Assembly: GCF_009917525.1 (NCBI RefSeq)
Contig: NZ_QZDU01000003.1
Location: forward strand, 62,001 to 126,000
Origin: Acutalibacter sp. 1XD8-36
Lineage (GTDB): Bacteria > Bacillota > Clostridia > Oscillospirales > Acutalibacteraceae
DNA: 64,000 nucleotides
Direction of reading: 5' to 3'
The notes beneath the pieces are model-generated. The model did no database searches, had not been told where the DNA came from, and was given only the letters and a program-made list of their open reading frames with translations. Each line of letters begins with the position of its first letter. The stretch's first letter is position 1. Position numbers and translations under genes: made by a program. Shown here one piece after another: positions 1 to 64,000 of this stretch.

Positions 1-66
1 CTCGTTGGGGGGCGCTTCTATTTTGCAGTATAACCCAAATTATGTCAATAAGTTTGTAAAGGAGAA

Positions 67-1152
67 TCAGCCGTTGCTGCTCTCAAACTCCCTCATAAAG
101 GCCACCAGCTTATCCACGCCCTCGGGGGGCATGGCGTTATAGATGGAGGCGCGCATACCGCCTACGCTGCGGTGTCCCTTTAGGTTTACAAAGCCTGCGG
201 CTGCGGCCTCTTTTACGAACTTTGCGTCAAGGTCCTTGTCGCCGGTGACGAAGGTCACGTTCATGATGGAGCGGCTGTCCTTCCGGGCGCAGGGCTTGAA
301 AAGCTTGGAATTGTCCAGGAAATCGTAGAGGACCTGGGCTTTTTTCTCGTTGCGCTCCTGCATTTTCTGGAGGCCGCCTATGTCGTTCTTTATCCACTCC
401 AGCACCAGCTTGCACATGTAGATGGGCCAGCAGGGAGGGGTGTTGTACATGGAGTCGTTGTCTGCCATGACCTTATAGTCGAACATGGTGGGGGTGCCGG
501 GGAGGGTGGAGCCTATAAGGTCCTCGCGGACTATGACGATGGTGAGCCCGGCGGGGGCCACATTCTTCTGGGCGCCGGCATATAGTAAACCAAACCTGGT
601 TATGTCAATCGGACGGCTTAGGATACAGGAGGAGATATCCGCCACAAGGGGCACGCTGCCGGTGTCGGGGAGCTCATGCCAGAAGGTGCCGTATATGGTA
701 TTGTTCATGCAGATATGCAGGTAGTCGGCGTCGGGGCGCAGCTCGTTTTTGTCGATGGCGGGGATATGGCTGAAGGTATCGTCCTTTGAGGAGGCCACGA
801 CCTTGCAGTCGCCGTAATTGCAGGCCTCTTTATAGGCCTTGGTGGAGAACTGGCCGGAGAGGACGTAGTCTGCCTTGCGGTTTTTTACCATCAGGTTCAT
901 GGGCACGGCTGCAAACTGGCTGGAGGCACCGCCCTGCAAAAACAGCACCTTATAGTTGTCGGGTATGCACATGACTTCCCGCAGAAGGGCCTGAGCCTCG
1001 GCTATAATGGGCTCGAAGGCGGCGGAGCGGTGGGACATCTCCATTACCGACTGGCCCGTGGAGCCGTACTCAAGCAGCTCGCCGGCGGCTTTCTCCAGGA
1101 CCGGCACCGGCAACATGGAGGGTCCGGCGGAAAAATTGTAGACTCTTGACAT
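67..1152 (-). CDS. serC: Phosphoserine aminotransferase
   Basis: A PLP-dependent class V aminotransferase that converts 3-phosphohydroxypyruvate and glutamate to O-phosphoserine in serine synthesis. The 361-residue length is normal for SerC. The N-terminus YNFSAGPSMLP, the GGASSQF phosphate-binding segment and the Schiff-base lysine in GAQKN (about residue 196) are all present. The ATG follows a strong RBS (taggaggt). It is divergent from the hydrogen-sensor cluster and has its own sigma-A promoter. The 66 bases downstream to the window edge show nothing recognisable; serA may lie beyond. Family assignment is secure. Confidence 0.97.
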   Translation of the reverse strand: MSRVYNFSAGPSMLPVPVLEKAAGELLEYGSTGQSVMEMSHRSAAFEPIIAEAQALLREVMCIPDNYKVLFLQGGASSQFAAVPMNLMVKNRKADYVLSGQFSTKAYKEACNYGDCKVVASSKDDTFSHIPAIDKNELRPDADYLHICMNNTIYGTFWHELPDTGSVPLVADISSCILSRPIDITRFGLLYAGAQKNVAPAGLTIVIVREDLIGSTLPGTPTMFDYKVMADNDSMYNTPPCWPIYMCKLVLEWIKNDIGGLQKMQERNEKKAQVLYDFLDNSKLFKPCARKDSRSIMNVTFVTGDKDLDAKFVKEAAAAGFVNLKGHRSVGGMRASIYNAMPPEGVDKLVAFMREFESSNG

Positions 1153-1210
1153 GGTTTCTTACCTCCTAATATTTCATCAGACTAATATAATAAAAAGTAT
1201 GCTTTTCATT

Positions 1211-1239
1211 ATTATAGCGTTTGGGGAGCCAAAATGCAA
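1211..1239 (-). promoter_or_regulatory. Sigma-A promoter of serC
   Basis: On the minus strand TTGCAT (1234-1239) and TATAAT (1211-1216) are 17 bp apart, about 60 bp upstream of the serC start. Confidence 0.75.
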
Positions 1240-1296
1240 GAAAAAACGGCGGCCAATTCATTTTGTAGGAAAAATGCGGCGAATTTCATAAAATGT

Positions 1297-1325
1297 TTGC
1301 CCTCATGATAAATTTATGATATAAT
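1297..1325 (+). promoter_or_regulatory. Sigma-A promoter of the hydrogen-sensor cluster
   Basis: TTGCCC (1297-1302), a 17-bp spacer and an extended -10 TGATATAAT ending at 1325. It lies 41 bp upstream of the first DRTGG gene, and I saw no other promoter before the PHP gene. Confidence 0.75.
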
Positions 1326-1365
1326 GTTGGATACAGACCCTAAGTGAATATTAGGAGGTAAAACT

Positions 1366-1716
1366 ATGCAGGTAAAAGACATCGTAGACATACTTAAATG
1401 CCAGATACTGGTGGAGGGGGACCTTAATCAGGAGGTGAAAACGGCCTGCGGCAGCGACATGATGAGCGACGTGCTGGCCTTTGTCAAGGACCAGTCGGTG
1501 CTGCTGACAGGGCTTATGAACCCCCAGGTGGTGCGCACGGCGGAGATGATGGATATGCACTGCATCGTGTTCGTAAGGGGCAAGCCGGTAAACCAGCAGG
1601 TGCTGGATTTGGCGGAGATGAAGGATATGACGGTTTTAAGCTCACCCTACCGCATGTTCACCGCCTGCGGGCTGTTGTTTGAAAACGGTCTGAGAGGAGG
1701 CTGTGACATATCATGA
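1366..1716 (+). CDS. DRTGG-domain protein
   Basis: A 116-residue single-domain protein resembling the DRTGG domain, found in PTA-type and CBS-DRTGG proteins and also as a stand-alone protein beside clostridial [FeFe] hydrogenases. The visible core is a glycine/valine-rich segment ending SVLLTGLMNPQVVRTAEM, followed by CIVFVRGKPV. No catalytic motif is apparent, so a ligand-binding or scaffold role is inferred from the family. ATG with an AGGAGG RBS at 1353-1358; its stop overlaps the next start (ATGA), so translation is probably coupled. A second DRTGG-like protein lies three genes downstream. Confidence 0.8.
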   Translation: MQVKDIVDILKCQILVEGDLNQEVKTACGSDMMSDVLAFVKDQSVLLTGLMNPQVVRTAEMMDMHCIVFVRGKPVNQQVLDLAEMKDMTVLSSPYRMFTACGLLFENGLRGGCDIS

Positions 1717-2144
1717 GTATGCTGCATCTTGAGTACCAGGTGCCCGGCGACGACTTTACCCGGGCGGGAGAGGCCTCCGGGGACGTGAAGCACAAGCTGA
1801 AAAAGCTGGGCTATGAGCCGGACGCCATACGCAGGGTCGCTATTGCAATGTATGAAGGGGAGATAAACCTTGTGATACATGGCGGCGGCGGGGAGGCCGT
1901 GGTGGACGTGGACCCGGACAGGGTGGACATAGCCCTTATAGACCAGGGCCCGGGTATCCCCGACGTGGAGCAGGCTATGCAGGCGGGCTGGTCCACGGCC
2001 CCTGACAACGTGCGGGCCCTGGGCTTCGGCGCGGGGATGGGCCTGCCGAATATGAAGAAATATACCGACGGGATGACCATTGATTCAACGGTGGGCGTCG
2101 GCACTACGGTTAAGATGACGGTGATTCCCGGAAGAAAGGGGTGA
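1713..2144 (+). CDS. Anti-sigma-factor-type ATP-binding protein (RsbW/RsbT-like)
   Basis: A 143-residue stand-alone GHKL ATPase domain without transmembrane or His-phosphotransfer segments. The N-box (EGEINLVIH, about residues 49-57), G1 box (DQGPGIPD) and G2 box (FGAGMGLPNMKK) are complete, so it should bind ATP. Members of this family are serine kinases that act on anti-anti-sigma proteins. No sigma factor or STAS partner is nearby. Its position, translationally coupled between the DRTGG gene and the hydrogenase-like gene, suggests it passes on the sensor's state. That is inference. Confidence 0.85.
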   Translation: MSMLHLEYQVPGDDFTRAGEASGDVKHKLKKLGYEPDAIRRVAIAMYEGEINLVIHGGGGEAVVDVDPDRVDIALIDQGPGIPDVEQAMQAGWSTAPDNVRALGFGAGMGLPNMKKYTDGMTIDSTVGVGTTVKMTVIPGRKG

Positions 2145-2150
2145 AACCCG

Positions 2151-3494
2151 GTGAAGGAGTTCTTTCACTCGGTCACGCTGCATGAGGACAAATGCGTGGG
2201 CTGCACCAACTGCGTGAAGCGCTGCCCGACTGAGGCCATACGCATACGAAACGGCAAGGCCTTTATTGCCTCGGAGCGCTGCATAGACTGCGGCGAGTGC
2301 ATACGTATCTGCCCTCACCACGCGAAAAGGGCCAGGTACACCCACCTGGACGAGCTGGATAAATTTACCTATAAGATAGCCCTGCCCGCCCCGGCACTTT
2401 ATGGGCAGTTCAACAATCTGGACGACATAGACTATGTGCTCACGGGGCTCAAGCAGATGGGATTTGACCAGGTATACGAGGTCTCGAGAGCCGCGGAGCT
2501 GGTGAGCGAGGCCACCCGGAAGATGATGTACAATGCTGAGACGGGGGCCAACCTGCCAAGGCCTGTGATAAGCTCGGCCTGCCCGGCGGTGGTAAGGCTT
2601 ATAAGGGTCAGGTTCCCTGACTTATGCGACCATGTGCTGCCTTTAAAGTCGCCTATGGAGACAGCGGCGGGGATGGCAAAAAGGGAGGCCGTGGAGAAGA
2701 CCGGGCTCCCTGAGGAGCAGATAGGCTGTTTCTTTATAACACCCTGTCCCGCGAAGGTCACGGACATAAAAATGCCCCTGGGCATGGAGAAATCCTGTGT
2801 TGACGGAGCCATAGCCATAAGCGAGGCATTTCCCCAGCTCTCACATAAGATGGACCACCTGGAGTGCATAGAGCCCATAGCTAACTCCGGCATTATCGGG
2901 GTGGGCTGGAGCACCAGCGGCGGTGAGTCGGCGGCCCTGCTCAACGAGAAATATCTGGCGGCCGACGGCATAGAGAATGTGATAAGGGTGCTGGAGGAGG
3001 TCGAGGACGAGCGCATAGGGGACCTGGACTTCATCGAGCTCAACGCCTGCGCAGGAGGCTGTGTGGGAGGGGTGCTCTGTGTTGAAAACCCCTATGTTGC
3101 CAAAGCGAGGATACAGCGCCTGAGGAAATACCTGCCGGTGAGCCAGAACCATTTGGCGGGCGGGCCTGTGCCCACTGAAATGGAGTGGGAGGGCGAGCTG
3201 GAGTTTTCCAACGTCATGACCCTCTCCTCGGATTTGGGCGAGGCCATGCGGATGATGGTGGAGATAGACAATATCGAGGAGGAGCTGCCGGGGCTGGACT
3301 GCGGGGCCTGCGGCGCGCCTACCTGCCGGGCCTTTGCCGAGGACGTGGTAAAGGGCGCGTGCAAGAAAACTGACTGTGTGTTCGTCTACCGCAAGCAGAT
3401 GCAGAAGGTGGCGAGCACTATATCCCAGCTTGAGGGGGGCCTTGGCTGGCACCCAGGAGACGGGAATAACGACGGTGAGGAGGATGGAAAATGA
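2151..3494 (+). CDS. Sensory-type [FeFe]-hydrogenase homologue with C-terminal Fe-S domain
   Basis: 447 residues from a GTG start (RBS AAAGGGG). Domains in order: two N-terminal [4Fe-4S] ferredoxin motifs (CVGCTNCVKRCP, CIDCGECIRICP, about residues 17-55), a [FeFe]-hydrogenase large-subunit core (about 75-345), and a C-terminal Fe-S motif CGACGAPTC (about 385-405). The H-cluster loops are altered. Loop 1 is SSACPA, with Ala at the usual proton-transfer Cys. Loop 2 is TPCPAK, with Thr for Met. Loop 3 is NACAGGCVGG. The cluster-ligand cysteines remain. These changes match sensory (HydS-type) enzymes rather than production enzymes. No PAS domain is present, so output probably goes through neighbouring proteins. 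Confidence 0.88.
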   Translation: MKEFFHSVTLHEDKCVGCTNCVKRCPTEAIRIRNGKAFIASERCIDCGECIRICPHHAKRARYTHLDELDKFTYKIALPAPALYGQFNNLDDIDYVLTGLKQMGFDQVYEVSRAAELVSEATRKMMYNAETGANLPRPVISSACPAVVRLIRVRFPDLCDHVLPLKSPMETAAGMAKREAVEKTGLPEEQIGCFFITPCPAKVTDIKMPLGMEKSCVDGAIAISEAFPQLSHKMDHLECIEPIANSGIIGVGWSTSGGESAALLNEKYLAADGIENVIRVLEEVEDERIGDLDFIELNACAGGCVGGVLCVENPYVAKARIQRLRKYLPVSQNHLAGGPVPTEMEWEGELEFSNVMTLSSDLGEAMRMMVEIDNIEEELPGLDCGACGAPTCRAFAEDVVKGACKKTDCVFVYRKQMQKVASTISQLEGGLGWHPGDGNNDGEEDGK

Positions 3495-3823
3495 CGGTCA
3501 AAGAGATGGCCGGGGCTCTCGGCTGGAAGCTTCTGGCCGGTGAGGACGGCCAGGACAATGAGGCAGACGGCTGCTATGTGGGAGACCTTCTCAGCTGGGT
3601 AATGGGCCGGGCCCAGGCGGGGAATGTCTGGCTGACGGTGATGGGGAATCTAAACGCCATAGCGGTGGCGGCCCTGGCGGACACCAGCTGCATAGTGCTC
3701 TGTGAGGATTCGGCCCTGGACGCCGACGCCAAAAACCGGGCCGATATGCAGGGCATACCGGTGTACGGCTGCGGGCCAAACCTGTATGACACCGCCGTGC
3801 AGGTCCACGGCCTGCTGAAATGA
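3491..3823 (+). CDS. Second DRTGG-like domain protein
   Basis: A 110-residue protein distantly similar in layout to the first DRTGG protein: an N-terminal YVGDLLSWVM segment, then GNVWLTVMGNLNAIAVAALA and an IVLCEDSAL strand. The start overlaps the hydrogenase-like stop (ATGA) and its own stop overlaps the PHP start (ATGA), so the three genes form a coupled block. I infer a small regulatory or scaffold protein, perhaps pairing with the first DRTGG protein. No catalytic motif seen. Confidence 0.7.
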   Translation: MTVKEMAGALGWKLLAGEDGQDNEADGCYVGDLLSWVMGRAQAGNVWLTVMGNLNAIAVAALADTSCIVLCEDSALDADAKNRADMQGIPVYGCGPNLYDTAVQVHGLLK

Positions 3824-4539
3824 GCGCATATTCCTACGACTTCCATATACACTCCTGCCTGTCCCCCTGCGGCGACAACGATATGACCCCCAATAATATT
3901 GTGGGCATGGCGGCAATCTCGGGCCTTGAGATAATTGCCATTACCGACCATAACACCTGCAGGAACGCCCCGGCGGTGTTAAAGGCGGCTGAGGAGGCGG
4001 GGATTACCGCTATCCCGGGCATGGAGCTGTGCACCAGCGAGGAGGCGCATATTGTCTGCCTTTTTGAGACCTTAGAGGGTGCTATGGAGTTCGACAGGTA
4101 CATATATGATAATATGCCCCATATAAAAAATAAGCCGGAGATTTTCGGGGAGCAGAGGATTCTGGACAAAAACGACGGGCTTATTGGGACTCTTGACGAT
4201 TTGCTGCTGGTGGCCTCGTACATCGGCGCGGACGAGGTGAAGGCCCTCTGTGAGAAATACGGCGGCACAGCTTTCCCTGCCCACGTGGACAGGGACTCGT
4301 ACAGCCTCACCGCGGCCCTTGGAAGCATACCGCCGGAGGGAGGGTATACCTTCGCGGAGGTCACCAGGGAGGCGGATTTAGCAGAGGTGGCGGGGATGTA
4401 CCCGGAGCTGCGCTCCATGGGGATAGTGCGGGACTCTGACAGCCACTACCTGGATACGCTGGCGACCTCTGTGCCGCACAGTATAGAGCTGCCGGAGAAA
4501 TCCGTGGGGGCGGTGCTCAGACTACTATCAGGAAAATGA
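3820..4539 (+). CDS. PHP-domain phosphoesterase
   Basis: 239 residues. Metal-binding PHP motifs are visible: DFHIHSCLSPCG (residues 5-16), ITDHNTC (about 46-52), a GMELCTSEEAH segment (about 67-77), PAHVDR (about 156) and DSDSH (about 204-208). The family hydrolyses phosphate esters or (oligo)nucleotides using two or three metal ions; the substrate here is unknown. As last gene of the sensor cluster it could remove a nucleotide or phospho-signal, which is inference. ATGA overlap with the previous gene. Confidence 0.85.
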   Translation: MSAYSYDFHIHSCLSPCGDNDMTPNNIVGMAAISGLEIIAITDHNTCRNAPAVLKAAEEAGITAIPGMELCTSEEAHIVCLFETLEGAMEFDRYIYDNMPHIKNKPEIFGEQRILDKNDGLIGTLDDLLLVASYIGADEVKALCEKYGGTAFPAHVDRDSYSLTAALGSIPPEGGYTFAEVTREADLAEVAGMYPELRSMGIVRDSDSHYLDTLATSVPHSIELPEKSVGAVLRLLSGK

Positions 4540-4565
4540 TATCGATAGAATATATCGATATTTTG
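4539..4565 (+). promoter_or_regulatory. Perfect inverted repeat between sensor cluster and hydrogenase operon
   Basis: ATATCGATA (4539-4547), a 5-base spacer, then TATCGATAT (4553-4561), starting at the PHP stop codon and followed by TTTT. It could be a weak intrinsic terminator or a dimeric repressor operator. The AT-rich 140 bp that follow (4562-4704) must hold the hnd promoter, but no clear -35/-10 pair is visible. Confidence 0.5.
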
Positions 4566-4704
4566 GTAACTATAACCAGGTCTTCAAGTGAAATTTGTTG
4601 GAAATTGTTGTTCTTTTGCTTTTAATTCTTTTTTGGAATTATAAACCCTGTTTGATTTGATATATTTAACTTACGATGTAAGAAGAAAGGAAGATGGTCG
4701 ATTT

Positions 4705-5202
4705 ATGCAAAAACGTATCAGCACTCTGCCCTTCCACGACACCCCCGAGCAGGCCCAGAAGCTTGAGGAGGTCATAGCCAGCCTGCAGGGCCAGGCGGGG
4801 GCTGTCATGCCCGCGCTGCACCAGGCCCAGGACATCTACGGCTACCTGCCCATGGAGGTGCAGAAAAAGATTGCCGACGGACTGGGGGTCTCCCTGGAGG
4901 AGGTCTACGGCGTTTCCACGTTCTACTCACAGTTCAGCCTTACCCCCAAGGGGCGCAACCACATCTCCGTCTGCCTTGGCACGGCCTGCTATGTTAAGGG
5001 CTCGGACAAGGTGCTGGACAGGATAGTTGAGAAGCTGCATATCCAGCCCGAGGAGTGCACCGAGGACGGGCTCTTCTCACTCACCGCCTGCCGCTGCATA
5101 GGCGCATGCGGCCTGGCCCCGGTTATGATGATAAACGAGGACGTCTACGGCCGCCTGGCCCCTGAGGACGTGGACGGCATCCTTGAGAAGTATGCGGAGT
5201 AG
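4705..5202 (+). CDS. hndA: NADH-/NADP-linked [FeFe]-hydrogenase subunit, NuoE-like
   Basis: 165 residues from the ATG at 4705 (aaggaag RBS). An upstream in-frame TTG would add 16 residues but has no RBS. Thioredoxin-like [2Fe-2S] subunit: the cluster Cys motif begins CLGTACYVKG (about residues 88-97) and continues CRCIGACG (about 129-136). In the tetrameric Hnd / trimeric HydABC complexes this subunit carries electrons next to the flavin subunit. First gene of the hnd operon. It is HydC in Thermotoga nomenclature. Confidence 0.93.
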   Translation: MQKRISTLPFHDTPEQAQKLEEVIASLQGQAGAVMPALHQAQDIYGYLPMEVQKKIADGLGVSLEEVYGVSTFYSQFSLTPKGRNHISVCLGTACYVKGSDKVLDRIVEKLHIQPEECTEDGLFSLTACRCIGACGLAPVMMINEDVYGRLAPEDVDGILEKYAE

Positions 5203-5227
5203 ACTTTAAAACAGGAAGGTTTTCACT

Positions 5228-5818
5228 ATGCGTGAGCTTTCACTAAACGTAATGGACATCGCCCAGAACTCCATCTCTGCGGGGGCAAGCCTTATCACCG
5301 TCACCGTGGAGGAGGACGAGGACTTAGACGAGCTCAGCATCTCCATTGGCGATAACGGCCGGGGGATGACCCCGGAGCAGGTGGAGCATGTTACGGACCC
5401 ATTTTTTACCACCCGGACTACCCGGAGCGTCGGGCTTGGGGTGCCGCTTTTCAAGATGGAGGCGGAGATGACCGGCGGGCGGTTTTCCATAGAGTCCACT
5501 GTAGGCGTGGGTACTACTACCACCGCCGTGTTTAAGCCCTCAAGCGTTGACATGATACCCCTGGGGGACATCAACGGCACCATAAGCATGCTGGTGATGA
5601 TGAACCCGGACCTTGACTTCCTCTATACCAGGGGCTATAGGCCCCGGGGGGAGGAGCGCAGGGAGTTTGCCCTTGACACCAGGGAGCTTAGGACGGTCCT
5701 TGGGGAGGACGTGCCGCTGAACCTGCCGGACGTTACCCAGTGGGTGAACGACTATCTCAGTGAGAACACAAGCGAGCTTTTGACTAAAGACACTCAGGAA
5801 GGAGCAAGAGATATATGA
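5228..5818 (+). CDS. GHKL ATP-binding protein within the hydrogenase operon
   Basis: 196 residues. The N-terminal 110 residues are a HATPase_c domain: N-box NVMDIAQNSI, G1 box DNGRGMTP, an F-box-like TDPFFTTR, and G2 box RSVGLGVPLFK. The C-terminal 80 residues are unassigned. There is no sensor, membrane or His-acceptor domain, so it is not a complete histidine kinase. Stand-alone ATPases of this type are known between the NuoE-like and flavin subunits of clostridial hydrogenase operons; their role is not established. It is the second orphan GHKL ATPase in this 8-kb region. ATG with AGGAAGG RBS; its stop overlaps hndB. Confidence 0.85.
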   Translation: MRELSLNVMDIAQNSISAGASLITVTVEEDEDLDELSISIGDNGRGMTPEQVEHVTDPFFTTRTTRSVGLGVPLFKMEAEMTGGRFSIESTVGVGTTTTAVFKPSSVDMIPLGDINGTISMLVMMNPDLDFLYTRGYRPRGEERREFALDTRELRTVLGEDVPLNLPDVTQWVNDYLSENTSELLTKDTQEGARDI

Positions 5819-6195
5819 AATCCTTAGCAGAACTTCAGGCTATCCGGGACAAGGCCCGGGCCGCCGTTAATATCCGCGAGAACGCCGAGGCAGAGACCCG
5901 GGTGCTGGTGGGCATGGCAACCTGCGGAATCGCCGCCGGAGCCCGCCCCGTGCTCAACGCCTTTGTTGAGGAAGTGAACAAGCGCGGCCTCAGGGACACC
6001 ATGGTGACCCAGACCGGCTGCATAGGCATCTGCCAGTACGAGCCTGTGGTGGAGATAATCACCCCCGGCAAGGAGAAGGTCACCTATGTTAAGATGACCG
6101 CCGAGAAGGCCGTGCGCGTTGTCAACGACCACCTGGTCAACGGCAACGTGGTTACAGAGTATACCATCGGCGCCAACGCAATCGGCGCGAAGTAA
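5815..6195 (+). CDS. hndB: [2Fe-2S] thioredoxin-like hydrogenase subunit
   Basis: 126 residues, resembling HndB of NADP-reducing hydrogenases. The cysteine set is MATCGIAAGA (about residue 40), then TGCIGICQYEP (about 68-78), consistent with a thioredoxin-fold [2Fe-2S] ferredoxin. It starts within the previous stop (ATGA) and ends 30 bp before hndC. Its presence distinguishes a four-subunit Hnd-type layout from a trimeric HydABC. Confidence 0.88.
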   Translation: MKSLAELQAIRDKARAAVNIRENAEAETRVLVGMATCGIAAGARPVLNAFVEEVNKRGLRDTMVTQTGCIGICQYEPVVEIITPGKEKVTYVKMTAEKAVRVVNDHLVNGNVVTEYTIGANAIGAK

Positions 6196-6225
6196 GAGAT
6201 ATCATTATAATTGGAGGTTTCAACT

Positions 6226-8016
6226 ATGTTTCGATCCAATGTGCTGGTTTGCGGCGGCACCGGCTGCACCTCCTCAAACAGCGAGCTGATTATTGATAAG
6301 CTCAACGAGGAGATAAAGGCCCAGGGCCTGGACAAGGAAGTAAACGTAATCCGCACCGGCTGCTTTGGCCTGTGCGCGCTTGGCCCCATCATGGTGGTCT
6401 ATCCCGAGGGCGCGTTCTATAGCCGCGTCACCGTTGAGGATGTGCCGGAGATAGTTTCCGAGCACCTTTTGAAGGGCCGTATCGTCACAAGGCTCCTGTA
6501 TCAGGAGACCGTGGTGGACGAGAACACCACCAAGTCCCTTAATGAGACCACCTTCTATGCAAAGCAGATGCGCATAGCCCTTCGCAACTGCGGCGTTATA
6601 AACCCCGAGCTCATCGACGAGTACATCGCCCAGGACGGCTACGCGGCCCTTGGCAAGGTGCTCACCGAGATGACCCCCCAGCAGGTAATAGATACCATGC
6701 TGGCCTCCGGCCTTCGCGGGCGCGGCGGCGCGGGCTTCCCCACGGGCCTCAAGTGGAAGTTTGCGGCGGCAAACCAGGCCGACCAGAAGTACGCCTGCTG
6801 CAACGCCGACGAGGGCGACCCGGGCGCGTTCATGGACCGCTCTGTTTTGGAGGGCGACCCCCACAGCGTGCTGGAGGCCATGGCAATAGCAGGCTACGCC
6901 ATCGGCGCTTCCCAAGGCTATATCTACATCCGCGCCGAGTACCCCATCGCCGTGAAGCGCCTGCAGATAGCCATTAACCAGGCCAGGGAGTACGGGCTCT
7001 TGGGCAAGAATATCTTCGATTCCGGCTTTGACTTTGATATAGACATCCGCCTGGGCGCGGGCGCATTTGTGTGCGGCGAGGAGACAGCGCTTATGACCTC
7101 CATCGAGGGCAAGCGCGGCGAGCCCAGGGTGCGGCCTCCCTTCCCGGCCTTAAAGGGCCTGTTCGGAAAGCCCACCGTGCTCAACAACGTGGAGACCTAC
7201 GCCAATATCCCCCAGATTATCTTAAAGGGCGCGGACTGGTTCAAGTCCATCGGCACCGAGAAGTCCCCGGGCACCAAGGTCTTCGCTCTGGGCGGCAAGA
7301 TTACTAATACCGGCCTCGTTGAGGTGCCCATGGGCACTACCCTCCGCGAAGTAGTTGAGGACATCGGCGGCGGAGTACCCGGCGGGCACACCTTCAAGGC
7401 TGCCCAGACCGGCGGCCCCTCCGGCGGCTGTATCCCGGCCTCCCTTATCGACACTCCCATCGACTACGACAACCTTATAGCCATAGGCTCCATGATGGGC
7501 TCCGGCGGACTGATAGTTATGGACGAGACCACCTGTATGGTGGATATCGCCAAGTTCTTCCTGGAGTTCACCGTTGACGAGAGCTGCGGCAAGTGCACCC
7601 CCTGCCGTGTGGGTACAAAACGCCTTTTGGAGATACTGGACAAGATAACCTCCGGCAAGGGCACTATGGAGGACATAGACAAGCTGGAGGAGCTCTGCTA
7701 CTACATCAAGGAGAACTCCCTGTGCGGCCTGGGCCAGACTGCCCCCAACCCGGTGCTCTCCACCCTGAAGTATTTCCGGGACGAGTATGTGGCCCATGTC
7801 ACCGAGCACCGCTGCCCTGCCGGGGCCTGCAAGGCTCTGACCAACTTCCATATCGAGGCCGAAAAGTGCAAGGGCTGCACCCTCTGCGCCCGTAACTGCC
7901 CTGTTGGGGCTATCTCCGGCAAGGTCAAGGAGCCTCATGTGATTGATACCAGCAAGTGCATCAAGTGCGGCGTGTGTATGGAGAAGTGCAAGTTCCAGGC
8001 CGTCGTGAAGAAATAA
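6226..8016 (+). CDS. hndC: NAD(P)H-oxidising flavin subunit of the bifurcating hydrogenase (NuoF-like)
   Basis: 596 residues from ATG 6226 (GGAGG, 9-nt spacing). Domains in order: an N-terminal [2Fe-2S] thioredoxin-like region (VCGGTGCTSSN, then TGCFGLCALGP), the NuoF core with GRGGAGFPTGLKWKF (FMN/NAD region, about residues 167-181) and CNADEGDPGAF, SLBB region, the [4Fe-4S] motif ESCGKCTPCRVGT (about 452-464), and two C-terminal [4Fe-4S] ferredoxin motifs (CKGCTLCARNCP, CIKCGVCMEKC). It binds FMN and NAD(P) and is thought to be the bifurcation site. Equivalent to HydB. Confidence 0.95.
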   Translation: MFRSNVLVCGGTGCTSSNSELIIDKLNEEIKAQGLDKEVNVIRTGCFGLCALGPIMVVYPEGAFYSRVTVEDVPEIVSEHLLKGRIVTRLLYQETVVDENTTKSLNETTFYAKQMRIALRNCGVINPELIDEYIAQDGYAALGKVLTEMTPQQVIDTMLASGLRGRGGAGFPTGLKWKFAAANQADQKYACCNADEGDPGAFMDRSVLEGDPHSVLEAMAIAGYAIGASQGYIYIRAEYPIAVKRLQIAINQAREYGLLGKNIFDSGFDFDIDIRLGAGAFVCGEETALMTSIEGKRGEPRVRPPFPALKGLFGKPTVLNNVETYANIPQIILKGADWFKSIGTEKSPGTKVFALGGKITNTGLVEVPMGTTLREVVEDIGGGVPGGHTFKAAQTGGPSGGCIPASLIDTPIDYDNLIAIGSMMGSGGLIVMDETTCMVDIAKFFLEFTVDESCGKCTPCRVGTKRLLEILDKITSGKGTMEDIDKLEELCYYIKENSLCGLGQTAPNPVLSTLKYFRDEYVAHVTEHRCPAGACKALTNFHIEAEKCKGCTLCARNCPVGAISGKVKEPHVIDTSKCIKCGVCMEKCKFQAVVKK

Positions 8017-8031
8017 GGAGGAACACCGAAT

Positions 8032-9774
8032 ATGGATATGGTCAACGTAAAGATAAACGGCGTGGACTATCAGGTGCCGAAGGATTCAACAATCCTTGAA
8101 GCCGCCCGCTATGCCGGGGTGGACATCCCCACGCTGTGCTACCTGAAGGATATCAACCAGATAGGCGCCTGCCGTATGTGCATGGTGGAGGTAAAGGGGG
8201 CCCGCTCCCTCTGCGCCGCCTGTGTGTACCCGGTGAACGAGGGCATGGAGGTGTTCACCAATTCCCCCAAGGTCCAGGAGTCCAGGAAGATGACCCTGGA
8301 GCTGCTGCTCAGTGTCCACGAGCGCAAGTGCCTGACCTGCGAGCGCAGCGGCAACTGCGAGCTGCAGAAGCTCTGCGCGGACATGGGCATTGAGGAGGAC
8401 AGCCGCTTTGAGGGTGCGCTGCCCGCGGGCAATAAGGACCTTACCACACCTTACCTGGAGCGCAACAACGCCAAGTGCGTGCTCTGCCGCAGGTGTGTGG
8501 CGGCCTGCCAGAACCAGCATGTTTCAGTTATCGGCGCGAATAACCGCGGCTTCGACACAGAGATAGGCTGTGCCTTTGAGCAGCCCCTGAATAACGTGGC
8601 CTGCGTAGCCTGCGGACAGTGCATTGTAAGCTGCCCCACCGGCGCGCTGACTGAGCACGACAATACCCACGATGTAATCGAGGCCATCAACGACCCCGAG
8701 AAGATAGTGATAGTCCAGACCGCCCCCGCCGTGCGCGCGGCATTGGGCGAGGAGTTCGGCCTACCCATCGGCACCAATGTCGAGGGTAAGATGGCTGCGG
8801 CTCTCAGAAGGCTGGGCTTTGACAAGGTGTTCGACACCGACTTCGGCGCGGACATGACTATTATGGAGGAGGCCCACGAGTTCATCGGCAGGGTCAAGAA
8901 CGGCGGCGTGCTGCCCATGATAACCTCCTGCTCACCGGGCTGGATTAAGTTCTGCGAGCACTACTATCCCGACCTTATCGACCATCTGTCCAGCTGCAAG
9001 TCCCCCCAGAACATGACCGGCGCCCTGATAAAGACCTGGTACGCCGAGAAGGAGGGCATTGACCCCCAGAAGATAGTCTCCGTCTCCGTCATGCCCTGTG
9101 TGGCGAAGAAGTTCGAGATTCAGAGGGACGATGAGAACGCGGCAGGTATGCCCGACGTGGACATAAGCCTTACCACCCGCGAGCTGGCCCGCCTTATCAA
9201 GAAGGCACAGCTGAACTTTAACGCCCTGCCCGACGAGAAGTTTGACGAGGCTATGGGCGAGTCCACCGGCGCTGCGGTTATCTTCGGCGCTACCGGCGGC
9301 GTTATGGAGGCGGCCCTTAGGACCGCTGCCGACGTGCTCACCGGCGAGAGCCAGGAGTCCGTAGAGTATAAGGAGATTCGCGGTACCCAGGGCATTAAGG
9401 AGGCCGTGTACAATGTTGCCGGCATGGATGTGAAGGTGGCTGTTGTCAGTGGCCTGAAGAATGCCAACGAGATACTGAAGAAGGTCAAGGCCGGTGAAGC
9501 TGACTACCAGTTCATCGAGATTATGTGTTGCCCCGGCGGATGTGTCAACGGCGGCGGTCAGCCTGTGCGCAGTGCCAATGACTGGGCATATAACGACATC
9601 AAGGCGCTCAGGGCAAAGGCCCTCTACGACCAGGACGCAAACATGCCTCTGCGCAAGTCCCACGATAACCCCGTGGTGAAGAAGTGCTATGAGGAGTTCC
9701 TGGGCGAGCCCGGCAGCCATAAGGCCCACGAGATACTGCACACCACCTATGTGAAGCGCGGGAACAAGTTCTAA
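8032..9774 (+). CDS. hndD: Catalytic [FeFe]-hydrogenase subunit
   Basis: 580 residues, equivalent to HydA of bifurcating enzymes. Order: N-terminal [2Fe-2S] domain (CRMCMVEVKGARSLCAACV), His-Cys3 [4Fe-4S] region (HERKCLTCERSGNCELQ), two ferredoxin [4Fe-4S] motifs (CVLCRRCVAACQ, CVACGQCIVSCP), H-cluster domain with loops TSCSPGW (about residue 298), MPCVAKKFE (about 354) and EIMCCPGGCVNGGGQP (about 496), then the small-subunit-like tail. This is a production-type H-cluster, in contrast to the sensory homologue upstream. RBS aaggagg; last gene of the operon. Confidence 0.96.
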   Translation: MDMVNVKINGVDYQVPKDSTILEAARYAGVDIPTLCYLKDINQIGACRMCMVEVKGARSLCAACVYPVNEGMEVFTNSPKVQESRKMTLELLLSVHERKCLTCERSGNCELQKLCADMGIEEDSRFEGALPAGNKDLTTPYLERNNAKCVLCRRCVAACQNQHVSVIGANNRGFDTEIGCAFEQPLNNVACVACGQCIVSCPTGALTEHDNTHDVIEAINDPEKIVIVQTAPAVRAALGEEFGLPIGTNVEGKMAAALRRLGFDKVFDTDFGADMTIMEEAHEFIGRVKNGGVLPMITSCSPGWIKFCEHYYPDLIDHLSSCKSPQNMTGALIKTWYAEKEGIDPQKIVSVSVMPCVAKKFEIQRDDENAAGMPDVDISLTTRELARLIKKAQLNFNALPDEKFDEAMGESTGAAVIFGATGGVMEAALRTAADVLTGESQESVEYKEIRGTQGIKEAVYNVAGMDVKVAVVSGLKNANEILKKVKAGEADYQFIEIMCCPGGCVNGGGQPVRSANDWAYNDIKALRAKALYDQDANMPLRKSHDNPVVKKCYEEFLGEPGSHKAHEILHTTYVKRGNKF

Positions 9775-9793
9775 GAGTAATAAAATAACTTAT

Positions 9794-9832
9794 ACAGGCG
9801 GCCGAGATGTCAGGCCGCCTGTCCTGTATTTT
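9794..9832 (+). terminator. Rho-independent terminator of the hnd operon
   Basis: Ten-bp GC-rich stem ACAGGCGGCC (9794-9803) / GGCCGCCTGT (9813-9822) with a short, imperfect T-rich tail. Confidence 0.7.
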
Positions 9833-9846
9833 GAGAAGGGCAAAAG

Positions 9847-10770
9847 TTGACAAAGAAAATATCTCTTGAGGAGTTCTTCAGGCTGAGAAGGCTTGTCTAC
9901 CGAAACGCAAGGCCCCTTGACTATGCCATGTGGAAATATCTCTTTGAAAGCGGCAGCGGTGATGATTTTCTAAGGGTACTGTCAGGCTATCAAAATGAGG
10001 ACGGCGGCTTTGGGCACAATATTGAGTGCAATAACTGGAACCCCAATTCATCCCCATATACAGTGTGTATTGCCCTTGACTATCTGGATATTGTGGAGGA
10101 TCCTGCCGGTGGAGCAGGGGGTTCTATTATAGCCGGGATAATGAAGTATCTGGAGTCCGGCGTGTATATGCTTGAGTCCGGCTGGGTGGGTATGCAGGGC
10201 ATACCCGGCAATAACGACTATGCACATATGCCGTGGTTTCATTTCGACCCGGGGAAGGCTACGGAGGCTGATATCGGGGTGACAAAGCGCCTTTCTGACT
10301 TTATTCTCAGATATGGGGAGCAGGGCAGTGATATTTACAAAAAGGCGGCGGGACTGAGGGACAGGTATAAGGACTGCAGCCAGGTGCTCCTTGAGGGCTA
10401 CCCGGACTATGACCCTGAGGCCATGGATATAAAGTCCTATGACCCCGACACCTGGGCCTCATGGCTGCCGCTGCCGGTATATTTTGTGGGCTCGCCGGAA
10501 AGCAGCTATTACCCGGAGTGCAGGCGTACAGTGGAGCTGAATCTGGACACAATAGTTGACAGGCTGGTGGACACAGGTGAATTTCAGTTTGCCTCCCCCG
10601 AGGACCTGGAGACCTATGAAAAAAGCACCCCGCACCCGGAGGGCAAGCGGTGGTGCCTCCCGGAGCAGACTGTGGGGAATTACTATTGGGGGGCCCACTT
10701 TATAACCCGGGACATGAATATCTTAAGAAGGTTTGGCAGGCTGGATTTCTCTCTGCCTGTCCTCAACTGA
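9847..10770 (+). CDS. Prenyltransferase/squalene-oxidase-repeat-like protein, function unknown
   Basis: 307 residues from a TTG start preceded by agaagg. The segment SGYQNEDGGFGHNIE (about residues 45-60) has the QxxDGGFG signature of alpha/alpha-toroid (QW-type) repeats of terpene cyclases and prenyltransferase beta subunits; a second diverged element is WVGMQGIPGNNDY. No cyclase DxDD acid motif is evident. It is soluble, with no signal peptide. It sits alone between two terminators. I cannot assign a reaction. Confidence 0.6.
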   Translation: MTKKISLEEFFRLRRLVYRNARPLDYAMWKYLFESGSGDDFLRVLSGYQNEDGGFGHNIECNNWNPNSSPYTVCIALDYLDIVEDPAGGAGGSIIAGIMKYLESGVYMLESGWVGMQGIPGNNDYAHMPWFHFDPGKATEADIGVTKRLSDFILRYGEQGSDIYKKAAGLRDRYKDCSQVLLEGYPDYDPEAMDIKSYDPDTWASWLPLPVYFVGSPESSYYPECRRTVELNLDTIVDRLVDTGEFQFASPEDLETYEKSTPHPEGKRWCLPEQTVGNYYWGAHFITRDMNILRRFGRLDFSLPVLN

Positions 10771-10786
10771 CAGCTTTGCCAGGGGT

Positions 10787-10816
10787 GCCGGTCTATAGAC
10801 CGGCGCTCTTTTTTTG
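10787..10816 (+). terminator. Rho-independent terminator
   Basis: GCCGGTC (10787-10793), TATA loop, GACCGGC (10798-10804), then a run of eight T. Confidence 0.9.
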
Positions 10817-10825
10817 TGGGAATGG

Positions 10826-10854
10826 TTGCGAAATCCGAGTTTCTATAGTATAAT
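10826..10854 (+). promoter_or_regulatory. Sigma-A promoter of the ddl-murI-argS operon
   Basis: TTGCGA (10826-10831), 17-bp spacer, TATAAT (10849-10854). Confidence 0.8.
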
Positions 10855-10932
10855 ACTGTAAACGCACTTAAAAGAGGTGAAATGCCTCTTAATTATAACA
10901 CTATCGAAAATTTCTGAAATGAGTTGATACCC

Positions 10933-12009
10933 ATGAGCAACAAGCTTCAACTGGCCGTGATTTTCGGCGGGAAGTCCTCGGAGCACGAGGTGTCGCTGAT
11001 GTCTGCGGCGTCTATAATTGAGAATCTGGATAGGGAGAAGTACGATATACATCAGGTGGGGATTACTAAGGAGGGTCAGTGGCTCCTGTATGACGGCCCG
11101 GTGGAGGGCCTGGGGGATGGGAGATGGCTTAATGAGTCTGTCCCGGCTTTTCTGGCCCCGGACCCTACTGTCCACGGCCTGGTGACCCTTGGCGAGGGCG
11201 GCCCGCGCACGGTACATATAGACTGCGTGTTCCCGGCCCTTCACGGCAAAAACGGTGAGGACGGCTCTATACAGGGGCTATTCCAGATGGCGGGAGTACC
11301 ATATGTGGGATGCCATGTTACAAGCTCCGCAGTATGTATGGATAAGGCCATAACGCATACGCTCCTGTCTAATACAGACATAAATCAGGCACACTACCTT
11401 TGGTTTTATGCCGACCGCTATCGTGCCGCGCCGGAGGTGGTGCTCAACAAGATACAGGCCCGGCTGGACTTCCCAATCTTTGTGAAGCCAGCCAATGCCG
11501 GCTCGTCGGTGGGGGTAAGCAAGGTGGAGAGGCATGAGGACCTGCCCGCCGCCATTGAGAAGGCCTCCCTTGAGGACGGTAAGGTTATAGTGGAGCAGGG
11601 GATAGACGGCCAGGAGGTGGAGGTAGCTGTGCTGGGCACAAGGCCCGGGGCAGAGGCCTCATGTGTGGGTGAGATTGGCGCTTCGGCCCAGTTCTACGAC
11701 TATGACGACAAGTACGTGAACGGCACCAGCCAGCTGTATATCCCGGCGCGGCTTCCTGAGGATGTGGCTGAAAAGGTGCGGGAGACGGCGGTGAAGGTCT
11801 ACAGGCTTTTGGGCTGTTCCGGCCTTGCGCGGGTGGATTTCTTTGTGACCCATAAGGACCGGCAGGTGGTGCTCAACGAGATAAACACCCTGCCCGGCTT
11901 TACCTCTATCAGCATGTACCCGAAGCTGTGGATGCACGGGGGGCTCAGCTACTCCCAGCTCCTTGACAGGCTCATAGAGCTGGGGCTGGAGGAGGCCCGG
12001 AATGGATAA
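10933..12009 (+). CDS. ddl: D-alanine--D-alanine ligase
   Basis: 358 residues from ATG 10933; an in-frame TTG nine bases earlier is possible. ATP-grasp ligase making D-Ala-D-Ala for peptidoglycan. Visible: N-terminal FGGKSSEHEVSLMSA, the ATP-grasp segment FPIFVKPANAGSSVGVSK, and the C-terminal NEINTLPGFTSISMYPKLW metal/substrate loop. The length is typical. It heads an operon with murI (8-base overlap), so both D-amino acids of the cell-wall stem peptide are served. Confidence 0.96.
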   Translation: MSNKLQLAVIFGGKSSEHEVSLMSAASIIENLDREKYDIHQVGITKEGQWLLYDGPVEGLGDGRWLNESVPAFLAPDPTVHGLVTLGEGGPRTVHIDCVFPALHGKNGEDGSIQGLFQMAGVPYVGCHVTSSAVCMDKAITHTLLSNTDINQAHYLWFYADRYRAAPEVVLNKIQARLDFPIFVKPANAGSSVGVSKVERHEDLPAAIEKASLEDGKVIVEQGIDGQEVEVAVLGTRPGAEASCVGEIGASAQFYDYDDKYVNGTSQLYIPARLPEDVAEKVRETAVKVYRLLGCSGLARVDFFVTHKDRQVVLNEINTLPGFTSISMYPKLWMHGGLSYSQLLDRLIELGLEEARNG

Positions 12010-12808
12010 CCGGCCTATCGGGGTCTTCGACTCGGGGCTGGGCGGGCTGACCGCGGTGAAGGAGCTGGAGAAGGTGCTGCCAAAGGAGAGCCTGGTGTAT
12101 TTCGGCGACACCGGGCGGGTGCCATACGGCTCCAGGAGCCGGGAGGTGGTGCGGCGCTATGCCAGGCAGGACATGGACTTCCTGCTGGGGCATGGGGTGA
12201 AGGCAGTGCTGGCGGCCTGCGGGACGGTGAGCTCTACTGCCGCGGATATAGGTGCAAGGCTGCCTGTGCCGTATTTTGATGTGGTGGCTCCCACGGCCCG
12301 GGCTGCTGTGATGGCAACAAGGAACAGGAGGATAGGGGTGCTTGGTACAAGCGCCACTATCCATAGCGGGTCGTATGCCCATGTGATACAACAAATAGAT
12401 AAGGGCATAGAGGTATTCCCCCAGGCCTGCCCGCTGTTTGTGCCGCTGACGGAGAACGGATTTATTTCGCCGGAGGATGAGCTGGTGCGGATAGTGGTGG
12501 AGCGGTATCTGGAGCCGGTGCGCGAGGCCGGGGTGGATACGGTGATACTGGGCTGTACCCATTACCCGCTGCTCAGCGAGGCCATCGGGCATGTTATGGG
12601 GCCGGGGGTCACGCTTATAAACAGCGGCAAGGAGGCTGCAAATGCCCTTGCAGCGGCGCTGGAGGAGACCGGGGGGCTCTGCGCCCCCGAGGAGGAGAGG
12701 AGCGCGGAGTTCTATGTAACTGACGCGCCGGAGAACTTCTCCACTGTGGCACAGCTGTTTTTGGGCCATAGCGTGGAGGGTATCCGGGTGGACATAACCT
12801 TTGACTGA
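12002..12808 (+). CDS. murI: Glutamate racemase
   Basis: 268 residues, supplying D-glutamate for peptidoglycan. Motifs: GVFDSGLGGLTAVKEL (residues 7-22), YFGDTGRVPYG, the first catalytic cysteine in AACGTVSS (about residue 75) and the second in LGCTHYPLL (about 185). The start overlaps ddl. Confidence 0.96.
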   Translation: MDNRPIGVFDSGLGGLTAVKELEKVLPKESLVYFGDTGRVPYGSRSREVVRRYARQDMDFLLGHGVKAVLAACGTVSSTAADIGARLPVPYFDVVAPTARAAVMATRNRRIGVLGTSATIHSGSYAHVIQQIDKGIEVFPQACPLFVPLTENGFISPEDELVRIVVERYLEPVREAGVDTVILGCTHYPLLSEAIGHVMGPGVTLINSGKEAANALAAALEETGGLCAPEEERSAEFYVTDAPENFSTVAQLFLGHSVEGIRVDITFD

Positions 12809-12828
12809 CATCCGAGAGGAGGACGTGC

Positions 12829-13269
12829 ATGAAAGAGGACTATGCCATTACGATAAAAGGCCGGCAGGTATATGAGGACGAGGACCAGGGGGAGATATGC
12901 CTCTCAGCCCTGGGCACCTACCGGGAGAAGGACGGCACGAGGTTTATACTGTATAAGGAGTATGACGACGATGACGCCAATGTGTTCCGCACGGCGCTTC
13001 TGAAGGTGGAGCCGGGGATGGTGACAATGAGCCGCTCCGGGTCCTCTACCAGGCTGATACTGGAGAAGGGCAGAAGGCACCTATGCCTTTACGACACCGG
13101 CTTCGGGACGCTGACTGTGGGGGTATACACAAGCCGGCTGGATGTGGACCTTGACGATACTGGCGGCAAGCTGGAGATAGCCTATACCCTGGATGTGGAC
13201 TCAAATCTGTCCAGCCAAAACCTGCTCTCTGTAGAGGTGAGCCCGGTGCCAGAGGCCCCGGAGATTTAA
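12829..13269 (+). CDS. DUF1934 (YwiB-like) protein
   Basis: 146 residues, a small lipocalin/calycin-like beta-barrel family. Recognisable: an N-terminal IKGRQVYEDEDQGEICLSA, central GTRFILYKEY, and a C-terminal YTLDVDSNLSSQN. As in Bacillus, where ywiB adjoins argS, it lies 21 bp before argS. The function is not established. ATG with a gagaggagga RBS. Confidence 0.85.
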   Translation: MKEDYAITIKGRQVYEDEDQGEICLSALGTYREKDGTRFILYKEYDDDDANVFRTALLKVEPGMVTMSRSGSSTRLILEKGRRHLCLYDTGFGTLTVGVYTSRLDVDLDDTGGKLEIAYTLDVDSNLSSQNLLSVEVSPVPEAPEI

Positions 13270-13290
13270 AACTGAAAGGAACGATAAAAT

Positions 13291-14976
13291 ATGTCTCAAC
13301 TTGTGGAAACCGCACGGCAGCAGCTGCGCAGGGCGGTGCTGGAGGCCATGGAAAAGGCCATGGAGAAGGGTGAGCTGCCCAAGGCGGAGCCTCCTAAGTT
13401 TACCCTGGAGGTGCCTGCTGACAGGGCGCACGGCGACTGGGCCTGCAACGCGGCTATGGCCGGGGCCAGGGCCTTTCACGCCGCGCCGAGGAAGATAGCA
13501 GAGGCTATAACCGGCAATCTTGATTTAGGCGGGACGTTCTTTACAAAGTGCGAGATAGCGGGGCCGGGCTTCCTGAACTTTACCTATGACACGGCCTTTT
13601 ACGGCAGGGTGCTCCAGGACGTTGAGAGCCTGGGGGCCGGGTACGGCTGGAGCAATGTGGGCGAGGGGAAAAGGGTGCTGGTGGAGTATGTCTCCGCTAA
13701 CCCCACCGGGCCCATGCACATAGGCAACGCCAGGGGCGGCGTGCTGGGAGACGCGCTGTCGGCGGTGCTTGAGGCCGCGGGGTACAGCGTTGAGAGGGAG
13801 TTCTATGTAAACGACGCGGGAAACCAGGTAAACCGCTATGGGCTGTCCATTGAGGCCAGGTATATGCAGCAGTTTCAGCCGGATTTCCCCTTCCCGGAGG
13901 ACGGATATAAGGGTAAGGACGTGACGGCGAATGCCGAGGCCTTTATAAAGGAGCACGGCGATAAGTATGTGGAGAGTGAGCAGGAGGAGCGGCGCCGGGC
14001 CCTTATTGACTTTGCAATCCCCAGGAATATCCAGGGGCTCCATGACGATTTAAAGAGATATCGGGTGGAGTATGACACGTGGTTCCACGAGTCCAGCCTG
14101 CATGACAGCGGAGCGGTGGACAGGGTGGTGGAGCTGCTCCGGGAGAAGGGGCTGACCTATGAGAAGGAGGGCGCCCTGTGGTTTAAGGGGAGCGAGTTCG
14201 GGTCTGAGGACTTTGTCATAGTGCGCTCTAATGGGGTGCCGACCTATGTTGTGCCTGATATAGCTTATCACTACAATAAGCTTGTGACAAGGAATTTTGA
14301 TACGGCTATAAACGTGCTTGGAGCGGACCACCATGGGTATGTGCCCCGGCTGAAGGCGGCTATTGCAGCGCTGGGGATAGACCCGGAGCGGCTGAAGGTG
14401 GTGCTCATGCAGATGGTGACGCTTATGCGGGACGGTAAGCCGGAGAAAATGAGCAAGCGCAGCGGAGAGGCCATCACCATGTCCAACCTGCTGGACGAGG
14501 TGCCGGTGGACGCGGCAAGGTTCCTGTTTAACTCCTATGAGCCGAATACCCGGATTGACTTCGACCTGGACCTGGCGGTAAAGGAGGACTCCCAGAATCC
14601 GGTGTACTATGTGCAGTACGCCCATGCGCGGATATGCAGTATCCTGCGGAACCTCAAGGAGGACGGCATTGAGCCGAGGGCCTGTACAGCCGGGGAGCTG
14701 GCGCTGCTTACAGCGCCGGAGGAGGTCGAGCTGATACGCCTGCTGTCCAATTTCACAGATGAAATTGCGGGGGCGGCAAAGGCCATGGACCCGGCGAGGA
14801 TAACGCGGTACGTGCTGAATGTGGGCACACTGTTCCACAAATTCTATAACGCATGCCGGGTCAAGGGCGTTGAGCCGGAGCTGACAGCGGCAAGGCTGAG
14901 CCTGTGCACGGCGGCGAAAACAGTCCTTGAAAACGGCCTCTCTCTATTCAAAGTAACCGCCCCGGAAAAAATGTAA
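13291..14976 (+). CDS. argS: Arginyl-tRNA synthetase
   Basis: 561 residues, class I synthetase. N-terminal Add-1 domain, HIGH motif in ANPTGPMHIGNARGGVLGD (about residues 136-154), KMSKRSG signature (about 387-393), and the C-terminal anticodon-binding DALR domain. Last gene of the operon. Confidence 0.97.
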   Translation: MSQLVETARQQLRRAVLEAMEKAMEKGELPKAEPPKFTLEVPADRAHGDWACNAAMAGARAFHAAPRKIAEAITGNLDLGGTFFTKCEIAGPGFLNFTYDTAFYGRVLQDVESLGAGYGWSNVGEGKRVLVEYVSANPTGPMHIGNARGGVLGDALSAVLEAAGYSVEREFYVNDAGNQVNRYGLSIEARYMQQFQPDFPFPEDGYKGKDVTANAEAFIKEHGDKYVESEQEERRRALIDFAIPRNIQGLHDDLKRYRVEYDTWFHESSLHDSGAVDRVVELLREKGLTYEKEGALWFKGSEFGSEDFVIVRSNGVPTYVVPDIAYHYNKLVTRNFDTAINVLGADHHGYVPRLKAAIAALGIDPERLKVVLMQMVTLMRDGKPEKMSKRSGEAITMSNLLDEVPVDAARFLFNSYEPNTRIDFDLDLAVKEDSQNPVYYVQYAHARICSILRNLKEDGIEPRACTAGELALLTAPEEVELIRLLSNFTDEIAGAAKAMDPARITRYVLNVGTLFHKFYNACRVKGVEPELTAARLSLCTAAKTVLENGLSLFKVTAPEKM

Positions 14977-14989
14977 AAAAGCAAAAGTT

Positions 14990-15050
14990 TCGTCAACCTT
15001 TTCAAAGGTTGCAGGGGTTTGGGGGCAGCGCCCCCAAGGTCCCGGGCGCG
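14990..15050 (+). repeat. Interspersed structured repeat, copy 1
   Basis: A hairpin (CAACCTTT/AAAGGTTG, 14994-15011), then GGGGTTTGGGGG-CAGC-GCCCCCAAGGTC (15014-15041), which folds into a second strong hairpin. The same element in the same order occurs at 61281-61352. It precedes a true terminator in both places. Confidence 0.75.
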
Positions 15051-15068
15051 AATAAAGTGAGCGAACCA

Positions 15069-15106
15069 AAAAAGAGCCTCCCAGCAAAGCCGGGAGGCTC
15101 TTCAAT
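15069..15106. terminator. Bidirectional terminator between argS and the GH3 gene
   Basis: AAGAGCCTCCC (15072-15082) / GGGAGGCTCTT (15092-15102), with an A-run on the left that gives a T-run for minus-strand transcripts. Confidence 0.85.
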
Positions 15107-17218
15107 TTACTTCATCTCCACAAAAACACAAACAGGCTCAGCACCCATAAGCTCAACACTTCGCTTATCCGGCTGAGAGAACCCAACATAAACAGAGAAT
15201 CCCTTACCGCGGATACACCGCACACCCTGCCCGTCCACAGTAGTAAACGCCCGCATAGGCACACGGACCGTAAAGCTCCGCTCTTCGCCGCGCTCCAGCC
15301 TCACCCGCCGGAAAGCTCCCAGCACAGGGTTTGGCGGGGCCCAGTCACTATCCTCTGACTTAACATATACCTGCAGAACATCCTCTGTATCGGCCCCATA
15401 GTTGCGGACGGCTACATCCAGCTCGGCAAAGTCCCCGGCAGAATCAGGCTGCTTTTTCCACTCCGCGCCTAAAACCCTGCAGCCGCCATAGGTGAGCCCA
15501 TACCCAAAGGGATAGAGGGGCGTGCCCCGGTAGTATCGGTAGGTGCGGTTCTCCATGGAGTAATCGTCAAAATCAGGCAAATCCTCAGTGTCATTATAGA
15601 AGGTCACCGGTAGCTTGCCCGAGGGGGACACCTTTCCGAACAGTGCCCCGGCCACCACGCAGCCCCCCTCTGAGCCGGGATACCAGGCCTGCAAAACAGC
15701 GCGGGCCTTCTCCTGGGCAAGGCGCAGGTCAACGGCACTGCCGCTCATATTCACAAGGACTACAGGCTTGCCCATGAGAAGAAGCTCAGACATCAGCTTT
15801 TCCTGAGAGGCGGGCAGGTGCAGGTCCTTTTTGTCGCCGGAGAAATACTGATTGCCGGTGTCGCCCTCCTCGCCTTCAAGGGTCTCGTCCAAGCCGGTGA
15901 CAAGAATTATAACGTCTGAGAGGCCGGCAACGGCCTTGGCCTCCATGATACGGTCACCCTCATTCTGGGAGAGGCCCTCGGTCTTGTCCAGGGAGAGATG
16001 GCAGCCCTCGGCATACAGTACGCGCTTGCCGGCAGATTCTACTATATCCTGTATGCCCTCCAGCACAGTGATATACCGGGAGGCAGTGCCGTGGTAGTTG
16101 CCTATAAGCGCGGTACGGCTGTTGGCGTTGGGGCCGATGACACCGACGGTCTGAAGGCTCTCAAGGTCAAGGGGGAGTATGCCGTCGTTTTTCAGGAGCA
16201 CCAGGCTCTCTGCGGCGGCCTTTCGGGAGAGGGTAAGGTGCTCAGGGGTCTCCACGTCCAGACGGTTTAAGCTGTCATATTCGGTCTTGTCAAACATCCC
16301 CAGCATGTACCTGGTGGTAAAAAGGCGTACGCAGGACTCTGTCACATACTGGGGGTCCAACAGGCCCTCGGCTATGGCGTTTAAAATGCGCTGATAGGTG
16401 CAGCCGCAGTTCACGTCGCAGCCGTTCTCCAGGGCAAGCTTTACCGATTCCTCGGGCCGGGCGGTTATCTTGTGGTACTCGTGGAAATCAGCGATGGCCC
16501 AGCAGTCGGACACGAAATGGCCCTCAAAGCCCCATTTCCCTCGGAGAATCTCCTGTAGGGCGGGACTGCCGCAGCAGGGCTCGCCGTTGGTGCGGTTGTA
16601 CGCGCCCATCACCGCCTCGACCCCGCCCTCCTTTACACAGGCCTCGAAAGCGGGCAGGTAGGTCTCTTCCATATCCTTGGGGCTGGCGGCGGCGTTAAAG
16701 CGGTGCCGCTCGGCTTCGGGGCCGGAGTGCACGGCAAAATGCTTGGCGCAGGCGGCGGCCTTCATGTACTCGCCGTCCCCCTGGATACCCCGCACAAAGG
16801 CGACTCCCAGCCGGGAGGTGAGCTCCGGGTCCTCGCCGTAGGTCTCGTGGCCCCGGCCCCAGCGGGGGTCTCTGAATATGTTCACGTTGGGGGACCAGAA
16901 GGTGAGCCCCTTATATATGTCCCGGTCGCCACGGGCACTGCTCTCGTTGTATTTGGCCCGGCCCTCGGTGCTGATACAGTCCCCAACCTCAACCATGAGC
17001 TCCGGGTCAAAGGCCGCCGCCATTGCGATGGCCTGGGGGAACATAGTGGCTACCCCAGCCCGGGCCACTCCGTGAAGGGCCTCGTTCCACCAGTTATAGG
17101 CGGGGATATTAAGGCGGGGGATTGCCGGGGCGTCGTACCTGAGCTGGGAGGCCCGCTCATCGATTGTCATTTTTAAGACCAGCTCCCGGGCCAGCTCCCG
17201 GGCTGCTTTTCTGTCCAT
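15107..17218 (-). CDS. Glycoside hydrolase family 3 (beta-glucosidase/beta-xylosidase type)
   Basis: 703 residues, no signal peptide, so cytoplasmic. GH3 N-domain with WSPNVNIFRDPRWGRG (about residues 109-124), CAKHFAVHSGPE, and the nucleophile Asp in GHFVSDCWAI (about 245). GH3 C-domain with VTGLDETLEGEEGD, then a C-terminal fibronectin-III-like domain (RTYRYYRGTPLYPFGYGL onward). The NWWNEALHGVAR motif near the N-terminus is usual in beta-xylosidase-like members; exact specificity is open. It is 34 bp downstream of a Gfo/Idh/MocA gene, probably co-transcribed. Confidence 0.93.
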   Translation of the reverse strand: MDRKAARELARELVLKMTIDERASQLRYDAPAIPRLNIPAYNWWNEALHGVARAGVATMFPQAIAMAAAFDPELMVEVGDCISTEGRAKYNESSARGDRDIYKGLTFWSPNVNIFRDPRWGRGHETYGEDPELTSRLGVAFVRGIQGDGEYMKAAACAKHFAVHSGPEAERHRFNAAASPKDMEETYLPAFEACVKEGGVEAVMGAYNRTNGEPCCGSPALQEILRGKWGFEGHFVSDCWAIADFHEYHKITARPEESVKLALENGCDVNCGCTYQRILNAIAEGLLDPQYVTESCVRLFTTRYMLGMFDKTEYDSLNRLDVETPEHLTLSRKAAAESLVLLKNDGILPLDLESLQTVGVIGPNANSRTALIGNYHGTASRYITVLEGIQDIVESAGKRVLYAEGCHLSLDKTEGLSQNEGDRIMEAKAVAGLSDVIILVTGLDETLEGEEGDTGNQYFSGDKKDLHLPASQEKLMSELLLMGKPVVLVNMSGSAVDLRLAQEKARAVLQAWYPGSEGGCVVAGALFGKVSPSGKLPVTFYNDTEDLPDFDDYSMENRTYRYYRGTPLYPFGYGLTYGGCRVLGAEWKKQPDSAGDFAELDVAVRNYGADTEDVLQVYVKSEDSDWAPPNPVLGAFRRVRLERGEERSFTVRVPMRAFTTVDGQGVRCIRGKGFSVYVGFSQPDKRSVELMGAEPVCVFVEMK

Positions 17219-17252
17219 TGCAGTTCTCCTTTCCGGCTATGCCGCTGGGGGA

Positions 17253-18356
17253 TTAGATTTCCTCTATATTGACCTCAACCTCATGCCCGCATTTACAGGA
17301 CCTGATAATGCCGTCGATAATGGCCTGGTTATAGATTATCTGGCTGGTGGGTATAGGCGCGGGCAGGCCCTGCTGCACAGCGTCCACAAAGGAGCGGCAC
17401 TTATGGTAGAAGCAGTCCTTCTTGTCGCCCTTGGGCGCTGGCAGGGGGATGGGCGTGTGGGTGGGCGCACCGAACTCGTCGTGGAACAGGGTCACATTGC
17501 CGCAGGAGCCGTCCCAGGCGCCGCCCCACAGGGACTCGGGGTTGGCGGGCTCAACCTTTAATCCCGCGTCGGTGCCAAGGAAGATTGTGCTGCCGGTGGT
17601 GTCCATGTGCATGGCCCAGGACATCCTGAAGTCAAGGGTTATGCCCCCCTCAAGACGGATGAAAGCCCCGCAGAAGTCGTCTACAGAGAAGCGCTTGGCG
17701 TCCTCGGGAGGAGTGTATTTGGGGTTCTTGCCGAAGTGGTCGTAGCTTACGGCGGAGACGGTGAGGGGCTTCGGGTAGCCCATGGCGTTCAGCACCATAT
17801 CGAGGGAGTAGCAGCCGATATCTGCCAGGGCCCCTACTCCGGCGTAGCGCTCCTCAATAAAGGTGCTGCCGGGGATACCCCGCCTGCGGCCGCCGCCGGT
17901 CTGTACGTAGTATATCTGCCCCAGCTTCCCGCTCTGGACGACCTCCTTTATCTTCTGCATACGCTCGTCGTACCTCGGCTGGAAGCCGATGGTGAGTATT
18001 TTGCCGGTCTCCTTCTCCACCCTGCGGAGCTCCTGGGCGTCCTCCAGGGTGACGGTCATAGGCTTCTCCAGCAGCACATGGGCCCCGGCCCTCATTGCGG
18101 CTATGGCACAGACAGCGTGGGCGGTGTTGTAGGTGCAGACGCTGACGGCGTCAGGCTTTATCCTGTCGAGCATTACCTGGGTGTCCTCAAAGGCCTCGGC
18201 ATTTGGCAGCTCCCAGCGGTCCAGGGCCTCATGGGCCTTCCCGGGGACGATATCGGCCCCGGCGACAATCTCAATGTCCTCCATCTGCTTGTAGGCGCGG
18301 ACGTGGGAATTGGATATCCCGCCGGTGCCAATAATTGCTATCCTTAGTCTATTCAT
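17253..18356 (-). CDS. Gfo/Idh/MocA family oxidoreductase
   Basis: 367 residues from the ATG at 18356 (RBS aaaggagt). The longer in-frame ORF would begin upstream of the mapped promoter and is rejected. NAD(P)-binding Rossmann motif IIGTGGISNSHV at the N-terminus, catalytic lysine in LLEKPMTV (about residue 93), and a C-terminal alpha/beta domain with GGRRRGIPGSTF. Such enzymes oxidise sugars or inositols. Operon with GH3 suggests use of a released sugar, which is inference. Confidence 0.9.
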   Translation of the reverse strand: MNRLRIAIIGTGGISNSHVRAYKQMEDIEIVAGADIVPGKAHEALDRWELPNAEAFEDTQVMLDRIKPDAVSVCTYNTAHAVCAIAAMRAGAHVLLEKPMTVTLEDAQELRRVEKETGKILTIGFQPRYDERMQKIKEVVQSGKLGQIYYVQTGGGRRRGIPGSTFIEERYAGVGALADIGCYSLDMVLNAMGYPKPLTVSAVSYDHFGKNPKYTPPEDAKRFSVDDFCGAFIRLEGGITLDFRMSWAMHMDTTGSTIFLGTDAGLKVEPANPESLWGGAWDGSCGNVTLFHDEFGAPTHTPIPLPAPKGDKKDCFYHKCRSFVDAVQQGLPAPIPTSQIIYNQAIIDGIIRSCKCGHEVEVNIEEI

Positions 18357-18381
18357 GTTATAACACTCCTTTCTGAGGGCT

Positions 18382-18410
18382 ATTATAGCCGGGCCGGTGA
18401 CGGAAGTCAA
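18382..18410 (-). promoter_or_regulatory. Sigma-A promoter of the Gfo/GH3 operon
   Basis: Minus-strand TTGACT (18405-18410), 17-bp spacer, TATAAT (18382-18387). The transcript would start about 10 bases upstream of the RBS. Confidence 0.85.
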
Positions 18411-18435
18411 GGAAAAGATACGGTAAAAGCGGGGC

Positions 18436-18464
18436 TTGCAATTTTTTCACAGGTATGTTATGAT
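18436..18464 (+). promoter_or_regulatory. Sigma-A promoter
   Basis: TTGCAA (18436-18441), 17-bp spacer, TATGAT (18459-18464), upstream of the 88-residue gene. Confidence 0.75.
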
Positions 18465-18497
18465 TATCTCATAAAACAGGCGAAAGGAGGAGACCCT

Positions 18498-18764
18498 ATG
18501 TCCCCAAAGATGGTAGAATTACATGATATCGACGTGCCGTCCTTTTTGCAGGTGCTTGACAGCTGCGAGGGCGAGGTCTACCTTATGACGCGCGACGGAG
18601 ACCGGCTGAACCTGAAGAGCAAGCTCTGCCAGCTGGTAGGCCTGACCACCCTTATTGAGGGCGGAAAAATCGCTGAGGCCTTCGTGATGTGTGAGAAAGA
18701 GTCGGACGAGTCAAAGCTGTTCCGCTTTAACCTGTACAAGGCCAGGGGCGCGGAGGACGAGTAA
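18498..18764 (+). CDS. Small conserved clostridial protein, function unknown
   Basis: 88 residues, acidic, soluble, with its own promoter, a strong RBS (aaaggagg) and terminator, hence monocistronic. The pattern DIDVPSFLQVLDSCEGEVYL, then DRLNLKSKLCQLVGL and IEGGKI, looks like small clostridial proteins sometimes named 'polyA polymerase' without basis. No catalytic motif is visible. I do not assign a function. Confidence 0.75.
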   Translation: MSPKMVELHDIDVPSFLQVLDSCEGEVYLMTRDGDRLNLKSKLCQLVGLTTLIEGGKIAEAFVMCEKESDESKLFRFNLYKARGAEDE

Positions 18765-18765
18765 G

Positions 18766-18797
18766 CAAAAGGGGGCTTCCCAATGGGGAGGCCTTTT
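18766..18797 (+). terminator. Rho-independent terminator
   Basis: Imperfect hairpin with AAAAGG and CTTCCC arms pairing with GGGGAG and CCTTTT, ending in five T. Confidence 0.7.
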
Positions 18798-18825
18798 TCA
18801 TCTTTTAGGTTGGGAGTGAAGGTTT

Positions 18826-20712
18826 TTGAAGGAAGTTTTAAGGCGGGTGAGGGAGGCTCTAAAAGGGCTTTCACGGCGTTTCGGCATACTGAGCCTGCCG
18901 GTATTTTTTCTGGCGCTGGTTTTTATTGACGGCGCTTTCAGATGGGTGTACGCCGGGGCGGGGGGCACAAGGCTCCTGAACGCCAAGACCATGCTGTTTA
19001 CCTGCAGCTGGGCCCTGCTTGTGACGGCCCTTACTGGGCTGTTGCCAAGGCTTGGGCGGCGGATAGCAATGGGCGTACTGGGAGTGTTCTTCGGGTTTTT
19101 GGTGATACTCCATGGAGTGATGTATAACGTATTCGGGCATTTCTTCAGCTTTGCCGACATGAACTTTGCCGGAGACGGGGCGAAATTCTTTAGCTGGACC
19201 TATTTTCAGCTGCCCAAGAAGCTGTACTTCTTCGTGCTCTTATTCCTGCTGATGGTTGGGGCGGCTATGGTGCTGGCCTCGGGGCCAAGGGCACAGGGGA
19301 AAAGGCTTTGGGTGCAGAGGGGGTGCATGGCCCTGATTGCGCCTGTATGTATAGCTGCAATACTGCTCACCCACCAGAAGCTTATGCCCAGGGCCGATGT
19401 GCTCACCTGGGACAACCGCTTCGACCCCAACAGCGATACGGAGGTATACAGGGAGTTCACCGACGCCAACCGCAGTATGAAGCTCACCGGACTCTACCAG
19501 TATACCGCCCGGAACTTTGCCGTCTCCTTTGGTATCGGCACAAACGCACGCAGCGCCCAGGAGCTCACGGATATTTTCGAGAGCCGTGCCCAGCCCGCTG
19601 CAAATGAGTTCAGCGGCAGTTTGAAGGGGAAAAACCTTATACTGGTAATGCTGGAGAGTATAGACACCTGGCTGGCGAGGCCGGAGTATATGCCCCGCTT
19701 TTGCGATGTGATAGATGGCGGCGTGGAATTTACGGATTTCTATACGCCCCTCTTCCTCTCGGCGGGCACCTTCAACACTGAGATAATCTCACAGACCGGC
19801 CTTGTGCCCCCGGCGGCCGGCATGGCGAGCAGCGGCTACTCTACCAACGCCTTCCCCCTGAGCCTTGCAAGCCTTTTTGGGGATGAGGGGTACAATGTCA
19901 ACTCCTTCCATCCTGCCAGCCCGGGAATATATAGCCGCGGGACGGTGCACACAAATCTGGGATTTGAGAAGTACCACTCCTATGTGGACATGGGCATGGA
20001 CGAATACCAGCTGGATTCACAAATGTTAAGGGCCTTTGGGGACATGACTGAGGAGGACAGCTTCTACAGCTATATAATCACCTATTCGGGCCACGGGCCC
20101 TATACCGAGGAGATGGGCGTTATCGCCGAGCCGCATCTTGAGGCGGCGAGGAAGGCTGTAAACAAGAGCGGCGTTACGGATACCCCGGAGAATATGGAGG
20201 AGTACACCCGGGCTGTGGCCCACGCCATGGAGACAGACGGGTTTATCGGCGGGCTTATGGACAGGCTGGAGGAGGAAGGGCTTTTGGAGGACACGGCGGT
20301 GCTCTTCTATGCCGACCACTACGGAAAGTATATGAGCGATAAGGAGTTCCTCAACCGGCTAAAGGGGGTTGAGCCCGGCACCCCGGAGCTCTACCGCACC
20401 CCATGCGTCCTTACTGGCGGGGGGCTTAAGGCGGCGAAGATAGACAAGCCCGCAAGCTCGCTGGACATAGTGCCCACTATTGTTGACCTCTACGGATTGG
20501 ACGCGCCAATGAACTACTACGCCGGTGAGAGCATGTTCTCACCGGGGGAAGGGCTAGTGCCCTTCCCCAATAATGGCTGGTATGACGGCGATACCTACTA
20601 TAGCGGCGAGGGCGGCGTCCAGCAGAGCCAGCGGACGGCTGAACTCAAGCAGAGGATTGAGGCGTCTATGGAGGCCGTCAGGACGGATTATTTCAGGGAG
20701 TGGGAGAAATAA
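18826..20712 (+). CDS. LTA-synthase-family sulfatase-like membrane enzyme
   Basis: 628 residues from a TTG start (gggagtgaagg upstream). Five hydrophobic segments fall within the first 190 residues (one begins LPVFFLALVFIDGAFRWVY), followed by an extracellular sulfatase/phosphoglycerol transferase domain. Motifs: NLILVMLESIDTWL, the nucleophile region SAGTFNTE (about residue 323), YSGHGPY, and the metal ligands in YADHYGKY. It would polymerise or transfer glycerol-phosphate on the outer membrane face. The last 25 bases overlap the convergent gene. Confidence 0.9.
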   Translation: MKEVLRRVREALKGLSRRFGILSLPVFFLALVFIDGAFRWVYAGAGGTRLLNAKTMLFTCSWALLVTALTGLLPRLGRRIAMGVLGVFFGFLVILHGVMYNVFGHFFSFADMNFAGDGAKFFSWTYFQLPKKLYFFVLLFLLMVGAAMVLASGPRAQGKRLWVQRGCMALIAPVCIAAILLTHQKLMPRADVLTWDNRFDPNSDTEVYREFTDANRSMKLTGLYQYTARNFAVSFGIGTNARSAQELTDIFESRAQPAANEFSGSLKGKNLILVMLESIDTWLARPEYMPRFCDVIDGGVEFTDFYTPLFLSAGTFNTEIISQTGLVPPAAGMASSGYSTNAFPLSLASLFGDEGYNVNSFHPASPGIYSRGTVHTNLGFEKYHSYVDMGMDEYQLDSQMLRAFGDMTEEDSFYSYIITYSGHGPYTEEMGVIAEPHLEAARKAVNKSGVTDTPENMEEYTRAVAHAMETDGFIGGLMDRLEEEGLLEDTAVLFYADHYGKYMSDKEFLNRLKGVEPGTPELYRTPCVLTGGGLKAAKIDKPASSLDIVPTIVDLYGLDAPMNYYAGESMFSPGEGLVPFPNNGWYDGDTYYSGEGGVQQSQRTAELKQRIEASMEAVRTDYFREWEK

Positions 20713-21149
20713 AATATTGCCTGCAGTATAAGTGCCAGGGACAGCAGGGCGAAGATGATTACGGAGCCGGGTGAGAAAAGCCCGCCGGATATATTTCTGT
20801 GGACGCAAATCCCGGAGCAGGCGGCGGCAGCTACTCCGAAGGCGGTGACTGCCGGCTTTGCAGAAATAAGCTCGCCTAGGGAGAGCAGTTTGAAGCTGCC
20901 GTGTCTGTACCGGCCTGCCAGTAGGGAGAGGAGCAGCCATATACAGGACAGAACAGCGGTGGTAACCGGGAAAAACTGGGCGTAAGCGATTAGGCAGATA
21001 TTGAAATAGGAGTGATGTTTGACGATTACCGTGTCCGGCCCGGGGGCATACCTCAGGGGCAGGCTCGGCATAAAGGCCATAACGGCTATGGCCGCGCCCA
21101 TAAGGATGACCGGCAATAGGAATTTGAAATCCGCTTTTATGTTTTTCAT
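20688..21149 (-). CDS. Small membrane protein, function unknown
   Basis: 153 residues with four predicted transmembrane stretches (FLLPVILMGAAIAVMAFM near the N-terminus, then FFPVTTAVLSCIWLLLSLLA, VTAFGVAAAACSGICV and VIIFALLSLALILQAIFYF). RBS aaaggagatgac. It overlaps the 3' end of the convergent LTA-synthase-like gene by 25 bp. No family recognised. Confidence 0.65.
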   Translation of the reverse strand: MKNIKADFKFLLPVILMGAAIAVMAFMPSLPLRYAPGPDTVIVKHHSYFNICLIAYAQFFPVTTAVLSCIWLLLSLLAGRYRHGSFKLLSLGELISAKPAVTAFGVAAAACSGICVHRNISGGLFSPGSVIIFALLSLALILQAIFYFSHSLK

Positions 21150-21164
21150 ATAGTCATCTCCTTT

Positions 21165-21205
21165 GAAAAAAGCCAGACTGAAATAATCAGTCTGGCTCGG
21201 TTTTT
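21165..21205 (-). terminator. Terminator of the PilZ gene
   Basis: Perfect 11-bp stem AGCCAGACTGA (21171-21181) / TCAGTCTGGCT (21187-21197), with a T-run in the minus direction. Confidence 0.9.
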
Positions 21206-21214
21206 ATGGCGGAT

Positions 21215-21946
21215 TCAGCCCCAGGTCCCGATTTCGTTGCGGTCCCAGATTTGGCGGTTGCCGGTCTGTATATTGTAGAGCGTGCGGGTCAGGTTGGTCA
21301 ATTCGTCCCGGGTAAGCTGGGCGAAGAGGACGCCGTAGCGGAAGCGGTCGTCCTTATGCTCGGAGCCCCGGATTATCTGGCCCTTAAAGGTCATGGTGGG
21401 GTAGTCGTCCAGCTTGAAGCGCAGGAAAACTACCTCGTCCTCGGGGTGCACGTACTCGCTCTCAACACAGGCGCCGCCGGTGCTGATGTCTATAAGCACG
21501 CACTGCTCGGGCCTTGAGAAGCGCTCGTCGTCCCCCCGGAAGATGGAGGCCGAGCAGTTTATAGGCAGGCGGAAGCTCTTGCGGACGTTGGGGATATGTT
21601 CAACGGATAAGTCCCGCAGCTTTATGAGCACGCGACTGCTCTCTATTACAGTGCCCCTCAGGTTGAAGCTCTGCATACGCCGGTTATACCCGCGCACAAA
21701 TACCGTGGACCCAAGGGGGCAGGTTTCGAAGGCCAGCCAGCCGGGAAGGCGTTCAAGGGTAAGATTTGTGCCGGAGTATTCGGACACCTGGCCGGTCAGA
21801 AGCTCCGCGCCGTCCTCGGTGAATATATCAAGGGACATGCCCTGGAACATCTCCGGCAGCGGCTCCTTGGTCTCCTGGACTTTTGCCGTCTGTGGGGCCT
21901 CAGTATCGTTATTCTTCTTTGAAAATAAATTTTTGAAAAAACTCAT
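21215..21946 (-). CDS. PilZ-domain c-di-GMP-binding protein (YcgR/DgrA-like)
   Basis: 243 residues. An N-terminal YcgR-type beta-domain (about residues 35-115) is followed by PilZ, with the RKSFR arginine motif (about 124-128) and DISTGGACVES (about 154-164), the (D/N)xSxxG signature, both intact. It should bind c-di-GMP. In firmicutes such proteins brake flagellar rotation or regulate exopolysaccharide; the flagellin gene 6 kb away makes a motility role plausible. The first 35 residues are charged and flexible. Monocistronic. Confidence 0.92.
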   Translation of the reverse strand: MSFFKNLFSKKNNDTEAPQTAKVQETKEPLPEMFQGMSLDIFTEDGAELLTGQVSEYSGTNLTLERLPGWLAFETCPLGSTVFVRGYNRRMQSFNLRGTVIESSRVLIKLRDLSVEHIPNVRKSFRLPINCSASIFRGDDERFSRPEQCVLIDISTGGACVESEYVHPEDEVVFLRFKLDDYPTMTFKGQIIRGSEHKDDRFRYGVLFAQLTRDELTNLTRTLYNIQTGNRQIWDRNEIGTWG

Positions 21947-21963
21947 GGAATATCACCCACACC

Positions 21964-21992
21964 ATTATATACGATTGGCCCGGGATAGTCAA
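21964..21992 (-). promoter_or_regulatory. Sigma-A promoter of the PilZ gene
   Basis: Minus-strand TTGACT (21987-21992), 17-bp spacer, TATAAT (21964-21969). It overlaps the last codon and stop of the DUF1848 gene. Confidence 0.85.
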
Positions 21993-22864
21993 GCACGAAA
22001 ACCTCGATTTATGAGCATTGGGCCCTGGGGGTCGTGGAGCCGGGCGCTCTCAGACAGCAGTCTGCCGCTGTGGTTTGCGTAGCAGTAGAGGCAGCGGTTC
22101 ATACAGCTGGAGTACATGCCTATGTCAACGCTCTGGGCGCAGCCGCATTCCGGCCTCTGGGAGGCGGCTTTTCCGGCCTTTATAGGCCAGCCGGATATTT
22201 TGGAGAGGAGCAGGTGGTCTATGCACCTTGCCCGGCCTATGCCGTACTCCGCCAGGTTCAGGGGCTCAGCGCAGGTCTCAAGCTTCAGGCCATAGCTTAC
22301 GGCTATCTCCATAAGCTCCCTGGACATGCCCCTCTGCCGGTCTTCCGAGGGGTACTGCACCCCCAGCTCCCTTGCGGCCTTTGCCATGCAGCGGTAATTA
22401 TCCAGGAAGCTGAAGATACATTTTTCCGTGTGCGCCGAGAGCTTTTCAGCCAGCCGCTCGAAGGCCCGCAGGTGAAAGTCCCAGTCATAGCCCGGGGCCA
22501 GCAGTATGGGGTCGTACCGCCAGATTACCCGCTCCCGGCCTATCTCCTCTGAGAGCCTGATGAACCCCTCGATAAGCTCGCCCTTATCTGGCAGGCCGGG
22601 CTCAATGTCCCTGCCGTAGGGGGTGAGGGTAAACTGGAAATAATAGGGGTACGGTTCAAGCTCCCGGAGCCCGCCCAGCATGGGCAGCGGGTTTTTGGTC
22701 CAGAGTACCAGGCCGTCTACGGCCTCATAGGACAGGTCCACCTGGGTAATCTGTTTAGGGTTCATTGGGTTTTGCACCAGGGCCCAGCCTGCTTTCAGGC
22801 GGTTCAGGAGCCATCTATGGTACCTGGCTGGGATGTCGGTGCGGCGGCTGGCGCTGATTATCAT
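21989..22864 (-). CDS. DUF1848 protein (radical-SAM-like)
   Basis: 291 residues starting MIISASRRTDIPARYHRWL, the family signature. Other family features are DGLVLWTKNPLPML and the C-terminal cysteine cluster CGCAQSVDIGMYSSC with CMNRCLYCYA (about residues 246-272). The CxxxCxxC-type motif at the C-terminus suggests an Fe-S cluster and a circularly unusual radical-SAM-like fold. Function unknown. Monocistronic. Confidence 0.9.
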   Translation of the reverse strand: MIISASRRTDIPARYHRWLLNRLKAGWALVQNPMNPKQITQVDLSYEAVDGLVLWTKNPLPMLGGLRELEPYPYYFQFTLTPYGRDIEPGLPDKGELIEGFIRLSEEIGRERVIWRYDPILLAPGYDWDFHLRAFERLAEKLSAHTEKCIFSFLDNYRCMAKAARELGVQYPSEDRQRGMSRELMEIAVSYGLKLETCAEPLNLAEYGIGRARCIDHLLLSKISGWPIKAGKAASQRPECGCAQSVDIGMYSSCMNRCLYCYANHSGRLLSESARLHDPQGPMLINRGFRA

Positions 22865-22897
22865 AGTATATGCCCTCCGGGATAATTGCTTGTATAT

Positions 22898-22926
22898 ATT
22901 TTAGCATAAAAGAAAAATAAAGTCAA
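22898..22926 (-). promoter_or_regulatory. Sigma-A promoter of the DUF1848 gene
   Basis: Minus-strand TTGACT (22921-22926), 17-bp spacer, TAAAAT (22898-22903). Confidence 0.75.
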
Positions 22927-22932
22927 AAAACC

Positions 22933-22965
22933 TCTTGACCTAGACCGGACTCAAGATAGTATAAT
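22933..22965 (+). promoter_or_regulatory. MerR-type promoter with 19-bp spacer and dyad
   Basis: TTGACC (22935-22940) and TATAAT (22960-22965) are separated by 19 bp, the overlong spacing typical of MerR-activated promoters. A dyad TCTTGA (22933-22938) / TCAAGA (22951-22956) lies across the -35 and spacer. It directly precedes the merR-family gene, so autoregulation is likely. Confidence 0.8.
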
Positions 22966-22988
22966 GGGCGTGAGAAGAGGTGATTTCT

Positions 22989-23342
22989 ATGACTATCAAG
23001 GAAGTGAGCAGGAAGTACGGTCTTAGCCAGGACACCCTGCGGTACTATGAGCGTGTGGGGATGATACCACGTGTGACCCGGAGCATCAGCGGCCATAGGG
23101 ACTACCAGGAGGCTGACCTGGCCTGGGTGGAGCTTGTGAAATGCCTTAGAAACGCCGGGCTGACGGTTGAGGCTATAGTTGAATACGTGCGGCTCTCCAT
23201 GGAGGGCCCGGGCACCATACGCCAGAGGTACGAGCTGCTCAGGCAGCAGCACGACGACCTTATGGCCCAGCGCAGAAGGATGGACGAGGCCCTTGGCAGG
23301 CTGGAGCATAAGATAGAAATGTATGCCCAAAAGCTCAAATGA
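22989..23342 (+). CDS. MerR-family transcriptional regulator
   Basis: 117 residues from ATG 22989 (gaagagg RBS). Helix-turn-helix and wing: TIKEVSRKYGLSQDTLRYYE then GHRDYQEADL. The C-terminal half is a dimerisation coiled coil (about residues 75-115). There are no cysteines in a metal-binding arrangement, so it is more like AdhR/NmlR-type aldehyde or small-molecule sensors than metal sensors. It is followed at once by an FNT channel gene with a separate promoter. Confidence 0.9.
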   Translation: MTIKEVSRKYGLSQDTLRYYERVGMIPRVTRSISGHRDYQEADLAWVELVKCLRNAGLTVEAIVEYVRLSMEGPGTIRQRYELLRQQHDDLMAQRRRMDEALGRLEHKIEMYAQKLK

Positions 23343-23345
23343 CCC

Positions 23346-23374
23346 TTGCAAATCCCCCGGGTTCATGCTATAGT
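23346..23374 (+). promoter_or_regulatory. Sigma-A promoter of the FNT gene
   Basis: TTGCAA (23346-23351), 17-bp spacer, TATAGT (23369-23374), starting three bases after the merR stop. Confidence 0.75.
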
Positions 23375-23404
23375 TTACTTAAAGAAGGATATGGGGGGAT
23401 TGGA

Positions 23405-24031
23405 GTGAAAAAGCAGCTTGCCACGTTTATCAGCGCGGCCTTGGCAGGGGCGGCTATTTCCATTGGCGGGGCGGTGTTTCTGTGCACCGAAAGCCGTCCG
23501 GTGGGGGCCGCCCTTTTTTCGGTGGGGCTCTTTGCCGTCTGCACCTTGGGGCTGGATTTGTTTACAGGGAAAGTCTGCTATGTGTTCGATAACCCGCCGG
23601 CCTACGCTGCCAGGTGCGGGCTGATATGGCTGGGAAACCTTGTGGGGACGCTTATAGCGGGCACGGCTCTGCGCTTCACGCGCCTGGATATAATATCCAG
23701 GGCCCAGAGCATCTGTGAGGCAAAGCTCTCGGACGGGCCTGCCAGTATCTTCATACTGGCGGTGTTCTGCAACATACTGATATATTTGTCCGTTGAGAGT
23801 TATCGGGAAAACCCCCACCAGCTGGGGAAATATCTCGGGCTTTTTCTGGGAGTGGCGGTGTTTGTCCAGGCGGGCTTTGAGCACTGTGTCGCCAACATGT
23901 TCTACTTCACCGTTGCCGGAGCCTGGAGCGGCAAGACGGTGCTGTACCTTATAGTGATGACTCTTGGCAACGCCCTTGGCGGGGTGCTTTTCCCAGCGGC
24001 AAAAAAGTTCCGCGCGAGGGCAGAGGGATAA
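23405..24031 (+). CDS. Formate/nitrite transporter (FNT) family channel
   Basis: 208 residues from GTG 23405 (gggggga RBS). A longer ORF beginning at the merR stop would start upstream of the promoter. Six hydrophobic segments; FNT hallmarks are the LDLFTGKV loop, GNLVGTLIAG and CNILIYLSV. It is shorter than typical FNT members (about 250-280), mainly at the N-terminus. Likely formate or another monovalent anion; substrate not shown. Confidence 0.85.
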   Translation: MKKQLATFISAALAGAAISIGGAVFLCTESRPVGAALFSVGLFAVCTLGLDLFTGKVCYVFDNPPAYAARCGLIWLGNLVGTLIAGTALRFTRLDIISRAQSICEAKLSDGPASIFILAVFCNILIYLSVESYRENPHQLGKYLGLFLGVAVFVQAGFEHCVANMFYFTVAGAWSGKTVLYLIVMTLGNALGGVLFPAAKKFRARAEG

Positions 24032-24043
24032 GGAGGGGCATAT

Positions 24044-24865
24044 ATGATTTGGCTGATTACGGTATTTGTGGTAGTTGCGGCGCTCTTTGGGGGCTGGGCC
24101 TGGCTTATCGCCCCGCAGATGGACAAAAAGCCCGACTTTGGGCACCTCACCGGCTTCGACTACGCCCATAGGGGGCTGCACAGGCTTGAGGACGGCGTGC
24201 CGGAAAACTGCATTACAGGCTTCAGGCTTGCAGAGGAGAGCGGCTACGGCATGGAGTTTGATTTGCAGCTTACAAAGGACAAAAAGGTGGTGGTGCACCA
24301 CGACGCCACCTTAGAGCGCAGCTGCGGGGAGGACGCCGCCATAGCGGACCTGACCTATGGGGAGCTCCGCAGGTACAGGCTGTTCGGCACAGGGGAGAGG
24401 ATTCCCCTTTTCAGCGAGGTGCTGGGCGCTTTAAAAGGGCGCACGCCACTTATCATCGAGTTAAAGAGCTATAACGACCCCGCCGAGCTCTGTGAGCTGG
24501 CTATGAAGGAGCTGGACGGGTATAAGGGCCCGTACTGCGTGGAGAGCTTTGACCCAAGGATTGTGGCATGGTTTAGGAAGAACAGGCCGGAGATAGTGCG
24601 GGGACAGCTTATGTGCAGGTATAAGAAGGGCGACGAGGGGCTTGGAGCTTTCGAGGCGTTCTGTGCGACCCATATGCTTACGAACTTCCACACGCGCCCG
24701 AATTTTGAGGCCTATGATATCCACACAAGGGATATTCCGTCCATGGGGCTTAGCAAGGGGCTTATGGGTATGCAGGAGGTAAGCTGGACTGTGCGCACTG
24801 AGGAGGAGTATTTGAAGGCCAAGAGCCTGGGAAGCCTGGTTATTTTTGAGGAAATCAGGCCGTAG
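24044..24865 (+). CDS. Glycerophosphodiester phosphodiesterase
   Basis: 273 residues with one N-terminal transmembrane helix (MIWLITVFVVVAALFGGWAW). GDPD TIM-barrel motifs: YAHRGLHR, PENC, the metal-binding EFDLQLTKD and HHDATLER. It hydrolyses glycerophosphodiesters to glycerol-3-phosphate. RBS aaggagg, 12 bp after the FNT gene, so possibly co-transcribed with it. Confidence 0.92.
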   Translation: MIWLITVFVVVAALFGGWAWLIAPQMDKKPDFGHLTGFDYAHRGLHRLEDGVPENCITGFRLAEESGYGMEFDLQLTKDKKVVVHHDATLERSCGEDAAIADLTYGELRRYRLFGTGERIPLFSEVLGALKGRTPLIIELKSYNDPAELCELAMKELDGYKGPYCVESFDPRIVAWFRKNRPEIVRGQLMCRYKKGDEGLGAFEAFCATHMLTNFHTRPNFEAYDIHTRDIPSMGLSKGLMGMQEVSWTVRTEEEYLKAKSLGSLVIFEEIRP

Positions 24866-24916
24866 GAATAAAAAAGCTTCCCTCTTTTCTTAAGTGAAAA
24901 GGGGGAAGTTTTTTGC
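24866..24916. terminator. Bidirectional terminator between GDPD and pmbA-like genes
   Basis: Long hairpin AAGCTTCCCTCTTTTC (24874-24889) / GAAAAGGGGGAAGTTTTTT (24896-24914), A-rich on the left and T-rich on the right. Confidence 0.85.
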
Positions 24917-24930
24917 TGCTATTCTGCGCT

Positions 24931-26211
24931 TTAGTCGTCTGTACCGGCCACGCTTACGCCGTTTATGCGCAGTCCGTAGGGCCCTGAGTAGTTTGCAGCC
25001 TCATACCTGTCGCTGGAGAACTGCAGGTTTCCCTGGGCCTCTAATAGACTTCCGTTTATTGAGCCGCCTGTTACCGGAGTTACTGTGCCGCCGTCGATTA
25101 GGTACGCAAGCCGTATCTCGCCGCCGAAGTGCCCGCTCATGGCGTTCATCTCAAATCCAGAGAAGGTCACGGCCCAGAGGCAGGGGCCGGATTTCAGCTC
25201 CTCAAAGCTTGCGCCGGTATTTGTGCACCGCAACTTGCCGTACATACCGGTGGGCTTTATCCCAAGGTACCGGCAGAAGCGATTGTTGCCGTGTATGGCC
25301 TGGAGCTTCCCCTCCCGCAGCAGCGGCAGGTCCTCCATGGGTATGCCCTCCTCGCTGTAGGGCACTGTGGCGCATAAATCAAGGTTTAGCCTGGCGCCGG
25401 GCACGTCCTCGCCCTGCACACTGTCCCCTGCCTGCCAGGTGGAGTATTTGGGGTATATCATATGGGCCGAGGAGCGGCTGTCATAATAGGACAGCACGCT
25501 GGCTACCGCGTCCCCGCTGAGCACCACGTCGTACTTGCCGCTCTTTAATATACGCTTTGCGCGGGCGCGGTCCCGGACAAAGGACAGAGACTCTTTGACC
25601 TTCCTGCCAAGGGCCTCGGTGTTCAGGCTGTCGTAGGAGAACATATTGTGTATCTCCACGTCCTCTGGCTCCCGGCACTGGGCAACGAACTCGCCGGTCA
25701 CCTTTCCGTCGGTATATGACACGTCCGTGCCCTCTGAGGATAAAATATGCCGTTTGGAGCGGATAATAAATATCTCCGCGGAGTTTATAAAGGCATCGGA
25801 CTGGCTGTCTGCGCTGAAAAGGGCCCGGGCCATCTTACCGGCACTCTCTGCAAGGGGGGCCTGGCAGAGCTCCCCGGACTTCTCCTTTATGGGGGCCTGT
25901 ACCGGGTCCGGCAGCTCATAGGCGGGGTTGGCGGCGAACTGGGCGGCGTAGTATGCCCCCTTCAGCTCCTCGCGCAGCTGGCTGTCGCTCATGGACTCCA
26001 GGAGGGTGACGCTTGTGAAGCCCCGCAGGGAGGCGCCGTCCTTGTCCACGTCACGGAAGACCGTCACCTGGAACTTGCGCACGTCCTTAAACCGCCTGGT
26101 GTCAAGCTGCTTTTTCACGAAGAAGAGCTCGGCGCTCTCCTCGGTATTGTCGTTAATGCGCCATAGGACTATTCCGCAGTCCTTCAAGGCGCTTTTTATT
26201 CTCTCAATCAT
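24931..26211 (-). CDS. PmbA/TldE-like subunit of the TldD/TldE protease
   Basis: 426 residues, PmbA/TldD fold but without the HExxxH zinc motif of TldD, fitting the non-catalytic TldE role. Recognisable: GDAVASVLSYYDSRSSAHM and the C-terminal NLQFSSDRYEAANYSGPYG. It is 14 bp downstream of tldD. The pair forms a heterodimer that degrades or matures modified peptides. Confidence 0.88.
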   Translation of the reverse strand: MIERIKSALKDCGIVLWRINDNTEESAELFFVKKQLDTRRFKDVRKFQVTVFRDVDKDGASLRGFTSVTLLESMSDSQLREELKGAYYAAQFAANPAYELPDPVQAPIKEKSGELCQAPLAESAGKMARALFSADSQSDAFINSAEIFIIRSKRHILSSEGTDVSYTDGKVTGEFVAQCREPEDVEIHNMFSYDSLNTEALGRKVKESLSFVRDRARAKRILKSGKYDVVLSGDAVASVLSYYDSRSSAHMIYPKYSTWQAGDSVQGEDVPGARLNLDLCATVPYSEEGIPMEDLPLLREGKLQAIHGNNRFCRYLGIKPTGMYGKLRCTNTGASFEELKSGPCLWAVTFSGFEMNAMSGHFGGEIRLAYLIDGGTVTPVTGGSINGSLLEAQGNLQFSSDRYEAANYSGPYGLRINGVSVAGTDD

Positions 26212-26225
26212 GCCTGTTTACCTCC

Positions 26226-27638
26226 TTAACCCAGCCTGATACGGACCTTCATGCAGGGGCCGCCGTCAGAGACCTTGACCCACTCCTTATAGCCCTTGCC
26301 GCAGAAGCCGCCGCCTGCCAGCTCAACTTCGCCGCCCATCATGCTGACAGACTTCAATAGGTCGGGCACGTAGCCTGTGAGTACGATAGGGGAGAAGATT
26401 TTGCCGGTGAGCCTGCCGTCCTTTATCTCCCGGGCGATAGTCACCATACACTGAATGCCCCAGTTTTTCGGGTCCTCCATGCCGGAGCTGGGCTGCTGTA
26501 AAAGGAAGCCGTAGTCTATGGAGGAAATCATCTCCTCCATGGTGTTGCTCCCGGCCTCGAAATAGGTGTTGGTCATGCGGGTATAGGCCTTGCGCTCGTA
26601 GCTCTCCCGGCGGCCGTTGCCGGTGGGACTGACGCCAAGGCGGGCCGCGCTCAGGGCGTCGCACATGCCGGTTTTCAGGATTCCCCTGTCTATCACCACG
26701 GTGTCGCCGGTGAGGGTGCCCTCGTCGTCGAAGGCCATGGTGGCGGCTTCAAGCACGGTGCTGCCGTCGTGCATAGTCACAAGCCCGCTTGCCACGTACT
26801 TGTCGATATACTCACGGCCCAGGGCCCGGTCCTTGACAAACATGTCCATCTCAACGCCGTGGCCGAAGGCCTCGTGGACTATCATGCCGGTGGTGTCCGG
26901 GTCGCAGACGCAGTCGTACTCGCCGGGAGGGATGGGCTCGGAGTCCAGAAGGTCTATGGCGGATTTTGCCACGCTGTCAAGGCCGTCCTCCACCTGCTCC
27001 AGCACCTCGGCGCCGCCGAGGTTTGAGGAGGACTTAAAGGCGTACTTCAGCTCCTGGCCCCTTGAGACCATCATGGCCATGCTGCAGGTGGTCCACATAT
27101 AGGTCTGGTCCAGGTCGCGGTTTTCGCTGATGAAGACCTTGCGGTAGGCCCTGTGGGCCATGCTGACCTGGGCCTCCATTATCCGCTCATCCAGGCCCAG
27201 GGCTTTGGTACGGATTCCGCTGAGCCTGTCTATAATGGCCTCGTCCCCCAGTTCCCGGGGGTCTAGCTTATAGGCGCACTGCTTTGAGAGGACAGCGGGC
27301 TCGTCTGAGGGGATGGGGGTGGGCAGGGGGTCGATGTCCCCGAGGGCCTTGTTCTGGGCGGCGAGCCGTCCGGCTATCAGGGCCTTTATCTCGGGTATGC
27401 TCTCCTTTGAGAAGCGGTTGAAGGAGTATTCGGCACAGCCCACGCCGTCGAACACCCGCACAACATATCCGCTGCCGCCGCCAAACCCTGACGCGTCGAT
27501 GTTCACACCCTGGCGGCTCACCGACCACCGCCGCCACGAGTCCTCCACCGCCAGCACCGACGCATACGGGTAGTCCTCACGGAGCGCCGACACCAGGGCC
27601 TTTAGGCCTGGCCTGATATTGTCTAAGTTTGAAAACAC
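26226..27638 (-). CDS. tldD: TldD-family metalloprotease
   Basis: 470 residues from a GTG at 27638 (aaaggagg RBS); the longer ORF would begin inside the promoter. The zinc-binding HEAFGHGVEMD (HExxxH) lies about residues 258-268, and the family GNGRRESYERKAYTRMTN region and the C-terminal GGGFCGKGYKEWVKVSDGGP are present. It is the catalytic partner of the PmbA-like protein. Confidence 0.92.
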   Translation of the reverse strand: MFSNLDNIRPGLKALVSALREDYPYASVLAVEDSWRRWSVSRQGVNIDASGFGGGSGYVVRVFDGVGCAEYSFNRFSKESIPEIKALIAGRLAAQNKALGDIDPLPTPIPSDEPAVLSKQCAYKLDPRELGDEAIIDRLSGIRTKALGLDERIMEAQVSMAHRAYRKVFISENRDLDQTYMWTTCSMAMMVSRGQELKYAFKSSSNLGGAEVLEQVEDGLDSVAKSAIDLLDSEPIPPGEYDCVCDPDTTGMIVHEAFGHGVEMDMFVKDRALGREYIDKYVASGLVTMHDGSTVLEAATMAFDDEGTLTGDTVVIDRGILKTGMCDALSAARLGVSPTGNGRRESYERKAYTRMTNTYFEAGSNTMEEMISSIDYGFLLQQPSSGMEDPKNWGIQCMVTIAREIKDGRLTGKIFSPIVLTGYVPDLLKSVSMMGGEVELAGGGFCGKGYKEWVKVSDGGPCMKVRIRLG

Positions 27639-27669
27639 TGTTGGGCCTCCTTTACAATGGTATAGTGGT

Positions 27670-27698
27670 ATTGTACGCCTTTTTCCTTGACTTTGCAA
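27670..27698 (-). promoter_or_regulatory. Sigma-A promoter of tldD-pmbA
   Basis: Minus-strand TTGCAA (27693-27698), 17-bp spacer, TACAAT (27670-27675). Confidence 0.75.
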
Positions 27699-27733
27699 GG
27701 GTAATCGGGTTTAATCCAGAGGAAATAACCCAA

Positions 27734-27763
27734 AAAGGAGCCGGCCCCCCCGGCTCCTTTCTC
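27734..27763. terminator. Orphan terminator-like hairpin between divergent genes
   Basis: AAAGGAGCCGG / CCGGCTCCTTT with a C-rich loop. No gene ends here: tldD runs away to the left and flagellin to the right. It may insulate the tldD promoter from antisense transcription or be a remnant of a lost gene. Confidence 0.6.
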
Positions 27764-27817
27764 ATGCCCGGCTAATACGAAAACGTATACTTTTCCGAAA
27801 AAATTTTGCGGGCCCTA

Positions 27818-27845
27818 TAAACTTTTCCAGAAAGCGGCCGAATAT
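27818..27845 (+). promoter_or_regulatory. Sigma-D (sigma-28) promoter of flagellin
   Basis: TAAA (27818-27821), 15-bp spacer, GCCGAATAT (27837-27845), close to the consensus TAAA-N15-GCCGATAT. It lies about 155 bp upstream of the flagellin start. Confidence 0.8.
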
Positions 27846-27853
27846 ATAGTTGT

Positions 27854-27992
27854 AAGGGGTAAGGAAACCCCTTGGGGGCAAGGCCTCGCGAGCCTGCCTC
27901 ACCCAGCGCCCGGGCAGCATTCCGGCCGGCTGCCGGCCCCGGCGCACATTACTACGGGTGGACGGACCCATCCGAATCATATTTTGAAGGAG
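27854..27992 (+). promoter_or_regulatory. Structured flagellin mRNA leader with GGA-loop hairpins (CsrA-like sites)
   Basis: Four successive hairpins. H1: AAGGGGT (27854-27860) / ACCCCTT (27867-27873), loop AAGGAA. H2: GGCA (27877-27880) / TGCC (27895-27898). H3: arms 27906-27918 and 27929-27945, very GC-rich. H4: CGGGTGG (27955-27961) / CCATCCG (27968-27974), loop ACGGAC. The H1 and H4 loops and the Shine-Dalgarno AAGGAG (27987-27992) each contain ANGGA, the CsrA core. Hairpins are seen directly; CsrA control is inference by analogy with Bacillus hag. Confidence 0.6.
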
Positions 27993-28001
27993 CAAAATAT
28001 T

Positions 28002-29672
28002 ATGCGTATCCAACACAACATTATGTCCATGAACGCCTACAGGAACTACAACAACAACGCCAGCGCCCTGAGCAAGAACCTTGAGAAGCTCAGCTCCGGC
28101 TACAAGATTAACCGCGCCGGTGACGACGCCGCCGGTCTGGCTATTTCTGAGAAGATGCGCGCCCAGATTAAGGGCCTCGAGGCTGCTCAGAAGAACGTGA
28201 AGGACGGCATTTCCCTCGTTAAGACCGCCGAGGGCGCCATGCAGGAAATCCAGGACATGCTGTCCCGCATGAAGTACCTGGCTACCCAGTCCTCCAACGG
28301 CACCTATGACGACGAAGTTGACCGCAAGGCCCTCCAGGACGAGGTCGACCAGCTCAACTCCGAAATCAACCGCATTGCCGATTCCGCCAACTTCAACGGC
28401 ACTAAGCTGCTTGATGGGTCTCTGGCTGGTGCTGGCGCTTCCGGTGGCTCTGCCGCTACAACACTGGAAACCACTACAGTTGACGCGACTACTGGTAAGT
28501 TTGATATGACACAGGCGATTGCCGACCTCACCGCTACTGCTAATGGCGATAAGGTTAGTATTGGATTTGACATTTCCGATAAAAATGGCAAGGTAGTCGA
28601 AACAGTAAACGTTGAGTTCACTGTTGTTGATGATGGCACAACAGCTAAGCTGGTTACAGCAGACGGCAAAGAATATGCCGCGACTCAAGGTAGAGTAAAG
28701 GGCACAGAAGTTGCTGCCGCTGTATTGAGCGAATTGCAGAAGAACAGCACAGTGAAGGGCAACTTTAATGTTGCTAACAATTCTGGCAAAATAGAGTTTA
28801 CCGCCAAAAATTCCGGTGCTGACGCTCTGCGTGTCACAAAGGTTTCTGTTGCAGAGACCGCGAAAGCAACAGGTGCAGTTACAGTAACTGACAACTCTAT
28901 GACAGTTAGCAAGGCTCCTGCTGATGAGTATGAAGCAGTTGACCTCAGCAAAGCGGATATTTGGGATGGCAAGGCTGACACTCTGGAAGATTCCATCTTT
29001 GAGGTATCTGGCGAGAAGTTTGTCTTCATCAAGACCGGTACTACCCTCACCGACGAGCAGAAGAAAATGCTCAATGATGCAGGTGTTGGCAACAACTATG
29101 TAATTGCTGCTGGTGCAACCCTGGCAGCAGCAGATGTTACCAAAATGGCAACTGCTATAGGTGCTGCGACCGGGTTAGAGGCTCAGCAGGGCGCTGTTGC
29201 TGCTGGCGCGTTCACTCCTGGCACTACTGGCACGTATATATCACTGAAGGGAGCCTCCGGGTCTGCTAATGGCGGCGGTCTCCAGCTCCAGATTGGCGAC
29301 ACCAGTGATGACTTCAACCAGCTGAACGTGGTGGTCGGAGACCTGCACGCCAACGCTATCGGAGTCGGCGGTGTTGATATCAGCAGCATTGACGGCGCTA
29401 CCGCTGCTATCGATGATATCAAGAACGCCATCAACACCGTTTCCGCTATCCGCGGCAAGCTGGGCGCTACCCAGAACCGCCTGGAGCACACCGCGAACAA
29501 CCTGTCCGTGATGACCGAGAACATCCAGGACGCCGAGTCCACCATCCGCGACACCGACGTTGCCGACGAGATGATGGCTTACACAAAGAACAACATCCTG
29601 ATTCAGTCCGCTCAGGCCATGCTGGCCCAGGCGAATGCTGTTCCTCAGGGCGTGCTGCAGTTACTCCAGTAA
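28002..29672 (+). CDS. fliC/hag: Flagellin
   Basis: 556 residues from ATG 28002. The conserved N-terminal D0/D1 (MRIQHNIMSMNAYRNY, then LSSGYKINRAGDDAAGLAIS) and C-terminal D1/D0 (LGATQNRLEHTANNLSVM, then ILIQSAQAMLAQANAVPQ) flank a variable, threonine/alanine-rich domain of about 310 residues (150-460). The central part is visibly less GC-rich than the ends, as expected of fast-evolving surface domains. No other flagellar gene is in the window. Secreted by the flagellar export system. Confidence 0.96.
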   Translation: MRIQHNIMSMNAYRNYNNNASALSKNLEKLSSGYKINRAGDDAAGLAISEKMRAQIKGLEAAQKNVKDGISLVKTAEGAMQEIQDMLSRMKYLATQSSNGTYDDEVDRKALQDEVDQLNSEINRIADSANFNGTKLLDGSLAGAGASGGSAATTLETTTVDATTGKFDMTQAIADLTATANGDKVSIGFDISDKNGKVVETVNVEFTVVDDGTTAKLVTADGKEYAATQGRVKGTEVAAAVLSELQKNSTVKGNFNVANNSGKIEFTAKNSGADALRVTKVSVAETAKATGAVTVTDNSMTVSKAPADEYEAVDLSKADIWDGKADTLEDSIFEVSGEKFVFIKTGTTLTDEQKKMLNDAGVGNNYVIAAGATLAAADVTKMATAIGAATGLEAQQGAVAAGAFTPGTTGTYISLKGASGSANGGGLQLQIGDTSDDFNQLNVVVGDLHANAIGVGGVDISSIDGATAAIDDIKNAINTVSAIRGKLGATQNRLEHTANNLSVMTENIQDAESTIRDTDVADEMMAYTKNNILIQSAQAMLAQANAVPQGVLQLLQ

Positions 29673-29717
29673 TAGCGGCGCTTAAAGTTGGGGAGATAAT
29701 AGTAGGATATGTAAAAG

Positions 29718-29751
29718 TCGGGGTGGGCCTTAGGGTCCATCCCGATTTTTG
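29718..29751 (+). terminator. Flagellin terminator
   Basis: TCGGG (29718-29722) with internal pairing to CCCGA (29741-29745), followed by TTTTT. Confidence 0.8.
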
Positions 29752-29828
29752 TTTACAAAATCACTGTTTATTTTTGGGGCGAAACAGTGTATAATTGGCG
29801 TATATATTTGTATGAAAGGGTTGTGGGC

Positions 29829-30698
29829 GTGGCTAGACGCAGGGGAAAGCAGTATAGGATAGGGAACGCCAGCCGGGGGGCACTGGGGATAAGCAGCAGG
29901 CGCAGGATGTTTGTGTCCCAGGAGAAGCAGGCCCAGCACCAGGCGGCGCGGAAGCTGAAGCTCTGGTCCCGGGTGGTGGCGGCGGTGGCTGTCATAGGGA
30001 TAGGGCTGGTGGCAGGGTTTTTTGTGTGGTTCTTTATGGTGCCGTATTTCCACCAGGAGATAATCAGGAGCGTGGAGGCCGAGGGGCCAGAGGGGTCTAT
30101 GGAGCCGGTGCCGGACTATGACGAGCTGGGGCTGCCCATATATGACAACTCCATGAGCCTGTTCTATATAAACTCCCAGAGCCCGGCCCCAGAGTATGAG
30201 CCGAAGCTCTCAAGCTTAGAGAACGTGCGTGTGGACTCGCGTATCGCGGACGCTCTAAGGCAGCTTGTGGCGGCGGCTAAGGAGGACGATATGGTGCTGA
30301 TATTCTCAGAGGGCTTCGTGTCCGCAGAGGAACAGGGGGAGCGCTTTGAGAAGACAGCCAGAGAGATGATGAATGACGAGAACATGACCGCTGTGATGGC
30401 TAAGACCACCGCCAGGGCCATAACGCCTATGGCAGGGGAGAGCGATTTCCAGACAGGGCTCTGCCTGAGGCTGGCGGGGGATAAGGAGACCTATGAGCGC
30501 TCAAAGACCTACTCATGGCTCAAGGCCAATATGGGCAAGTACGGCTTTGTGTTCCGCTATCCTGAGGGCAAGACCAACTTCACCACCGTGGACCCGGACC
30601 CCACCGTGATAAGGTACGTGGGCGGGGAGAACGCCGCGGCTATGCAGCAGCGTTCCATGTGCCTGGAGGAGTACGTGAGCTATATTGACGACCAGTAA
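29829..30698 (+). CDS. Degenerate VanY-like (M15B) membrane-anchored protein
   Basis: 289 residues from GTG 29829 (gaaaggg RBS), placed downstream of a TATAAT at 29790-29795. Basic cytoplasmic N-tail, one TM helix (about residues 45-67), then an extracellular D,D-carboxypeptidase-like domain. The family scaffold is clear (KYGFVFRYPEGKTNFTTVDP, then IRYVGGENA and LEEYVSY). The zinc motif SxHxxGxxxD reads SDFQTGLCLR (about residues 205-214), so His and Asp are lost. The ExWH element reads DPTVI. It is therefore probably a non-catalytic peptidoglycan-binding or regulatory protein. Confidence 0.8.
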   Translation: MARRRGKQYRIGNASRGALGISSRRRMFVSQEKQAQHQAARKLKLWSRVVAAVAVIGIGLVAGFFVWFFMVPYFHQEIIRSVEAEGPEGSMEPVPDYDELGLPIYDNSMSLFYINSQSPAPEYEPKLSSLENVRVDSRIADALRQLVAAAKEDDMVLIFSEGFVSAEEQGERFEKTAREMMNDENMTAVMAKTTARAITPMAGESDFQTGLCLRLAGDKETYERSKTYSWLKANMGKYGFVFRYPEGKTNFTTVDPDPTVIRYVGGENAAAMQQRSMCLEEYVSYIDDQ

Positions 30699-30710
30699 AG
30701 GCAAAGGGCT

Positions 30711-31472
30711 TTACACCGGGCGTACCGGCACGCCCCTCCCTTTTAGGTAGGACTTGAGCTCCGGTATGGTCACCTCGCCGAAGTGGAACAGGGACGCCGC
30801 CAGTACAGCGTCGGCCCGGCCCTGGGTGAAGGCGTCGTAAAAGTGGGAGAGCTCCCCGGCCCCGCCGGAGGCTATCACGGGAATGCCCACGGCTTCTGAT
30901 ATGGCGCGGGTGAGCTCCAGGTCGTAGCCGGTCTTTACGCCGTCCCGGTCCATGCTGGTGAGGAGAATCTCCCCGGCCCCCAGGGACTCGACCTCCTGGG
31001 CCCACTCAACCGCGTCCCGCCCGGTGTCTACCCGCCCGCCGTTAAGGTAGAGGGTCCAGCCACCTTCCGGGCGGCGCTTGGCGTCCATAGCTACAACCAC
31101 ACACTGGCTGCCGAAGACCTCGGCAGCCTCTTTTATCAGCCGGGGGCGCTGTAAGGCCGCTGAGTTTACAGACACCTTGTCGGCCCCGGCCCGGAGGATA
31201 GCTGTAAAGTCATCCACTTTACGGATACCGCCGCCTACAGTGAAGGGGATGAAAATGCGCCCGGCCACCTGCTCCACCATGTGGGCTACTATGTCCCGGT
31301 GGTCGGCGGAGGCGTTGATATCCAGGAATACCAGCTCGTCGGCCCCCTGGCTGTCGTACAGGGCTGCGGCCTCCACCGGGTCCCCGGCGTCCCTGAGGGA
31401 GAGGAAGTTGGTGCCCTTTACCACCCTGCCGTCCTTTATGTCCAGGCAGGGGATTATGCGTTTTGCGTACAT
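30711..31472 (-). CDS. hisF: Imidazole glycerol phosphate synthase, cyclase subunit
   Basis: 253 residues, TIM barrel. [20 protein letters not shown] at the N-terminus with the catalytic Asp in [19 protein letters not shown], and the second Asp in [14 protein letters not shown]. It makes IGP and AICAR using ammonia from HisH. RBS cggaggt. It is 16 bp downstream of hisH; no other his gene is in the window. Confidence 0.97.
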
Positions 31473-31488
31473 ATTTAAACCTCCGGTG

Positions 31489-32115
31489 TCAAGTGTTTTG
31501 CTTTACATAGTCTGCGAAGTTCCGCAGTATGGAGAGGCCGGTACTGCCGCTCTTTTCCGGGTGGAACTGGCAGGCGGCTAAGCTGCCGGACTGTACCGCC
31601 GCGTGTATCTCCGCGCCGTACTGTGCTGTGGCGCAGACCAGCTCCGGCTCAGCCTGCAGGTAGTAGGAGTGTACGAAGTAGACATAGGGCTCCCGGGGGA
31701 GGCCCTTCAGGAGCCAGCCGGGGATTTTAAGGTCCAGGGAGTTCCAGCCGATGTGGGGGACCTTCAGGCCGCAGTCCTCGGGCAGGCGCAGGATTTTCCC
31801 CGGAAGGAGGGACAGGCCCTCTATGCCCGGGGACTCCTCGCTGCTCTCAAAAAGCACCTGCAGGCCAAGGCAGATACCTAAAAAGGGACGGCCGGTTTTG
31901 ACGTAGCTCTTTATGGCGCTGTCCAGCCCGCGGCTCCTGAGGCTCGCCATGGCCTCGCCGAAAGCGCCTACCCCTGGCAGGACAGCGGCCTGAGCGGACA
32001 TGAGCTCCTGGGGTTTGCCGGTGACGGTGCAGCTGCAGCCTATGTGCCGCAGGGCCTTCTCCACGCTCTGGAGGTTGCCCGCACCGTAATCGATAATGGC
32101 TATCACGTGATTCAC
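31489..32115 (-). CDS. hisH: Imidazole glycerol phosphate synthase, glutaminase subunit
   Basis: 208 residues, class I glutamine amidotransferase. [14 protein letters not shown] near the N-terminus, the nucleophile Cys in [12 protein letters not shown] (about residue 81), and the catalytic His/Glu in [10 protein letters not shown] (about 187). It supplies ammonia to HisF. Confidence 0.97.
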
Positions 32116-32135
32116 CTCGCTAAATTAGTAAAATG

Positions 32136-32164
32136 AGTATAGCATATTTCCATAGCTTTTGCAA
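32136..32164 (-). promoter_or_regulatory. Sigma-A promoter of hisHF
   Basis: Minus-strand TTGCAA (32159-32164), 17-bp spacer, TATACT (32136-32141). The same palindromic TTGCAA also lies 15 bp before a plus-strand TATAAT (32180-32185) that could serve the RND gene, so the two promoters may share a -35. Confidence 0.7.
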
Positions 32165-32271
32165 GTGGCTTCCTTTATGTATAATTCTTTACAGAAAATT
32201 CATGAAACTTTTTCTGAACGGCGGTATACTTATTTTCGGTAAAATATTGAGAGAAAGAGAGATTATAGCCG

Positions 32272-35200
32272 ATGTTTTCAAAATTCAGCGTCAAGAAGCC
32301 GATGACGGTGCTGGTGGGCGTGGTGATTGCCATAGTGCTGGGGATAGTGGCATTTTCCCGCATGACCCCGGACCTGCTGCCAAACATCAACCTGCCATAT
32401 GCTGTCATAATCACAGCCTACCCGGGGGCGGCCCCTGAGGAGGTTGAGGAGGAAGTCACAAAGCCTATAGAGCAGGCTATGGCTACATTGGACCATGTGG
32501 AGGAGATAACCTCGGTGTCAAGGGAAAATGCTTCACAGGTAATGCTGCAGCTTACGGACGACGCCAACATGGATACACTCACCGCCGACATCCGGGAGAA
32601 AATCAGCAGTGTCTCCGGGGGCTGGGGGGATATGGTGGGCACGCCGTACATAATGAAGATAAACCCCAGCATGATGCCTGTTACTGTAGCCGCCATGGAG
32701 ATGGAGGGCATGGACAGCGTTGGGCTCACAGACCTTCTGGACTCACAGCTTATGCTGAAGCTGGAGGGCATAGAGGGCGTTGTAAGCGTTGCCGCCAGCG
32801 GGAATGTGCAGGAGAGCATAACAGTTGAGCTGAGGCAGGACAAGATAGATAAGCTGAATGATAAGCTCAAGGCGAAGCTGGACGAAAAGTTCGGCGATGC
32901 GGAGAAGGAGTTGGATGAGAGCTCAAAGGAGATAGAGGACGGCCTAAACGAGACTAGGGAACAGCAGGAGGAATTAGACGGCCAGAAGGCCCAGCTTGAG
33001 GCCGGGCAGAGCCAGCTTGCCCAGCAGACGGGCCAGGCCCAGGGACAGCTTATCTCCAAGAAGGTGGAGATAGAGTCGGCCAAGGCTCAGATAGCCGCCC
33101 AGCTGACAACTATGGAGCAGAACAGGAAGCAGCTCCAGGACGCACTTGACAAGCTGAAAGCTTTACAGGCTACCCTCAGCCAGCTCACAGGCCAGCTTGG
33201 TATGCTGGACCAGGGGATAAGCGGCCTGCAGGAGGCCATAGCCGGATATACTGCATTGTCACAGCAGCTGGAGGCTCTGAAGGCACAGCTGGAGGCCCTG
33301 GAGCCGGAGAGCGAGGAGTACGCCCTGGTGCAGCAGCAGATAGAGGCGCTCCAACCACAGCTTGCGGCGGCTGAGGCGGCCCTGGCTGCTTTGGGCACCA
33401 CGCCGGCGGGGGCCCCGGCGAAGCTGGCTGAACTGCAGGAGAACAGAGCTGCGGTTGAGAAGGGGCTGGCAGAGGCCAAGGCTATGGCTGCGGCAGGAGG
33501 GGCCGACCCTGAGAACCTGGACAAATCCATAGCCGAGGCCCAGGCTAACCTCACCAAGCTGGGTGCCGGGATGGACCAGCTGAAGGCCACCAGCTCACAG
33601 CTTGAGAGCGGCGCTGTGACAGTGGACCAGGCCCTGCGGGAGCTAAGCCGGCAGCAGACCAGCGGCATAATGCAGATGAGCGCGGGGATGTCCCAGATAA
33701 TCGCCGGGCAGTCGGCTCTGGGTGCGGCTCAGCAGCAGCTTGAGTCGGCAAAGGCCCAGCTTGAGGGCGCAAGGGAGGATTTTGACACACAGAAGGACGC
33801 GGCCTATAAGAATGCCGACCTGCCAATCACCATGGAGATGGTGTCCCAGATACTTACGGCCCAGAACTTTTCCATGCCCGCCGGATATATTGAGGACCAG
33901 GGGACCGGGATACTGGTAAGGGTGGGCGACAAGTTGGAGGATAAGGAGGAGCTTGCGGGGCTTCTGCTGTTTGACACCGGCGACGAGGGCATAGGCAGGA
34001 TATACCTGCGGGATGTTGCGGATATATCTGTAGAGAGCAACGCCGGGGAGCTATATGCTAAGATAAACGGCGAGAACGGCCTGCTGCTGAGCTTTACAAA
34101 GCAGTCCACCTACTCCACGGCCCTGGTGTCGAAGAATATTGGGGAGCGCTTTGGGGCGCTCTCGGAGGAGTATGAGGGGCTGAAGTTCACCACCCTGATG
34201 GACCAGGGCAACTATATCTATATAGTTGTGGACACGGTGCTGCAAAACCTGGTGCTGGGCGCGGTGCTGGCGGTGCTGATATTGCTGCTGTTTTTAAGGG
34301 ATTTGCGCCCCACTATAGTTATCGCGTTCTCAATACCAATTTCGCTGCTGGTGGCAATAGTACTCATGTACTTCTCAGGGGTGACCCTGAATGTTATTTC
34401 CCTGTCGGGCCTGGCGGTGGGCGTGGGCATGCTGGTGGACAACTCCGTGGTGGTGATAGAGAATATCTACCGCCTCAGAAGCGAGGGAACGCCTGCGGCA
34501 AAGGCCTCTGTCCAGGGGGCGGTGCAGGTGACAGGGGCTATTATCGCCTCAACGCTCACTACCGTATGTGTGTTCCTGCCAATAGTTTTCGTGGAGGGCG
34601 TCACAAGGGAGCTGTTTTCTGACATGGCCCTGACTATCGGATATTCCCTTTTGGCAAGCCTCTTTGTGGCTATCACCCTGGTGCCCGCTATGACTTCCAC
34701 CACTCTTAGGCAGAGCAAGGCCAGGGAGCACAGCTTTTTTGACAGGGTGCTGGGCGGCTACGGGAAAATAGCCGCGGCCTCACTCCGGCATAAATGGGTC
34801 TGCTTCACCCTGGCGCTTTTGCTGCTGGCAGGGAGCACGGTGCTGGCCCTGTCCAGAGGGTTTATATTCATGCCCGCCATGAGCGGCAGCCAGCTGGATG
34901 TGAGCTTCACTATGCCGGACGAGGAGGCGACCTTTGAGGAGACCACGGAGATGGCGGACAGGATAGTGGAGCGCATTATGGAGCTGGACTGCGTGGAGAC
35001 TGTGGGGGCCATGGTCAGCAGTGACGGTACCGGCGGGAGCGCCATGCTGGGCATGGGAGGCAGCGGGGATGTATCAATATATGTAATACTGGACGAGGGC
35101 TCCGGGGTTAAGGACAGCGAGGCAGCCAGGATGGTGGAGGAGGCCTGCGCGGATTTGGACTGTGAAGTGGACGCCCAGGGCGCAATGGATATGAGCGCGT

Positions 35201-36321
35201 ATATGTCGGCTATGAGCGGCTCCGGTGTGGAGGTGAAGCTCAGGGGGGACGATATGGATTCGCTGATTGACACAGCCAACGAGCTGACGGAGATACTCTC
35301 AGAGGTAGAGGGCGCCGACGGCGCGGAAAGCGACTTGGAGGACAGCACGCCGGAGCTGAGAATAGTTGTGGACAAAAATAAGGCCATGGAGAACGGCCTT
35401 ACTATCGCCCAGGTGTATCAGAGCGTGAGCGGGGATATAGCCGAAGACAAGAAGGCCACAAGCATAAGCGTGGACGGGTATTCCCAGGATGTGCTGGTGG
35501 TGCACCCGGAGAAGGGTGGCATGAACGAGAGCTACCTGAAGAGCCTGACAGTCACCTCTACGGACCGGACCACAGGGGAGACCGAGGAGGTGCCCCTGAT
35601 ACGCATAGCGGACTTTGAGGAGCGGCAGAGCCTGAACTCCATAAACCGTGAAAACCAGAACAGGGTCCTGACGGTGAGGGCGGGCATTGCGGACGGGAAC
35701 AATGTCACGCTGGTGACCAGGGAGGTCCAGAAGGCACTTGAGGGGTATGAGCCGCCAAAGGGCGTTACCCTGGAGATGGCCGGGGAGAATGAGACCATTA
35801 TGGAGGCAATGGGGCAGCTCATGCAGATGGCTGCGATGGCTATACTTATAATTTACCTGATAATGGTAATACAGTTCCAGTCGCTCCTGCTGCCGTTTAT
35901 AGTGATGTTCACAATACCACTGGCTTTTACAGGCGGGTTTTTGGGGCTGTATATCTGCGGCATGGAGGTGAGCGTTGTGTCGATGATAGGCTTTATCATG
36001 CTGGCGGGCATTATCGTCAATAACGGCATTGTGCTTATAGACTATATAAACCAGCTGCGGCTGGAGGGCGTGGAGCGCCGGGACGCCATAATTCTTGCCG
36101 GGCGCACCAGAATGAGGCCGATACTCATGACAGTGCTCACAACTGTGCTGGGGCTGGTGTTCATGGCGCTGGCTACGGGCATGGGCGCGGAGATGATGCA
36201 GCCTATCGCCGTAGTGTGCATTGGCGGCCTGCTGTACGCCACCTTGATGACGCTGTTTGTGGTCCCGGCAATGTATGACATCATGGCAAGGAAGGAGCTC
36301 AAAAAAGTCGAAGTGGACTGA
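32272..36321 (+). CDS. RND-family exporter with a large coiled-coil insertion
   Basis: 1349 residues versus roughly 1030-1070 for usual HAE-type or SwrC-like pumps. N-terminal TM helix, porter region, and twin TM bundles with GMLVDNSVVVIENIYRL (about residues 721-737) and GFIMLAGIIVNNGIVLIDY. The extra length is one Gln/Ala/Leu/Glu-rich coiled coil, about residues 195-515, inserted where the N-terminal docking subdomain of AcrB-like pumps begins. No adaptor (MFP) or outer-membrane gene is adjacent. Likely proton-driven export of amphiphiles or lipids; the substrate is unknown. Confidence 0.92.
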   Translation: MFSKFSVKKPMTVLVGVVIAIVLGIVAFSRMTPDLLPNINLPYAVIITAYPGAAPEEVEEEVTKPIEQAMATLDHVEEITSVSRENASQVMLQLTDDANMDTLTADIREKISSVSGGWGDMVGTPYIMKINPSMMPVTVAAMEMEGMDSVGLTDLLDSQLMLKLEGIEGVVSVAASGNVQESITVELRQDKIDKLNDKLKAKLDEKFGDAEKELDESSKEIEDGLNETREQQEELDGQKAQLEAGQSQLAQQTGQAQGQLISKKVEIESAKAQIAAQLTTMEQNRKQLQDALDKLKALQATLSQLTGQLGMLDQGISGLQEAIAGYTALSQQLEALKAQLEALEPESEEYALVQQQIEALQPQLAAAEAALAALGTTPAGAPAKLAELQENRAAVEKGLAEAKAMAAAGGADPENLDKSIAEAQANLTKLGAGMDQLKATSSQLESGAVTVDQALRELSRQQTSGIMQMSAGMSQIIAGQSALGAAQQQLESAKAQLEGAREDFDTQKDAAYKNADLPITMEMVSQILTAQNFSMPAGYIEDQGTGILVRVGDKLEDKEELAGLLLFDTGDEGIGRIYLRDVADISVESNAGELYAKINGENGLLLSFTKQSTYSTALVSKNIGERFGALSEEYEGLKFTTLMDQGNYIYIVVDTVLQNLVLGAVLAVLILLLFLRDLRPTIVIAFSIPISLLVAIVLMYFSGVTLNVISLSGLAVGVGMLVDNSVVVIENIYRLRSEGTPAAKASVQGAVQVTGAIIASTLTTVCVFLPIVFVEGVTRELFSDMALTIGYSLLASLFVAITLVPAMTSTTLRQSKAREHSFFDRVLGGYGKIAAASLRHKWVCFTLALLLLAGSTVLALSRGFIFMPAMSGSQLDVSFTMPDEEATFEETTEMADRIVERIMELDCVETVGAMVSSDGTGGSAMLGMGGSGDVSIYVILDEGSGVKDSEAARMVEEACADLDCEVDAQGAMDMSAYMSAMSGSGVEVKLRGDDMDSLIDTANELTEILSEVEGADGAESDLEDSTPELRIVVDKNKAMENGLTIAQVYQSVSGDIAEDKKATSISVDGYSQDVLVVHPEKGGMNESYLKSLTVTSTDRTTGETEEVPLIRIADFEERQSLNSINRENQNRVLTVRAGIADGNNVTLVTREVQKALEGYEPPKGVTLEMAGENETIMEAMGQLMQMAAMAILIIYLIMVIQFQSLLLPFIVMFTIPLAFTGGFLGLYICGMEVSVVSMIGFIMLAGIIVNNGIVLIDYINQLRLEGVERRDAIILAGRTRMRPILMTVLTTVLGLVFMALATGMGAEMMQPIAVVCIGGLLYATLMTLFVVPAMYDIMARKELKKVEVD

Positions 36322-36340
36322 TATATTATTTAATATAGTA

Positions 36341-36368
36341 AAAACCCCTGGGGTCGCCAGGGGTTTTG
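36341..36368. terminator. Bidirectional terminator between RND and PAP2 genes
   Basis: AAAACCCCTGG (36341-36351) / CCAGGGGTTTT (36357-36367), perfect 11-bp stem with A and T flanks. Confidence 0.92.
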
Positions 36369-36376
36369 CTTTTGGT

Positions 36377-36916
36377 TTAGGAAGCCTTCCTTTGAAAGAG
36401 CCGCCTGTGCCCATAGGCGGCAGCCAGGGCGCAGAGCACGCCCAGCAGGGAGCCCGCAAGCACGTCTGTGGGGTAGTGCACAAAGAGGAATACCCGGGAG
36501 AAGGCTATCAGCGCGGCGAGGGCCAGGGCTGCTGCGCCGGGGCGTTTGTCCTTTAGAAAGATGATAGTGGCGGCGGCAAAGGAGGCGCAGCTATGGCCCG
36601 AGGGGAAGGAGTAGCCGCTGGGGGGAGGGATAAGCAGGGATATCTCAGGCATTTCCTGGAAGGGGCGGGGGCGGCAGATTATGTTCTTAAGGGCTATCTC
36701 ACCCAGCAGCAGGCCCAGCAGCATTGCCGCCAGCATAAGGCAGCCGGTGGTGCGCCAGCCGTTTTTTCTGCCCAGGGCTATTATGAGCAGGGAGAGGAGA
36801 ATCCAGAATATGCCGCTCTCCCCAAGGTAGGTTACGGCGGGGAATACTGCGTCGGTTATGGGATTGTGGAAGCCGGACTGTACAAAAGTCATAACGGCGC
36901 TGTCGAATGGGTTCAT
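36377..36916 (-). CDS. PAP2-family membrane phosphatase
   Basis: 179 residues, five to six TM segments. The phosphatase motifs are complete: KNIICRPRP (about residues 73-81), the PSGHS motif (about 100-104) and RVFLFVHYPTDVLAG (about 141-155). Probably dephosphorylates undecaprenyl pyrophosphate or phosphatidate on the outer face. Confidence 0.93.
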   Translation of the reverse strand: MNPFDSAVMTFVQSGFHNPITDAVFPAVTYLGESGIFWILLSLLIIALGRKNGWRTTGCLMLAAMLLGLLLGEIALKNIICRPRPFQEMPEISLLIPPPSGYSFPSGHSCASFAAATIIFLKDKRPGAAALALAALIAFSRVFLFVHYPTDVLAGSLLGVLCALAAAYGHRRLFQRKAS

Positions 36917-36949
36917 GGCGTTCCTCCGAGGATTTTTAGATGTTATACT

Positions 36950-36978
36950 ATTCTAGCAGAAGAGTGGCCGGATTGCAA
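36950..36978 (-). promoter_or_regulatory. Sigma-A promoter of the PAP2 gene
   Basis: Minus-strand TTGCAA (36973-36978), 17-bp spacer, TAGAAT (36950-36955). Confidence 0.65.
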
Positions 36979-37044
36979 CACATATCGGGGAGGGGAGGCG
37001 AATATATATTGGGTACCGAATTAAAAAACTTGGGGGTATTAAAA

Positions 37045-39687
37045 ATGTTGTTCCACCAAGCAACCGCACAGGAGGCGCTGGAAGCTCTCGGTACGGACTC
37101 CGAGCGGGGCCTCACGCCTGGGGAGGCCACAAAAAGGCTGGGAAAGTACGGCAGGAACCAGCTGCGTTCTGGGAAAAAGCAGAGCGTTTTGTCACGGTTT
37201 TTCAGCCAGTTCAAGGATTTTATGGTGCTGATTCTGCTTGCCAGCGCCGGGGTGTCATTTTGGGCCTCGGCTATGCAGGGGGACGCGGACTTTCTGGACC
37301 CTATTATAATACTGTCAATAGTGGTAATAAACGCGGTGATAGGCACAGTCCAGGAACTGCGGGCGGATAAGGCCATAGACGCCCTGAAGAAGCTCAGCTC
37401 CCCCAAGGCCCGGGTGCTGAGGGCCGGGAAGAAACAGACCATAGACAGCGTGGGGCTGGTGCCGGGGGATATAGTTATCCTGCGGGCCGGGGATTTGGTG
37501 CCCGCCGATTTAAGGCTGTTGCGCTCGGCGGAGCTGCTCACGGAGGAGTCTGCCCTTACAGGGGAGTCGGTGCCGGTGGAGAAGGACGCGCTGGCGGTTT
37601 GCGGCAAGGAGGCTCCCCTGGCTGAGAGAAAGAATATGGTGTTCTCCGGGACAGGGGTGGCCTCGGGGGCCGGGGTGGGCGTTGTGACCGCCACTGGGAT
37701 GGACACGGCTATGGGGCATATCGCCGGGCTGCTGGAGCAGGAGACCGCGCCTGAGACCCCGCTGCAGAAGCGGCTGGGGCAGACAGGGAAGGCGCTGGGC
37801 CTGGGGGTAATCATTATCTGCGGGCTGATATTCGCGCTGGGGCTTTTGCAGCATATCGAGCCGCTGGAGATGTTCATGATAGCCATAAGCCTGGGGGTAG
37901 CGGCTATACCCGAGGGACTGACAGCGGTGGTGACAATCGTGCTGGCAATGGGCGTGAAGCGCATGGCGGCTAAGAGGGCCATAATCAGGCATATGCCCGC
38001 GGTGGAGACCCTTGGGAGCACCCAGGTGATATGCTCGGATAAGACCGGCACGCTGACCCAGAATAAGATGACCGTTACGGCCTTTATGGGGGCCTTCGGG
38101 CAGGAGCCGCTGGAGAGCACCACGGCCCAGTTCTGCCTGGAGCTGGGGACCCTCTGCAATAACTGCGAGACCGAGGGAACTGACAGGAAGGAAATCTCGG
38201 GGGACCCCACCGAGGCCGCGTTTTTGAGGGCCTGCCGGAGCAGCAAGGGCTCCCTTGAGGAAAAGTATCCCAGGGTTGGAGAAATACCCTTCAGCTCTGC
38301 GCGGAAGCTTATGACTACCGTGCACAGGAGCGGCGGGGGGTACAGGATAGTGTCTAAGGGGGCTCCGGACGTGCTTATAGCCAGGTGCACCCAGCAGCTT
38401 AGGGGTCATAGCGTGTCGCCTCTTGGGGGCGGGGTCAAGGCGAAGCTCATGTCAGATAACTCAGAGCTGGCAGGGAAGGGGCTGAGGGTTCTGGCGGTGG
38501 CATATAAGGACGTGGAGCACCTGCCGGGGGATGACAGGGAGACGGAGAGCGGGCTCATATTCTGTGGGCTCATAGGCATGGAGGACCCGCCCAGGAAAGA
38601 GGCCAGGGCCGCTGTGCTGGAGTGCAAAAGGGCGGGGATAATCCCGGTGATGATAACCGGGGACCACGCGGAGACAGCGCTGGCTATAGCCAGGCGCATA
38701 GGCATTGCACAGGAGGACGGCAGGGCCATAACCGGGCCGGAGCTGGATAGGCTCTCGGAGGGAGAGCTTGCGGAGAAGATTGGAAGCTGCCGGGTGTTTG
38801 CCAGGGTTTCGCCGGAGCATAAGGTGAAGCTGGTGAAGGCATACCAGCGGCGGGGGATGGTTGCCGCCATGACCGGGGACGGGGTGAACGACGCCCCTGC
38901 GCTGAAGGCAGCCGATATCGGCTGCGCCATGGGCCGGGGTGGTACGGAGGTGGCGAAGTCGGCGGCTGATATGGTGCTGACGGACGACAATTTCTCCACA
39001 ATAGTATCCGCTGTCCGGGAGGGCAGGGGGATATACAGGAACATACGGCGTACGGTACACTTTTTGCTGTCCTGCAATATAGGGGAGATACTGGTGGTGT
39101 TCGCGGCGTTTCTGCTGCGGGCCCCGGCGCCGCTGCTGGCCATACAGCTGCTATGGGTAAACCTGGTGACGGATTCCCTTCCTGCGCTGGCCCTGGGCGC
39201 TGAGCCGATACCCAGGGACGTAATGGAGGAGCCGCCCCATAAGAGAGAGGAGAGCGTATTCTCCGGCGGGATGGGGCTGTCTATCACATTGGAGGGGTGC
39301 CTTGTGGGTGCCTTGGCTCTCCTGGCCTACAGCGCGGGCAGGGCATGGTTTGATGTTGACCCGATGGAGCCGGTGATAGGGCGAACCATGGCGTTTGCGG
39401 TGCTGAGTCTGTCCCAGCTGGTGCACAGCTTCAATATGCGCTCGGAGGGCTCGGTGCTGGAGCTGGGGATTTTCGGGAATGGGAAGCTGAATCTCGCCTG
39501 TATTATATGCGCTTTCCTTATGGTAAGCGTGATAGTGTTCCCTCCCCTTGCCGCGGTGTTCAGGACGGCTGCGCTCACGCCGGTGCAGTGGGCCATGGTC
39601 GGCGGGCTGTCGGTGTTCCCCCTGATAGCAGTGGAGGGGGAGAAGCTGCTGGGACGGCTCAGAAATATGTCGAAAAAGAAAAAATAA
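37045..39687 (+). CDS. P-type calcium-transporting ATPase
   Basis: 880 residues from ATG 37045 (gggggt RBS); the longer ORF has unrelated leader residues. Cation ATPase N-domain, actuator loop LTGESVPVEK, TM4 motif AAIPEGLTAVV (calcium-type PEGL), phosphorylation site DKTGTLTQNK (about residue 332), GDGVNDAPALK hinge, and C-terminal TM helices with NLVTDSLPALALG. It resembles SERCA/PMR1-like PIIA pumps that export Ca2+ (or Mn2+). Confidence 0.94.
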   Translation: MLFHQATAQEALEALGTDSERGLTPGEATKRLGKYGRNQLRSGKKQSVLSRFFSQFKDFMVLILLASAGVSFWASAMQGDADFLDPIIILSIVVINAVIGTVQELRADKAIDALKKLSSPKARVLRAGKKQTIDSVGLVPGDIVILRAGDLVPADLRLLRSAELLTEESALTGESVPVEKDALAVCGKEAPLAERKNMVFSGTGVASGAGVGVVTATGMDTAMGHIAGLLEQETAPETPLQKRLGQTGKALGLGVIIICGLIFALGLLQHIEPLEMFMIAISLGVAAIPEGLTAVVTIVLAMGVKRMAAKRAIIRHMPAVETLGSTQVICSDKTGTLTQNKMTVTAFMGAFGQEPLESTTAQFCLELGTLCNNCETEGTDRKEISGDPTEAAFLRACRSSKGSLEEKYPRVGEIPFSSARKLMTTVHRSGGGYRIVSKGAPDVLIARCTQQLRGHSVSPLGGGVKAKLMSDNSELAGKGLRVLAVAYKDVEHLPGDDRETESGLIFCGLIGMEDPPRKEARAAVLECKRAGIIPVMITGDHAETALAIARRIGIAQEDGRAITGPELDRLSEGELAEKIGSCRVFARVSPEHKVKLVKAYQRRGMVAAMTGDGVNDAPALKAADIGCAMGRGGTEVAKSAADMVLTDDNFSTIVSAVREGRGIYRNIRRTVHFLLSCNIGEILVVFAAFLLRAPAPLLAIQLLWVNLVTDSLPALALGAEPIPRDVMEEPPHKREESVFSGGMGLSITLEGCLVGALALLAYSAGRAWFDVDPMEPVIGRTMAFAVLSLSQLVHSFNMRSEGSVLELGIFGNGKLNLACIICAFLMVSVIVFPPLAAVFRTAALTPVQWAMVGGLSVFPLIAVEGEKLLGRLRNMSKKKK

Positions 39688-39697
39688 TGGCTGCAAA

Positions 39698-39731
39698 AAA
39701 TGCCCCCGGGTGTAAAGCCGGGGGCATTTAC
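39698..39731 (+). terminator. Terminator of the Ca-ATPase gene
   Basis: AAATGCCCCCGG (39698-39709) / CCGGGGGCATTT (39718-39729). Confidence 0.88.
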
Positions 39732-39851
39732 AGTAAAGGGGAAGTGCTTTTCGCAAAAAAGGGAGGGCCGTTTTAAGGGCCCTCCCATAAAAATCCAAAT
39801 ATTGCGTAGGTTCATACTTTTTTTACAAGAAAAAGTGTTTTATCCCCAACT

Positions 39852-39885
39852 TTCGACAAATTATACAGCGGCACAGTGCTATAAT
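39852..39885 (+). promoter_or_regulatory. Candidate Spo0A-box promoter pointing into spo0A antisense
   Basis: An exact 0A box (TGTCGAA on the minus strand, 39852-39858) lies 21 bp before an extended -10 TGCTATAAT (39877-39885). Spo0A-activated sigma-A promoters such as spoIIG have this long box-to--10 spacing. No plus-strand gene follows; transcription would run antisense through spo0A. Confidence 0.45.
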
Positions 39886-39910
39886 CCACTCAGCAAGGTT
39901 TTAGGGCATA

Positions 39911-39933
39911 CTGACAAGCCGGTAACTTGTCAG
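39911..39933. terminator. Hairpin at the spo0A stop codon
   Basis: Perfect 8-bp stem CTGACAAG (39911-39918) / CTTGTCAG (39926-39933), overlapping the spo0A TGA. There is no T-run in either direction, so it may protect the 3' end rather than terminate. Confidence 0.5.
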
Positions 39934-40697
39934 GCATGCTGTCCGAAGCTGGGCTCAAGGCAGAGCTTGTCGGAAATCATGGCGATGAATTCGCTGTTGG
40001 TGGGCTTGCCCCGGGTGTTATGTATGGTGTAGCCGAAATAGGAGTTCAGCACATCCACATCACCGCGGTCCCAGGCCACCTCGATGGCGTGGCGTATGGC
40101 CCGCTCCACCCGGGAGCTGGTGGTGTTGTAGGCCTTTGCAACGCTGGGATAGAGCTGCTTTGTGACGGCGTTTATTATCTCCGGGTCCTCGATAGCCATG
40201 ATGATGGAGTCGCGAAGGTAGTGGTAGCCCTTGATATGGGCGGGCACCCCTATCTGGTGGAGTATCTCGGTCACCTGGACCCGCAGCTGGGGGTCGCTGG
40301 GCTCTGTCTCGAAATGGCGGCCCCTTGTGGAGATAAGGGAGAGTATGCGGTCCACCATGGCGTTCTTGTCGAAGGGGGCGATTGCGAAGTAGGCCGCCCC
40401 TGACGACAGGACCTCACGCTCAAGCATGGGCGTGGTGTAGGAGGCCGAGACGACGCATAGGGGGCGCTCGCCGCTGTCGGCTGAGATGGCCTGGAGCACG
40501 CCAAGGGCGTCGAGGCCCGGCATAAACATGTCCATAATGACAGCCTGGGGCCGGTCCTCCCGGATGCGGGCAAGGAGCTTGCTGCCGTCCCTTTGCTCGA
40601 ATACCGCCGTGCCCCCCTGTCCCTCCAGCTTTTCCAGCGCCGGGCGGGGCCATTCGCTGGCTTCCCCGCAAATTAGAATCTTTACCTGTTTATCCAT
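39930..40697 (-). CDS. spo0A: Stage 0 sporulation protein A with atypical receiver
   Basis: 255 residues. The C-terminal DNA-binding domain is nearly canonical, including the recognition segment [19 protein letters not shown] (about residues 199-217). The N-terminal receiver keeps the phosphorylatable Asp in [11 protein letters not shown] (about residue 56). However, the acidic pocket normally reading ADDN is ICGEAS, and the conserved lysine of KPFD is Ala (APFD, about residue 108). The usual switch Thr is Ser. Phosphorylation may therefore be weak or differently controlled. Master regulator of sporulation. RBS aaggagg. Confidence 0.95.
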
Positions 40698-40730
40698 GAA
40701 TATCCTCCTTGATTGATAGGTCGTGAATAA

Positions 40731-40759
40731 ATTTTACCATAAGTCGCGCTTTACTGCAA
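40731..40759 (-). promoter_or_regulatory. Sigma-A promoter of spo0A
   Basis: Minus-strand TTGCAG (40754-40759), 17-bp spacer, TAAAAT (40731-40736). No 0A box or sigma-H motif is seen here. Confidence 0.65.
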
Positions 40760-40857
40760 GAGTAAAATGAGAAAAAATTGGAAAAAAAAGTTTCAAAAAC
40801 GGGCGGGAAATGATGGGAAATGGATTTACAGAAAAAACCCCATATTTTGCGTATCTG

Positions 40858-40894
40858 ACAGGCCTTCTACACATGGGAGGCTGTTTTTTTATTT
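40858..40894 (+). terminator. Orphan terminator in AT-rich intergenic region
   Basis: ACAG-G-CCT (40858-40865) / AGGCTGT (40878-40884), then seven T. No annotated plus-strand gene ends here. It would end a transcript from the antisense promoter at 39880. The rest of 40760-41078 is AT-rich with no supported gene. Confidence 0.65.
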
Positions 40895-41078
40895 CATAAA
40901 AGTAAAGAGATTTTTGAAATTATTTTTCTTTAAGGAAATTATAACAAGACTTTTAGGAGTGAATACTTATTGCATATTTATTTGAATAGTAAAGTGAACT
41001 TAATGATATTATTTAGAAGTGTAGAAATAATTATTTATTACGTACTATGGCTGGATAACAGTACCTTCCCCACCGCTC

Positions 41079-41107
41079 TTGACTGCCCGGGAAAAATAGT
41101 TTATAAT
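41079..41107 (+). promoter_or_regulatory. Sigma-A promoter of the aryl-acid operon
   Basis: TTGACT (41079-41084), 17-bp spacer, TATAAT (41102-41107). Confidence 0.85.
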
Positions 41108-41177
41108 AAGATACACTATGTAAAATGAATAAATCCGGCCTGAAAATCGGTAAACAGGGCCGGGCGGAGGGATGGCA

Positions 41178-42812
41178 ATGCCCATTACAGACCTGCTCGA
41201 GAGAAATTCCAAGCTCTACGGCGACATGACGGCGCTTGTAGAGATAAACCCTGAGCTGCAGGAGCCCAGAAGGGTCACCTGGCGGGAGTATGAGCTTATA
41301 CAGCCCGGCGGGCCCGCACCATACAGGCGGGAGATAACCTGGTCGGTCTTTGATGAGAAGTCCAACAGGGCGGCAAACCTGCTTTTGGGCCGGGGGATAC
41401 GCAAAGGGCAGAAGGTGGCCCTGCTGATGATGAACTGCCTTGAGTGGCTGCCAATCTACTTTGGCATACTGAAGACCGGGGCTATAGCCGTGCCGCTGAA
41501 CTTCAGGTATACGGCCGAGGAGATAAAATACTGCCTGAGGCTGGCGGACGCGGACGTGCTGTTCTTCGGGCCGGAGTTTATCGGGCGCGTGGAGGAGATA
41601 GTGCCGGATATGGTTGGGGAGAAGCTGCTGTTCTTTGTGGGGGACAGCTGCCCGACCTTTGGGGAGGACTACCACCGGGCGGCGGCAAACTGCTCGAGCG
41701 TCCCGCCAAAGGTGCTTATAGACGACGAGGACGAGGCGGCTATCTACTACTCCTCGGGCACCACAGGCTTCCCAAAGGCCATACTGCTCAGGCACTCGGC
41801 GCTTATGCAGTCGGCAAGGATGGAGGCCCTGCACCACGAGACCACCCATGAGGATGTGTTTTTGTGCATACCGCCGCTGTACCATACCGGCGCAAAAATG
41901 CACTGGTTCGGCTCCCTCTTTACAGGCGGCAAGGCGGTGCTCTTAAAGGGGAACTCGCCCCGGGCTATCTTCGAGGCAGTTTCCGCTGAGAGCTGCACTA
42001 TAGTATGGCTGCTGGTGCCCTGGGCCCAGGACATTCTGGCGGCCCTCGACAGAGGGGACTTTAAGCTGGAGGATTATAAACTCTCCCAGTGGAGGCTCAT
42101 GCACATAGGGGCCCAGCCGGTGCCGCCGAGTCTGGTAAAGCACTGGTGGGAGTATTTCCCCCACCATAAGTACGACACGAACTACGGCCTCTCAGAGTCC
42201 ACCGGTCCCGGCTGCGTGCACCTGGGGGTGGACAACCCCCATAAGGTGGGAGCTATCGGCGTGCCCGGCTCTGGCTGGCGGGTAAAGATAGTGGACGAGC
42301 AGGGGGAGCCTGTGGAGAGCGGCGGCGTGGGCGAGCTGTGTGTCAAGGGCGGCGGCGTGATGGTGGGGTACTATCATGACGAGGCGGCTACAAACGAGGT
42401 GCTCAAAAACGGCTGGCTGCATACAGGGGATATGGCAAGGCAGGACGAGGACGGGTTTATCTACTTAGTTGACCGCAAGAAGGACGTTATCATCTCCGGC
42501 GGCGAGAACCTGTACCCGGTGCAGATAGAGGCCTTCCTCTCCGGGCACCCGAAGATACACGACGTGGCTGTTATCGGCCTGCCGGACCAGCGGCTTGGTG
42601 AGATAGCGGCGGCTGTCATACAGGTCAAGGAGGGCATGGAGTGCACCGAGCAGGAGGTCATGGACTTCTGCAAGGACCTGCCAAGGTACAAGCGCCCGAG
42701 GAAGATAATTTTTGCCCCGGTGCCAAGGAATGCTACAGGGAAGATAGAGAAGCCGAAGCTCAGGGAGATTTACTGCGGCGTGAGGCTGGTGGAAGCCCAG
42801 AACCAGGGATAA
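41178..42812 (+). CDS. AMP-forming acyl/aryl-CoA synthetase
   Basis: 544 residues from ATG 41178, 7 bases after GGAGG; an ATG six bases earlier sits too close to the RBS. ANL-family motifs: YYSSGTTGFPKA (about residues 190-201), YGLSESTGPG, GWLHTGDMARQDEDGFIYLV, RKKDVIISGGENLYP and the C-terminal catalytic Lys in NATGKIEKPKLR. It activates a carboxylic acid with ATP and CoA. Operon with iorAB and a PaaK-like ligase points to aromatic or branched acids as substrate (inference). Confidence 0.9.
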   Translation: MPITDLLERNSKLYGDMTALVEINPELQEPRRVTWREYELIQPGGPAPYRREITWSVFDEKSNRAANLLLGRGIRKGQKVALLMMNCLEWLPIYFGILKTGAIAVPLNFRYTAEEIKYCLRLADADVLFFGPEFIGRVEEIVPDMVGEKLLFFVGDSCPTFGEDYHRAAANCSSVPPKVLIDDEDEAAIYYSSGTTGFPKAILLRHSALMQSARMEALHHETTHEDVFLCIPPLYHTGAKMHWFGSLFTGGKAVLLKGNSPRAIFEAVSAESCTIVWLLVPWAQDILAALDRGDFKLEDYKLSQWRLMHIGAQPVPPSLVKHWWEYFPHHKYDTNYGLSESTGPGCVHLGVDNPHKVGAIGVPGSGWRVKIVDEQGEPVESGGVGELCVKGGGVMVGYYHDEAATNEVLKNGWLHTGDMARQDEDGFIYLVDRKKDVIISGGENLYPVQIEAFLSGHPKIHDVAVIGLPDQRLGEIAAAVIQVKEGMECTEQEVMDFCKDLPRYKRPRKIIFAPVPRNATGKIEKPKLREIYCGVRLVEAQNQG

Positions 42813-42823
42813 GGAGAGATATT

Positions 42824-43114
42824 ATGATACGCCATATCTGCATGTTTTCTTTAAAGGAAGAAAATAAAGAGGCCAATATTGCCGAGTTTCTGCGGCGGGG
42901 CGTGGAGCTGTGCGGGCTGCCTGTTATCCTGGAGGGGCAGGCGGTGCGGTGCACGGAAGGGGCCCAAAACGCCAATTTTGACGTGGCCCTCATTTTCGAC
43001 TTTGACAGCATTGAGGATTTGAACACCTATCAGGTCTGCCCCGAGCATGTTGCCTTTGGGAAGTTTGTGGGCGGCATCAGGGAGAACCGGGCCTGTATTG
43101 ACTATACTTTTTGA
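42824..43114 (+). CDS. Dabb-family (stress-responsive alpha/beta barrel) protein
   Basis: 96 residues from ATG 42824 (aaggagag RBS). Dabb/DABB ferredoxin-like fold: MIRHICMFSLKEE, a central DVALIFDFDSIEDLNTYQV and a terminal GKFVGGIRENRACIDY. Some members are dimeric and act as polyketide-type cyclases or aldehyde-acting enzymes; most are unassigned. Its place between an acyl-CoA synthetase and iorA is notable. Confidence 0.85.
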   Translation: MIRHICMFSLKEENKEANIAEFLRRGVELCGLPVILEGQAVRCTEGAQNANFDVALIFDFDSIEDLNTYQVCPEHVAFGKFVGGIRENRACIDYTF

Positions 43115-43125
43115 AGGAGATACAT

Positions 43126-44859
43126 ATGAAAAAGCTTATTTTAGGCAACGCCGCCGTAGCCCGGGGGCTCTACGAGGCTGGGTGCGCCATAGCGTCCAGC
43201 TATCCCGGCACCCCCAGCACGGAGATAACCGAGGAGGCGGCTAAGTTTTCAGAGATATACTGCGAGTGGGCCCCAAACGAGAAGGTGGCAATGGAGACGG
43301 CCTTCGGGGCGAGCCTTGGGGGAAAGAGGAGCTTCTGCGGCATGAAGCACGTGGGGCTCAATGTTGCCGCCGACCCGCTGTTCACCATGGGCTATACCGG
43401 GGTAAACGCCGGAATGGTGATTGCCGTGGCTGACGACCCGGGTATGCACTCGTCCCAGAATGAGCAGGACTCCAGGCACTATGCAAGGGCGGCGAAGCTC
43501 CCCATGCTGGAGCCCTCCGACTCAGGGGAGGCCTTGGAGTTTACAAAGCTTGCCTATGAGCTCTCGGAGGAGTTCGACACTCCGGTGCTGCTGAAGATGT
43601 GCACGCGGGTGGCCCATTCACAGTCGGTGGCGGAGCTCTCGGAGCGTAGGGAGCCGGAGGCGAAGCCCTATGAGAAGGAGCCGCATAAATATGTAATGGC
43701 CCCGGCCAATGCTATTAAGAGGCACCCGGTGGTTGAGGAGAGGCTCAGGCAGCTGGCGGAGTGGGCCGGGACCTCGGGGATAAACCGGGTGGAGGACGGC
43801 AGGGACAGCAGCGTCGGCATTATCACCTCCAGCACCTGCTATCAGTATGTGAAGGAGGCCTGCGGGGACAGGTACCCGGTGCTGAAGCTGGGGATGGTAT
43901 GGCCTCTGCCGGAGGGCCTTATAAAGGATTTCGCCGCCAGGGTGGAGCGGCTGGTGGTAGTTGAGGAGGGCGACCCCTTCCTGGAGGGCTGCTGCCGGGG
44001 GCTGGGGCTCAGTTTAAGCGGAAAGGACTGCTTCCCGCTGACAGGCGAGCTCAGCCAGAATATGGTGGCTGAAAAGCTGGGGCTGGATGTGCCAAAGGGC
44101 AGGGGGCTTTCAGAGGAGCTGCCCAACAGGCCGCCGGTGATGTGCGCCGGGTGCCCGCACAGAGGGCTGTTCTACACGCTGAAAAAGCTTGGCTGCACGG
44201 TGCTGGGGGATATCGGCTGCTATACCTTGGGGGCAATGCCGCCCCTAGGTGCTATGGATATGACCCTGTGTATGGGGGCCTCAATCAGCGGGCTCCACGG
44301 CTTTAACAAGGCAAGGGGGCCTGAGGCCGGGGGGAAGGCCGTGGCGGTGATAGGTGACTCAACCTTTATGCATTCGGGCATGACGGGGCTTGCCAATGTG
44401 GCCTATAACCAGTCTGATTCTACAGTGATAATACTTGACAATAGTATCACCGGCATGACAGGGCACCAGCAGAACCCTACAACAGGCCTTAACCTCCGGG
44501 GGGACCCGGCAGGTAAGATTGACCTTGAGGCCCTGTGCAGGGCCATGGGCATCGAGCGTGTGCGGGTGGTGGACCCATATGATTTGAAGGCCTGTGAGGA
44601 GACTGTGAAGGAGGAGCTGGGTGTTAGTGAGCCCTCGGTGATAATCTCCAGAAGGCCATGCGCGCTCTTAAAGTATGTGAAGCATAAGCCCGCGCTTAAA
44701 GTGGACGCTGGGAAGTGCCGGGGGTGCAGGGCCTGCATGAGGATAGGCTGTCCGGCAATTTCCATTAAGGACGGCAAGGCCCATATTGACGGCACCCAGT
44801 GCGTGGGCTGCGGGGTCTGCGGGCAGCTGTGCGGCTTTGGCGCGTTTAAGGAGGGTTAA
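43126..44859 (+). CDS. iorA: Indolepyruvate:ferredoxin oxidoreductase, alpha subunit
   Basis: 577 residues from ATG 43126 (aaggag RBS). Order: pyrimidine-binding PFOR-like domain (SYPGTPSTEITEE), linker, thiamine-diphosphate domain (GDIGCYTLGAMPPLGAMD and DNSITGMTGHQQNP), and two C-terminal [4Fe-4S] motifs (CRGCRACMRIGCP, CVGCGVCGQLC). It decarboxylates aryl pyruvates to aryl-acetyl-CoA, reducing ferredoxin. It forms a complex with IorB, encoded next. Confidence 0.95.
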   Translation: MKKLILGNAAVARGLYEAGCAIASSYPGTPSTEITEEAAKFSEIYCEWAPNEKVAMETAFGASLGGKRSFCGMKHVGLNVAADPLFTMGYTGVNAGMVIAVADDPGMHSSQNEQDSRHYARAAKLPMLEPSDSGEALEFTKLAYELSEEFDTPVLLKMCTRVAHSQSVAELSERREPEAKPYEKEPHKYVMAPANAIKRHPVVEERLRQLAEWAGTSGINRVEDGRDSSVGIITSSTCYQYVKEACGDRYPVLKLGMVWPLPEGLIKDFAARVERLVVVEEGDPFLEGCCRGLGLSLSGKDCFPLTGELSQNMVAEKLGLDVPKGRGLSEELPNRPPVMCAGCPHRGLFYTLKKLGCTVLGDIGCYTLGAMPPLGAMDMTLCMGASISGLHGFNKARGPEAGGKAVAVIGDSTFMHSGMTGLANVAYNQSDSTVIILDNSITGMTGHQQNPTTGLNLRGDPAGKIDLEALCRAMGIERVRVVDPYDLKACEETVKEELGVSEPSVIISRRPCALLKYVKHKPALKVDAGKCRGCRACMRIGCPAISIKDGKAHIDGTQCVGCGVCGQLCGFGAFKEG

Positions 44860-44861
44860 GG

Positions 44862-45437
44862 ATGGATACGAAAAATATAATGATAGTTGGTGTTGGAGGC
44901 CAGGGGTCGCTGCTTGCCAGCAAGCTGCTGGGACATCTGCTCATGGGCCGGGGATACGATGTGAAGGTCTCTGAGGTCCACGGCATGAGCCAGCGGGGGG
45001 GCAGCGTCGTCACCTTTGTGCGCTACGGTGAGAAGGTATACTCCCCGGTGATAGATAGAGGTGAGGCTGACGCCATAGTTTCATTTGAGCTGCTGGAGGC
45101 CGCAAGGTGGCTGTCATACCTGAAGCCTGAGGGCCGGGTGGTGACGAATACCCAGCGGATAGACCCTATGCCAGTGATAACCGGGGCGGCGGAGTACCCT
45201 GTAGGGCTGGTGGAGAAGCTGGAGTCCGCCGGGGCGAAGGTAGACGCCCTGGACTGCCTGGGGCTTGCAGAGGAGGCCGGTAGCGCCAAGGCGGTGAATC
45301 TGGTGCTGCTGGGGCGGCTCTCCCACTATTTTGACTTCCCCATTGAAGCCTGGCAGGAGGCTATTGAGGCCTGTGTGCCCGCGAAGTTCCTGGAGCTTAA
45401 CAGGAGGGCTTTTGAGCTGGGGAGGAGGACGGCCTGA
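44862..45437 (+). CDS. iorB: Indolepyruvate:ferredoxin oxidoreductase, beta subunit
   Basis: 191 residues, the gamma-type PFOR domain. GVGGQGSLLASKLLGHLL at the N-terminus, SEVHGMSQRGGSVVTFVR (about residues 38-55) and ADAIVSFELLEAAR. Two bases after the iorA stop, so co-translated. Confidence 0.94.
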   Translation: MDTKNIMIVGVGGQGSLLASKLLGHLLMGRGYDVKVSEVHGMSQRGGSVVTFVRYGEKVYSPVIDRGEADAIVSFELLEAARWLSYLKPEGRVVTNTQRIDPMPVITGAAEYPVGLVEKLESAGAKVDALDCLGLAEEAGSAKAVNLVLLGRLSHYFDFPIEAWQEAIEACVPAKFLELNRRAFELGRRTA

Positions 45438-45502
45438 CGGCTTTCCCGCCACATGAAGACTCAATATTAAATATAGATATGTCTTGAAAGGACTGATGCA
45501 AA

Positions 45503-46804
45503 GTGGAACGCTACTACCAACCCGAGATTGAGTGCGCCTCCCGGGAGGAAATTAAGGCCCTCCAGGATGAGCGGCTGGTGAGGCAGGTGCGGCATGTTTG
45601 GGAGAATGTGCCCTACTACCGGAAGAAGATGGAGGAGAAGGGGGTCACGCCGGATGATATCAGGTCATCGGACGACCTTCATAAGCTTCCATTTCTCTCA
45701 AAGGCTGATTTGAGGGAGGCGTACCCCTATGGGCTCATGGGAATGCCCCTGAAGGACTGTGTGCGCATACAGTCCACCTCCGGGACCACCGGCAAAAGGG
45801 TGGTGGCCTTTTATACCCAGCATGATATTGATTTGTGGGAGGACTGCTGCGCCAGGGCAATTATGGCGGCGGGAGGCACAAACGAGGACGTCTGCCAGGT
45901 GAGCTATGGCTACGGGCTTTTTACCGGGGGGCCGGGGCTGAACGGCGGCTCCCATAAGGTGGGGTGCCTGACGATACCCACAAGCTCGGGGAATACGGAG
46001 CGTCAGATAATGTTTATACAGGACCTTTCAGCCACTATCCTGTGCTGTACGCCCTCTTATGCGGCTTATATAGGCGAGACCATGAAGGAGATGGGCCTGG
46101 GGCCGGATGATATACCCTTGAAGGCGGGCATTTTTGGTGCGGAGGCCTGGAGCCAGGAAATGCGCAGGGAGATTGAGAATACCTTGGGGATAAAGGCCTA
46201 TGACATCTATGGGCTCACAGAGCTCTCGGGGCCCGGGGTGTCCTTTGAGTGCTCGGCCCAGAGCGGAATGCACGTCAATGAGGACCACTTTATCGCTGAG
46301 ATAATTGACCCGGAGACAGGAGAGGTACTGCCGGAGGGGAGCCAGGGAGAGCTGGTGTTCACGTCTATCACAAAGGAGGCCTTCCCGCTGATAAGGTACC
46401 GCACCAGGGACATCTGCACCCTCACCCGGGAGCCATGCCCCTGCGGGCGCACCCATGTGAAGATGACCAAACCTCAGGGCCGTACGGATGATATGCTCAT
46501 TATCCGGGGCGTGAACGTATTCCCGTCCCAGATAGAGACGGTGCTTCTAAACCATGGGTATCCGGCAAACTACCAGATAATCGTGGACAGGGTGAAGAAC
46601 ACCGACACCCTGGACGTACAGGTTGAGATGACGCCGGAAATGTTCACTGACAATCTGGGGGATATTGCCCAGAGGCAGAAGGAACTGGTGGAGGGCCTGC
46701 GCTCTATGCTTGGGCTCACGGCTAAGGTGACCCTGGTGGCGCCAAAGTCCATTGTGCGCAGCGAGGGGAAGGCTGTTAGGGTCATTGATAAGAGAAAGAT
46801 ATAA
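45503..46804 (+). CDS. paaK: Phenylacetate--CoA ligase family protein
   Basis: 433 residues from a GTG start (aaagga RBS). ANL motifs: IQSTSGTTGKRVVAF (about residues 91-105), AYDIYGLTELSGPGVSFEC, YRTRDICTLT, and RTDDMLIIRGVNVFPSQIE. In clostridia such ligases pair with iorAB; working towards arylacetate they could yield ATP. The direction in vivo is inference. Confidence 0.92.
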   Translation: MERYYQPEIECASREEIKALQDERLVRQVRHVWENVPYYRKKMEEKGVTPDDIRSSDDLHKLPFLSKADLREAYPYGLMGMPLKDCVRIQSTSGTTGKRVVAFYTQHDIDLWEDCCARAIMAAGGTNEDVCQVSYGYGLFTGGPGLNGGSHKVGCLTIPTSSGNTERQIMFIQDLSATILCCTPSYAAYIGETMKEMGLGPDDIPLKAGIFGAEAWSQEMRREIENTLGIKAYDIYGLTELSGPGVSFECSAQSGMHVNEDHFIAEIIDPETGEVLPEGSQGELVFTSITKEAFPLIRYRTRDICTLTREPCPCGRTHVKMTKPQGRTDDMLIIRGVNVFPSQIETVLLNHGYPANYQIIVDRVKNTDTLDVQVEMTPEMFTDNLGDIAQRQKELVEGLRSMLGLTAKVTLVAPKSIVRSEGKAVRVIDKRKI

Positions 46805-46816
46805 GGAGGGCAAACT

Positions 46817-47251
46817 ATGACAGTCAACCAGATATCCGTTTTCCTGGAGAACAGGCCGGGGACGCTGACGAATATGACGGCGCTGCTGGCTGAGAACGGC
46901 ATAGACATGCGGGCCTTAAGCCTTGCGGAGACCAATGACTTCGGCATTGTGAGGATAATCGTGGACGACGTCTATAAGGCGGCGACGGTACTTAAAGACG
47001 GCGGGTTTGTGCACAAGCTGACGCCGGTGCTGGCGGTGCTGATACCGGACGAGCCGGGAGGACTGCACAAAATTCTGCAGGTGCTGACTGAGGCCGGGGT
47101 AAATGTTGAGTACATGTACGCGTTCCTGGGAGGCGGGGATGTGGACCATGCCTACATGATATTCCGGGTGCAGGAGCCCCAGAAGGCGGCGCTTGCCCTT
47201 TCCGGGAAGGGCATAAAGCTGGTGGACCAGGAGAATATATCCCAAATATAA
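46817..47251 (+). CDS. Tandem ACT-domain protein
   Basis: 144 residues with two ACT domains (FLENRPGTLTNMTALLAENG, about residues 8-27; DEPGGLHKILQVLTEAGVN, about 76-94). Typical amino-acid-binding regulator; probably senses an aromatic amino acid for the operon. 12 bp after paaK. Confidence 0.88.
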   Translation: MTVNQISVFLENRPGTLTNMTALLAENGIDMRALSLAETNDFGIVRIIVDDVYKAATVLKDGGFVHKLTPVLAVLIPDEPGGLHKILQVLTEAGVNVEYMYAFLGGGDVDHAYMIFRVQEPQKAALALSGKGIKLVDQENISQI

Positions 47252-47252
47252 C

Positions 47253-47285
47253 AAAAAGGCCGCGGCGCATAGCCGCGGCTTTTTC
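47253..47285. terminator. Terminator of the aryl-acid operon
   Basis: GCCGCGGC (47259-47266) / GCCGCGGC (47272-47279), with A-run before and T-run after, so it works in both directions. Confidence 0.92.
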
Positions 47286-47286
47286 G

Positions 47287-48144
47287 TTATATTTGGAGTA
47301 AGTTTTTACCGTTATTTCCCAGGATGTCCTCAAGCTCCCGGGGGTTTAGGGGCTGCTCACGGAGCCAGTCAAGGCTGTCCTTCTGGCTGCTCCAGGGGCT
47401 GTCGCTGCCGAAGAGCACCCTTTCCGGGCCGAAGGCGCGGACAAGGGCCATGAAGCCGGAACTGTCCAGAAGCTGTAGCTCGTCCTCAGAGTAGTGGCTG
47501 TCGGCGGGGGTCATTCTGCCGGTGGAGAAGCTGGTGTCGATGTAGACAGGCAGGCCAGCAAGGAGTTCCAGCACCCGGTCCCAGGAGCGCCAGCCGCCCA
47601 TATGGGCGAGGATAAGCTTTACCGGGCCGACCCTGCCCACGGCATTGCGCACCATCTCAGGGGAGCAGCGGGACACTCCGGGGAAGCCCACATCCAGGCC
47701 GGCGTGGGTGACGACTATTAGGCCGAGCTCACCGGCGCGGTCCAGAATGCGCAGGGTGCGTGGGTCGTCGAAGTCCACCCCCTGATATACCGGGTGGAGC
47801 TTGATACCCTTTAAGCCCAGGTGCTTTACCCGGGCAAGCTCCCTGTGCCAGCCCTCAAAGTCCGGGTGCATACAGCCGAAGGAGAAGAGCCCGGCACAGC
47901 CGGGTTTCTCAGGGGCGCTCTCGTTAATGGCTGCGGAGGCGTCGTTGATATGCTCAACCTGGCGGGGGGCTGTGGCTACCGGGAGGACGACCGAGAGGTC
48001 TACCCCGGCGCTGTCCATGGAGGCGAGAAGGCCCTCCGGGGTGCCGTCGGTGAAGGGGAGGGTATGGCTGGCGGCGCTGAGCTTTTTAAGGGTGGAGGCC
48101 GCCAGCTTTGGGGGGAAGCTGTGGGTGTGGAAATCGATTATCAT
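47287..48144 (-). CDS. Amidohydrolase-2-family metal-dependent hydrolase
   Basis: 285 residues, TIM barrel. Metal ligands: DFHTHSFP (residues 4-11), KGIKLHPVYQG (about 114-124), THAG, HMGGW and the terminal GSDSPW (about 245-250). Substrate unknown; decarboxylase or lactonase activities occur in the family. It lies 9 bp downstream of the bile-salt-hydrolase-like gene. Confidence 0.87.
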   Translation of the reverse strand: MIIDFHTHSFPPKLAASTLKKLSAASHTLPFTDGTPEGLLASMDSAGVDLSVVLPVATAPRQVEHINDASAAINESAPEKPGCAGLFSFGCMHPDFEGWHRELARVKHLGLKGIKLHPVYQGVDFDDPRTLRILDRAGELGLIVVTHAGLDVGFPGVSRCSPEMVRNAVGRVGPVKLILAHMGGWRSWDRVLELLAGLPVYIDTSFSTGRMTPADSHYSEDELQLLDSSGFMALVRAFGPERVLFGSDSPWSSQKDSLDWLREQPLNPRELEDILGNNGKNLLQI

Positions 48145-48153
48145 ACTGCCTCC

Positions 48154-49134
48154 TTAGTTGATGAAGCGTATCTGCTGCTCCTCCTCCAGGGGGTAGAAGG
48201 TGGGCCTTTTGGCGTTGATATTGGACTCGGTAAGGCGCACGGCGGTAAGCTGGGAGTTGGAGTAGGTCTTATAGTAGTATATCCCCCGGGAGGCGTTCAT
48301 GCAGCAGGCGTAGGTGGTGGTGTCGCAGATATTGCCCTTTGCCATGGTGGAGCCACGTACTATCCATACATTGTCGAGAATATGGAAGAACTGGGACACC
48401 GACTCCTCCTCGGTGCCGCCGCATAGGGAGTTCGCCCTGTTGAAGCAGGCCCGCACAAAGCGGGAGGTGGGGGAGTTGTCCCCGGGCAGGCCGATAGAGC
48501 CCATGCCGCTGCCGAAGGCCGTAAGGTCCAGGCCCTTGCAGAAGCGGTTTTGAGGCGGGCTTGAGGTGAGGTTCATGAAGCTGTTTAGGTTCATGCTGTG
48601 GTAGGGGAAGGTGGGGTTATTGGTGAGTACGCCGAAGGGGTTGTCGTATATCCTAAGGCCATCCTCCCTGGTCTGCTCCAAAACTATGCTTGAGCCCTGG
48701 GCGTCGCTTATCATCCAGTGGAGGGGGGCCACGGGAGTGTCCGGGTCAAGGGGAATATTGACAAGCCACAGGGACGAGAGCTCCCGCCTTACCTCCTCAA
48801 GGGTGCCGAAGGAGCCCAGAACCCAGGGGATGAGCTCATAGGGGGTGAGGTTTCTTTTTCCGGGGATGGGCTCGCCGTACCAGGCGTTTTCCGGGAAGTT
48901 GAGCCCTGCCATTGAGAGGCCCCTCTCGTTGGTGGCCTCGGCGTAGAGGGGGTAATCCCCCTGGACAGAGGCCATGCCTATCATGGCGTACCAGTTTTCA
49001 AAGCTGTCCCCGGATTTCAGGGGGAAGCGGAAGCCCCTGGGCGTGACGGAGACCTGCTCACCGAAGCGGTAGTGGATATCCATGGTGCGCCCGAAGTATA
49101 CGTCCCGGGTCTTCATTGTAATGCAAGTGCACAT
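48154..49134 (-). CDS. Bile salt hydrolase-like choloylglycine hydrolase
   Basis: 326 residues. Ntn hydrolase with the nucleophile Cys exposed after Met removal (MCTC). The active-site set is present: Arg/Asp in YFGRTMDIH (about residues 14-22), Asn in AGLNFPE, Asn in VLTNNPTFPYH (about 171), and Arg in LPGDNSPTSRFVRACF. The GLN and LPGD-SRFVRA segments favour bile salt hydrolase over penicillin V acylase. No signal peptide. It deconjugates glyco-/tauro-bile acids, fitting a gut habitat. RBS aaaggagg. Confidence 0.88.
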   Translation of the reverse strand: MCTCITMKTRDVYFGRTMDIHYRFGEQVSVTPRGFRFPLKSGDSFENWYAMIGMASVQGDYPLYAEATNERGLSMAGLNFPENAWYGEPIPGKRNLTPYELIPWVLGSFGTLEEVRRELSSLWLVNIPLDPDTPVAPLHWMISDAQGSSIVLEQTREDGLRIYDNPFGVLTNNPTFPYHSMNLNSFMNLTSSPPQNRFCKGLDLTAFGSGMGSIGLPGDNSPTSRFVRACFNRANSLCGGTEEESVSQFFHILDNVWIVRGSTMAKGNICDTTTYACCMNASRGIYYYKTYSNSQLTAVRLTESNINAKRPTFYPLEEEQQIRFIN

Positions 49135-49184
49135 TTATGTGCCTCCTTTCATACTGGGTTATAGTATGAGTAGAGGCGAGATTT

Positions 49185-49856
49185 TTATTCTTTAAGCTCC
49201 AGTCCGGCGGCCTCCATCATGTAGTGATAGAGGGGTATGAGCCCGGAGAGGGACTCTGAGAGAAGCAGGGGGAGCCTGTCTGTAAAGAGCTCGTCGCCAA
49301 AGTAGTCGTCGTAGCCTATACTGGCCTGCTTGCGGTTGTACCATGGGTCGATAAGGCTGCTTATATGCCCCTTCGGGCGCTTGTACTCGTCACCCCACAG
49401 GCGGCTGCGCTCCCTGTCCGGGACGGCGAGCAGCAGCTCCTCAAAGCGCTTTGGGTCGCTGTCTATCTTTTTGCGGAAGGCCGCCGCCTGCTGTGCGGAG
49501 CGCTCCCAGTAGCCGAGGCCGTGGGAGGTGCCCGAAAGCCCGAACTCAAACCAGAGCATTGGTCCCTGACTGCGGCAGTCCGCGCGCTGAAGGGAAAACC
49601 AAAGGTGGTCGTGGTAGGGGCCGCGGCCGAAGAGCCTCCGGGCGTCCCGGTATATCCTTGAGATGTGCAGGCCAAAGCCGCAGGCGGGAAAGCGCCTAGA
49701 CATTATGTCCAGGGTCTCCTCAGCCAGCTCTTTAAAGGGCCGGTGCAGCAGGGCCTCAAACTCGGGCTTGTGCTCCTGAAACCATGGGCGCTCATTGTTT
49801 ATGGACAGCTCAAAGAGGAAGTCCATGGCCCGGGGGCTCAGCGGCCCCGCGCTCAC
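49185..49856 (-). CDS. DUF2461 protein
   Basis: 223 residues from a GTG that overlaps the GH27 stop (GTGA) with ggagg upstream; longer ORF readings run inside GH27 and are rejected. Family features: AMDFLFELSINNERPWFQEH near the N-terminus, HISRIYRDARRLFGRGPYHD (about 64-83) and a central WFEFGLSG. Function unknown. Confidence 0.85.
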   Translation of the reverse strand: MSAGPLSPRAMDFLFELSINNERPWFQEHKPEFEALLHRPFKELAEETLDIMSRRFPACGFGLHISRIYRDARRLFGRGPYHDHLWFSLQRADCRSQGPMLWFEFGLSGTSHGLGYWERSAQQAAAFRKKIDSDPKRFEELLLAVPDRERSRLWGDEYKRPKGHISSLIDPWYNRKQASIGYDDYFGDELFTDRLPLLLSESLSGLIPLYHYMMEAAGLELKE

Positions 49857-51175
49857 TGCTGGTCCTCCCAGGGCTTGGCGGTGCTGGCTATGCGGAAGGC
49901 CGCGCAGCCGTGGGGGGCTACGTCGGCAGTCACGGCGCCGTCGGTGAACTCGGTGCGCCTGCCCTCCCATAAGTCTATGCCCGCAATGGTCCGGGGCCAT
50001 ATGTCCCTGACAGAGGCAGAAAGGTGCTGGGGCTCGTCGGCAAGGTTAAAGAGCACCACATATTTTTCCCCGGAGTCCGGGTCCAAGGCGGTCCAGGCGG
50101 CGGAGCTGTCATTGCGGTAGAGCTGTTTCGGGCGGCAGGGGAGCATGTCCAGCACGTCCCAGTTGGTGAGGATGAACATGGTCCAGTCGTCCAGCTTTGT
50201 GAGCTCACCGCCCATCATCAGGGGGGAGCCCATCAGACACCAGAGGGTGAACATGGTCTTCTGTTCGTCCCTTGTAAATCGGGTCAGGCGCTCGTCACCG
50301 AAGCCCGCGCCGATATAGCCCAAGGGCAGCATGTCGCAGTCGGGGTATGAGCCGGGGAACACATGGTCTTGCCACTGCTCGCAGCGGGGGAACATGGCCT
50401 TCAAAAGCTCCCAGTCGTCCCAGAAGTCGTCGGTAATGCGCCACATATTGGAATATGTCTGGTAGTGCCAGGCCTTGCCTATCACCGCCGGGCCGGGGGA
50501 GAGGGACAGCACAATCTGGCGCCCGCTCTTTTCAATGGCGCGGGATATCATCTCTATTTCAAAGCTTCTGGCGAAGGCCTTCTCGCTGTTTGGGGTCCAG
50601 TGGTCGGTATTGCAGATGTCGTCGCATTTTATAAAGTCCACGCCCCAGTCGGCGTACATTTTTATAATTGAGTCGTAGTAGGCCTGGCCCCCGGGACAGT
50701 CCCGCACGCCGTACATATCCGGGTTCCACCAGCAGACAGAGGCAGGGTCGGCTACCATATCAGCCGTCTCGTTATGGCCCAGTATTTTGCCGTGGACATG
50801 GGCGGCAATCCGGGGTATGCCCCGCATTATATGTATGCCGAACTTGAGGCCAAGGCTGTGTATATAGTCTGCCAGGGGCCAGAAGCCCTTGCCCCCCTGG
50901 GAGGAGGGGAAGCGCTCGGGGTCCGGCTGAAGGCGGGACCAGGCGTCCATCTCCACCGGGCCGAAGGGGATGTACTGGAAGCGCCCGCGCATACTCCCGG
51001 CGTTTTTTGCGTACCACTGGATGTCGATGACGATATACTCCCAGCCCCACTCCTTCAGGCGCTCAGCCATGACCCGGGCGTTGGCCCGTACCTGCTCCTC
51101 GTTTACGGTGGTGTCGTAGTAGTCATAGCTGTTCCAGCCCATGGGCGGGGTTGGGGCAAATACATTGTTTGTCAT
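49853..51175 (-). CDS. Glycoside hydrolase family 27 (alpha-galactosidase-like)
   Basis: 440 residues from ATG 51175 (ggagg RBS). PTPPMGWNSYDYYDTTV at the N-terminus, the nucleophile Asp in DFIKCDDICN (about residue 175), acid/base in RITDDFWDDW, and LMGSPLMMGGELT late in the barrel, then a C-terminal beta-sandwich. No signal peptide, so it acts on imported oligosaccharides. Alpha-galactosidase or beta-L-arabinopyranosidase are both possible. Confidence 0.92.
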   Translation of the reverse strand: MTNNVFAPTPPMGWNSYDYYDTTVNEEQVRANARVMAERLKEWGWEYIVIDIQWYAKNAGSMRGRFQYIPFGPVEMDAWSRLQPDPERFPSSQGGKGFWPLADYIHSLGLKFGIHIMRGIPRIAAHVHGKILGHNETADMVADPASVCWWNPDMYGVRDCPGGQAYYDSIIKMYADWGVDFIKCDDICNTDHWTPNSEKAFARSFEIEMISRAIEKSGRQIVLSLSPGPAVIGKAWHYQTYSNMWRITDDFWDDWELLKAMFPRCEQWQDHVFPGSYPDCDMLPLGYIGAGFGDERLTRFTRDEQKTMFTLWCLMGSPLMMGGELTKLDDWTMFILTNWDVLDMLPCRPKQLYRNDSSAAWTALDPDSGEKYVVLFNLADEPQHLSASVRDIWPRTIAGIDLWEGRRTEFTDGAVTADVAPHGCAAFRIASTAKPWEDQQ

Positions 51176-51224
51176 AAAGATATCCTCCAAAGGGTCATCA
51201 TCACATTGTTGATACGTTTCAGAT

Positions 51225-51253
51225 ATTATGACACATTTCCTTCAATCTTGCAA
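51225..51253 (-). promoter_or_regulatory. Sigma-A promoter of GH27 with downstream operator-like dyad
   Basis: Minus-strand TTGCAA (51248-51253), 17-bp spacer, CATAAT (51225-51230). Just downstream (51210-51221) TGATACGTTTCA is a near-palindrome centred on ACGT, a possible LacI-type operator. Confidence 0.65.
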
Positions 51254-51279
51254 GAGCTTTTGAGAATTATATTAAAATA

Positions 51280-51312
51280 AGGGCCCTGATACCTGGAAAA
51301 AGTATCAGGGCT
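51280..51312 (-). terminator. Terminator of larC1-Gfo transcript
   Basis: GCCCTGATAC (51283-51292) / GTATCAGGGC (51302-51311), followed on the minus strand by CCTTATTTT. Confidence 0.85.
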
Positions 51313-51348
51313 GAGTATCATTATATTATATTTAGAGCATATAGTTCT

Positions 51349-52317
51349 TTAAAAGATATACTTTGACCCGGTTTTATATGACTCGTAGGCGCCCACCATG
51401 AATTTAGTGAGGGCAACCGCGTCGTCTATGCCGTTTGGAGCCTCGCCGCCGTCAATGCAGGCGTCAATCCAGGCGTCAATGGGCATGGGGTCAGCCTGGG
51501 GGAGGTCCCCGAGCTCCACCAGCTTACCCTCGGTCTCGGCGCAGCTATACTCTAAAATGTCGTTATGGACCATCAGGGAGCCCTCTGTGCCGCCCACCTC
51601 AAGCACATATCCCATGCCGCCGCTTACAAAGCCGGTTTCGGACACGCCGATGGCACCGCCGCCAAACTCGATAACGGACACGGCGTTGTCCTCTACGCCC
51701 TTGCCGGTCACCTCGGTAAACATGGAGACGATGGACTTGGGCTCGCCCATGAGCCAGTTAAGGGTGTACATGGGGTGGGCGCCCAGGTCCATCATAGCCC
51801 CGCCGCCGGTCTCCTTGGGGTCGTAGAAATGGGGCGGGAGCCATCCGGCGCTGCTGCCGTTATGTACGTTGCGCACCCGGGCGTAGGTTATCCTGCCCAG
51901 CTTCCCGCTTTCGGTCAGCTCCTTGGCTGCCTTGAGGGTGGGGCGAATTTTGTGGGGGTAGGAGATGGTGAACTTAATGCCGCTGCTGCGGATGACGCCG
52001 GCGATGTCCGCGGCCTCCTCATTGGTGAGGGCCAGGACCTTCTCGGTGAAGATATGCTTGCCGGCCTTTGCCACGGCCTTGAGTATTTCGGTATGCTCGG
52101 CGGTAGCGGTGGTGACGGTGACGGCCTCTATAGAGGGGTCGCTGAGCAGGGCGTCCAAATCGGGCTGGAAGGGCACGCCAAGCTTTTCGGCCATCTCTGC
52201 GCCGCGCTTTGAATCGCTGTCCCAGAGGCAGGAGAGGGTGGTGCGGGAATTGTTCTGCACGGCGGTGGCGTACTCCATTGTGTGCACGTGCCATGCGCCC
52301 AAAACTGCTACGTTCAT
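51349..52317 (-). CDS. Gfo/Idh/MocA family oxidoreductase
   Basis: 322 residues from ATG 52317 (ggaggaaa RBS). Rossmann N-terminus MNVAVLGAWHVHTMEYA lacks a classic GxGxxG. The catalytic lysine is kept in FTEKVLAL, where EKP is usual. C-terminal domain has GGGAMMDLGAHPMYTLNWL. A sugar- or cyclitol-type substrate is expected; not resolved. 28 bp after larC1. Confidence 0.88.
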   Translation of the reverse strand: MNVAVLGAWHVHTMEYATAVQNNSRTTLSCLWDSDSKRGAEMAEKLGVPFQPDLDALLSDPSIEAVTVTTATAEHTEILKAVAKAGKHIFTEKVLALTNEEAADIAGVIRSSGIKFTISYPHKIRPTLKAAKELTESGKLGRITYARVRNVHNGSSAGWLPPHFYDPKETGGGAMMDLGAHPMYTLNWLMGEPKSIVSMFTEVTGKGVEDNAVSVIEFGGGAIGVSETGFVSGGMGYVLEVGGTEGSLMVHNDILEYSCAETEGKLVELGDLPQADPMPIDAWIDACIDGGEAPNGIDDAVALTKFMVGAYESYKTGSKYIF

Positions 52318-52345
52318 AATAATTTCCTCCAAAGGTTTATATTAC

Positions 52346-53176
52346 TCATGCTTCTCCAAGCATGGCTCTAACACAGTTTGCGGCCTCAAAGTCCTTGCTG
52401 CCCATGCCGTAGCCCACCTGCAGGAGGGTCATAACGGGCATGTCGCCGAATTTAGTGGCGAAGTGCCTGAGGAGCGCCGCGCCGGTGGGGGTGCAGAGCT
52501 CGCCCTTGATTTTGCCCCCAAAGATGGGCACGCCTGTGAGAATATGGGCGGTGGCAGGGGCCGGGACAGGCAGTATGCCGTGGGCGCACCGGACCTGGCC
52601 GCTGCCCACATGCACCGGGGAGACGATGACCTGCTCCGGGGACAGCCTGTCCATTAATAGGCAGACTGCGGCTACATCCGCCACAGCGTCCATGGTGCCC
52701 ACCTCGTGGAAGTGGATTTCAGTTACCGGCACGCCGTGGGCGTGGCTCTCGGCCTGGGCTATCAGATTATATACAGCCAGAATGTCGGACTTCACCTTCT
52801 CGGGGATGTTTAGGTGCCCGCTTACAATATGCTCGATGTCGTGCATACCGCTGTGGTGGTGGGAATGTCCGTGCTCGTGATGATGCTCACGTTCGTGATG
52901 TTCGTGTCCATGATGTTCGTGCTCATGATGTTCATGTTTATGTTCATGGTGGTGCTCTTCACCTTCGGTATGTCCGTTTACAGACACCTCCATATGGGTG
53001 CCGGTAATGCCGCATTTCACCGAGGGCTGGGCTGTGAACTCCACCCCGGGTATACCCAGGGCGTTCAGTTCGTCTATAAAGCCCGGGCGCTCCTCTGGGG
53101 GAAGGAGCTCTAAAAGGGCGGCGGAGAGCATGTCCCCGGCGGCGCCCATATTGCAGTCAAGATACAGGGTCTTCAT
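52346..53176 (-). CDS. larC1: LarC1-type nickel-pincer cofactor protein with His-rich loop
   Basis: 276 residues, corresponding only to the N-terminal half (LarC1) of nickel insertion protein LarC (about 400). Features: MKTLYLDCNMGAAGDMLSAAL, ITEIHFHEVGTMDAVADV-like motif (here EIHFHEVGTMDAVADVA), GELCTPTGAALL and a terminal YGMGSKDFEAANCVRAMLG. Between residues about 68 and 112 lies a histidine/glutamate-rich stretch, probably Ni-binding. The stop comes where LarC2 would begin, and no LarC2 reading frame follows; larA, larB and larE are also absent here. Confidence 0.88.
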   Translation of the reverse strand: MKTLYLDCNMGAAGDMLSAALLELLPPEERPGFIDELNALGIPGVEFTAQPSVKCGITGTHMEVSVNGHTEGEEHHHEHKHEHHEHEHHGHEHHEREHHHEHGHSHHHSGMHDIEHIVSGHLNIPEKVKSDILAVYNLIAQAESHAHGVPVTEIHFHEVGTMDAVADVAAVCLLMDRLSPEQVIVSPVHVGSGQVRCAHGILPVPAPATAHILTGVPIFGGKIKGELCTPTGAALLRHFATKFGDMPVMTLLQVGYGMGSKDFEAANCVRAMLGEA

Positions 53177-53204
53177 ATATGGTCCTCTCCTTCTGTTTTA
53201 TCCT

Positions 53205-53232
53205 ATTATAACAGATGCGGGGGATTTGTCAA
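53205..53232 (-). promoter_or_regulatory. Sigma-A promoter of larC1
   Basis: Minus-strand TTGACA (53227-53232), 16-bp spacer, TATAAT (53205-53210). Confidence 0.8.
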
Positions 53233-53251
53233 TGTGAAGGGGACTCCAGTG

Positions 53252-53280
53252 TTGACTTTTGGGCAGACGGTGGGTATAAT
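53252..53280 (+). promoter_or_regulatory. Sigma-A promoter of the M18 aminopeptidase
   Basis: TTGACT (53252-53257), 17-bp spacer, TATAAT (53275-53280); it fixes the start at 53345 rather than 53234. Confidence 0.88.
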
Positions 53281-53344
53281 AGGTCTTGTATACGAAAGTC
53301 TTACCAATAATAACCAAAGTATTTTAGAAAAGAGGTCAGCAAAA

Positions 53345-54751
53345 ATGGAAGAGAATAAAAAGACTCAGGCTCAGGAGCTCAGCGAGAAGCTTCTGATGGA
53401 CAAGGCTAAGCCCTCAAGGGAGGCCGCCCTCAGGGACGCCCCCAAGGCCATGGATTTTGCCGAGGGCTATAAGGATTTCATCACTGCCGCAAAGACCGAG
53501 CGCGAGGCCGTGGACTGGACTGTTACGGCGGCTAAAGCGGCGGGATTTGTGGAGTTTGACCCGCTGAAGAAGTACAGCGCCGGGGAGAAGGTATACTATA
53601 ACAACAGGGGCAGGGCCATGTGCCTGGCGGTTATCGGCAAAAACGGCGCAAAGGACGGCGTCAGGATAGCCGCGGCCCATATCGACAGCCCCCGGGTGGA
53701 TTTAAAGCCCATTCCCCTGTATGAGAGCGGGGAGCTGGCCCTTCTGAAGACCCATTATTACGGCGGCATTAAGAAGTACCAGTGGACGGCGATACCCCTG
53801 TCCATCCACGGAAAGATTGTGAAAAAGGACGGCAGTGAGGTCATCCTGAACGTGGGCGAGAACCCCGGGGACCCTCAGTTCTGCATTACCGATATCCTGC
53901 CCCACCTGGGGAAGGACCAGGCCGTAAAGAAGCTGGGCGAGGCCTTCACCGGCGAGGATTTAAATGTGCTCATAGGCAGCCTGCCCCTTGACAAGGAGGG
54001 GGAGCAGCTCTATAAGCTGAATGTTATGAAGATTCTCAACGAGCAGTATGGCATTGTAGAGAGCGACCTTATCTCCGCCGAGCTGGAGTTTGTGCCCGCG
54101 TTCCCCGCCGCCGACATCGGCTTTGACCGCAGCATGGTGGGTGCTTACGGGCACGACGACCGGGTCTGCGCATACCCGGCCCTCCAGGCGCTGTTTGCCA
54201 GCGAGGCCCCGGAGAAGACCTGCATTGTCTGCCTGGCTGATAAGGAGGAGATTGGCTCTGTGGGCAATACCGGCCTCTGCTCGGAGTACCTGAACTACTT
54301 TGTCTGTGACCTGAGCCGTGCCGAGGGCCTGGAGCCCCAGCATGTGTGGAGCAAGTCGAGCTGCCTTTCAGCGGACGTGACCGCGGCCTTTGACCCCACC
54401 TATGCCTCTGCCTTTGAGCCGGGCAACTCCACCTATGTGAACCGCGGCGTAGGCATTGCCAAGTACACAGGCAGCCGCGGCAAGGGCGGCAGCAACGACG
54501 CCTCGGCCGAGTTCCTGGGCTGGGTGCGCAGGGTCCTGGACAACGCCGGCGTGCTCTGGCAGATAGGTGAGCTGGGGAAGGTGGACCAGGGCGGCGGAGG
54601 CACCGTGGCTCTGGACATTGCCCGCCTGAACGCCGACGTCATCGACATCGGGGTGCCGGTGCTCAGTATGCACGCCCCCTTCGAGGTCATCTCCAAGGTG
54701 GACCTGTATGCGGCCTATCAGGCGTTCAAGGCCTACTTTGAGGCTGAGTAA
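53345..54751 (+). CDS. M18-family aminopeptidase
   Basis: 468 residues from ATG 53345 (agagg RBS). Zinc ligands: AAHIDSPRVDLKP (about residue 109), LADKEEIGSVGNTG (about 298-311), AFDPTYASAF region and the terminal LSMHAPFEVISKVDLY. Cytoplasmic dodecameric aminopeptidase releasing N-terminal acidic or neutral residues. Confidence 0.94.
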   Translation: MEENKKTQAQELSEKLLMDKAKPSREAALRDAPKAMDFAEGYKDFITAAKTEREAVDWTVTAAKAAGFVEFDPLKKYSAGEKVYYNNRGRAMCLAVIGKNGAKDGVRIAAAHIDSPRVDLKPIPLYESGELALLKTHYYGGIKKYQWTAIPLSIHGKIVKKDGSEVILNVGENPGDPQFCITDILPHLGKDQAVKKLGEAFTGEDLNVLIGSLPLDKEGEQLYKLNVMKILNEQYGIVESDLISAELEFVPAFPAADIGFDRSMVGAYGHDDRVCAYPALQALFASEAPEKTCIVCLADKEEIGSVGNTGLCSEYLNYFVCDLSRAEGLEPQHVWSKSSCLSADVTAAFDPTYASAFEPGNSTYVNRGVGIAKYTGSRGKGGSNDASAEFLGWVRRVLDNAGVLWQIGELGKVDQGGGGTVALDIARLNADVIDIGVPVLSMHAPFEVISKVDLYAAYQAFKAYFEAE

Positions 54752-54766
54752 GCAATAAAAAAAACC

Positions 54767-54801
54767 AGGCAGTACGGCGGCTTTCCATACTGCCTTTTGT
54801 T
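54767..54801 (+). terminator. Terminator of the aminopeptidase
   Basis: AGGCAGTA (54767-54774) / TACTGCCT (54788-54795), then TTTGTTT; it ends 14 bases before the next small gene's start. Confidence 0.85.
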
Positions 54802-54814
54802 TGGAGATGTTTTT

Positions 54815-55015
54815 ATGACTGTACTGTACCTGGTCTGCTCGCCCGTGCTGCTCATAGCCGGAGGGGCCATAGCTTTCTTCACCTTCCGCTGGGGACGAAA
54901 GCTCAGAGAGCGCGGGGTAAAAAGCGGGGCCCTTTTCGGGCTGTACTTCATCAGCGGGGTATGGCTGCTGATGGGGATAGTGTTCATGATATACGGACTG
55001 CTGGGGGTGATGTGA
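54815..55015 (+). CDS. Small two-TM membrane protein
   Basis: 66 residues from ATG 54815 (GGAG, 8-base spacing). Two hydrophobic helices (LYLVCSPVLLIAGGAIAFF; FGLYFISGVWLLMGIVFMI) joined by a basic loop RWGRKLRERGVKSG. No family recognised. It would rely on read-through of the aminopeptidase terminator or an unseen promoter. Confidence 0.55.
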   Translation: MTVLYLVCSPVLLIAGGAIAFFTFRWGRKLRERGVKSGALFGLYFISGVWLLMGIVFMIYGLLGVM

Positions 55016-55069
55016 GGGGCGGTCATGGCGAAAGCGCCCCGAGGACCGGAGCGCTTCATTTAAAGTGCA

Positions 55070-55387
55070 TCAGTTATTTATGTACTTTACCGCTGTGCCG
55101 TAGGCCAGCACCTCGGCGGCTCCGGCCATAATGGCGGAGCCCGAGAAGCGCAGTGACACTATCGCGTCCGCGCCCATCTGCTGTGCCTGCTCCACCATGC
55201 GCTGCATGGCTATGTTCCGGGCCTCGTCCATCATTTTTGTGTAAGACTTCAGCTCGCCGCCTACCAGGGTCTTGAAGCCCTGGCCTATATCCTTGCCGAT
55301 ATTTTTGGACTGGATGGTGCTGCCTGTTACTACGCCCAGGGCCTGGATGGGCTGTCCGGGGATGTCGTTGGTGTTTACGATGAACAT
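55070..55387 (-). CDS. UPF0145/YbjQ-family protein
   Basis: 105 residues from ATG 55387 (aaggagg RBS). Family features: GVVTGSTIQSKNIGKDI (about residues 18-34), EARNIAMQRMVEQAQQMGAD, then IVSLRF and the final AYGTAVKY. Forms pentameric barrels; role unknown. Confidence 0.9.
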   Translation of the reverse strand: MFIVNTNDIPGQPIQALGVVTGSTIQSKNIGKDIGQGFKTLVGGELKSYTKMMDEARNIAMQRMVEQAQQMGADAIVSLRFSGSAIMAGAAEVLAYGTAVKYINN

Positions 55388-55418
55388 TTGCGTTGCCTCC
55401 TTATATTGGTGTGATATC

Positions 55419-55447
55419 ATTATAATATCATCAAAGGGAATTGTCAA
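55419..55447 (-). promoter_or_regulatory. Sigma-A promoter of the YbjQ gene
   Basis: Minus-strand TTGACA (55442-55447), 17-bp spacer, TATAAT (55419-55424). Confidence 0.88.
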
Positions 55448-55456
55448 GGGGATTGG

Positions 55457-55497
55457 GCAAAAAAACGCGCCGGCCTTCCAAGGGAAAACCGGCGCAT
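55457..55497 (-). terminator. Terminator of the uracil/xanthine permease
   Basis: GCGCCGG (55467-55473) / CCGGCGC (55489-55495), followed on the minus strand by a run of seven T. Confidence 0.85.
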
Positions 55498-55537
55498 TGC
55501 CATTACGTTATATATTTACTATTTATCTCAAATACTA

Positions 55538-56953
55538 TTACTTTGTCTTACGCTCCGGGACGACCTCGGACTTGTCCACTGAATGGGCCACAAGCCCGGG
55601 CTCCTGGGGCTCAACCTCGGGTATTGCCAGGTTCATGATGATACCCACGATTATGCCAAGCCCGATATTGGTAAAGTTAAAGGTGGCGTTACCGATAACG
55701 GCGCCGCCAATCGCCAGGACCAGCATGACCGCCGCAATGCACAGGTTGCGGTTTTTTGTAAAGTCCACGTGGTTTTCAACCAGCGTCCTCAGGCCCACAG
55801 AGGCTATCATGCCGTACAGCACAATGCACGCCCCGCCCAGCACGCAGTTGGGCACGGACTGTATGACACCGATGGCTTTGCCGAAGAAGCTCACCACTAT
55901 GGCGACAATGGCGGCTATCCGCAGGGAGGCGGGGTTATAGTTGCCGGTGGCAGCCAGCACAGCGGTGTTCTCGCTGTAGGTGGTGTTGGGAGGGCCGCCT
56001 ACTAAGCCGGCGAAGACTGTGGCTAAGCCGTCGCCCAACATGGTGCGGTGCAGACCGGGGTCCTTGGTGAAGTCCTTGCCCACAACAGCGCCGTTGGCGT
56101 ACACATCACCCACGTGCTCAACGCAGGTGACTATGGCAATGGGCGCTATCATGCCGATGGCGGTGATGTTGAAGCTGGGCAGGACAAAGTGGGGGGCCTG
56201 AATCCAGTTATAGTCGGCGATGACCCCGGTGTTCATAAGGGCCGCGGGGGCAAGGCCTGTCTTTGTGACGATGAGGGAGAGCACATAGCCGCCCACCAGG
56301 GCTATCACAATGGAGGACATCTTTACCATGCCCTTGCAGCAGCTGGAGAGCACCACGGCTGTGAGGCAGACGATGGCCGCCAGCACCCAGGCCCATACAT
56401 AGGTAGGCATGTCATAGCCCTCTCCGAAGATGGGGAGGGCGCTGCCGTCGGGACCGTACTGGGTCTGGATATTGTTGATGGCGGAGGAGGCCAGGTTCAG
56501 GCCAATCAAAGTGATTCCCACGCCCCGGACCACCGGGGGGAAGAGCTTGTCGATAAGGCCCTTGCCGCAGAACCTTATCACCAGGGACAGCAGCAGGTAG
56601 AAGGCACCCGCGGCTATAATGCCGCCCATTGCCGCCGAAACCTGCTCGTCATAGGTTGCCCCGAAGCTTGAGTTGCCTATTACCCCGCAGAGTGCCGAGA
56701 TGAAGGCGAAGGAGCTGCCCAGGAAGGTGGGCATGCGCCCGCCGGTGCAGAGGTGGAAGATGATGGTGCCAACGCCGGCGCAGAACAGGGCCACACCCAC
56801 ATCAAGCCCCGTGAGCAGCGGCACCAGTATAGTGGCGCAGCTCATTGCAAAGGCGTGCTGAAATCCCAGGGCCAGCGCTTTCTTGGCGCCAAGCTTCTCG
56901 TACTCCTCAGACCGGGGGAACAACAGGCGGTTGAGCTTAGATAGAATTTCCAT
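55538..56953 (-). CDS. Uracil/xanthine permease (NCS2 family)
   Basis: 471 residues, about 14 TM segments. NCS2 features: ALGFQHAFAMSCATILVP near the N-terminus, the substrate motif VGGPPNTTYSENTAVLA (about residues 319-335) and VVRGVGITLIGLNL. Imports uracil or xanthine by proton symport; the exact base is not resolved. RBS gaggagg. Confidence 0.93.
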   Translation of the reverse strand: MEILSKLNRLLFPRSEEYEKLGAKKALALGFQHAFAMSCATILVPLLTGLDVGVALFCAGVGTIIFHLCTGGRMPTFLGSSFAFISALCGVIGNSSFGATYDEQVSAAMGGIIAAGAFYLLLSLVIRFCGKGLIDKLFPPVVRGVGITLIGLNLASSAINNIQTQYGPDGSALPIFGEGYDMPTYVWAWVLAAIVCLTAVVLSSCCKGMVKMSSIVIALVGGYVLSLIVTKTGLAPAALMNTGVIADYNWIQAPHFVLPSFNITAIGMIAPIAIVTCVEHVGDVYANGAVVGKDFTKDPGLHRTMLGDGLATVFAGLVGGPPNTTYSENTAVLAATGNYNPASLRIAAIVAIVVSFFGKAIGVIQSVPNCVLGGACIVLYGMIASVGLRTLVENHVDFTKNRNLCIAAVMLVLAIGGAVIGNATFNFTNIGLGIIVGIIMNLAIPEVEPQEPGLVAHSVDKSEVVPERKTK

Positions 56954-56998
56954 TTTTTGGCCTCCTCTATTTAGTTGTATAAAAGCTTAAACGGCCTA

Positions 56999-57027
56999 AT
57001 TGTAGCAGAGTGGGGGAAGTTTGTCAA
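56999..57027 (-). promoter_or_regulatory. Sigma-A promoter of the permease
   Basis: Minus-strand TTGACA (57022-57027), 17-bp spacer, TACAAT (56999-57004). Confidence 0.8.
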
Positions 57028-57067
57028 TGATATTAACGAATTATGAAGAAATTTCTGTGAAGCCGAG

Positions 57068-57096
57068 TTTACAGATGTCCTGGAAATTGATATAAT
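57068..57096 (+). promoter_or_regulatory. Sigma-A promoter of the PBECR2-like gene
   Basis: TTTACA (57068-57073), 17-bp spacer, TATAAT (57091-57096). Confidence 0.75.
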
Positions 57097-57130
57097 AGGG
57101 GCAGCTGATAGGAAAGCCGGGGATAAGGCT

Positions 57131-57508
57131 GTGTGGTATGTGGGGAAGATTGACAGGGGGATATACTCGTGTGTCGCGGGGGAGATTTTGACGGACGAGG
57201 TGGTTATTACGGATGAACGTGTGGAGCATATAAAGGAGCGGCACCCGGGGGATTATGAGCGCTTTGTGGGCTATATTCCTGATATCATCGCAGAGCCTGA
57301 CTATATTATCTCGGCAAATAAAGATAATACCGCTGTGATTTTAAAGGAGATAGAAGATAATGGTGAGAAGTTTAAATTGGTTTTGAGGCTAAAGGTCAAA
57401 GCTGACCCTGTGGAGTATAAAAATTCTGTTCTGACCTTTTGGCATATAGGGAATGTGACCTGGATGAAAAGCCTGAAGAATAAAAAAATACTTTACAGGA
57501 GGGAATAG
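57131..57508 (+). CDS. PBECR2-like (barnase/EndoU/colicin-type) nuclease-fold protein
   Basis: 125 residues. The core ITDERVEHIKERHPGDYE (about residues 26-43), then DIIAEPDYII, KLVLRLKVK and the final KKILYRRE match the phage-associated PBECR2 nuclease-like family, with the ERH histidine kept. The start is uncertain: GTG 57131 or GTG 57140, both weak RBSs. The open frame continues upstream to a stop at 57044 but would cross the promoter. No antitoxin gene is adjacent. RNase or toxin activity is inferred from the fold only. Confidence 0.72.
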   Translation: MWYVGKIDRGIYSCVAGEILTDEVVITDERVEHIKERHPGDYERFVGYIPDIIAEPDYIISANKDNTAVILKEIEDNGEKFKLVLRLKVKADPVEYKNSVLTFWHIGNVTWMKSLKNKKILYRRE

Positions 57509-57520
57509 TTTTGCTATAAT
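57492..57520 (+). promoter_or_regulatory. Strong sigma-A promoter for a small RNA
   Basis: TTTACA (57492-57497), 17-bp spacer, extended -10 TGCTATAAT (57512-57520). It starts inside the PBECR2 3' end and points at the 57527-57667 RNA. Confidence 0.8.
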
Positions 57521-57526
57521 TATAGT

Positions 57527-57667
57527 AGGATAAGGGTAGGCTTTGAGGTGAAAAGCGCGTCTTCATACGCCGCGTGCTGCTGCAACGGGCAAAAGAGATG
57601 CCGGGAGTGACGCTCCGGCCAAAGCCAAACTTTTTAGGGGATACCGCAGGGTGTCCCCTTTCCTTTT
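57527..57667 (+). ncRNA. Candidate structured small RNA, class unknown
   Basis: About 140 nt between a near-consensus promoter and an intrinsic terminator (GGGGATACC 57637-57645 / GGTGTCCCC 57650-57658, then T-rich). Closed by GGCTTTG (57539-57545) / CAAAGCC (57620-57626). Internal stems include GCCGG-GAG / CTC-CGGC around 57599-57619 and an AGCGCG/CGCGTGCT stem near 57554-57580. No start codon with RBS and no useful ORF. I could not match it to 6S, SRP, tmRNA or the common riboswitches. htpG downstream has its own promoter. Confidence 0.6.
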
Positions 57668-57697
57668 GCAACCCGCAATTTCCTCCCCTCAACCGTC

Positions 57698-57725
57698 TTG
57701 AACTTTGCGAAAATTGTGCTATAAT
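57698..57725 (+). promoter_or_regulatory. Sigma-A promoter of htpG
   Basis: TTGAAC (57698-57703), 16-bp spacer, extended -10 TGCTATAAT (57717-57725). No CIRCE or CtsR-type operator seen. Confidence 0.75.
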
Positions 57726-57767
57726 ATAAAGATATCAAGTATTTAGTGAAAGGAAGTCTTTTTAGCT

Positions 57768-59663
57768 ATGGCAATGAAAGAATTTCAGGCCGAATCGAAA
57801 CGGCTGATGGACCTGATGATAAACTCCATCTATACCCATAAGGAGATTTTCCTTAGGGAGCTTATCTCTAATGCCAGCGACGCCATTGACAAGCTCTACT
57901 ATAAGAGCGTCAGCGAGGGGGTCACCGGCCTTAACCGGGAGGATTTCTTTATCCGCATTGAGGCCGACAAGGAGGGGCGTACCCTTAGGATAACCGATAA
58001 CGGCATCGGCATGACCGCTGAGGAACTGGACAATAACCTGGGTGTTATCGCCAAGAGCGGCTCGCTGCAGTTTAAGAGTGAGAATGAAAAGAATGACGCG
58101 GATGTGGACATTATCGGGCAGTTTGGCGTTGGGTTTTACTCGGCGTTTATGGTGAGCTCGAAGGTGGTTGTGGAGACAAAAGCCTTTGGAGCAGAGAAGG
58201 GCGCCATGTGGGTCTCTGAGGGCCTTGACGGCTATGAGATATCAGACAGCAGCTGGAACAAGCGGGGGACGCGCATTACCCTCACAATCAAGCCCGACAC
58301 CGAGGACGAGAACTACAGCGAGTTCCTGGACCAGTACAGGCTAAGCCATTTGGTCAAGCGGTACTCGGACTATATAAGGTATCCTATTAAGATGGAGATG
58401 CAGCGCTCCAGGATGAAGGAGGGCACGGGCACCGAGGGCAAGGAGCCCGAGTATGAGAGCTATTTTGAGGAGGAGACCCTCAACTCTATGGTGCCAATTT
58501 GGAAGAAGGCAAAGAGCGAGGTCACTGACGAGGAGCTGAACGGCTTTTATAAGGAGAAGTTCGGGGACTGGCAGGACCCGCTGAGGGTGATACGCACCTC
58601 CACAGAGGGCGCTGCTACCTATACCGCCATGCTCTTTGTGCCAAAGGCCGCGCCCTATAATTACTATACCCGGGATTTTGAGAAGGGCCTGCAGCTCTAT
58701 GCCAGCGGGGTGCTTATTATGGACAAGTGCGCCGATTTGCTGCCAGACTGCTTCAGCTTTATGCGGGGCCTGGTGGACTCCCAGGATTTGTCGCTGAATA
58801 TCTCCAGGGAAATGCTGCAGCACGACAGGCAGCTGAAGCTTATTGCCGGGCGGCTTGAGAAGAAGATAGCAAGCGAGCTTAAATCCATGCTGGAGAACGA
58901 CAGGGAGAAGTATGAGGAATTCTGGAAAAGCTTTGGTTTGCAGATAAAGTACGGCATGTATGAGGGCTTTGGTGCCAAGAAGGACGAGCTCAAGGACTTG
59001 GTGCTGTTCACGTCCTCCAATGAGAGGAAGCTTGTGAGCCTCAAAGAGTATAGGGAGCGGATGAAGCCGGAGCAGGACTGCATATACTATGGGTGCGGGG
59101 AGAGCGCCCAGCGCATTATGGCGCTGCCCCAGGCCGAGGCCCTTGTGGAGAAGGGCTTTGAGATTTTGTGCCTGACGGATGATGTGGATGAGTTTGCCCT
59201 TAAAATGCTGGATAAGTACGACGAGAAGGAGTTTAAGAACATCACCGCGGAGGGCCTGGACTTACAGAGCGACGAGGAGAAGCAGCACACCAAAGAGCTT
59301 GCCGACGAGAATAAGGGGCTGCTCGAGGCCATGGGAAAGGCCCTTGATGGGAAGGTAAAGGAGGTCAAGCTGAACGCAGGGCTTATGAGCCATCCCGCCG
59401 CCATGTCCACCCAGGGGGAAATATCCTCTGAGATGGAGAAGGTGCTGAACAATATGCCCGCAGGTGAAAAGGTGAAGGCCCAGAGGGTGCTGGAGCTGAA
59501 CCCTGAGCACCCGGTCTTCGGCAAGCTTTGTGAGCTGAAGGACGACGAGGAGCGGCTGGGCCTCTATGTCAATGTGCTGTACGGCCAGGCGCTGCTGGTG
59601 GAGGGCACGCCCCTTGAGGACCCGGCTGAGTTCGCAAGGCAGGTCTCGGCTATAATAGTCTGA
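57768..59663 (+). CDS. htpG: Hsp90-family chaperone
   Basis: 631 residues. GHKL N-domain with FLRELISNASDAIDKLYY (about residues 28-45), DNGIGMTAEEL and IGQFGVGFYSAFMV; middle domain with the catalytic Arg region LNISREMLQHDRQLK; C-terminal dimerisation domain. Homodimeric ATP-dependent chaperone. RBS aaaggaag. Confidence 0.96.
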   Translation: MAMKEFQAESKRLMDLMINSIYTHKEIFLRELISNASDAIDKLYYKSVSEGVTGLNREDFFIRIEADKEGRTLRITDNGIGMTAEELDNNLGVIAKSGSLQFKSENEKNDADVDIIGQFGVGFYSAFMVSSKVVVETKAFGAEKGAMWVSEGLDGYEISDSSWNKRGTRITLTIKPDTEDENYSEFLDQYRLSHLVKRYSDYIRYPIKMEMQRSRMKEGTGTEGKEPEYESYFEEETLNSMVPIWKKAKSEVTDEELNGFYKEKFGDWQDPLRVIRTSTEGAATYTAMLFVPKAAPYNYYTRDFEKGLQLYASGVLIMDKCADLLPDCFSFMRGLVDSQDLSLNISREMLQHDRQLKLIAGRLEKKIASELKSMLENDREKYEEFWKSFGLQIKYGMYEGFGAKKDELKDLVLFTSSNERKLVSLKEYRERMKPEQDCIYYGCGESAQRIMALPQAEALVEKGFEILCLTDDVDEFALKMLDKYDEKEFKNITAEGLDLQSDEEKQHTKELADENKGLLEAMGKALDGKVKEVKLNAGLMSHPAAMSTQGEISSEMEKVLNNMPAGEKVKAQRVLELNPEHPVFGKLCELKDDEERLGLYVNVLYGQALLVEGTPLEDPAEFARQVSAIIV

Positions 59664-59696
59664 TATTTTAATTGAGATAAATCGAAAGGAGCCGGT

Positions 59697-60851
59697 ATGA
59701 ACCAGGCAAATTACCCCAGTTATCCAAATTATCCAGAGGGCCAGGGCTGCCCGGCCTATCCCGCCTATCAGGGCCAGCCGGCGCAGAACTTCCAGGGCCA
59801 ACAGGGTTATCCGGCGCAGCAGGGATATCCGAGGTATACCCCGGGATACTATCCTGCCCAGGCGCAGGCCCCGGCCTTTGCGCTCAGGCAGAAGGACCCA
59901 AGAAAATCAGGGGCACTGAGGACGCTGAACACGGTGGGACTGCTGATAGTGGCCCAGACGGTGCTGAGCTTTGCGCTGCAGGCGGCGGTGTCCGTAATCT
60001 GCGTGGCGGCTGGCGTGAATATTATGGGCGACAACCTGGCGATGGTGATGCTGTCCGTCGGGCTCTCGCCGGTGTGCACGGCGCTGCCGCCCCTTATCTA
60101 TATGGTGAAGAAGGACTGGAACTTTCACCTGCGCTTTGGCAGGAGCAGCTTTATTGGATGTGTGCTGGTAATCCTTGGCGGGCTTGGGGTGTGCATGGCT
60201 GCAAACATCCCTGCGGCGGTAATAAAGGAGCTGCTGGAGGATTACGGGGCGAAGGAGCTGCCCAGCGTTTTGGGGAATGGGGGCGGCTGGCTGAACTTTT
60301 GGATAGAGTTCCTGGGCGTGGCGGTGATGGTGCCGGTGCTGGAGGAATTTGCCTTTCGGGGGGTAATACTCTCATCCCTGAGAAGGTTTGGCACAGGCTT
60401 TGCAATAGCGGCCTCGTCGGTGATATTCGGCATGGCCCATATGCAGCTCTCAAGCGTAGTTTTCGCTACAATAGCGGGGGTTGCCATGGGCGCGGCCTAT
60501 GTTATCACAGGAAATCTCTGGGTGAGCGTGTGCATACACGCTATGAATAACGGCATTGCCGTTATTGAGAGCTATTACTACCTGTTCACAGGCTGGGGCC
60601 AATCGAAGCAGGAGCTGCTTGCCGGAATCACAATGGTGACCGTCTGTGCCCTGGGTATGCTGGCGCTGGTGCTGCTGTTGGCGCTGAGAAAGAGGCTGTT
60701 TCCGAAGCGGGAGCCAATGGTCCCGGCGGACGGCGTGCTGTATGCGCCGCTGAGGGTAGGGGAGTCTATACTGACGCTGCTGAAATCAGTGGTGCTCTGG
60801 GCCATAGCCGCGATGGTGGCGGTGGAGACAATCATGCTGTTTTTTATCTGA
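59697..60851 (+). CDS. CPBP-family intramembrane metalloprotease with Pro/Tyr/Gln-rich N-tail
   Basis: 384 residues. The first 65 residues are a low-complexity cytoplasmic tail rich in Tyr-Pro and Gln (repeats such as NYPSYPNYPEG and QQGYPAQQGYP). Then about eight TM helices with the CAAX/Abi motifs EEFAFRGVILSSLRRFG (about 217-233), FGMAHMQ (about 245) and HAMNNG. Predicted zinc-type intramembrane protease. RBS aaaggag; 33 bp after htpG, possibly co-transcribed. Confidence 0.9.
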   Translation: MNQANYPSYPNYPEGQGCPAYPAYQGQPAQNFQGQQGYPAQQGYPRYTPGYYPAQAQAPAFALRQKDPRKSGALRTLNTVGLLIVAQTVLSFALQAAVSVICVAAGVNIMGDNLAMVMLSVGLSPVCTALPPLIYMVKKDWNFHLRFGRSSFIGCVLVILGGLGVCMAANIPAAVIKELLEDYGAKELPSVLGNGGGWLNFWIEFLGVAVMVPVLEEFAFRGVILSSLRRFGTGFAIAASSVIFGMAHMQLSSVVFATIAGVAMGAAYVITGNLWVSVCIHAMNNGIAVIESYYYLFTGWGQSKQELLAGITMVTVCALGMLALVLLLALRKRLFPKREPMVPADGVLYAPLRVGESILTLLKSVVLWAIAAMVAVETIMLFFI

Positions 60852-60858
60852 GGGCAGT

Positions 60859-61278
60859 ATGAAGCTTGAGTTTCTGCCGGAGAAGCGGTTTATGGAAAGG
60901 GCGCTGGAGCTGGCGCTGGAGGCCGGGGAAGCCGGTGAAGTGCCTGTGGGCGCTGTGATAGTGAGCGGCGGGCAGGTGATAGGCGAGGGGCGCAACAGGC
61001 GGGAGAGCCTGGGGAATGCCATTGCCCACGCGGAGATTGAGGCTATCGCAAGGGCCTGTGAAAGGCTGGGCACCTGGCGGCTGAGCGGGTGCCAGCTTTA
61101 CGTAACGCTGGAGCCCTGTCAGATGTGCGCGGGGGCGGCGTATAATGCCAGGGTAGAGCGGGTGGTATTTGGGGCGGAGAGCCCGGAGGCCGGGACGCTG
61201 AAGATACCCGCCTACCCAGGCTTTATGGAAGATGAAGCGCGGCAAATCCTGCGGGACTTCTTTGCGCGGCAAAGATAA
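60859..61278 (+). CDS. tadA: tRNA-specific adenosine deaminase
   Basis: 139 residues, slightly short. Zinc site: HAEIEAI (about residue 57) and TLEPCQMCAGAAYNARV (about 85-101). Converts A34 of tRNA-Arg(ACG) to inosine. 7 bp after the CPBP gene. Confidence 0.95.
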   Translation: MKLEFLPEKRFMERALELALEAGEAGEVPVGAVIVSGGQVIGEGRNRRESLGNAIAHAEIEAIARACERLGTWRLSGCQLYVTLEPCQMCAGAAYNARVERVVFGAESPEAGTLKIPAYPGFMEDEARQILRDFFARQR

Positions 61279-61280
61279 CG

Positions 61281-61352
61281 GGGTCCAGGGGAACAGGTTC
61301 CCCTGGCGGGGTTTGGGGCAGCGCCCCAAGGTCTGGCGCGGCCAAAGGCCAG
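61281..61352 (+). repeat. Interspersed structured repeat, copy 2
   Basis: CCAGGGGAA/TTCCCCTGG hairpin (61285-61305), then GGGGTTTGGGG-CAGC-GCCCCAAGGTC (61308-61333), then a short TGGC/GCCA stem. Core is the same as at 14990-15050. Confidence 0.75.
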
Positions 61353-61356
61353 CGTA

Positions 61357-61393
61357 AAAAAGAGGGCTTTCTCAAAGGAAAAGCCCTCTTTCA
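61357..61393. terminator. Terminator after tadA
   Basis: AAAGAGGGCTTT (61359-61370) / AAAGCCCTCTTT (61380-61391), perfect 12-bp stem. Confidence 0.92.
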
Positions 61394-61407
61394 TTATACC
61401 ATAAACC

Positions 61408-61436
61408 TTGACATTACCATATTTTTATGCTATATT
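61408..61436 (+). promoter_or_regulatory. Sigma-A promoter of the cobalamin-riboswitch operon
   Basis: TTGACA (61408-61413), 17-bp spacer, TATATT (61431-61436) with TG at the extended -10 position. Confidence 0.85.
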
Positions 61437-61451
61437 TTTCACCGTTAGGAC

Positions 61452-61692
61452 TCCGCGGTGCCTGCGGCATAGCACAATAATAAATTAGCTATACCGTAGC
61501 CGAACACAGGAACAGGGTGCAAATCCCTGGCGAACCCGTCGCCGTAATGACGGAGCCCGCGCCCCCGGAAGCCGGTACAGCAGGGCCGGACCATCCGGGA
61601 ATTGCCACTGGAAATTATAACAGCATTTATAATGCTGCTTCTGGGAAGGCCGGGCGCAGGCGCTGATGTCAGAGCCGGAAGACTTGCCCGGA
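61452..61692 (+). promoter_or_regulatory. Cobalamin riboswitch
   Basis: Conserved blocks in the right order: GGTGCC (61458-61463), the core GGGTGCAAATCCCTGGCG then CCCGTCGCCGTAATGACGG (61515-61553), a variable stem-loop with GCATTTATAATGC, and the B12 box GCCGGAAGACTTGCC (61674-61688). Length of about 240 nt is normal. It lies between a strong promoter and the DUF4430 gene. Adenosyl- versus methyl-cobalamin preference is not determined. Confidence 0.9.
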
Positions 61693-61851
61693 GGGCCGCA
61701 GGGTAGCTGCGATGTTCAGCGAGCCCTGCAGAAGCGCGGCAGACTGCGTACACAGCAGCCCGCGCCCTTAGTCTGGGGTTTTATAGTAAACGTACTTAAA
61801 ATCTGTATATTCCGGCTTTTAAACTGCGTAAACTATACCCCGGCAGGCCAC

Positions 61852-61875
61852 CCTAAAATAAATATTTTTAGGAGG
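61852..61875 (+). promoter_or_regulatory. RBS-proximal hairpin, possible riboswitch expression platform
   Basis: CCTAAAA (61852-61858) / TTTTAGG (61866-61872) overlaps the first three bases of AGGAGG (61870-61875), which could limit ribosome access. Role in B12 control is inference. 61693-61850 shows no gene and no clear terminator. Confidence 0.45.
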
Positions 61876-61884
61876 CATATTACT

Positions 61885-62280
61885 ATGCAGAACAAAACTA
61901 TCGCTAAGAGGACGGCGGCGCTTCTGCTGGCGCTGCTAATGACCGTGGGAATCTTTGCCGGGTGCAGCAAGGGCGGCGGCAGCGGGGAAAAGAAATCCGT
62001 TACCGTCACTGTGACCCATAAGGACGGCAGCACCAAGGACTTTACCTACGAGACCACCGAGGAAATGCTGGGGGCTGTCCTCCAGAAGGAGGGCCTTATT
62101 GAGGGGGAGGACTCCCAGTACGGCCTGTTTGTAAAGGCTGTTGACGGCTATACCGCCGACGAGGGCAGCCAGGAGTGGTGGCGCCTGACGGTGGACGGAG
62201 AGACGGCAATGACCGGCATTGACTCCACCCCTATTGAGGAGGGCAAAAGCTACGGCCTGGTGCTGACGGTGGGCTACTGA
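61885..62280 (+). CDS. DUF4430 lipoprotein (transcobalamin-like), B12-regulated
   Basis: 131 residues from ATG 61885. Lipoprotein signal: basic N-tail, hydrophobic LLLALLMTVGIFAGC with the lipobox Cys at about residue 28, then a Gly/Ser linker. The DUF4430 domain (TYETTEEMLGAVLQKEGLI, then YTADEGSQEWWRLTVDG, and GIDSTPIEEGKSYGLVLTVGY) is related to the C-terminal domain of transcobalamin/intrinsic factor. With the riboswitch upstream it is a good candidate extracellular cobalamin-binding component. Overlaps the next start (TGATG). Confidence 0.85.
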   Translation: MQNKTIAKRTAALLLALLMTVGIFAGCSKGGGSGEKKSVTVTVTHKDGSTKDFTYETTEEMLGAVLQKEGLIEGEDSQYGLFVKAVDGYTADEGSQEWWRLTVDGETAMTGIDSTPIEEGKSYGLVLTVGY

Positions 62281-62780
62281 TGAACAAGCGCCTTTTATCC
62301 ATGTGCGTCATGGCAATGATGGGTGTGCTGCTGACAGCGGGCAAGGAGGTAATGGCCTTTCTGCCCAACTTCGAGCCGGTGACCCTTTTAATTGTGCTGT
62401 TCACCTTGAGCTTCGGGCCGGTGGCAATGGGGGCCGTCTGCGTGTTCCTGCTGCTGGAGGGGCTGCTGTACGGATTCGGGAGCTGGTGGGTGATGTACCT
62501 TTACATATGGCCGCTGCTGGCGGCGCTCACCTGGGTTTTCAGGCGCATGGATAAGGCGTGGCAGTGGGCGGTGTTCGCGGGGCTGTATGGCCTGTGTTTC
62601 GGGACGCTGTGCTCGCTGACGTACCTGCCTGTGGGCGGGGTGCGGATGATGTTTGCCTGGATTATAAGCGGGCTCCCCTTTGACTTTATGCACGCCGGCG
62701 GCAATTTCCTGCTGATGCTGCTGTTGTACAGGCCGTTAAAAGGGGCTCTGGACAGGCTTAGGGGGGTGAGTGGGCTGTGA
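62280..62780 (+). CDS. ECF-transporter S component (probable cobalamin-type)
   Basis: 166 residues, five to six TM helices (MCVMAMMGVLLTAGKEVMAF onward), with the S-component-like LSFGPVAMGAVCVFLLLEGL and GLPFDFMHAGGNFLLM. Translationally coupled to the DUF4430 lipoprotein and under the cobalamin riboswitch. No EcfA/EcfT genes are near, so it would use a shared energising module. Substrate is inferred from regulation only. Confidence 0.78.
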   Translation: MNKRLLSMCVMAMMGVLLTAGKEVMAFLPNFEPVTLLIVLFTLSFGPVAMGAVCVFLLLEGLLYGFGSWWVMYLYIWPLLAALTWVFRRMDKAWQWAVFAGLYGLCFGTLCSLTYLPVGGVRMMFAWIISGLPFDFMHAGGNFLLMLLLYRPLKGALDRLRGVSGL

Positions 62781-63304
62781 GGTACTTTGCAAGATACTTT
62801 ATAGATTTCGGGGCCATTGCCCTGGTGTATGCCCTGGTGCTTTTCAGGCGGTGGCGGGCCCGGGGCCGGGACGTGCTGGTGGTGCGCACGCTGATGTACG
62901 CGTACCTCACATTAGTGCTCCTTGTCACATTGATGCCGGTGATAGCTTCGTTGCCATTTATGCTGAACCACCCCTATGAGCCCATGAACATGACGCCCTT
63001 TGTGGACGTTTTTGAGGGGCGGGGGGATTTTGTGAGGCAGGTGGCGCTAAACGTGGTTATGACTGCGCCCTTCGGGTTCCTGCTACCGCTGTGCAGGCGG
63101 GCGGGCTTTGGAAAGACGGTGCTGTGGTGCCTGCTCATGAGCCTTTCCATAGAGCTTATCCAGCCGCTCATGAGCGGAGGAAGGAGCTCCGACATTACGG
63201 ACATTATCACAAATACGGCCGGAGGGGCGATTGGGTACGGACTGCACGTCCTGTTCAGGCCGGTTACAGATTGGCTTTTGGAGCGCCTGAAAAAGGCTGA
63301 GTAA
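62777..63304 (+). CDS. VanZ-family membrane protein
   Basis: 175 residues from a GTG overlapping the previous stop (GTGA). VanZ features: NMTPFVDVFEG (about residues 72-82), NVVMTAPFGFLLPL, and SIELIQPLMSGGRSSDITDI (about 128-147). Four TM helices. Third gene of the B12-regulated operon; how it relates to cobalamin is unclear. Confidence 0.85.
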   Translation: MRYFARYFIDFGAIALVYALVLFRRWRARGRDVLVVRTLMYAYLTLVLLVTLMPVIASLPFMLNHPYEPMNMTPFVDVFEGRGDFVRQVALNVVMTAPFGFLLPLCRRAGFGKTVLWCLLMSLSIELIQPLMSGGRSSDITDIITNTAGGAIGYGLHVLFRPVTDWLLERLKKAE

Positions 63305-63305
63305 A

Positions 63306-63345
63306 AAAAGAGCTGTCCCGGAAAATGGGACAGCTCAATTCTTTG
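63306..63345. terminator. Bidirectional terminator between VanZ and acyl carrier genes
   Basis: GAGCTGTCCC / GGGACAGCTC stem (63310-63319 / 63327-63336), with an A-run on the left and T-rich right flank. Confidence 0.9.
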
Positions 63346-63348
63346 GTT

Positions 63349-63594
63349 TCAGCGCTTCATGCGCTCCATGACTATGCGGGCCATCTCGCCCACGTTCTTC
63401 ATGGAGGATATCTCGCCCATCTTGAACTTCATGCGGAACTCCCGCTCTACGGCGGAGATGAGGGTGATATGCTCCAGGCTGTCCCAGTCCTCGATGTCGT
63501 CGGCGGTGGTCTCGGGGTTGACACGGATGGAGCTATCGTCAAATACATCCTGGAATACCCGGTCGAGCCTTGCGAATACGTCTCTTGCGTCCAT
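63349..63594 (-). CDS. Acyl carrier protein
   Basis: 81 residues, acidic, with the phosphopantetheine Ser in DWDSLEHI (about residue 39). It is separate from fatty-acid synthesis genes and lies 25 bp after a DHHW-family gene, so it likely serves a cell-surface O-acylation system. RBS aaaggagg. Confidence 0.92.
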   Translation of the reverse strand: MDARDVFARLDRVFQDVFDDSSIRVNPETTADDIEDWDSLEHITLISAVEREFRMKFKMGEISSMKNVGEMARIVMERMKR

Positions 63595-63619
63595 TATACA
63601 TGCCTCCTTTCAGTTTAGG

Positions 63620-64000
63620 TTAATCTACGGCACCGGCGGCGGGGGGAGCCGTGGTGGGGCCGGGCTGGGGGTATGGGTCGGTGACTGACTCACCGGCGTT
63701 CTGGTCGATGATGGCCTGGATGTAGTTTGCATTGTCACCAACCACAGAGAAGGCTGAGACTGTGAACACCACGTCGGTTATGCCCAGGTCACGAATCATG
63801 CTTACAAGGTTGCGCTCCATATACCGGATGTCGGCTACGTATATCTCGCCGAAGGAGCTGGTATAGAAGGGGACGGTGGCGTTGCCGTAGCTGTCCTTCA
63901 TAACTAAGAGCTTGCGGCCGTTCTGCACATCGGTGGTGATTTTGACAATATACTGGTCGCCGCCGAGATAGACAATATAGGGGTCCTCGGGGACCTCGGC
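63620..64000 (-). CDS. DHHW-family protein (C-terminal part, cut by window edge)
   Basis: At least 126 residues, open to the window end. The segment LLVMKDSYGNATVPFYTSSF then EIYVADIRYMERN matches the C-terminal catalytic-type region of DHHW/AlgX-like SGNH proteins, including KDSYGNA. The last residues are Pro/Thr-rich. DHHW genes commonly follow an MBOAT acyltransferase, which I would expect beyond the window. Confidence 0.82.
   Translation of the reverse strand, partial: AEVPEDPYIVYLGGDQYIVKITTDVQNGRKLLVMKDSYGNATVPFYTSSFGEIYVADIRYMERNLVSMIRDLGITDVVFTVSAFSVVGDNANYIQAIIDQNAGESVTDPYPQPGPTTAPPAAGAVD

What the first reader, a model, noticed from the sequence alone, without database searches (positions are those of the whole stretch)
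1297..4565. Compact putative H2-sensing module: two DRTGG proteins, GHKL ATPase, inactive-type hydrogenase, PHP hydrolase
Five genes under one promoter, three junctions with ATGA overlap, encode a hydrogenase homologue whose proton-transfer Cys is Ala (SSAC) and whose loop-2 Met is Thr, as known for HydS-type sensors. Unlike most HydS proteins it lacks a PAS domain. Signal output would have to pass to the RsbW/T-like ATPase, the DRTGG pair and/or the PHP phosphoesterase, possibly using a small nucleotide signal. Established: HydS-like genes near hydrogenase operons in Ruminococcus. New here, as far as I can see: the full five-part cassette as a signalling unit.
Basis: partly seen in the sequence, partly recalled or inferred. 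Interest (0 to 1): 0.85.

Follow-up and report, generated by a model that had tools for sequence, protein, structure and literature searches.

The report
Putative hydrogen-sensing cassette of anaerobes
A run of genes found side by side in many anaerobic bacteria appears to couple a slow, sensor-type hydrogenase to two ATP-binding proteins, a pair of small adaptor proteins and a phosphatase-like enzyme, which could explain how such cells notice hydrogen gas and adjust the enzymes that balance their electrons.

Summary
In detail: five genes at 1366-4539, three ATGA overlaps, promoter-like site upstream. The hydrogenase homologue is a group D (M2e) [FeFe] hydrogenase: no PAS, C-terminal Cx2Cx4Cx16C, proton-transfer Cys replaced by Ala, loop-2 Met by Thr. 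How group D signals is called open in the literature. The cassette is widespread: DRTGG-ATPase-hydrogenase-DRTGG-PHP is complete in 60 of 62 nearer and 54 of 74 phylum-wide loci with enough flank; of 398 genomes, 157 of 159 with group D carry this ATPase. A sixth part, the 196-aa GHKL ATPase inside the hnd operon, belongs to it. Sixteen open frames fuse neighbours (DRTGG-ATPase, ATPase-hydrogenase, hydrogenase-DRTGG, PHP-second ATPase). The hydrogenase is exchangeable: related cassettes have CBS domains on the ATPase instead. The neighbouring complex varies (Hnd, formate dehydrogenase type, Rnf), which argues against an Hnd-specific assembly kit. Best reading: an H2/redox-input transducer with an ATP-dependent switch. 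That it signals, and its chemistry, are inferred, not shown. Partial forerunners are in print. Interest 0.76.

The parts
1297..1325 (+). promoter-like site TTGCCC-17-TATAAT with extended TG
   Evidence: consensus match only
1366..1716 (+). DRTGG protein 1 (116 aa), motif CGSDMMSDVLAF
   Evidence: PF07085 34.4 bits; AF2 model, pLDDT 85.7, matches DRTGG structure 2ioj, TMq 0.86
1713..2144 (+). SpoIIAB-like GHKL ATPase / candidate Ser kinase (143 aa), E48xxxN52, DxGxG, GFGAGMGL
   Evidence: (TIGR01925 54.9 bits, below its cut-off of 135)
2151..3494 (+). group D (M2e) [FeFe] hydrogenase homologue (447 aa), candidate H2 sensor
3491..3823 (+). DRTGG protein 2 (110 aa), motif GDLLSWVM
   Evidence: (below cut-off)
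3820..4539 (+). PHP-domain metallohydrolase (239 aa) with conserved His/Glu/Asp set
4538..4562 (+). AT-rich inverted repeat after the PHP gene (10 pairs, loop 5); weak terminator or attenuator candidate
   Evidence: z -1.05, not significant
4705..5202 (+). HndA-like [2Fe-2S] thioredoxin-fold subunit (neighbouring enzyme, not part of the transducer)
5228..5818 (+). second GHKL ATPase (196 aa, HK2), sixth part of the module though placed inside the hnd operon
   Evidence: (PHP-HK2 fusions), 56, 76/88
5815..6195 (+). HndB-like [2Fe-2S] subunit (Pfam match below cut-off)
6226..8016 (+). HndC-like subunit (name from sequence and place; not scanned itself)
   Evidence: homologues called
8032..9774 (+). 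HndD, group A type [FeFe] hydrogenase

Best explanation
A six-part signal-transduction module. Input: a group D [FeFe] hydrogenase binds H2 at a slow H-cluster and passes the redox change to its C-terminal [4Fe-4S] cluster. Core: a SpoIIAB-like GHKL ATPase, in contact with the hydrogenase and with DRTGG protein 1, acts as an ATP-dependent switch (most likely a Ser/Thr kinase on one or both DRTGG proteins); DRTGG protein 2 links the hydrogenase to the PHP hydrolase, which would reverse the modification; the second GHKL ATPase, which works with PHP, carries the output to the neighbouring electron-balancing complex (here Hnd; elsewhere a formate dehydrogenase type or Rnf) or to its regulator. Shown here: gene content, order, co-occurrence, fusions, conserved active-site residues, exchange of the sensor. 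Inferred: that H2 is the signal, that it is signalling at all, every contact, which protein is phosphorylated, what PHP cleaves, and the direction of the response.
For: Same-strand order DRTGG-ATPase-hydrogenase-DRTGG-PHP (inserted genes allowed): complete in 60 of 62 genome-contig loci and 54 of 74 phylum-draw loci with enough flank; of the 2 misses in the first set, L104 has a clear IS200-type transposase beside the hydrogenase, L078 one below cut-off. Of 398 phylum genomes, 157 of 159 with group D also have this ATPase family; 12 have the ATPase only. Sixteen open frames in 158 loci fuse neighbours: 8 DRTGG-ATPase, 2 ATPase-hydrogenase, 2 hydrogenase-DRTGG, 4 PHP-HK2. Sensor exchange: DRTGG-ATPase-DRTGG-PHP-HK2 without group D, CBS pair on the ATPase in those scanned. 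In other lineages the ATPase-hydrogenase pair stands beside an OmpR-type regulator, a two-component pair or a PAS-GGDEF protein. Boxes of ATPase, PHP and HK2 and the H-cluster Cys conserved. Asp31, Ser34 and Thr48 identical in 35 of 35 DRTGG sequences of the set plus window; in the larger set Thr48 is 94% in DRTGG 1. Group D features met. HydF present in the genome.
Against: No DNA-binding protein in the cassette here and no Rex-type palindrome near it. No STAS or PP2C domain among the ten window proteins scanned, five of them outside the cassette, so the classical kinase substrate was not seen. D31/S34 may be structural (S34 lies at a helix start in the model). Twenty of 74 phylum-draw loci lack at least one part within the distances used. 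Fusions of adjacent genes and co-inheritance show association, not contact or signalling; distance correlations within the cassette (0.51-0.70) are not clearly above those with HndC (0.42-0.65). No H2 response was or could be tested.
Confidence: 0.6

Rival explanations
1. Nucleotide-messenger route: DRTGG proteins (and CBS pairs in the swapped form) bind an adenine-type nucleotide, PHP hydrolyses it, and the ATPases are allosteric switches, not protein kinases.
For: PHP matches among NCBIfam include nucleotide/RNA phosphoesterases (3',5'-nucleoside bisphosphate phosphatase, RNase RNM), beside TrlF and CehA/McbA families. The DRTGG model matches the regulatory CBS-DRTGG region of CBS-pyrophosphatase, and CBS and DRTGG come together again here. 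CBS-pyrophosphatase responds to AMP, ADP, ATP and diadenosine polyphosphates (start of abstract of PMC11172384, listing).
Against: PHP similarity is local (about 80 of 239 residues) and far below the family cut-offs. No synthetase for a messenger among the window proteins scanned. PHP was not found within reach in 16 of 76 phylum-draw loci.
Confidence: 0.2
2. Direct post-translational control or assembly of the neighbouring complex: the module binds Hnd/Rnf/formate dehydrogenase subunits and changes activity or assembly without a signalling chain to transcription.
For: The cassette, often with HK2 and an HndB-like gene, stands beside different complexes; no transcription factor in the cassette. 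In A. [quoted passage not shown] whether that hisK is an HK2 homologue was not tested.
Against: No HndC-type gene within the fetched stretch in 23 of 91 loci with 7 kb on each side, although a complex elsewhere could be served in trans. The ATPase-hydrogenase pair next to OmpR-type regulators and GGDEF proteins points to signalling.
Confidence: 0.2
3. Catalytic use: the group D enzyme evolves or oxidises H2 at low rate with ATP-driven electron delivery; the small proteins are its partners.
For: H-cluster Cys intact; TamHydS interconverts H+/H2 at low rate (PMC8163306, passages).
Against: Proton-transfer Cys absent in 157 of 157; H2 evolution of TamHydS a thousand-fold below group A (PMC11803613, abstract passage); exchange for CBS domains keeps the rest of the cassette.
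Confidence: 0.05

Closest known systems
Group D (M2e) [FeFe] hydrogenase TamHydS of Thermoanaerobacter mathranii
   Same: No PAS; two N-terminal and one C-terminal [4Fe-4S] motifs; C299 missing; Ser/Thr for M353; Glu pair; encoded upstream of a group A bifurcating hydrogenase; HK-like ATPase next door (PMC8163306 and PMC10407848, passages)
   Different: The paper names an ATPase and an AraC regulator as flanking genes; DRTGG and PHP are not in the passages seen. Whether Tam has the full cassette was not checked. Tam has Leu at M497, here Asn. One review files TamHydS under group C (PMC8924675, passage)
Group C HydS / HfsB (Ruminococcus albus, T. maritima, Thermoanaerobacterium)
   Same: H-domain plus C-terminal cluster motif, putative H2 sensor near a hydrogenase
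   Different: Group C carries PAS (or MCP/kinase) domains and lies outside the group D branch; this genome has one as well
SpoIIAB/RsbW partner-switching kinases
   Same: GHKL fold, ExxxN and G-boxes; best PDB sequence match is SpoIIAB (1til, 1.6e-7)
   Different: Far below the SpoIIAB family cut-off; no STAS or PP2C seen among the window proteins scanned; DRTGG and PHP in their place
CBS-pyrophosphatase regulatory region; HPr kinase N-domain
   Same: DRTGG fold; CBS + DRTGG combination in the swapped cassettes
   Different: Here stand-alone 110-116 aa proteins with an invariant D-x-x-S and without the GDR motif of AF1212
[quoted passage not shown] tengcongensis
   Same: Suggested H2/redox regulators of bifurcating hydrogenases (PMC3492117, passage)
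   Different: A remark; the parts, order, fusions, distribution and sensor exchange are not in the passage seen

Membership tests
group D (M2e) [FeFe] hydrogenase | no PAS domain | tested here: met
group D (M2e) [FeFe] hydrogenase | two N-terminal [4Fe-4S] motifs | tested here: met
   all eight Cys in 157 of 157
group D (M2e) [FeFe] hydrogenase | C-terminal Cx2Cx4Cx16C | tested here: met
   C384, C387, C392, C409 in 157 of 157
group D (M2e) [FeFe] hydrogenase | proton-transfer Cys C299 absent | tested here: met
   A 123, S 27, T 6, G 1, Cys 0 of 157
group D (M2e) [FeFe] hydrogenase | M353 replaced by Ser or Thr | tested here: met
   T 86, S 70, A 1 of 157
group D (M2e) [FeFe] hydrogenase | own proton path E252/E289 (TamHydS numbering, PMC10407848 passages) | tested here: met
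   E259 in 153 and E296 in 157 of 157; correspondence by residue offset only, TamHydS itself was not aligned
group D (M2e) [FeFe] hydrogenase | separate clade with TamHydS | tested here: inconclusive
   28 sequences form one branch, FastTree support 1.0, apart from the group A and group C sequences used; TamHydS not in the tree
group D (M2e) [FeFe] hydrogenase | low H2 turnover, H2-induced change | not testable with these tools
   needs protein
group C HydS | PAS or other signalling domain fused to the H-domain | tested here: not met
SpoIIAB/RsbW anti-sigma kinase | family score and STAS partner nearby | tested here: not met
   54.9 bits against cut-off 135; no STAS among ten window proteins scanned
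SpoIIAB/RsbW anti-sigma kinase | GHKL boxes with catalytic Glu | tested here: met
   E48, N52, DxGxG, GFGAGMGL at 95% or more of 155, except P80 inside the DxGxG stretch at 94%; role of E48 recalled from SpoIIAB
two-component histidine kinase | HisKA phospho-acceptor domain | tested here: not met
   neither ATPase has one
DRTGG domain | PF07085 over cut-off | tested here: inconclusive
   protein 1 over (34.4), protein 2 under (19.7; cut-off 25.2); model of protein 1 matches 2ioj
PHP hydrolase | metal-ligand set | tested here: met
   H9, H11, H44, E69, H77, H155, D207, H209 at 95% or more of 138; ligand roles recalled

The most novel reading that the evidence does not exclude
A previously undescribed class of bacterial signal transduction: a DRTGG-GHKL-DRTGG-PHP-GHKL core, neither two-component nor STAS partner switching, that accepts interchangeable inputs (group D hydrogenase for H2, CBS domains for adenine nucleotides, sometimes both) and tunes ferredoxin/NAD complexes (Hnd, formate dehydrogenase type, Rnf), widespread in the phylum of this genome.
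Probability: 0.42. Interest if true: 0.92.

Novelty: new variant of a known kind. Interest (0 to 1): 0.76.

Why it matters
How group D [FeFe] hydrogenases pass on a signal is stated as an open question (PMC8163306, passages). The cassette names candidate partners, likely contacts (from fusions) and the genes to delete, so the question becomes testable. Because it sits beside Hnd, a formate dehydrogenase type or Rnf, it may be a general control of H2 and redox balance in fermenting anaerobes.

Tried and rejected
Rejected: chance neighbourhood; group C HydS (no PAS; other branch); Hnd-specific maturase (no HndC-type gene in reach in 23 of 91 loci; Rnf and formate dehydrogenase-type neighbours); two-component system (no HisKA). 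Led nowhere: Rex-box searches near the cassette (none near; one single-mismatch site at 22890); hairpin 4538-4562 (z -1.05); distance correlations do not clearly separate the cassette from HndC; the HK2 fold search gives generic GHKL matches. First counts (107 of 139) were wrong because the best-scoring hydrogenase or a narrow distance missed parts; (109 of 136) used a clean group D profile but distances too narrow for loci with inserted genes; (up to 3.5 kb, 4.5 kb for PHP, same strand) replaces both. In one search a wrong frame of L002 was used; one search corrects it. Literature: nine searches. DRTGG plus hydrogenase gave one paper, seen only in the listing. Of ten papers (PMC8163306, PMC13104023, PMC8924675, PMC11837493, PMC6288185, PMC9304861, PMC10407848, PMC11803613, PMC5886521, PMC3492117) I saw passages, none whole. 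Greening 2016 (PMC4817680) is not held; Zheng 2014 and Calusinska 2010 were not looked up. Not done: distribution outside the phylum, TamHydS neighbourhood, complex modelling.
Full report
OBSERVATION. The five genes exist as described: DRTGG 1 (1366-1716), GHKL ATPase (1713-2144), hydrogenase homologue (2151-3494), DRTGG 2 (3491-3823), PHP (3820-4539). Three of four junctions are ATGA overlaps. A promoter-like site lies at 1297-1325. Pfam supports all five, the second DRTGG only below its cut-off. Downstream lie HndA, a second GHKL ATPase (HK2, 5228-5818), HndB, HndC and HndD; upstream, on the other strand, an aminotransferase gene.

WHAT THE HYDROGENASE IS. The passages seen of PMC8163306 describe group D (M2e): no PAS, C-terminal Cx2Cx4Cx16C, C299 not conserved, M353 replaced by Ser/Thr. 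All four hold here. Over 157 aligned sequences (156 loci and the window; L093 and L170 left out because their frame is split) the C299 position is A 123, S 27, T 6, G 1; the M353 position T 86, S 70, A 1; the four H-cluster Cys and the four C-terminal Cys are 157 of 157; the eight N-terminal Cys are 157 of 157, and the Glu residues that correspond by offset to the proton path E252/E289 of TamHydS (PMC10407848, passages) are 153 and 157 of 157. In a tree of 42 sequences, the 28 group D sequences form one branch, FastTree support 1.0, apart from HndD (group A) and the group C-type proteins; of the latter Pfam was run on L003 and L174 (PAS) and L152 (MCP), not on L150 and L161. TamHydS itself was not available to include; one review files it under group C (PMC8924675, passage). 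The genome also encodes a PAS-bearing group C HydS (C11:105453) and another hydrogenase (C11:108751) (Pfam), and the maturase HydF.

In it, of loci with enough contig, the ATPase lies upstream in 79 of 79, DRTGG 1 in 72 of 72, DRTGG 2 in 76 of 78, PHP in 66 of 68, all five in 60 of 62 (same strand, up to 3.5 kb, 4.5 kb for PHP). A few of these have longer gaps or genes inserted between parts (L063, L080, L145). The two misses are L104 (clear IS200-type transposase beside the hydrogenase) and L078 (one below cut-off). A phylum-wide draw of 398 genomes gave 160 with group D at E<=1e-60, own genome included; I fetched 80 regions, 78 on target, chosen mostly one per genus and mostly away from contig ends. 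There: ATPase 74 of 77, DRTGG 1 61 of 76, DRTGG 2 69 of 77, PHP 60 of 76, all five 54 of 74; 53 of 78 have all five plus HK2 within the fetched stretch. In the same draw the ATPase family (E<=1e-20) occurs in 157 of the 159 genomes with group D (own genome left out) and in 12 without (the test there ignores kinship). In one of the two exceptions, G224, the contig ends just upstream of one of its two group D copies (L184).

FUSIONS. Sixteen stop-free frames in 158 loci join neighbouring parts: DRTGG-ATPase in L150, L157, L158, L159, L163, L167, L181, L221; hydrogenase-DRTGG in L161, L174; ATPase-hydrogenase in L195, L207; PHP-HK2 in L188, L194, L196, L198. None was found in the nearer set. Together they chain the six parts except for the DRTGG 2-PHP step. 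The PHP-HK2 fusions, and loci where HK2 follows PHP without an HndC gene in reach (L190, L191, L213), make HK2 part of the module although here it lies inside the hnd operon.

SENSOR EXCHANGE. Twelve genomes have the ATPase without group D; seven were looked at, five were not. Four of the seven (G148, G175, G208, G377) have DRTGG-[315 to 327 aa ATPase]-DRTGG-PHP-HK2 with no group D hydrogenase; two further genomes that do have group D carry such a unit as well (L254 of G443, L255 of G361; ATPase 289 and 295 aa). A CBS-domain pair is shown by Pfam in L244, L245, L251 and L254; L246, L247, L250 and L255 have long frames too but were not scanned. In L245 and L246 DRTGG-[long ATPase] stands before an HndB-like gene and an Rnf operon (Pfam for L245 only). 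L155 has both: an ATPase with one CBS match, and the hydrogenase. In G294 the contig ends near the ATPase; in G396, and by gene sizes in G095, DRTGG-ATPase stands near cytochrome genes.

OTHER OUTPUTS. In some lineages the ATPase-hydrogenase pair stands with other signalling genes: an OmpR-type regulator and a Cache-GAF-PAS kinase upstream and an MCP-type hydrogenase downstream (Pfam for L152); the same sizes upstream in L156, where an OmpR-type regulator and a HAMP kinase follow; an OmpR-type regulator directly upstream in L199; a PAS-GGDEF protein directly downstream in L220 and one gene further in L154, both with DRTGG 1 kept. In four genomes of this kind (G184 = L171, G240 = L156, G314 = L160, G424 = L199) a DRTGG-DRTGG-PHP-HK2 unit is found elsewhere (L258-L261). 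The neighbouring enzyme also varies: an HndC-type subunit is in reach in 68 of 91 loci with 7 kb on each side, usually with HndD; in L188 and L202 the catalytic partner is a molybdopterin (formate dehydrogenase-type) protein, apparently with an in-frame stop; in L197 it is Rnf, and by gene sizes and order in L201 and L206. A Rex-type gene is directly upstream of DRTGG 1 in 9 of 147 group D loci with 2 kb upstream and in 7 of the 20 loci; in several more it lies elsewhere nearby (Pfam confirmed for L254 and L155 only). In this genome the one Rex gene found is not linked.

MECHANISM. Shown: ATPase boxes, HK2 boxes and PHP ligand set conserved, nearly all positions at 95% or more; in the DRTGG proteins D31 and S34 are invariant in 30 of 30 and, with T48, in 35 of 35 of another set (in the larger set T48 is 94% in DRTGG 1), while the solved DRTGG protein AF1212 lacks the D-x-x-S pattern in the alignment. 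The model of DRTGG 1 (pLDDT 85.7) matches DRTGG structures and the HPr kinase N-domain; S34 lies at a helix start in a less certain stretch. Inferred: the ATPase modifies or grips the DRTGG proteins according to the redox state of the sensor, PHP reverses it, HK2 carries the output. The kinase reading follows from likeness to SpoIIAB, but no STAS partner was seen. I put the signalling unit at 0.6 and the detailed Ser34 kinase/PHP phosphatase scheme at about 0.3.

KNOWN AND NEW. Known: group D as a putative sensor beside bifurcating hydrogenases with an ATPase next door, signal path open (PMC8163306, passages); a remark that phosphatases, kinases and PAS/PAC sensors lie upstream of such hydrogenases (PMC3492117, passage). 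Not found in nine searches of the held library: the cassette itself; most subscription papers are not held, so this is no proof of novelty.

Noticed in passing
own genome C11:105453-109671 (L003, L002): A PAS-bearing group C HydS and a 483-aa hydrogenase with SSCCP lie close together, in a layout that recalls HfsB/HfsD of Thermoanaerobacterium; the genome thus has two kinds of putative H2 sensor.
   Followed up: partly
window 8032-9774 (HndD): Loop 1 reads TSCSPGW in all 8 HndD sequences aligned, with Ser where TSCCP enzymes have the second Cys; the TSCCP motif and its roles are recalled.
   Followed up: no
L202 425-3133, L188 12439-15999: Group D cassettes beside an NADH-linked molybdopterin (formate dehydrogenase-type) enzyme whose gene is split by a stop, perhaps a selenocysteine codon (the codon was not looked at).
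   Followed up: partly
L197, L201, L206; L245, L246: Cassettes before an Rnf operon, with the hydrogenase or with a long (CBS in L245) ATPase.
   Followed up: partly
L147, L155, L157-L159, L163, L167, L181, L221, L250, L254, L255, L257, L259-L261: A Rex-type redox repressor gene directly upstream of DRTGG 1, a candidate output or co-regulator. PMC5886521 (passage) predicts Rex sites before hfsABCD and before an unnamed PHP-domain gene in T. saccharolyticum.
   Followed up: partly
L258-L261: DRTGG-DRTGG-PHP-HK2 without ATPase, with Rex upstream in three of the four; in L258 between valS- and folC-like genes and maf-radC-mreB.
   Followed up: partly
L257 6135-8061: A cassette that looks decayed: ATPase mostly gone, hydrogenase and PHP in broken frames, DRTGG genes and hnd intact.
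   Followed up: no
window 22890-22907: Single Rex-box-like site (one mismatch; 4 of 100 shuffles have one or more), far from the cassette.
   Followed up: no
L078, L104: IS200-type transposase beside the group D gene (clear in L104, below cut-off in L078), the two nearer loci without DRTGG 2 and PHP.
   Followed up: yes
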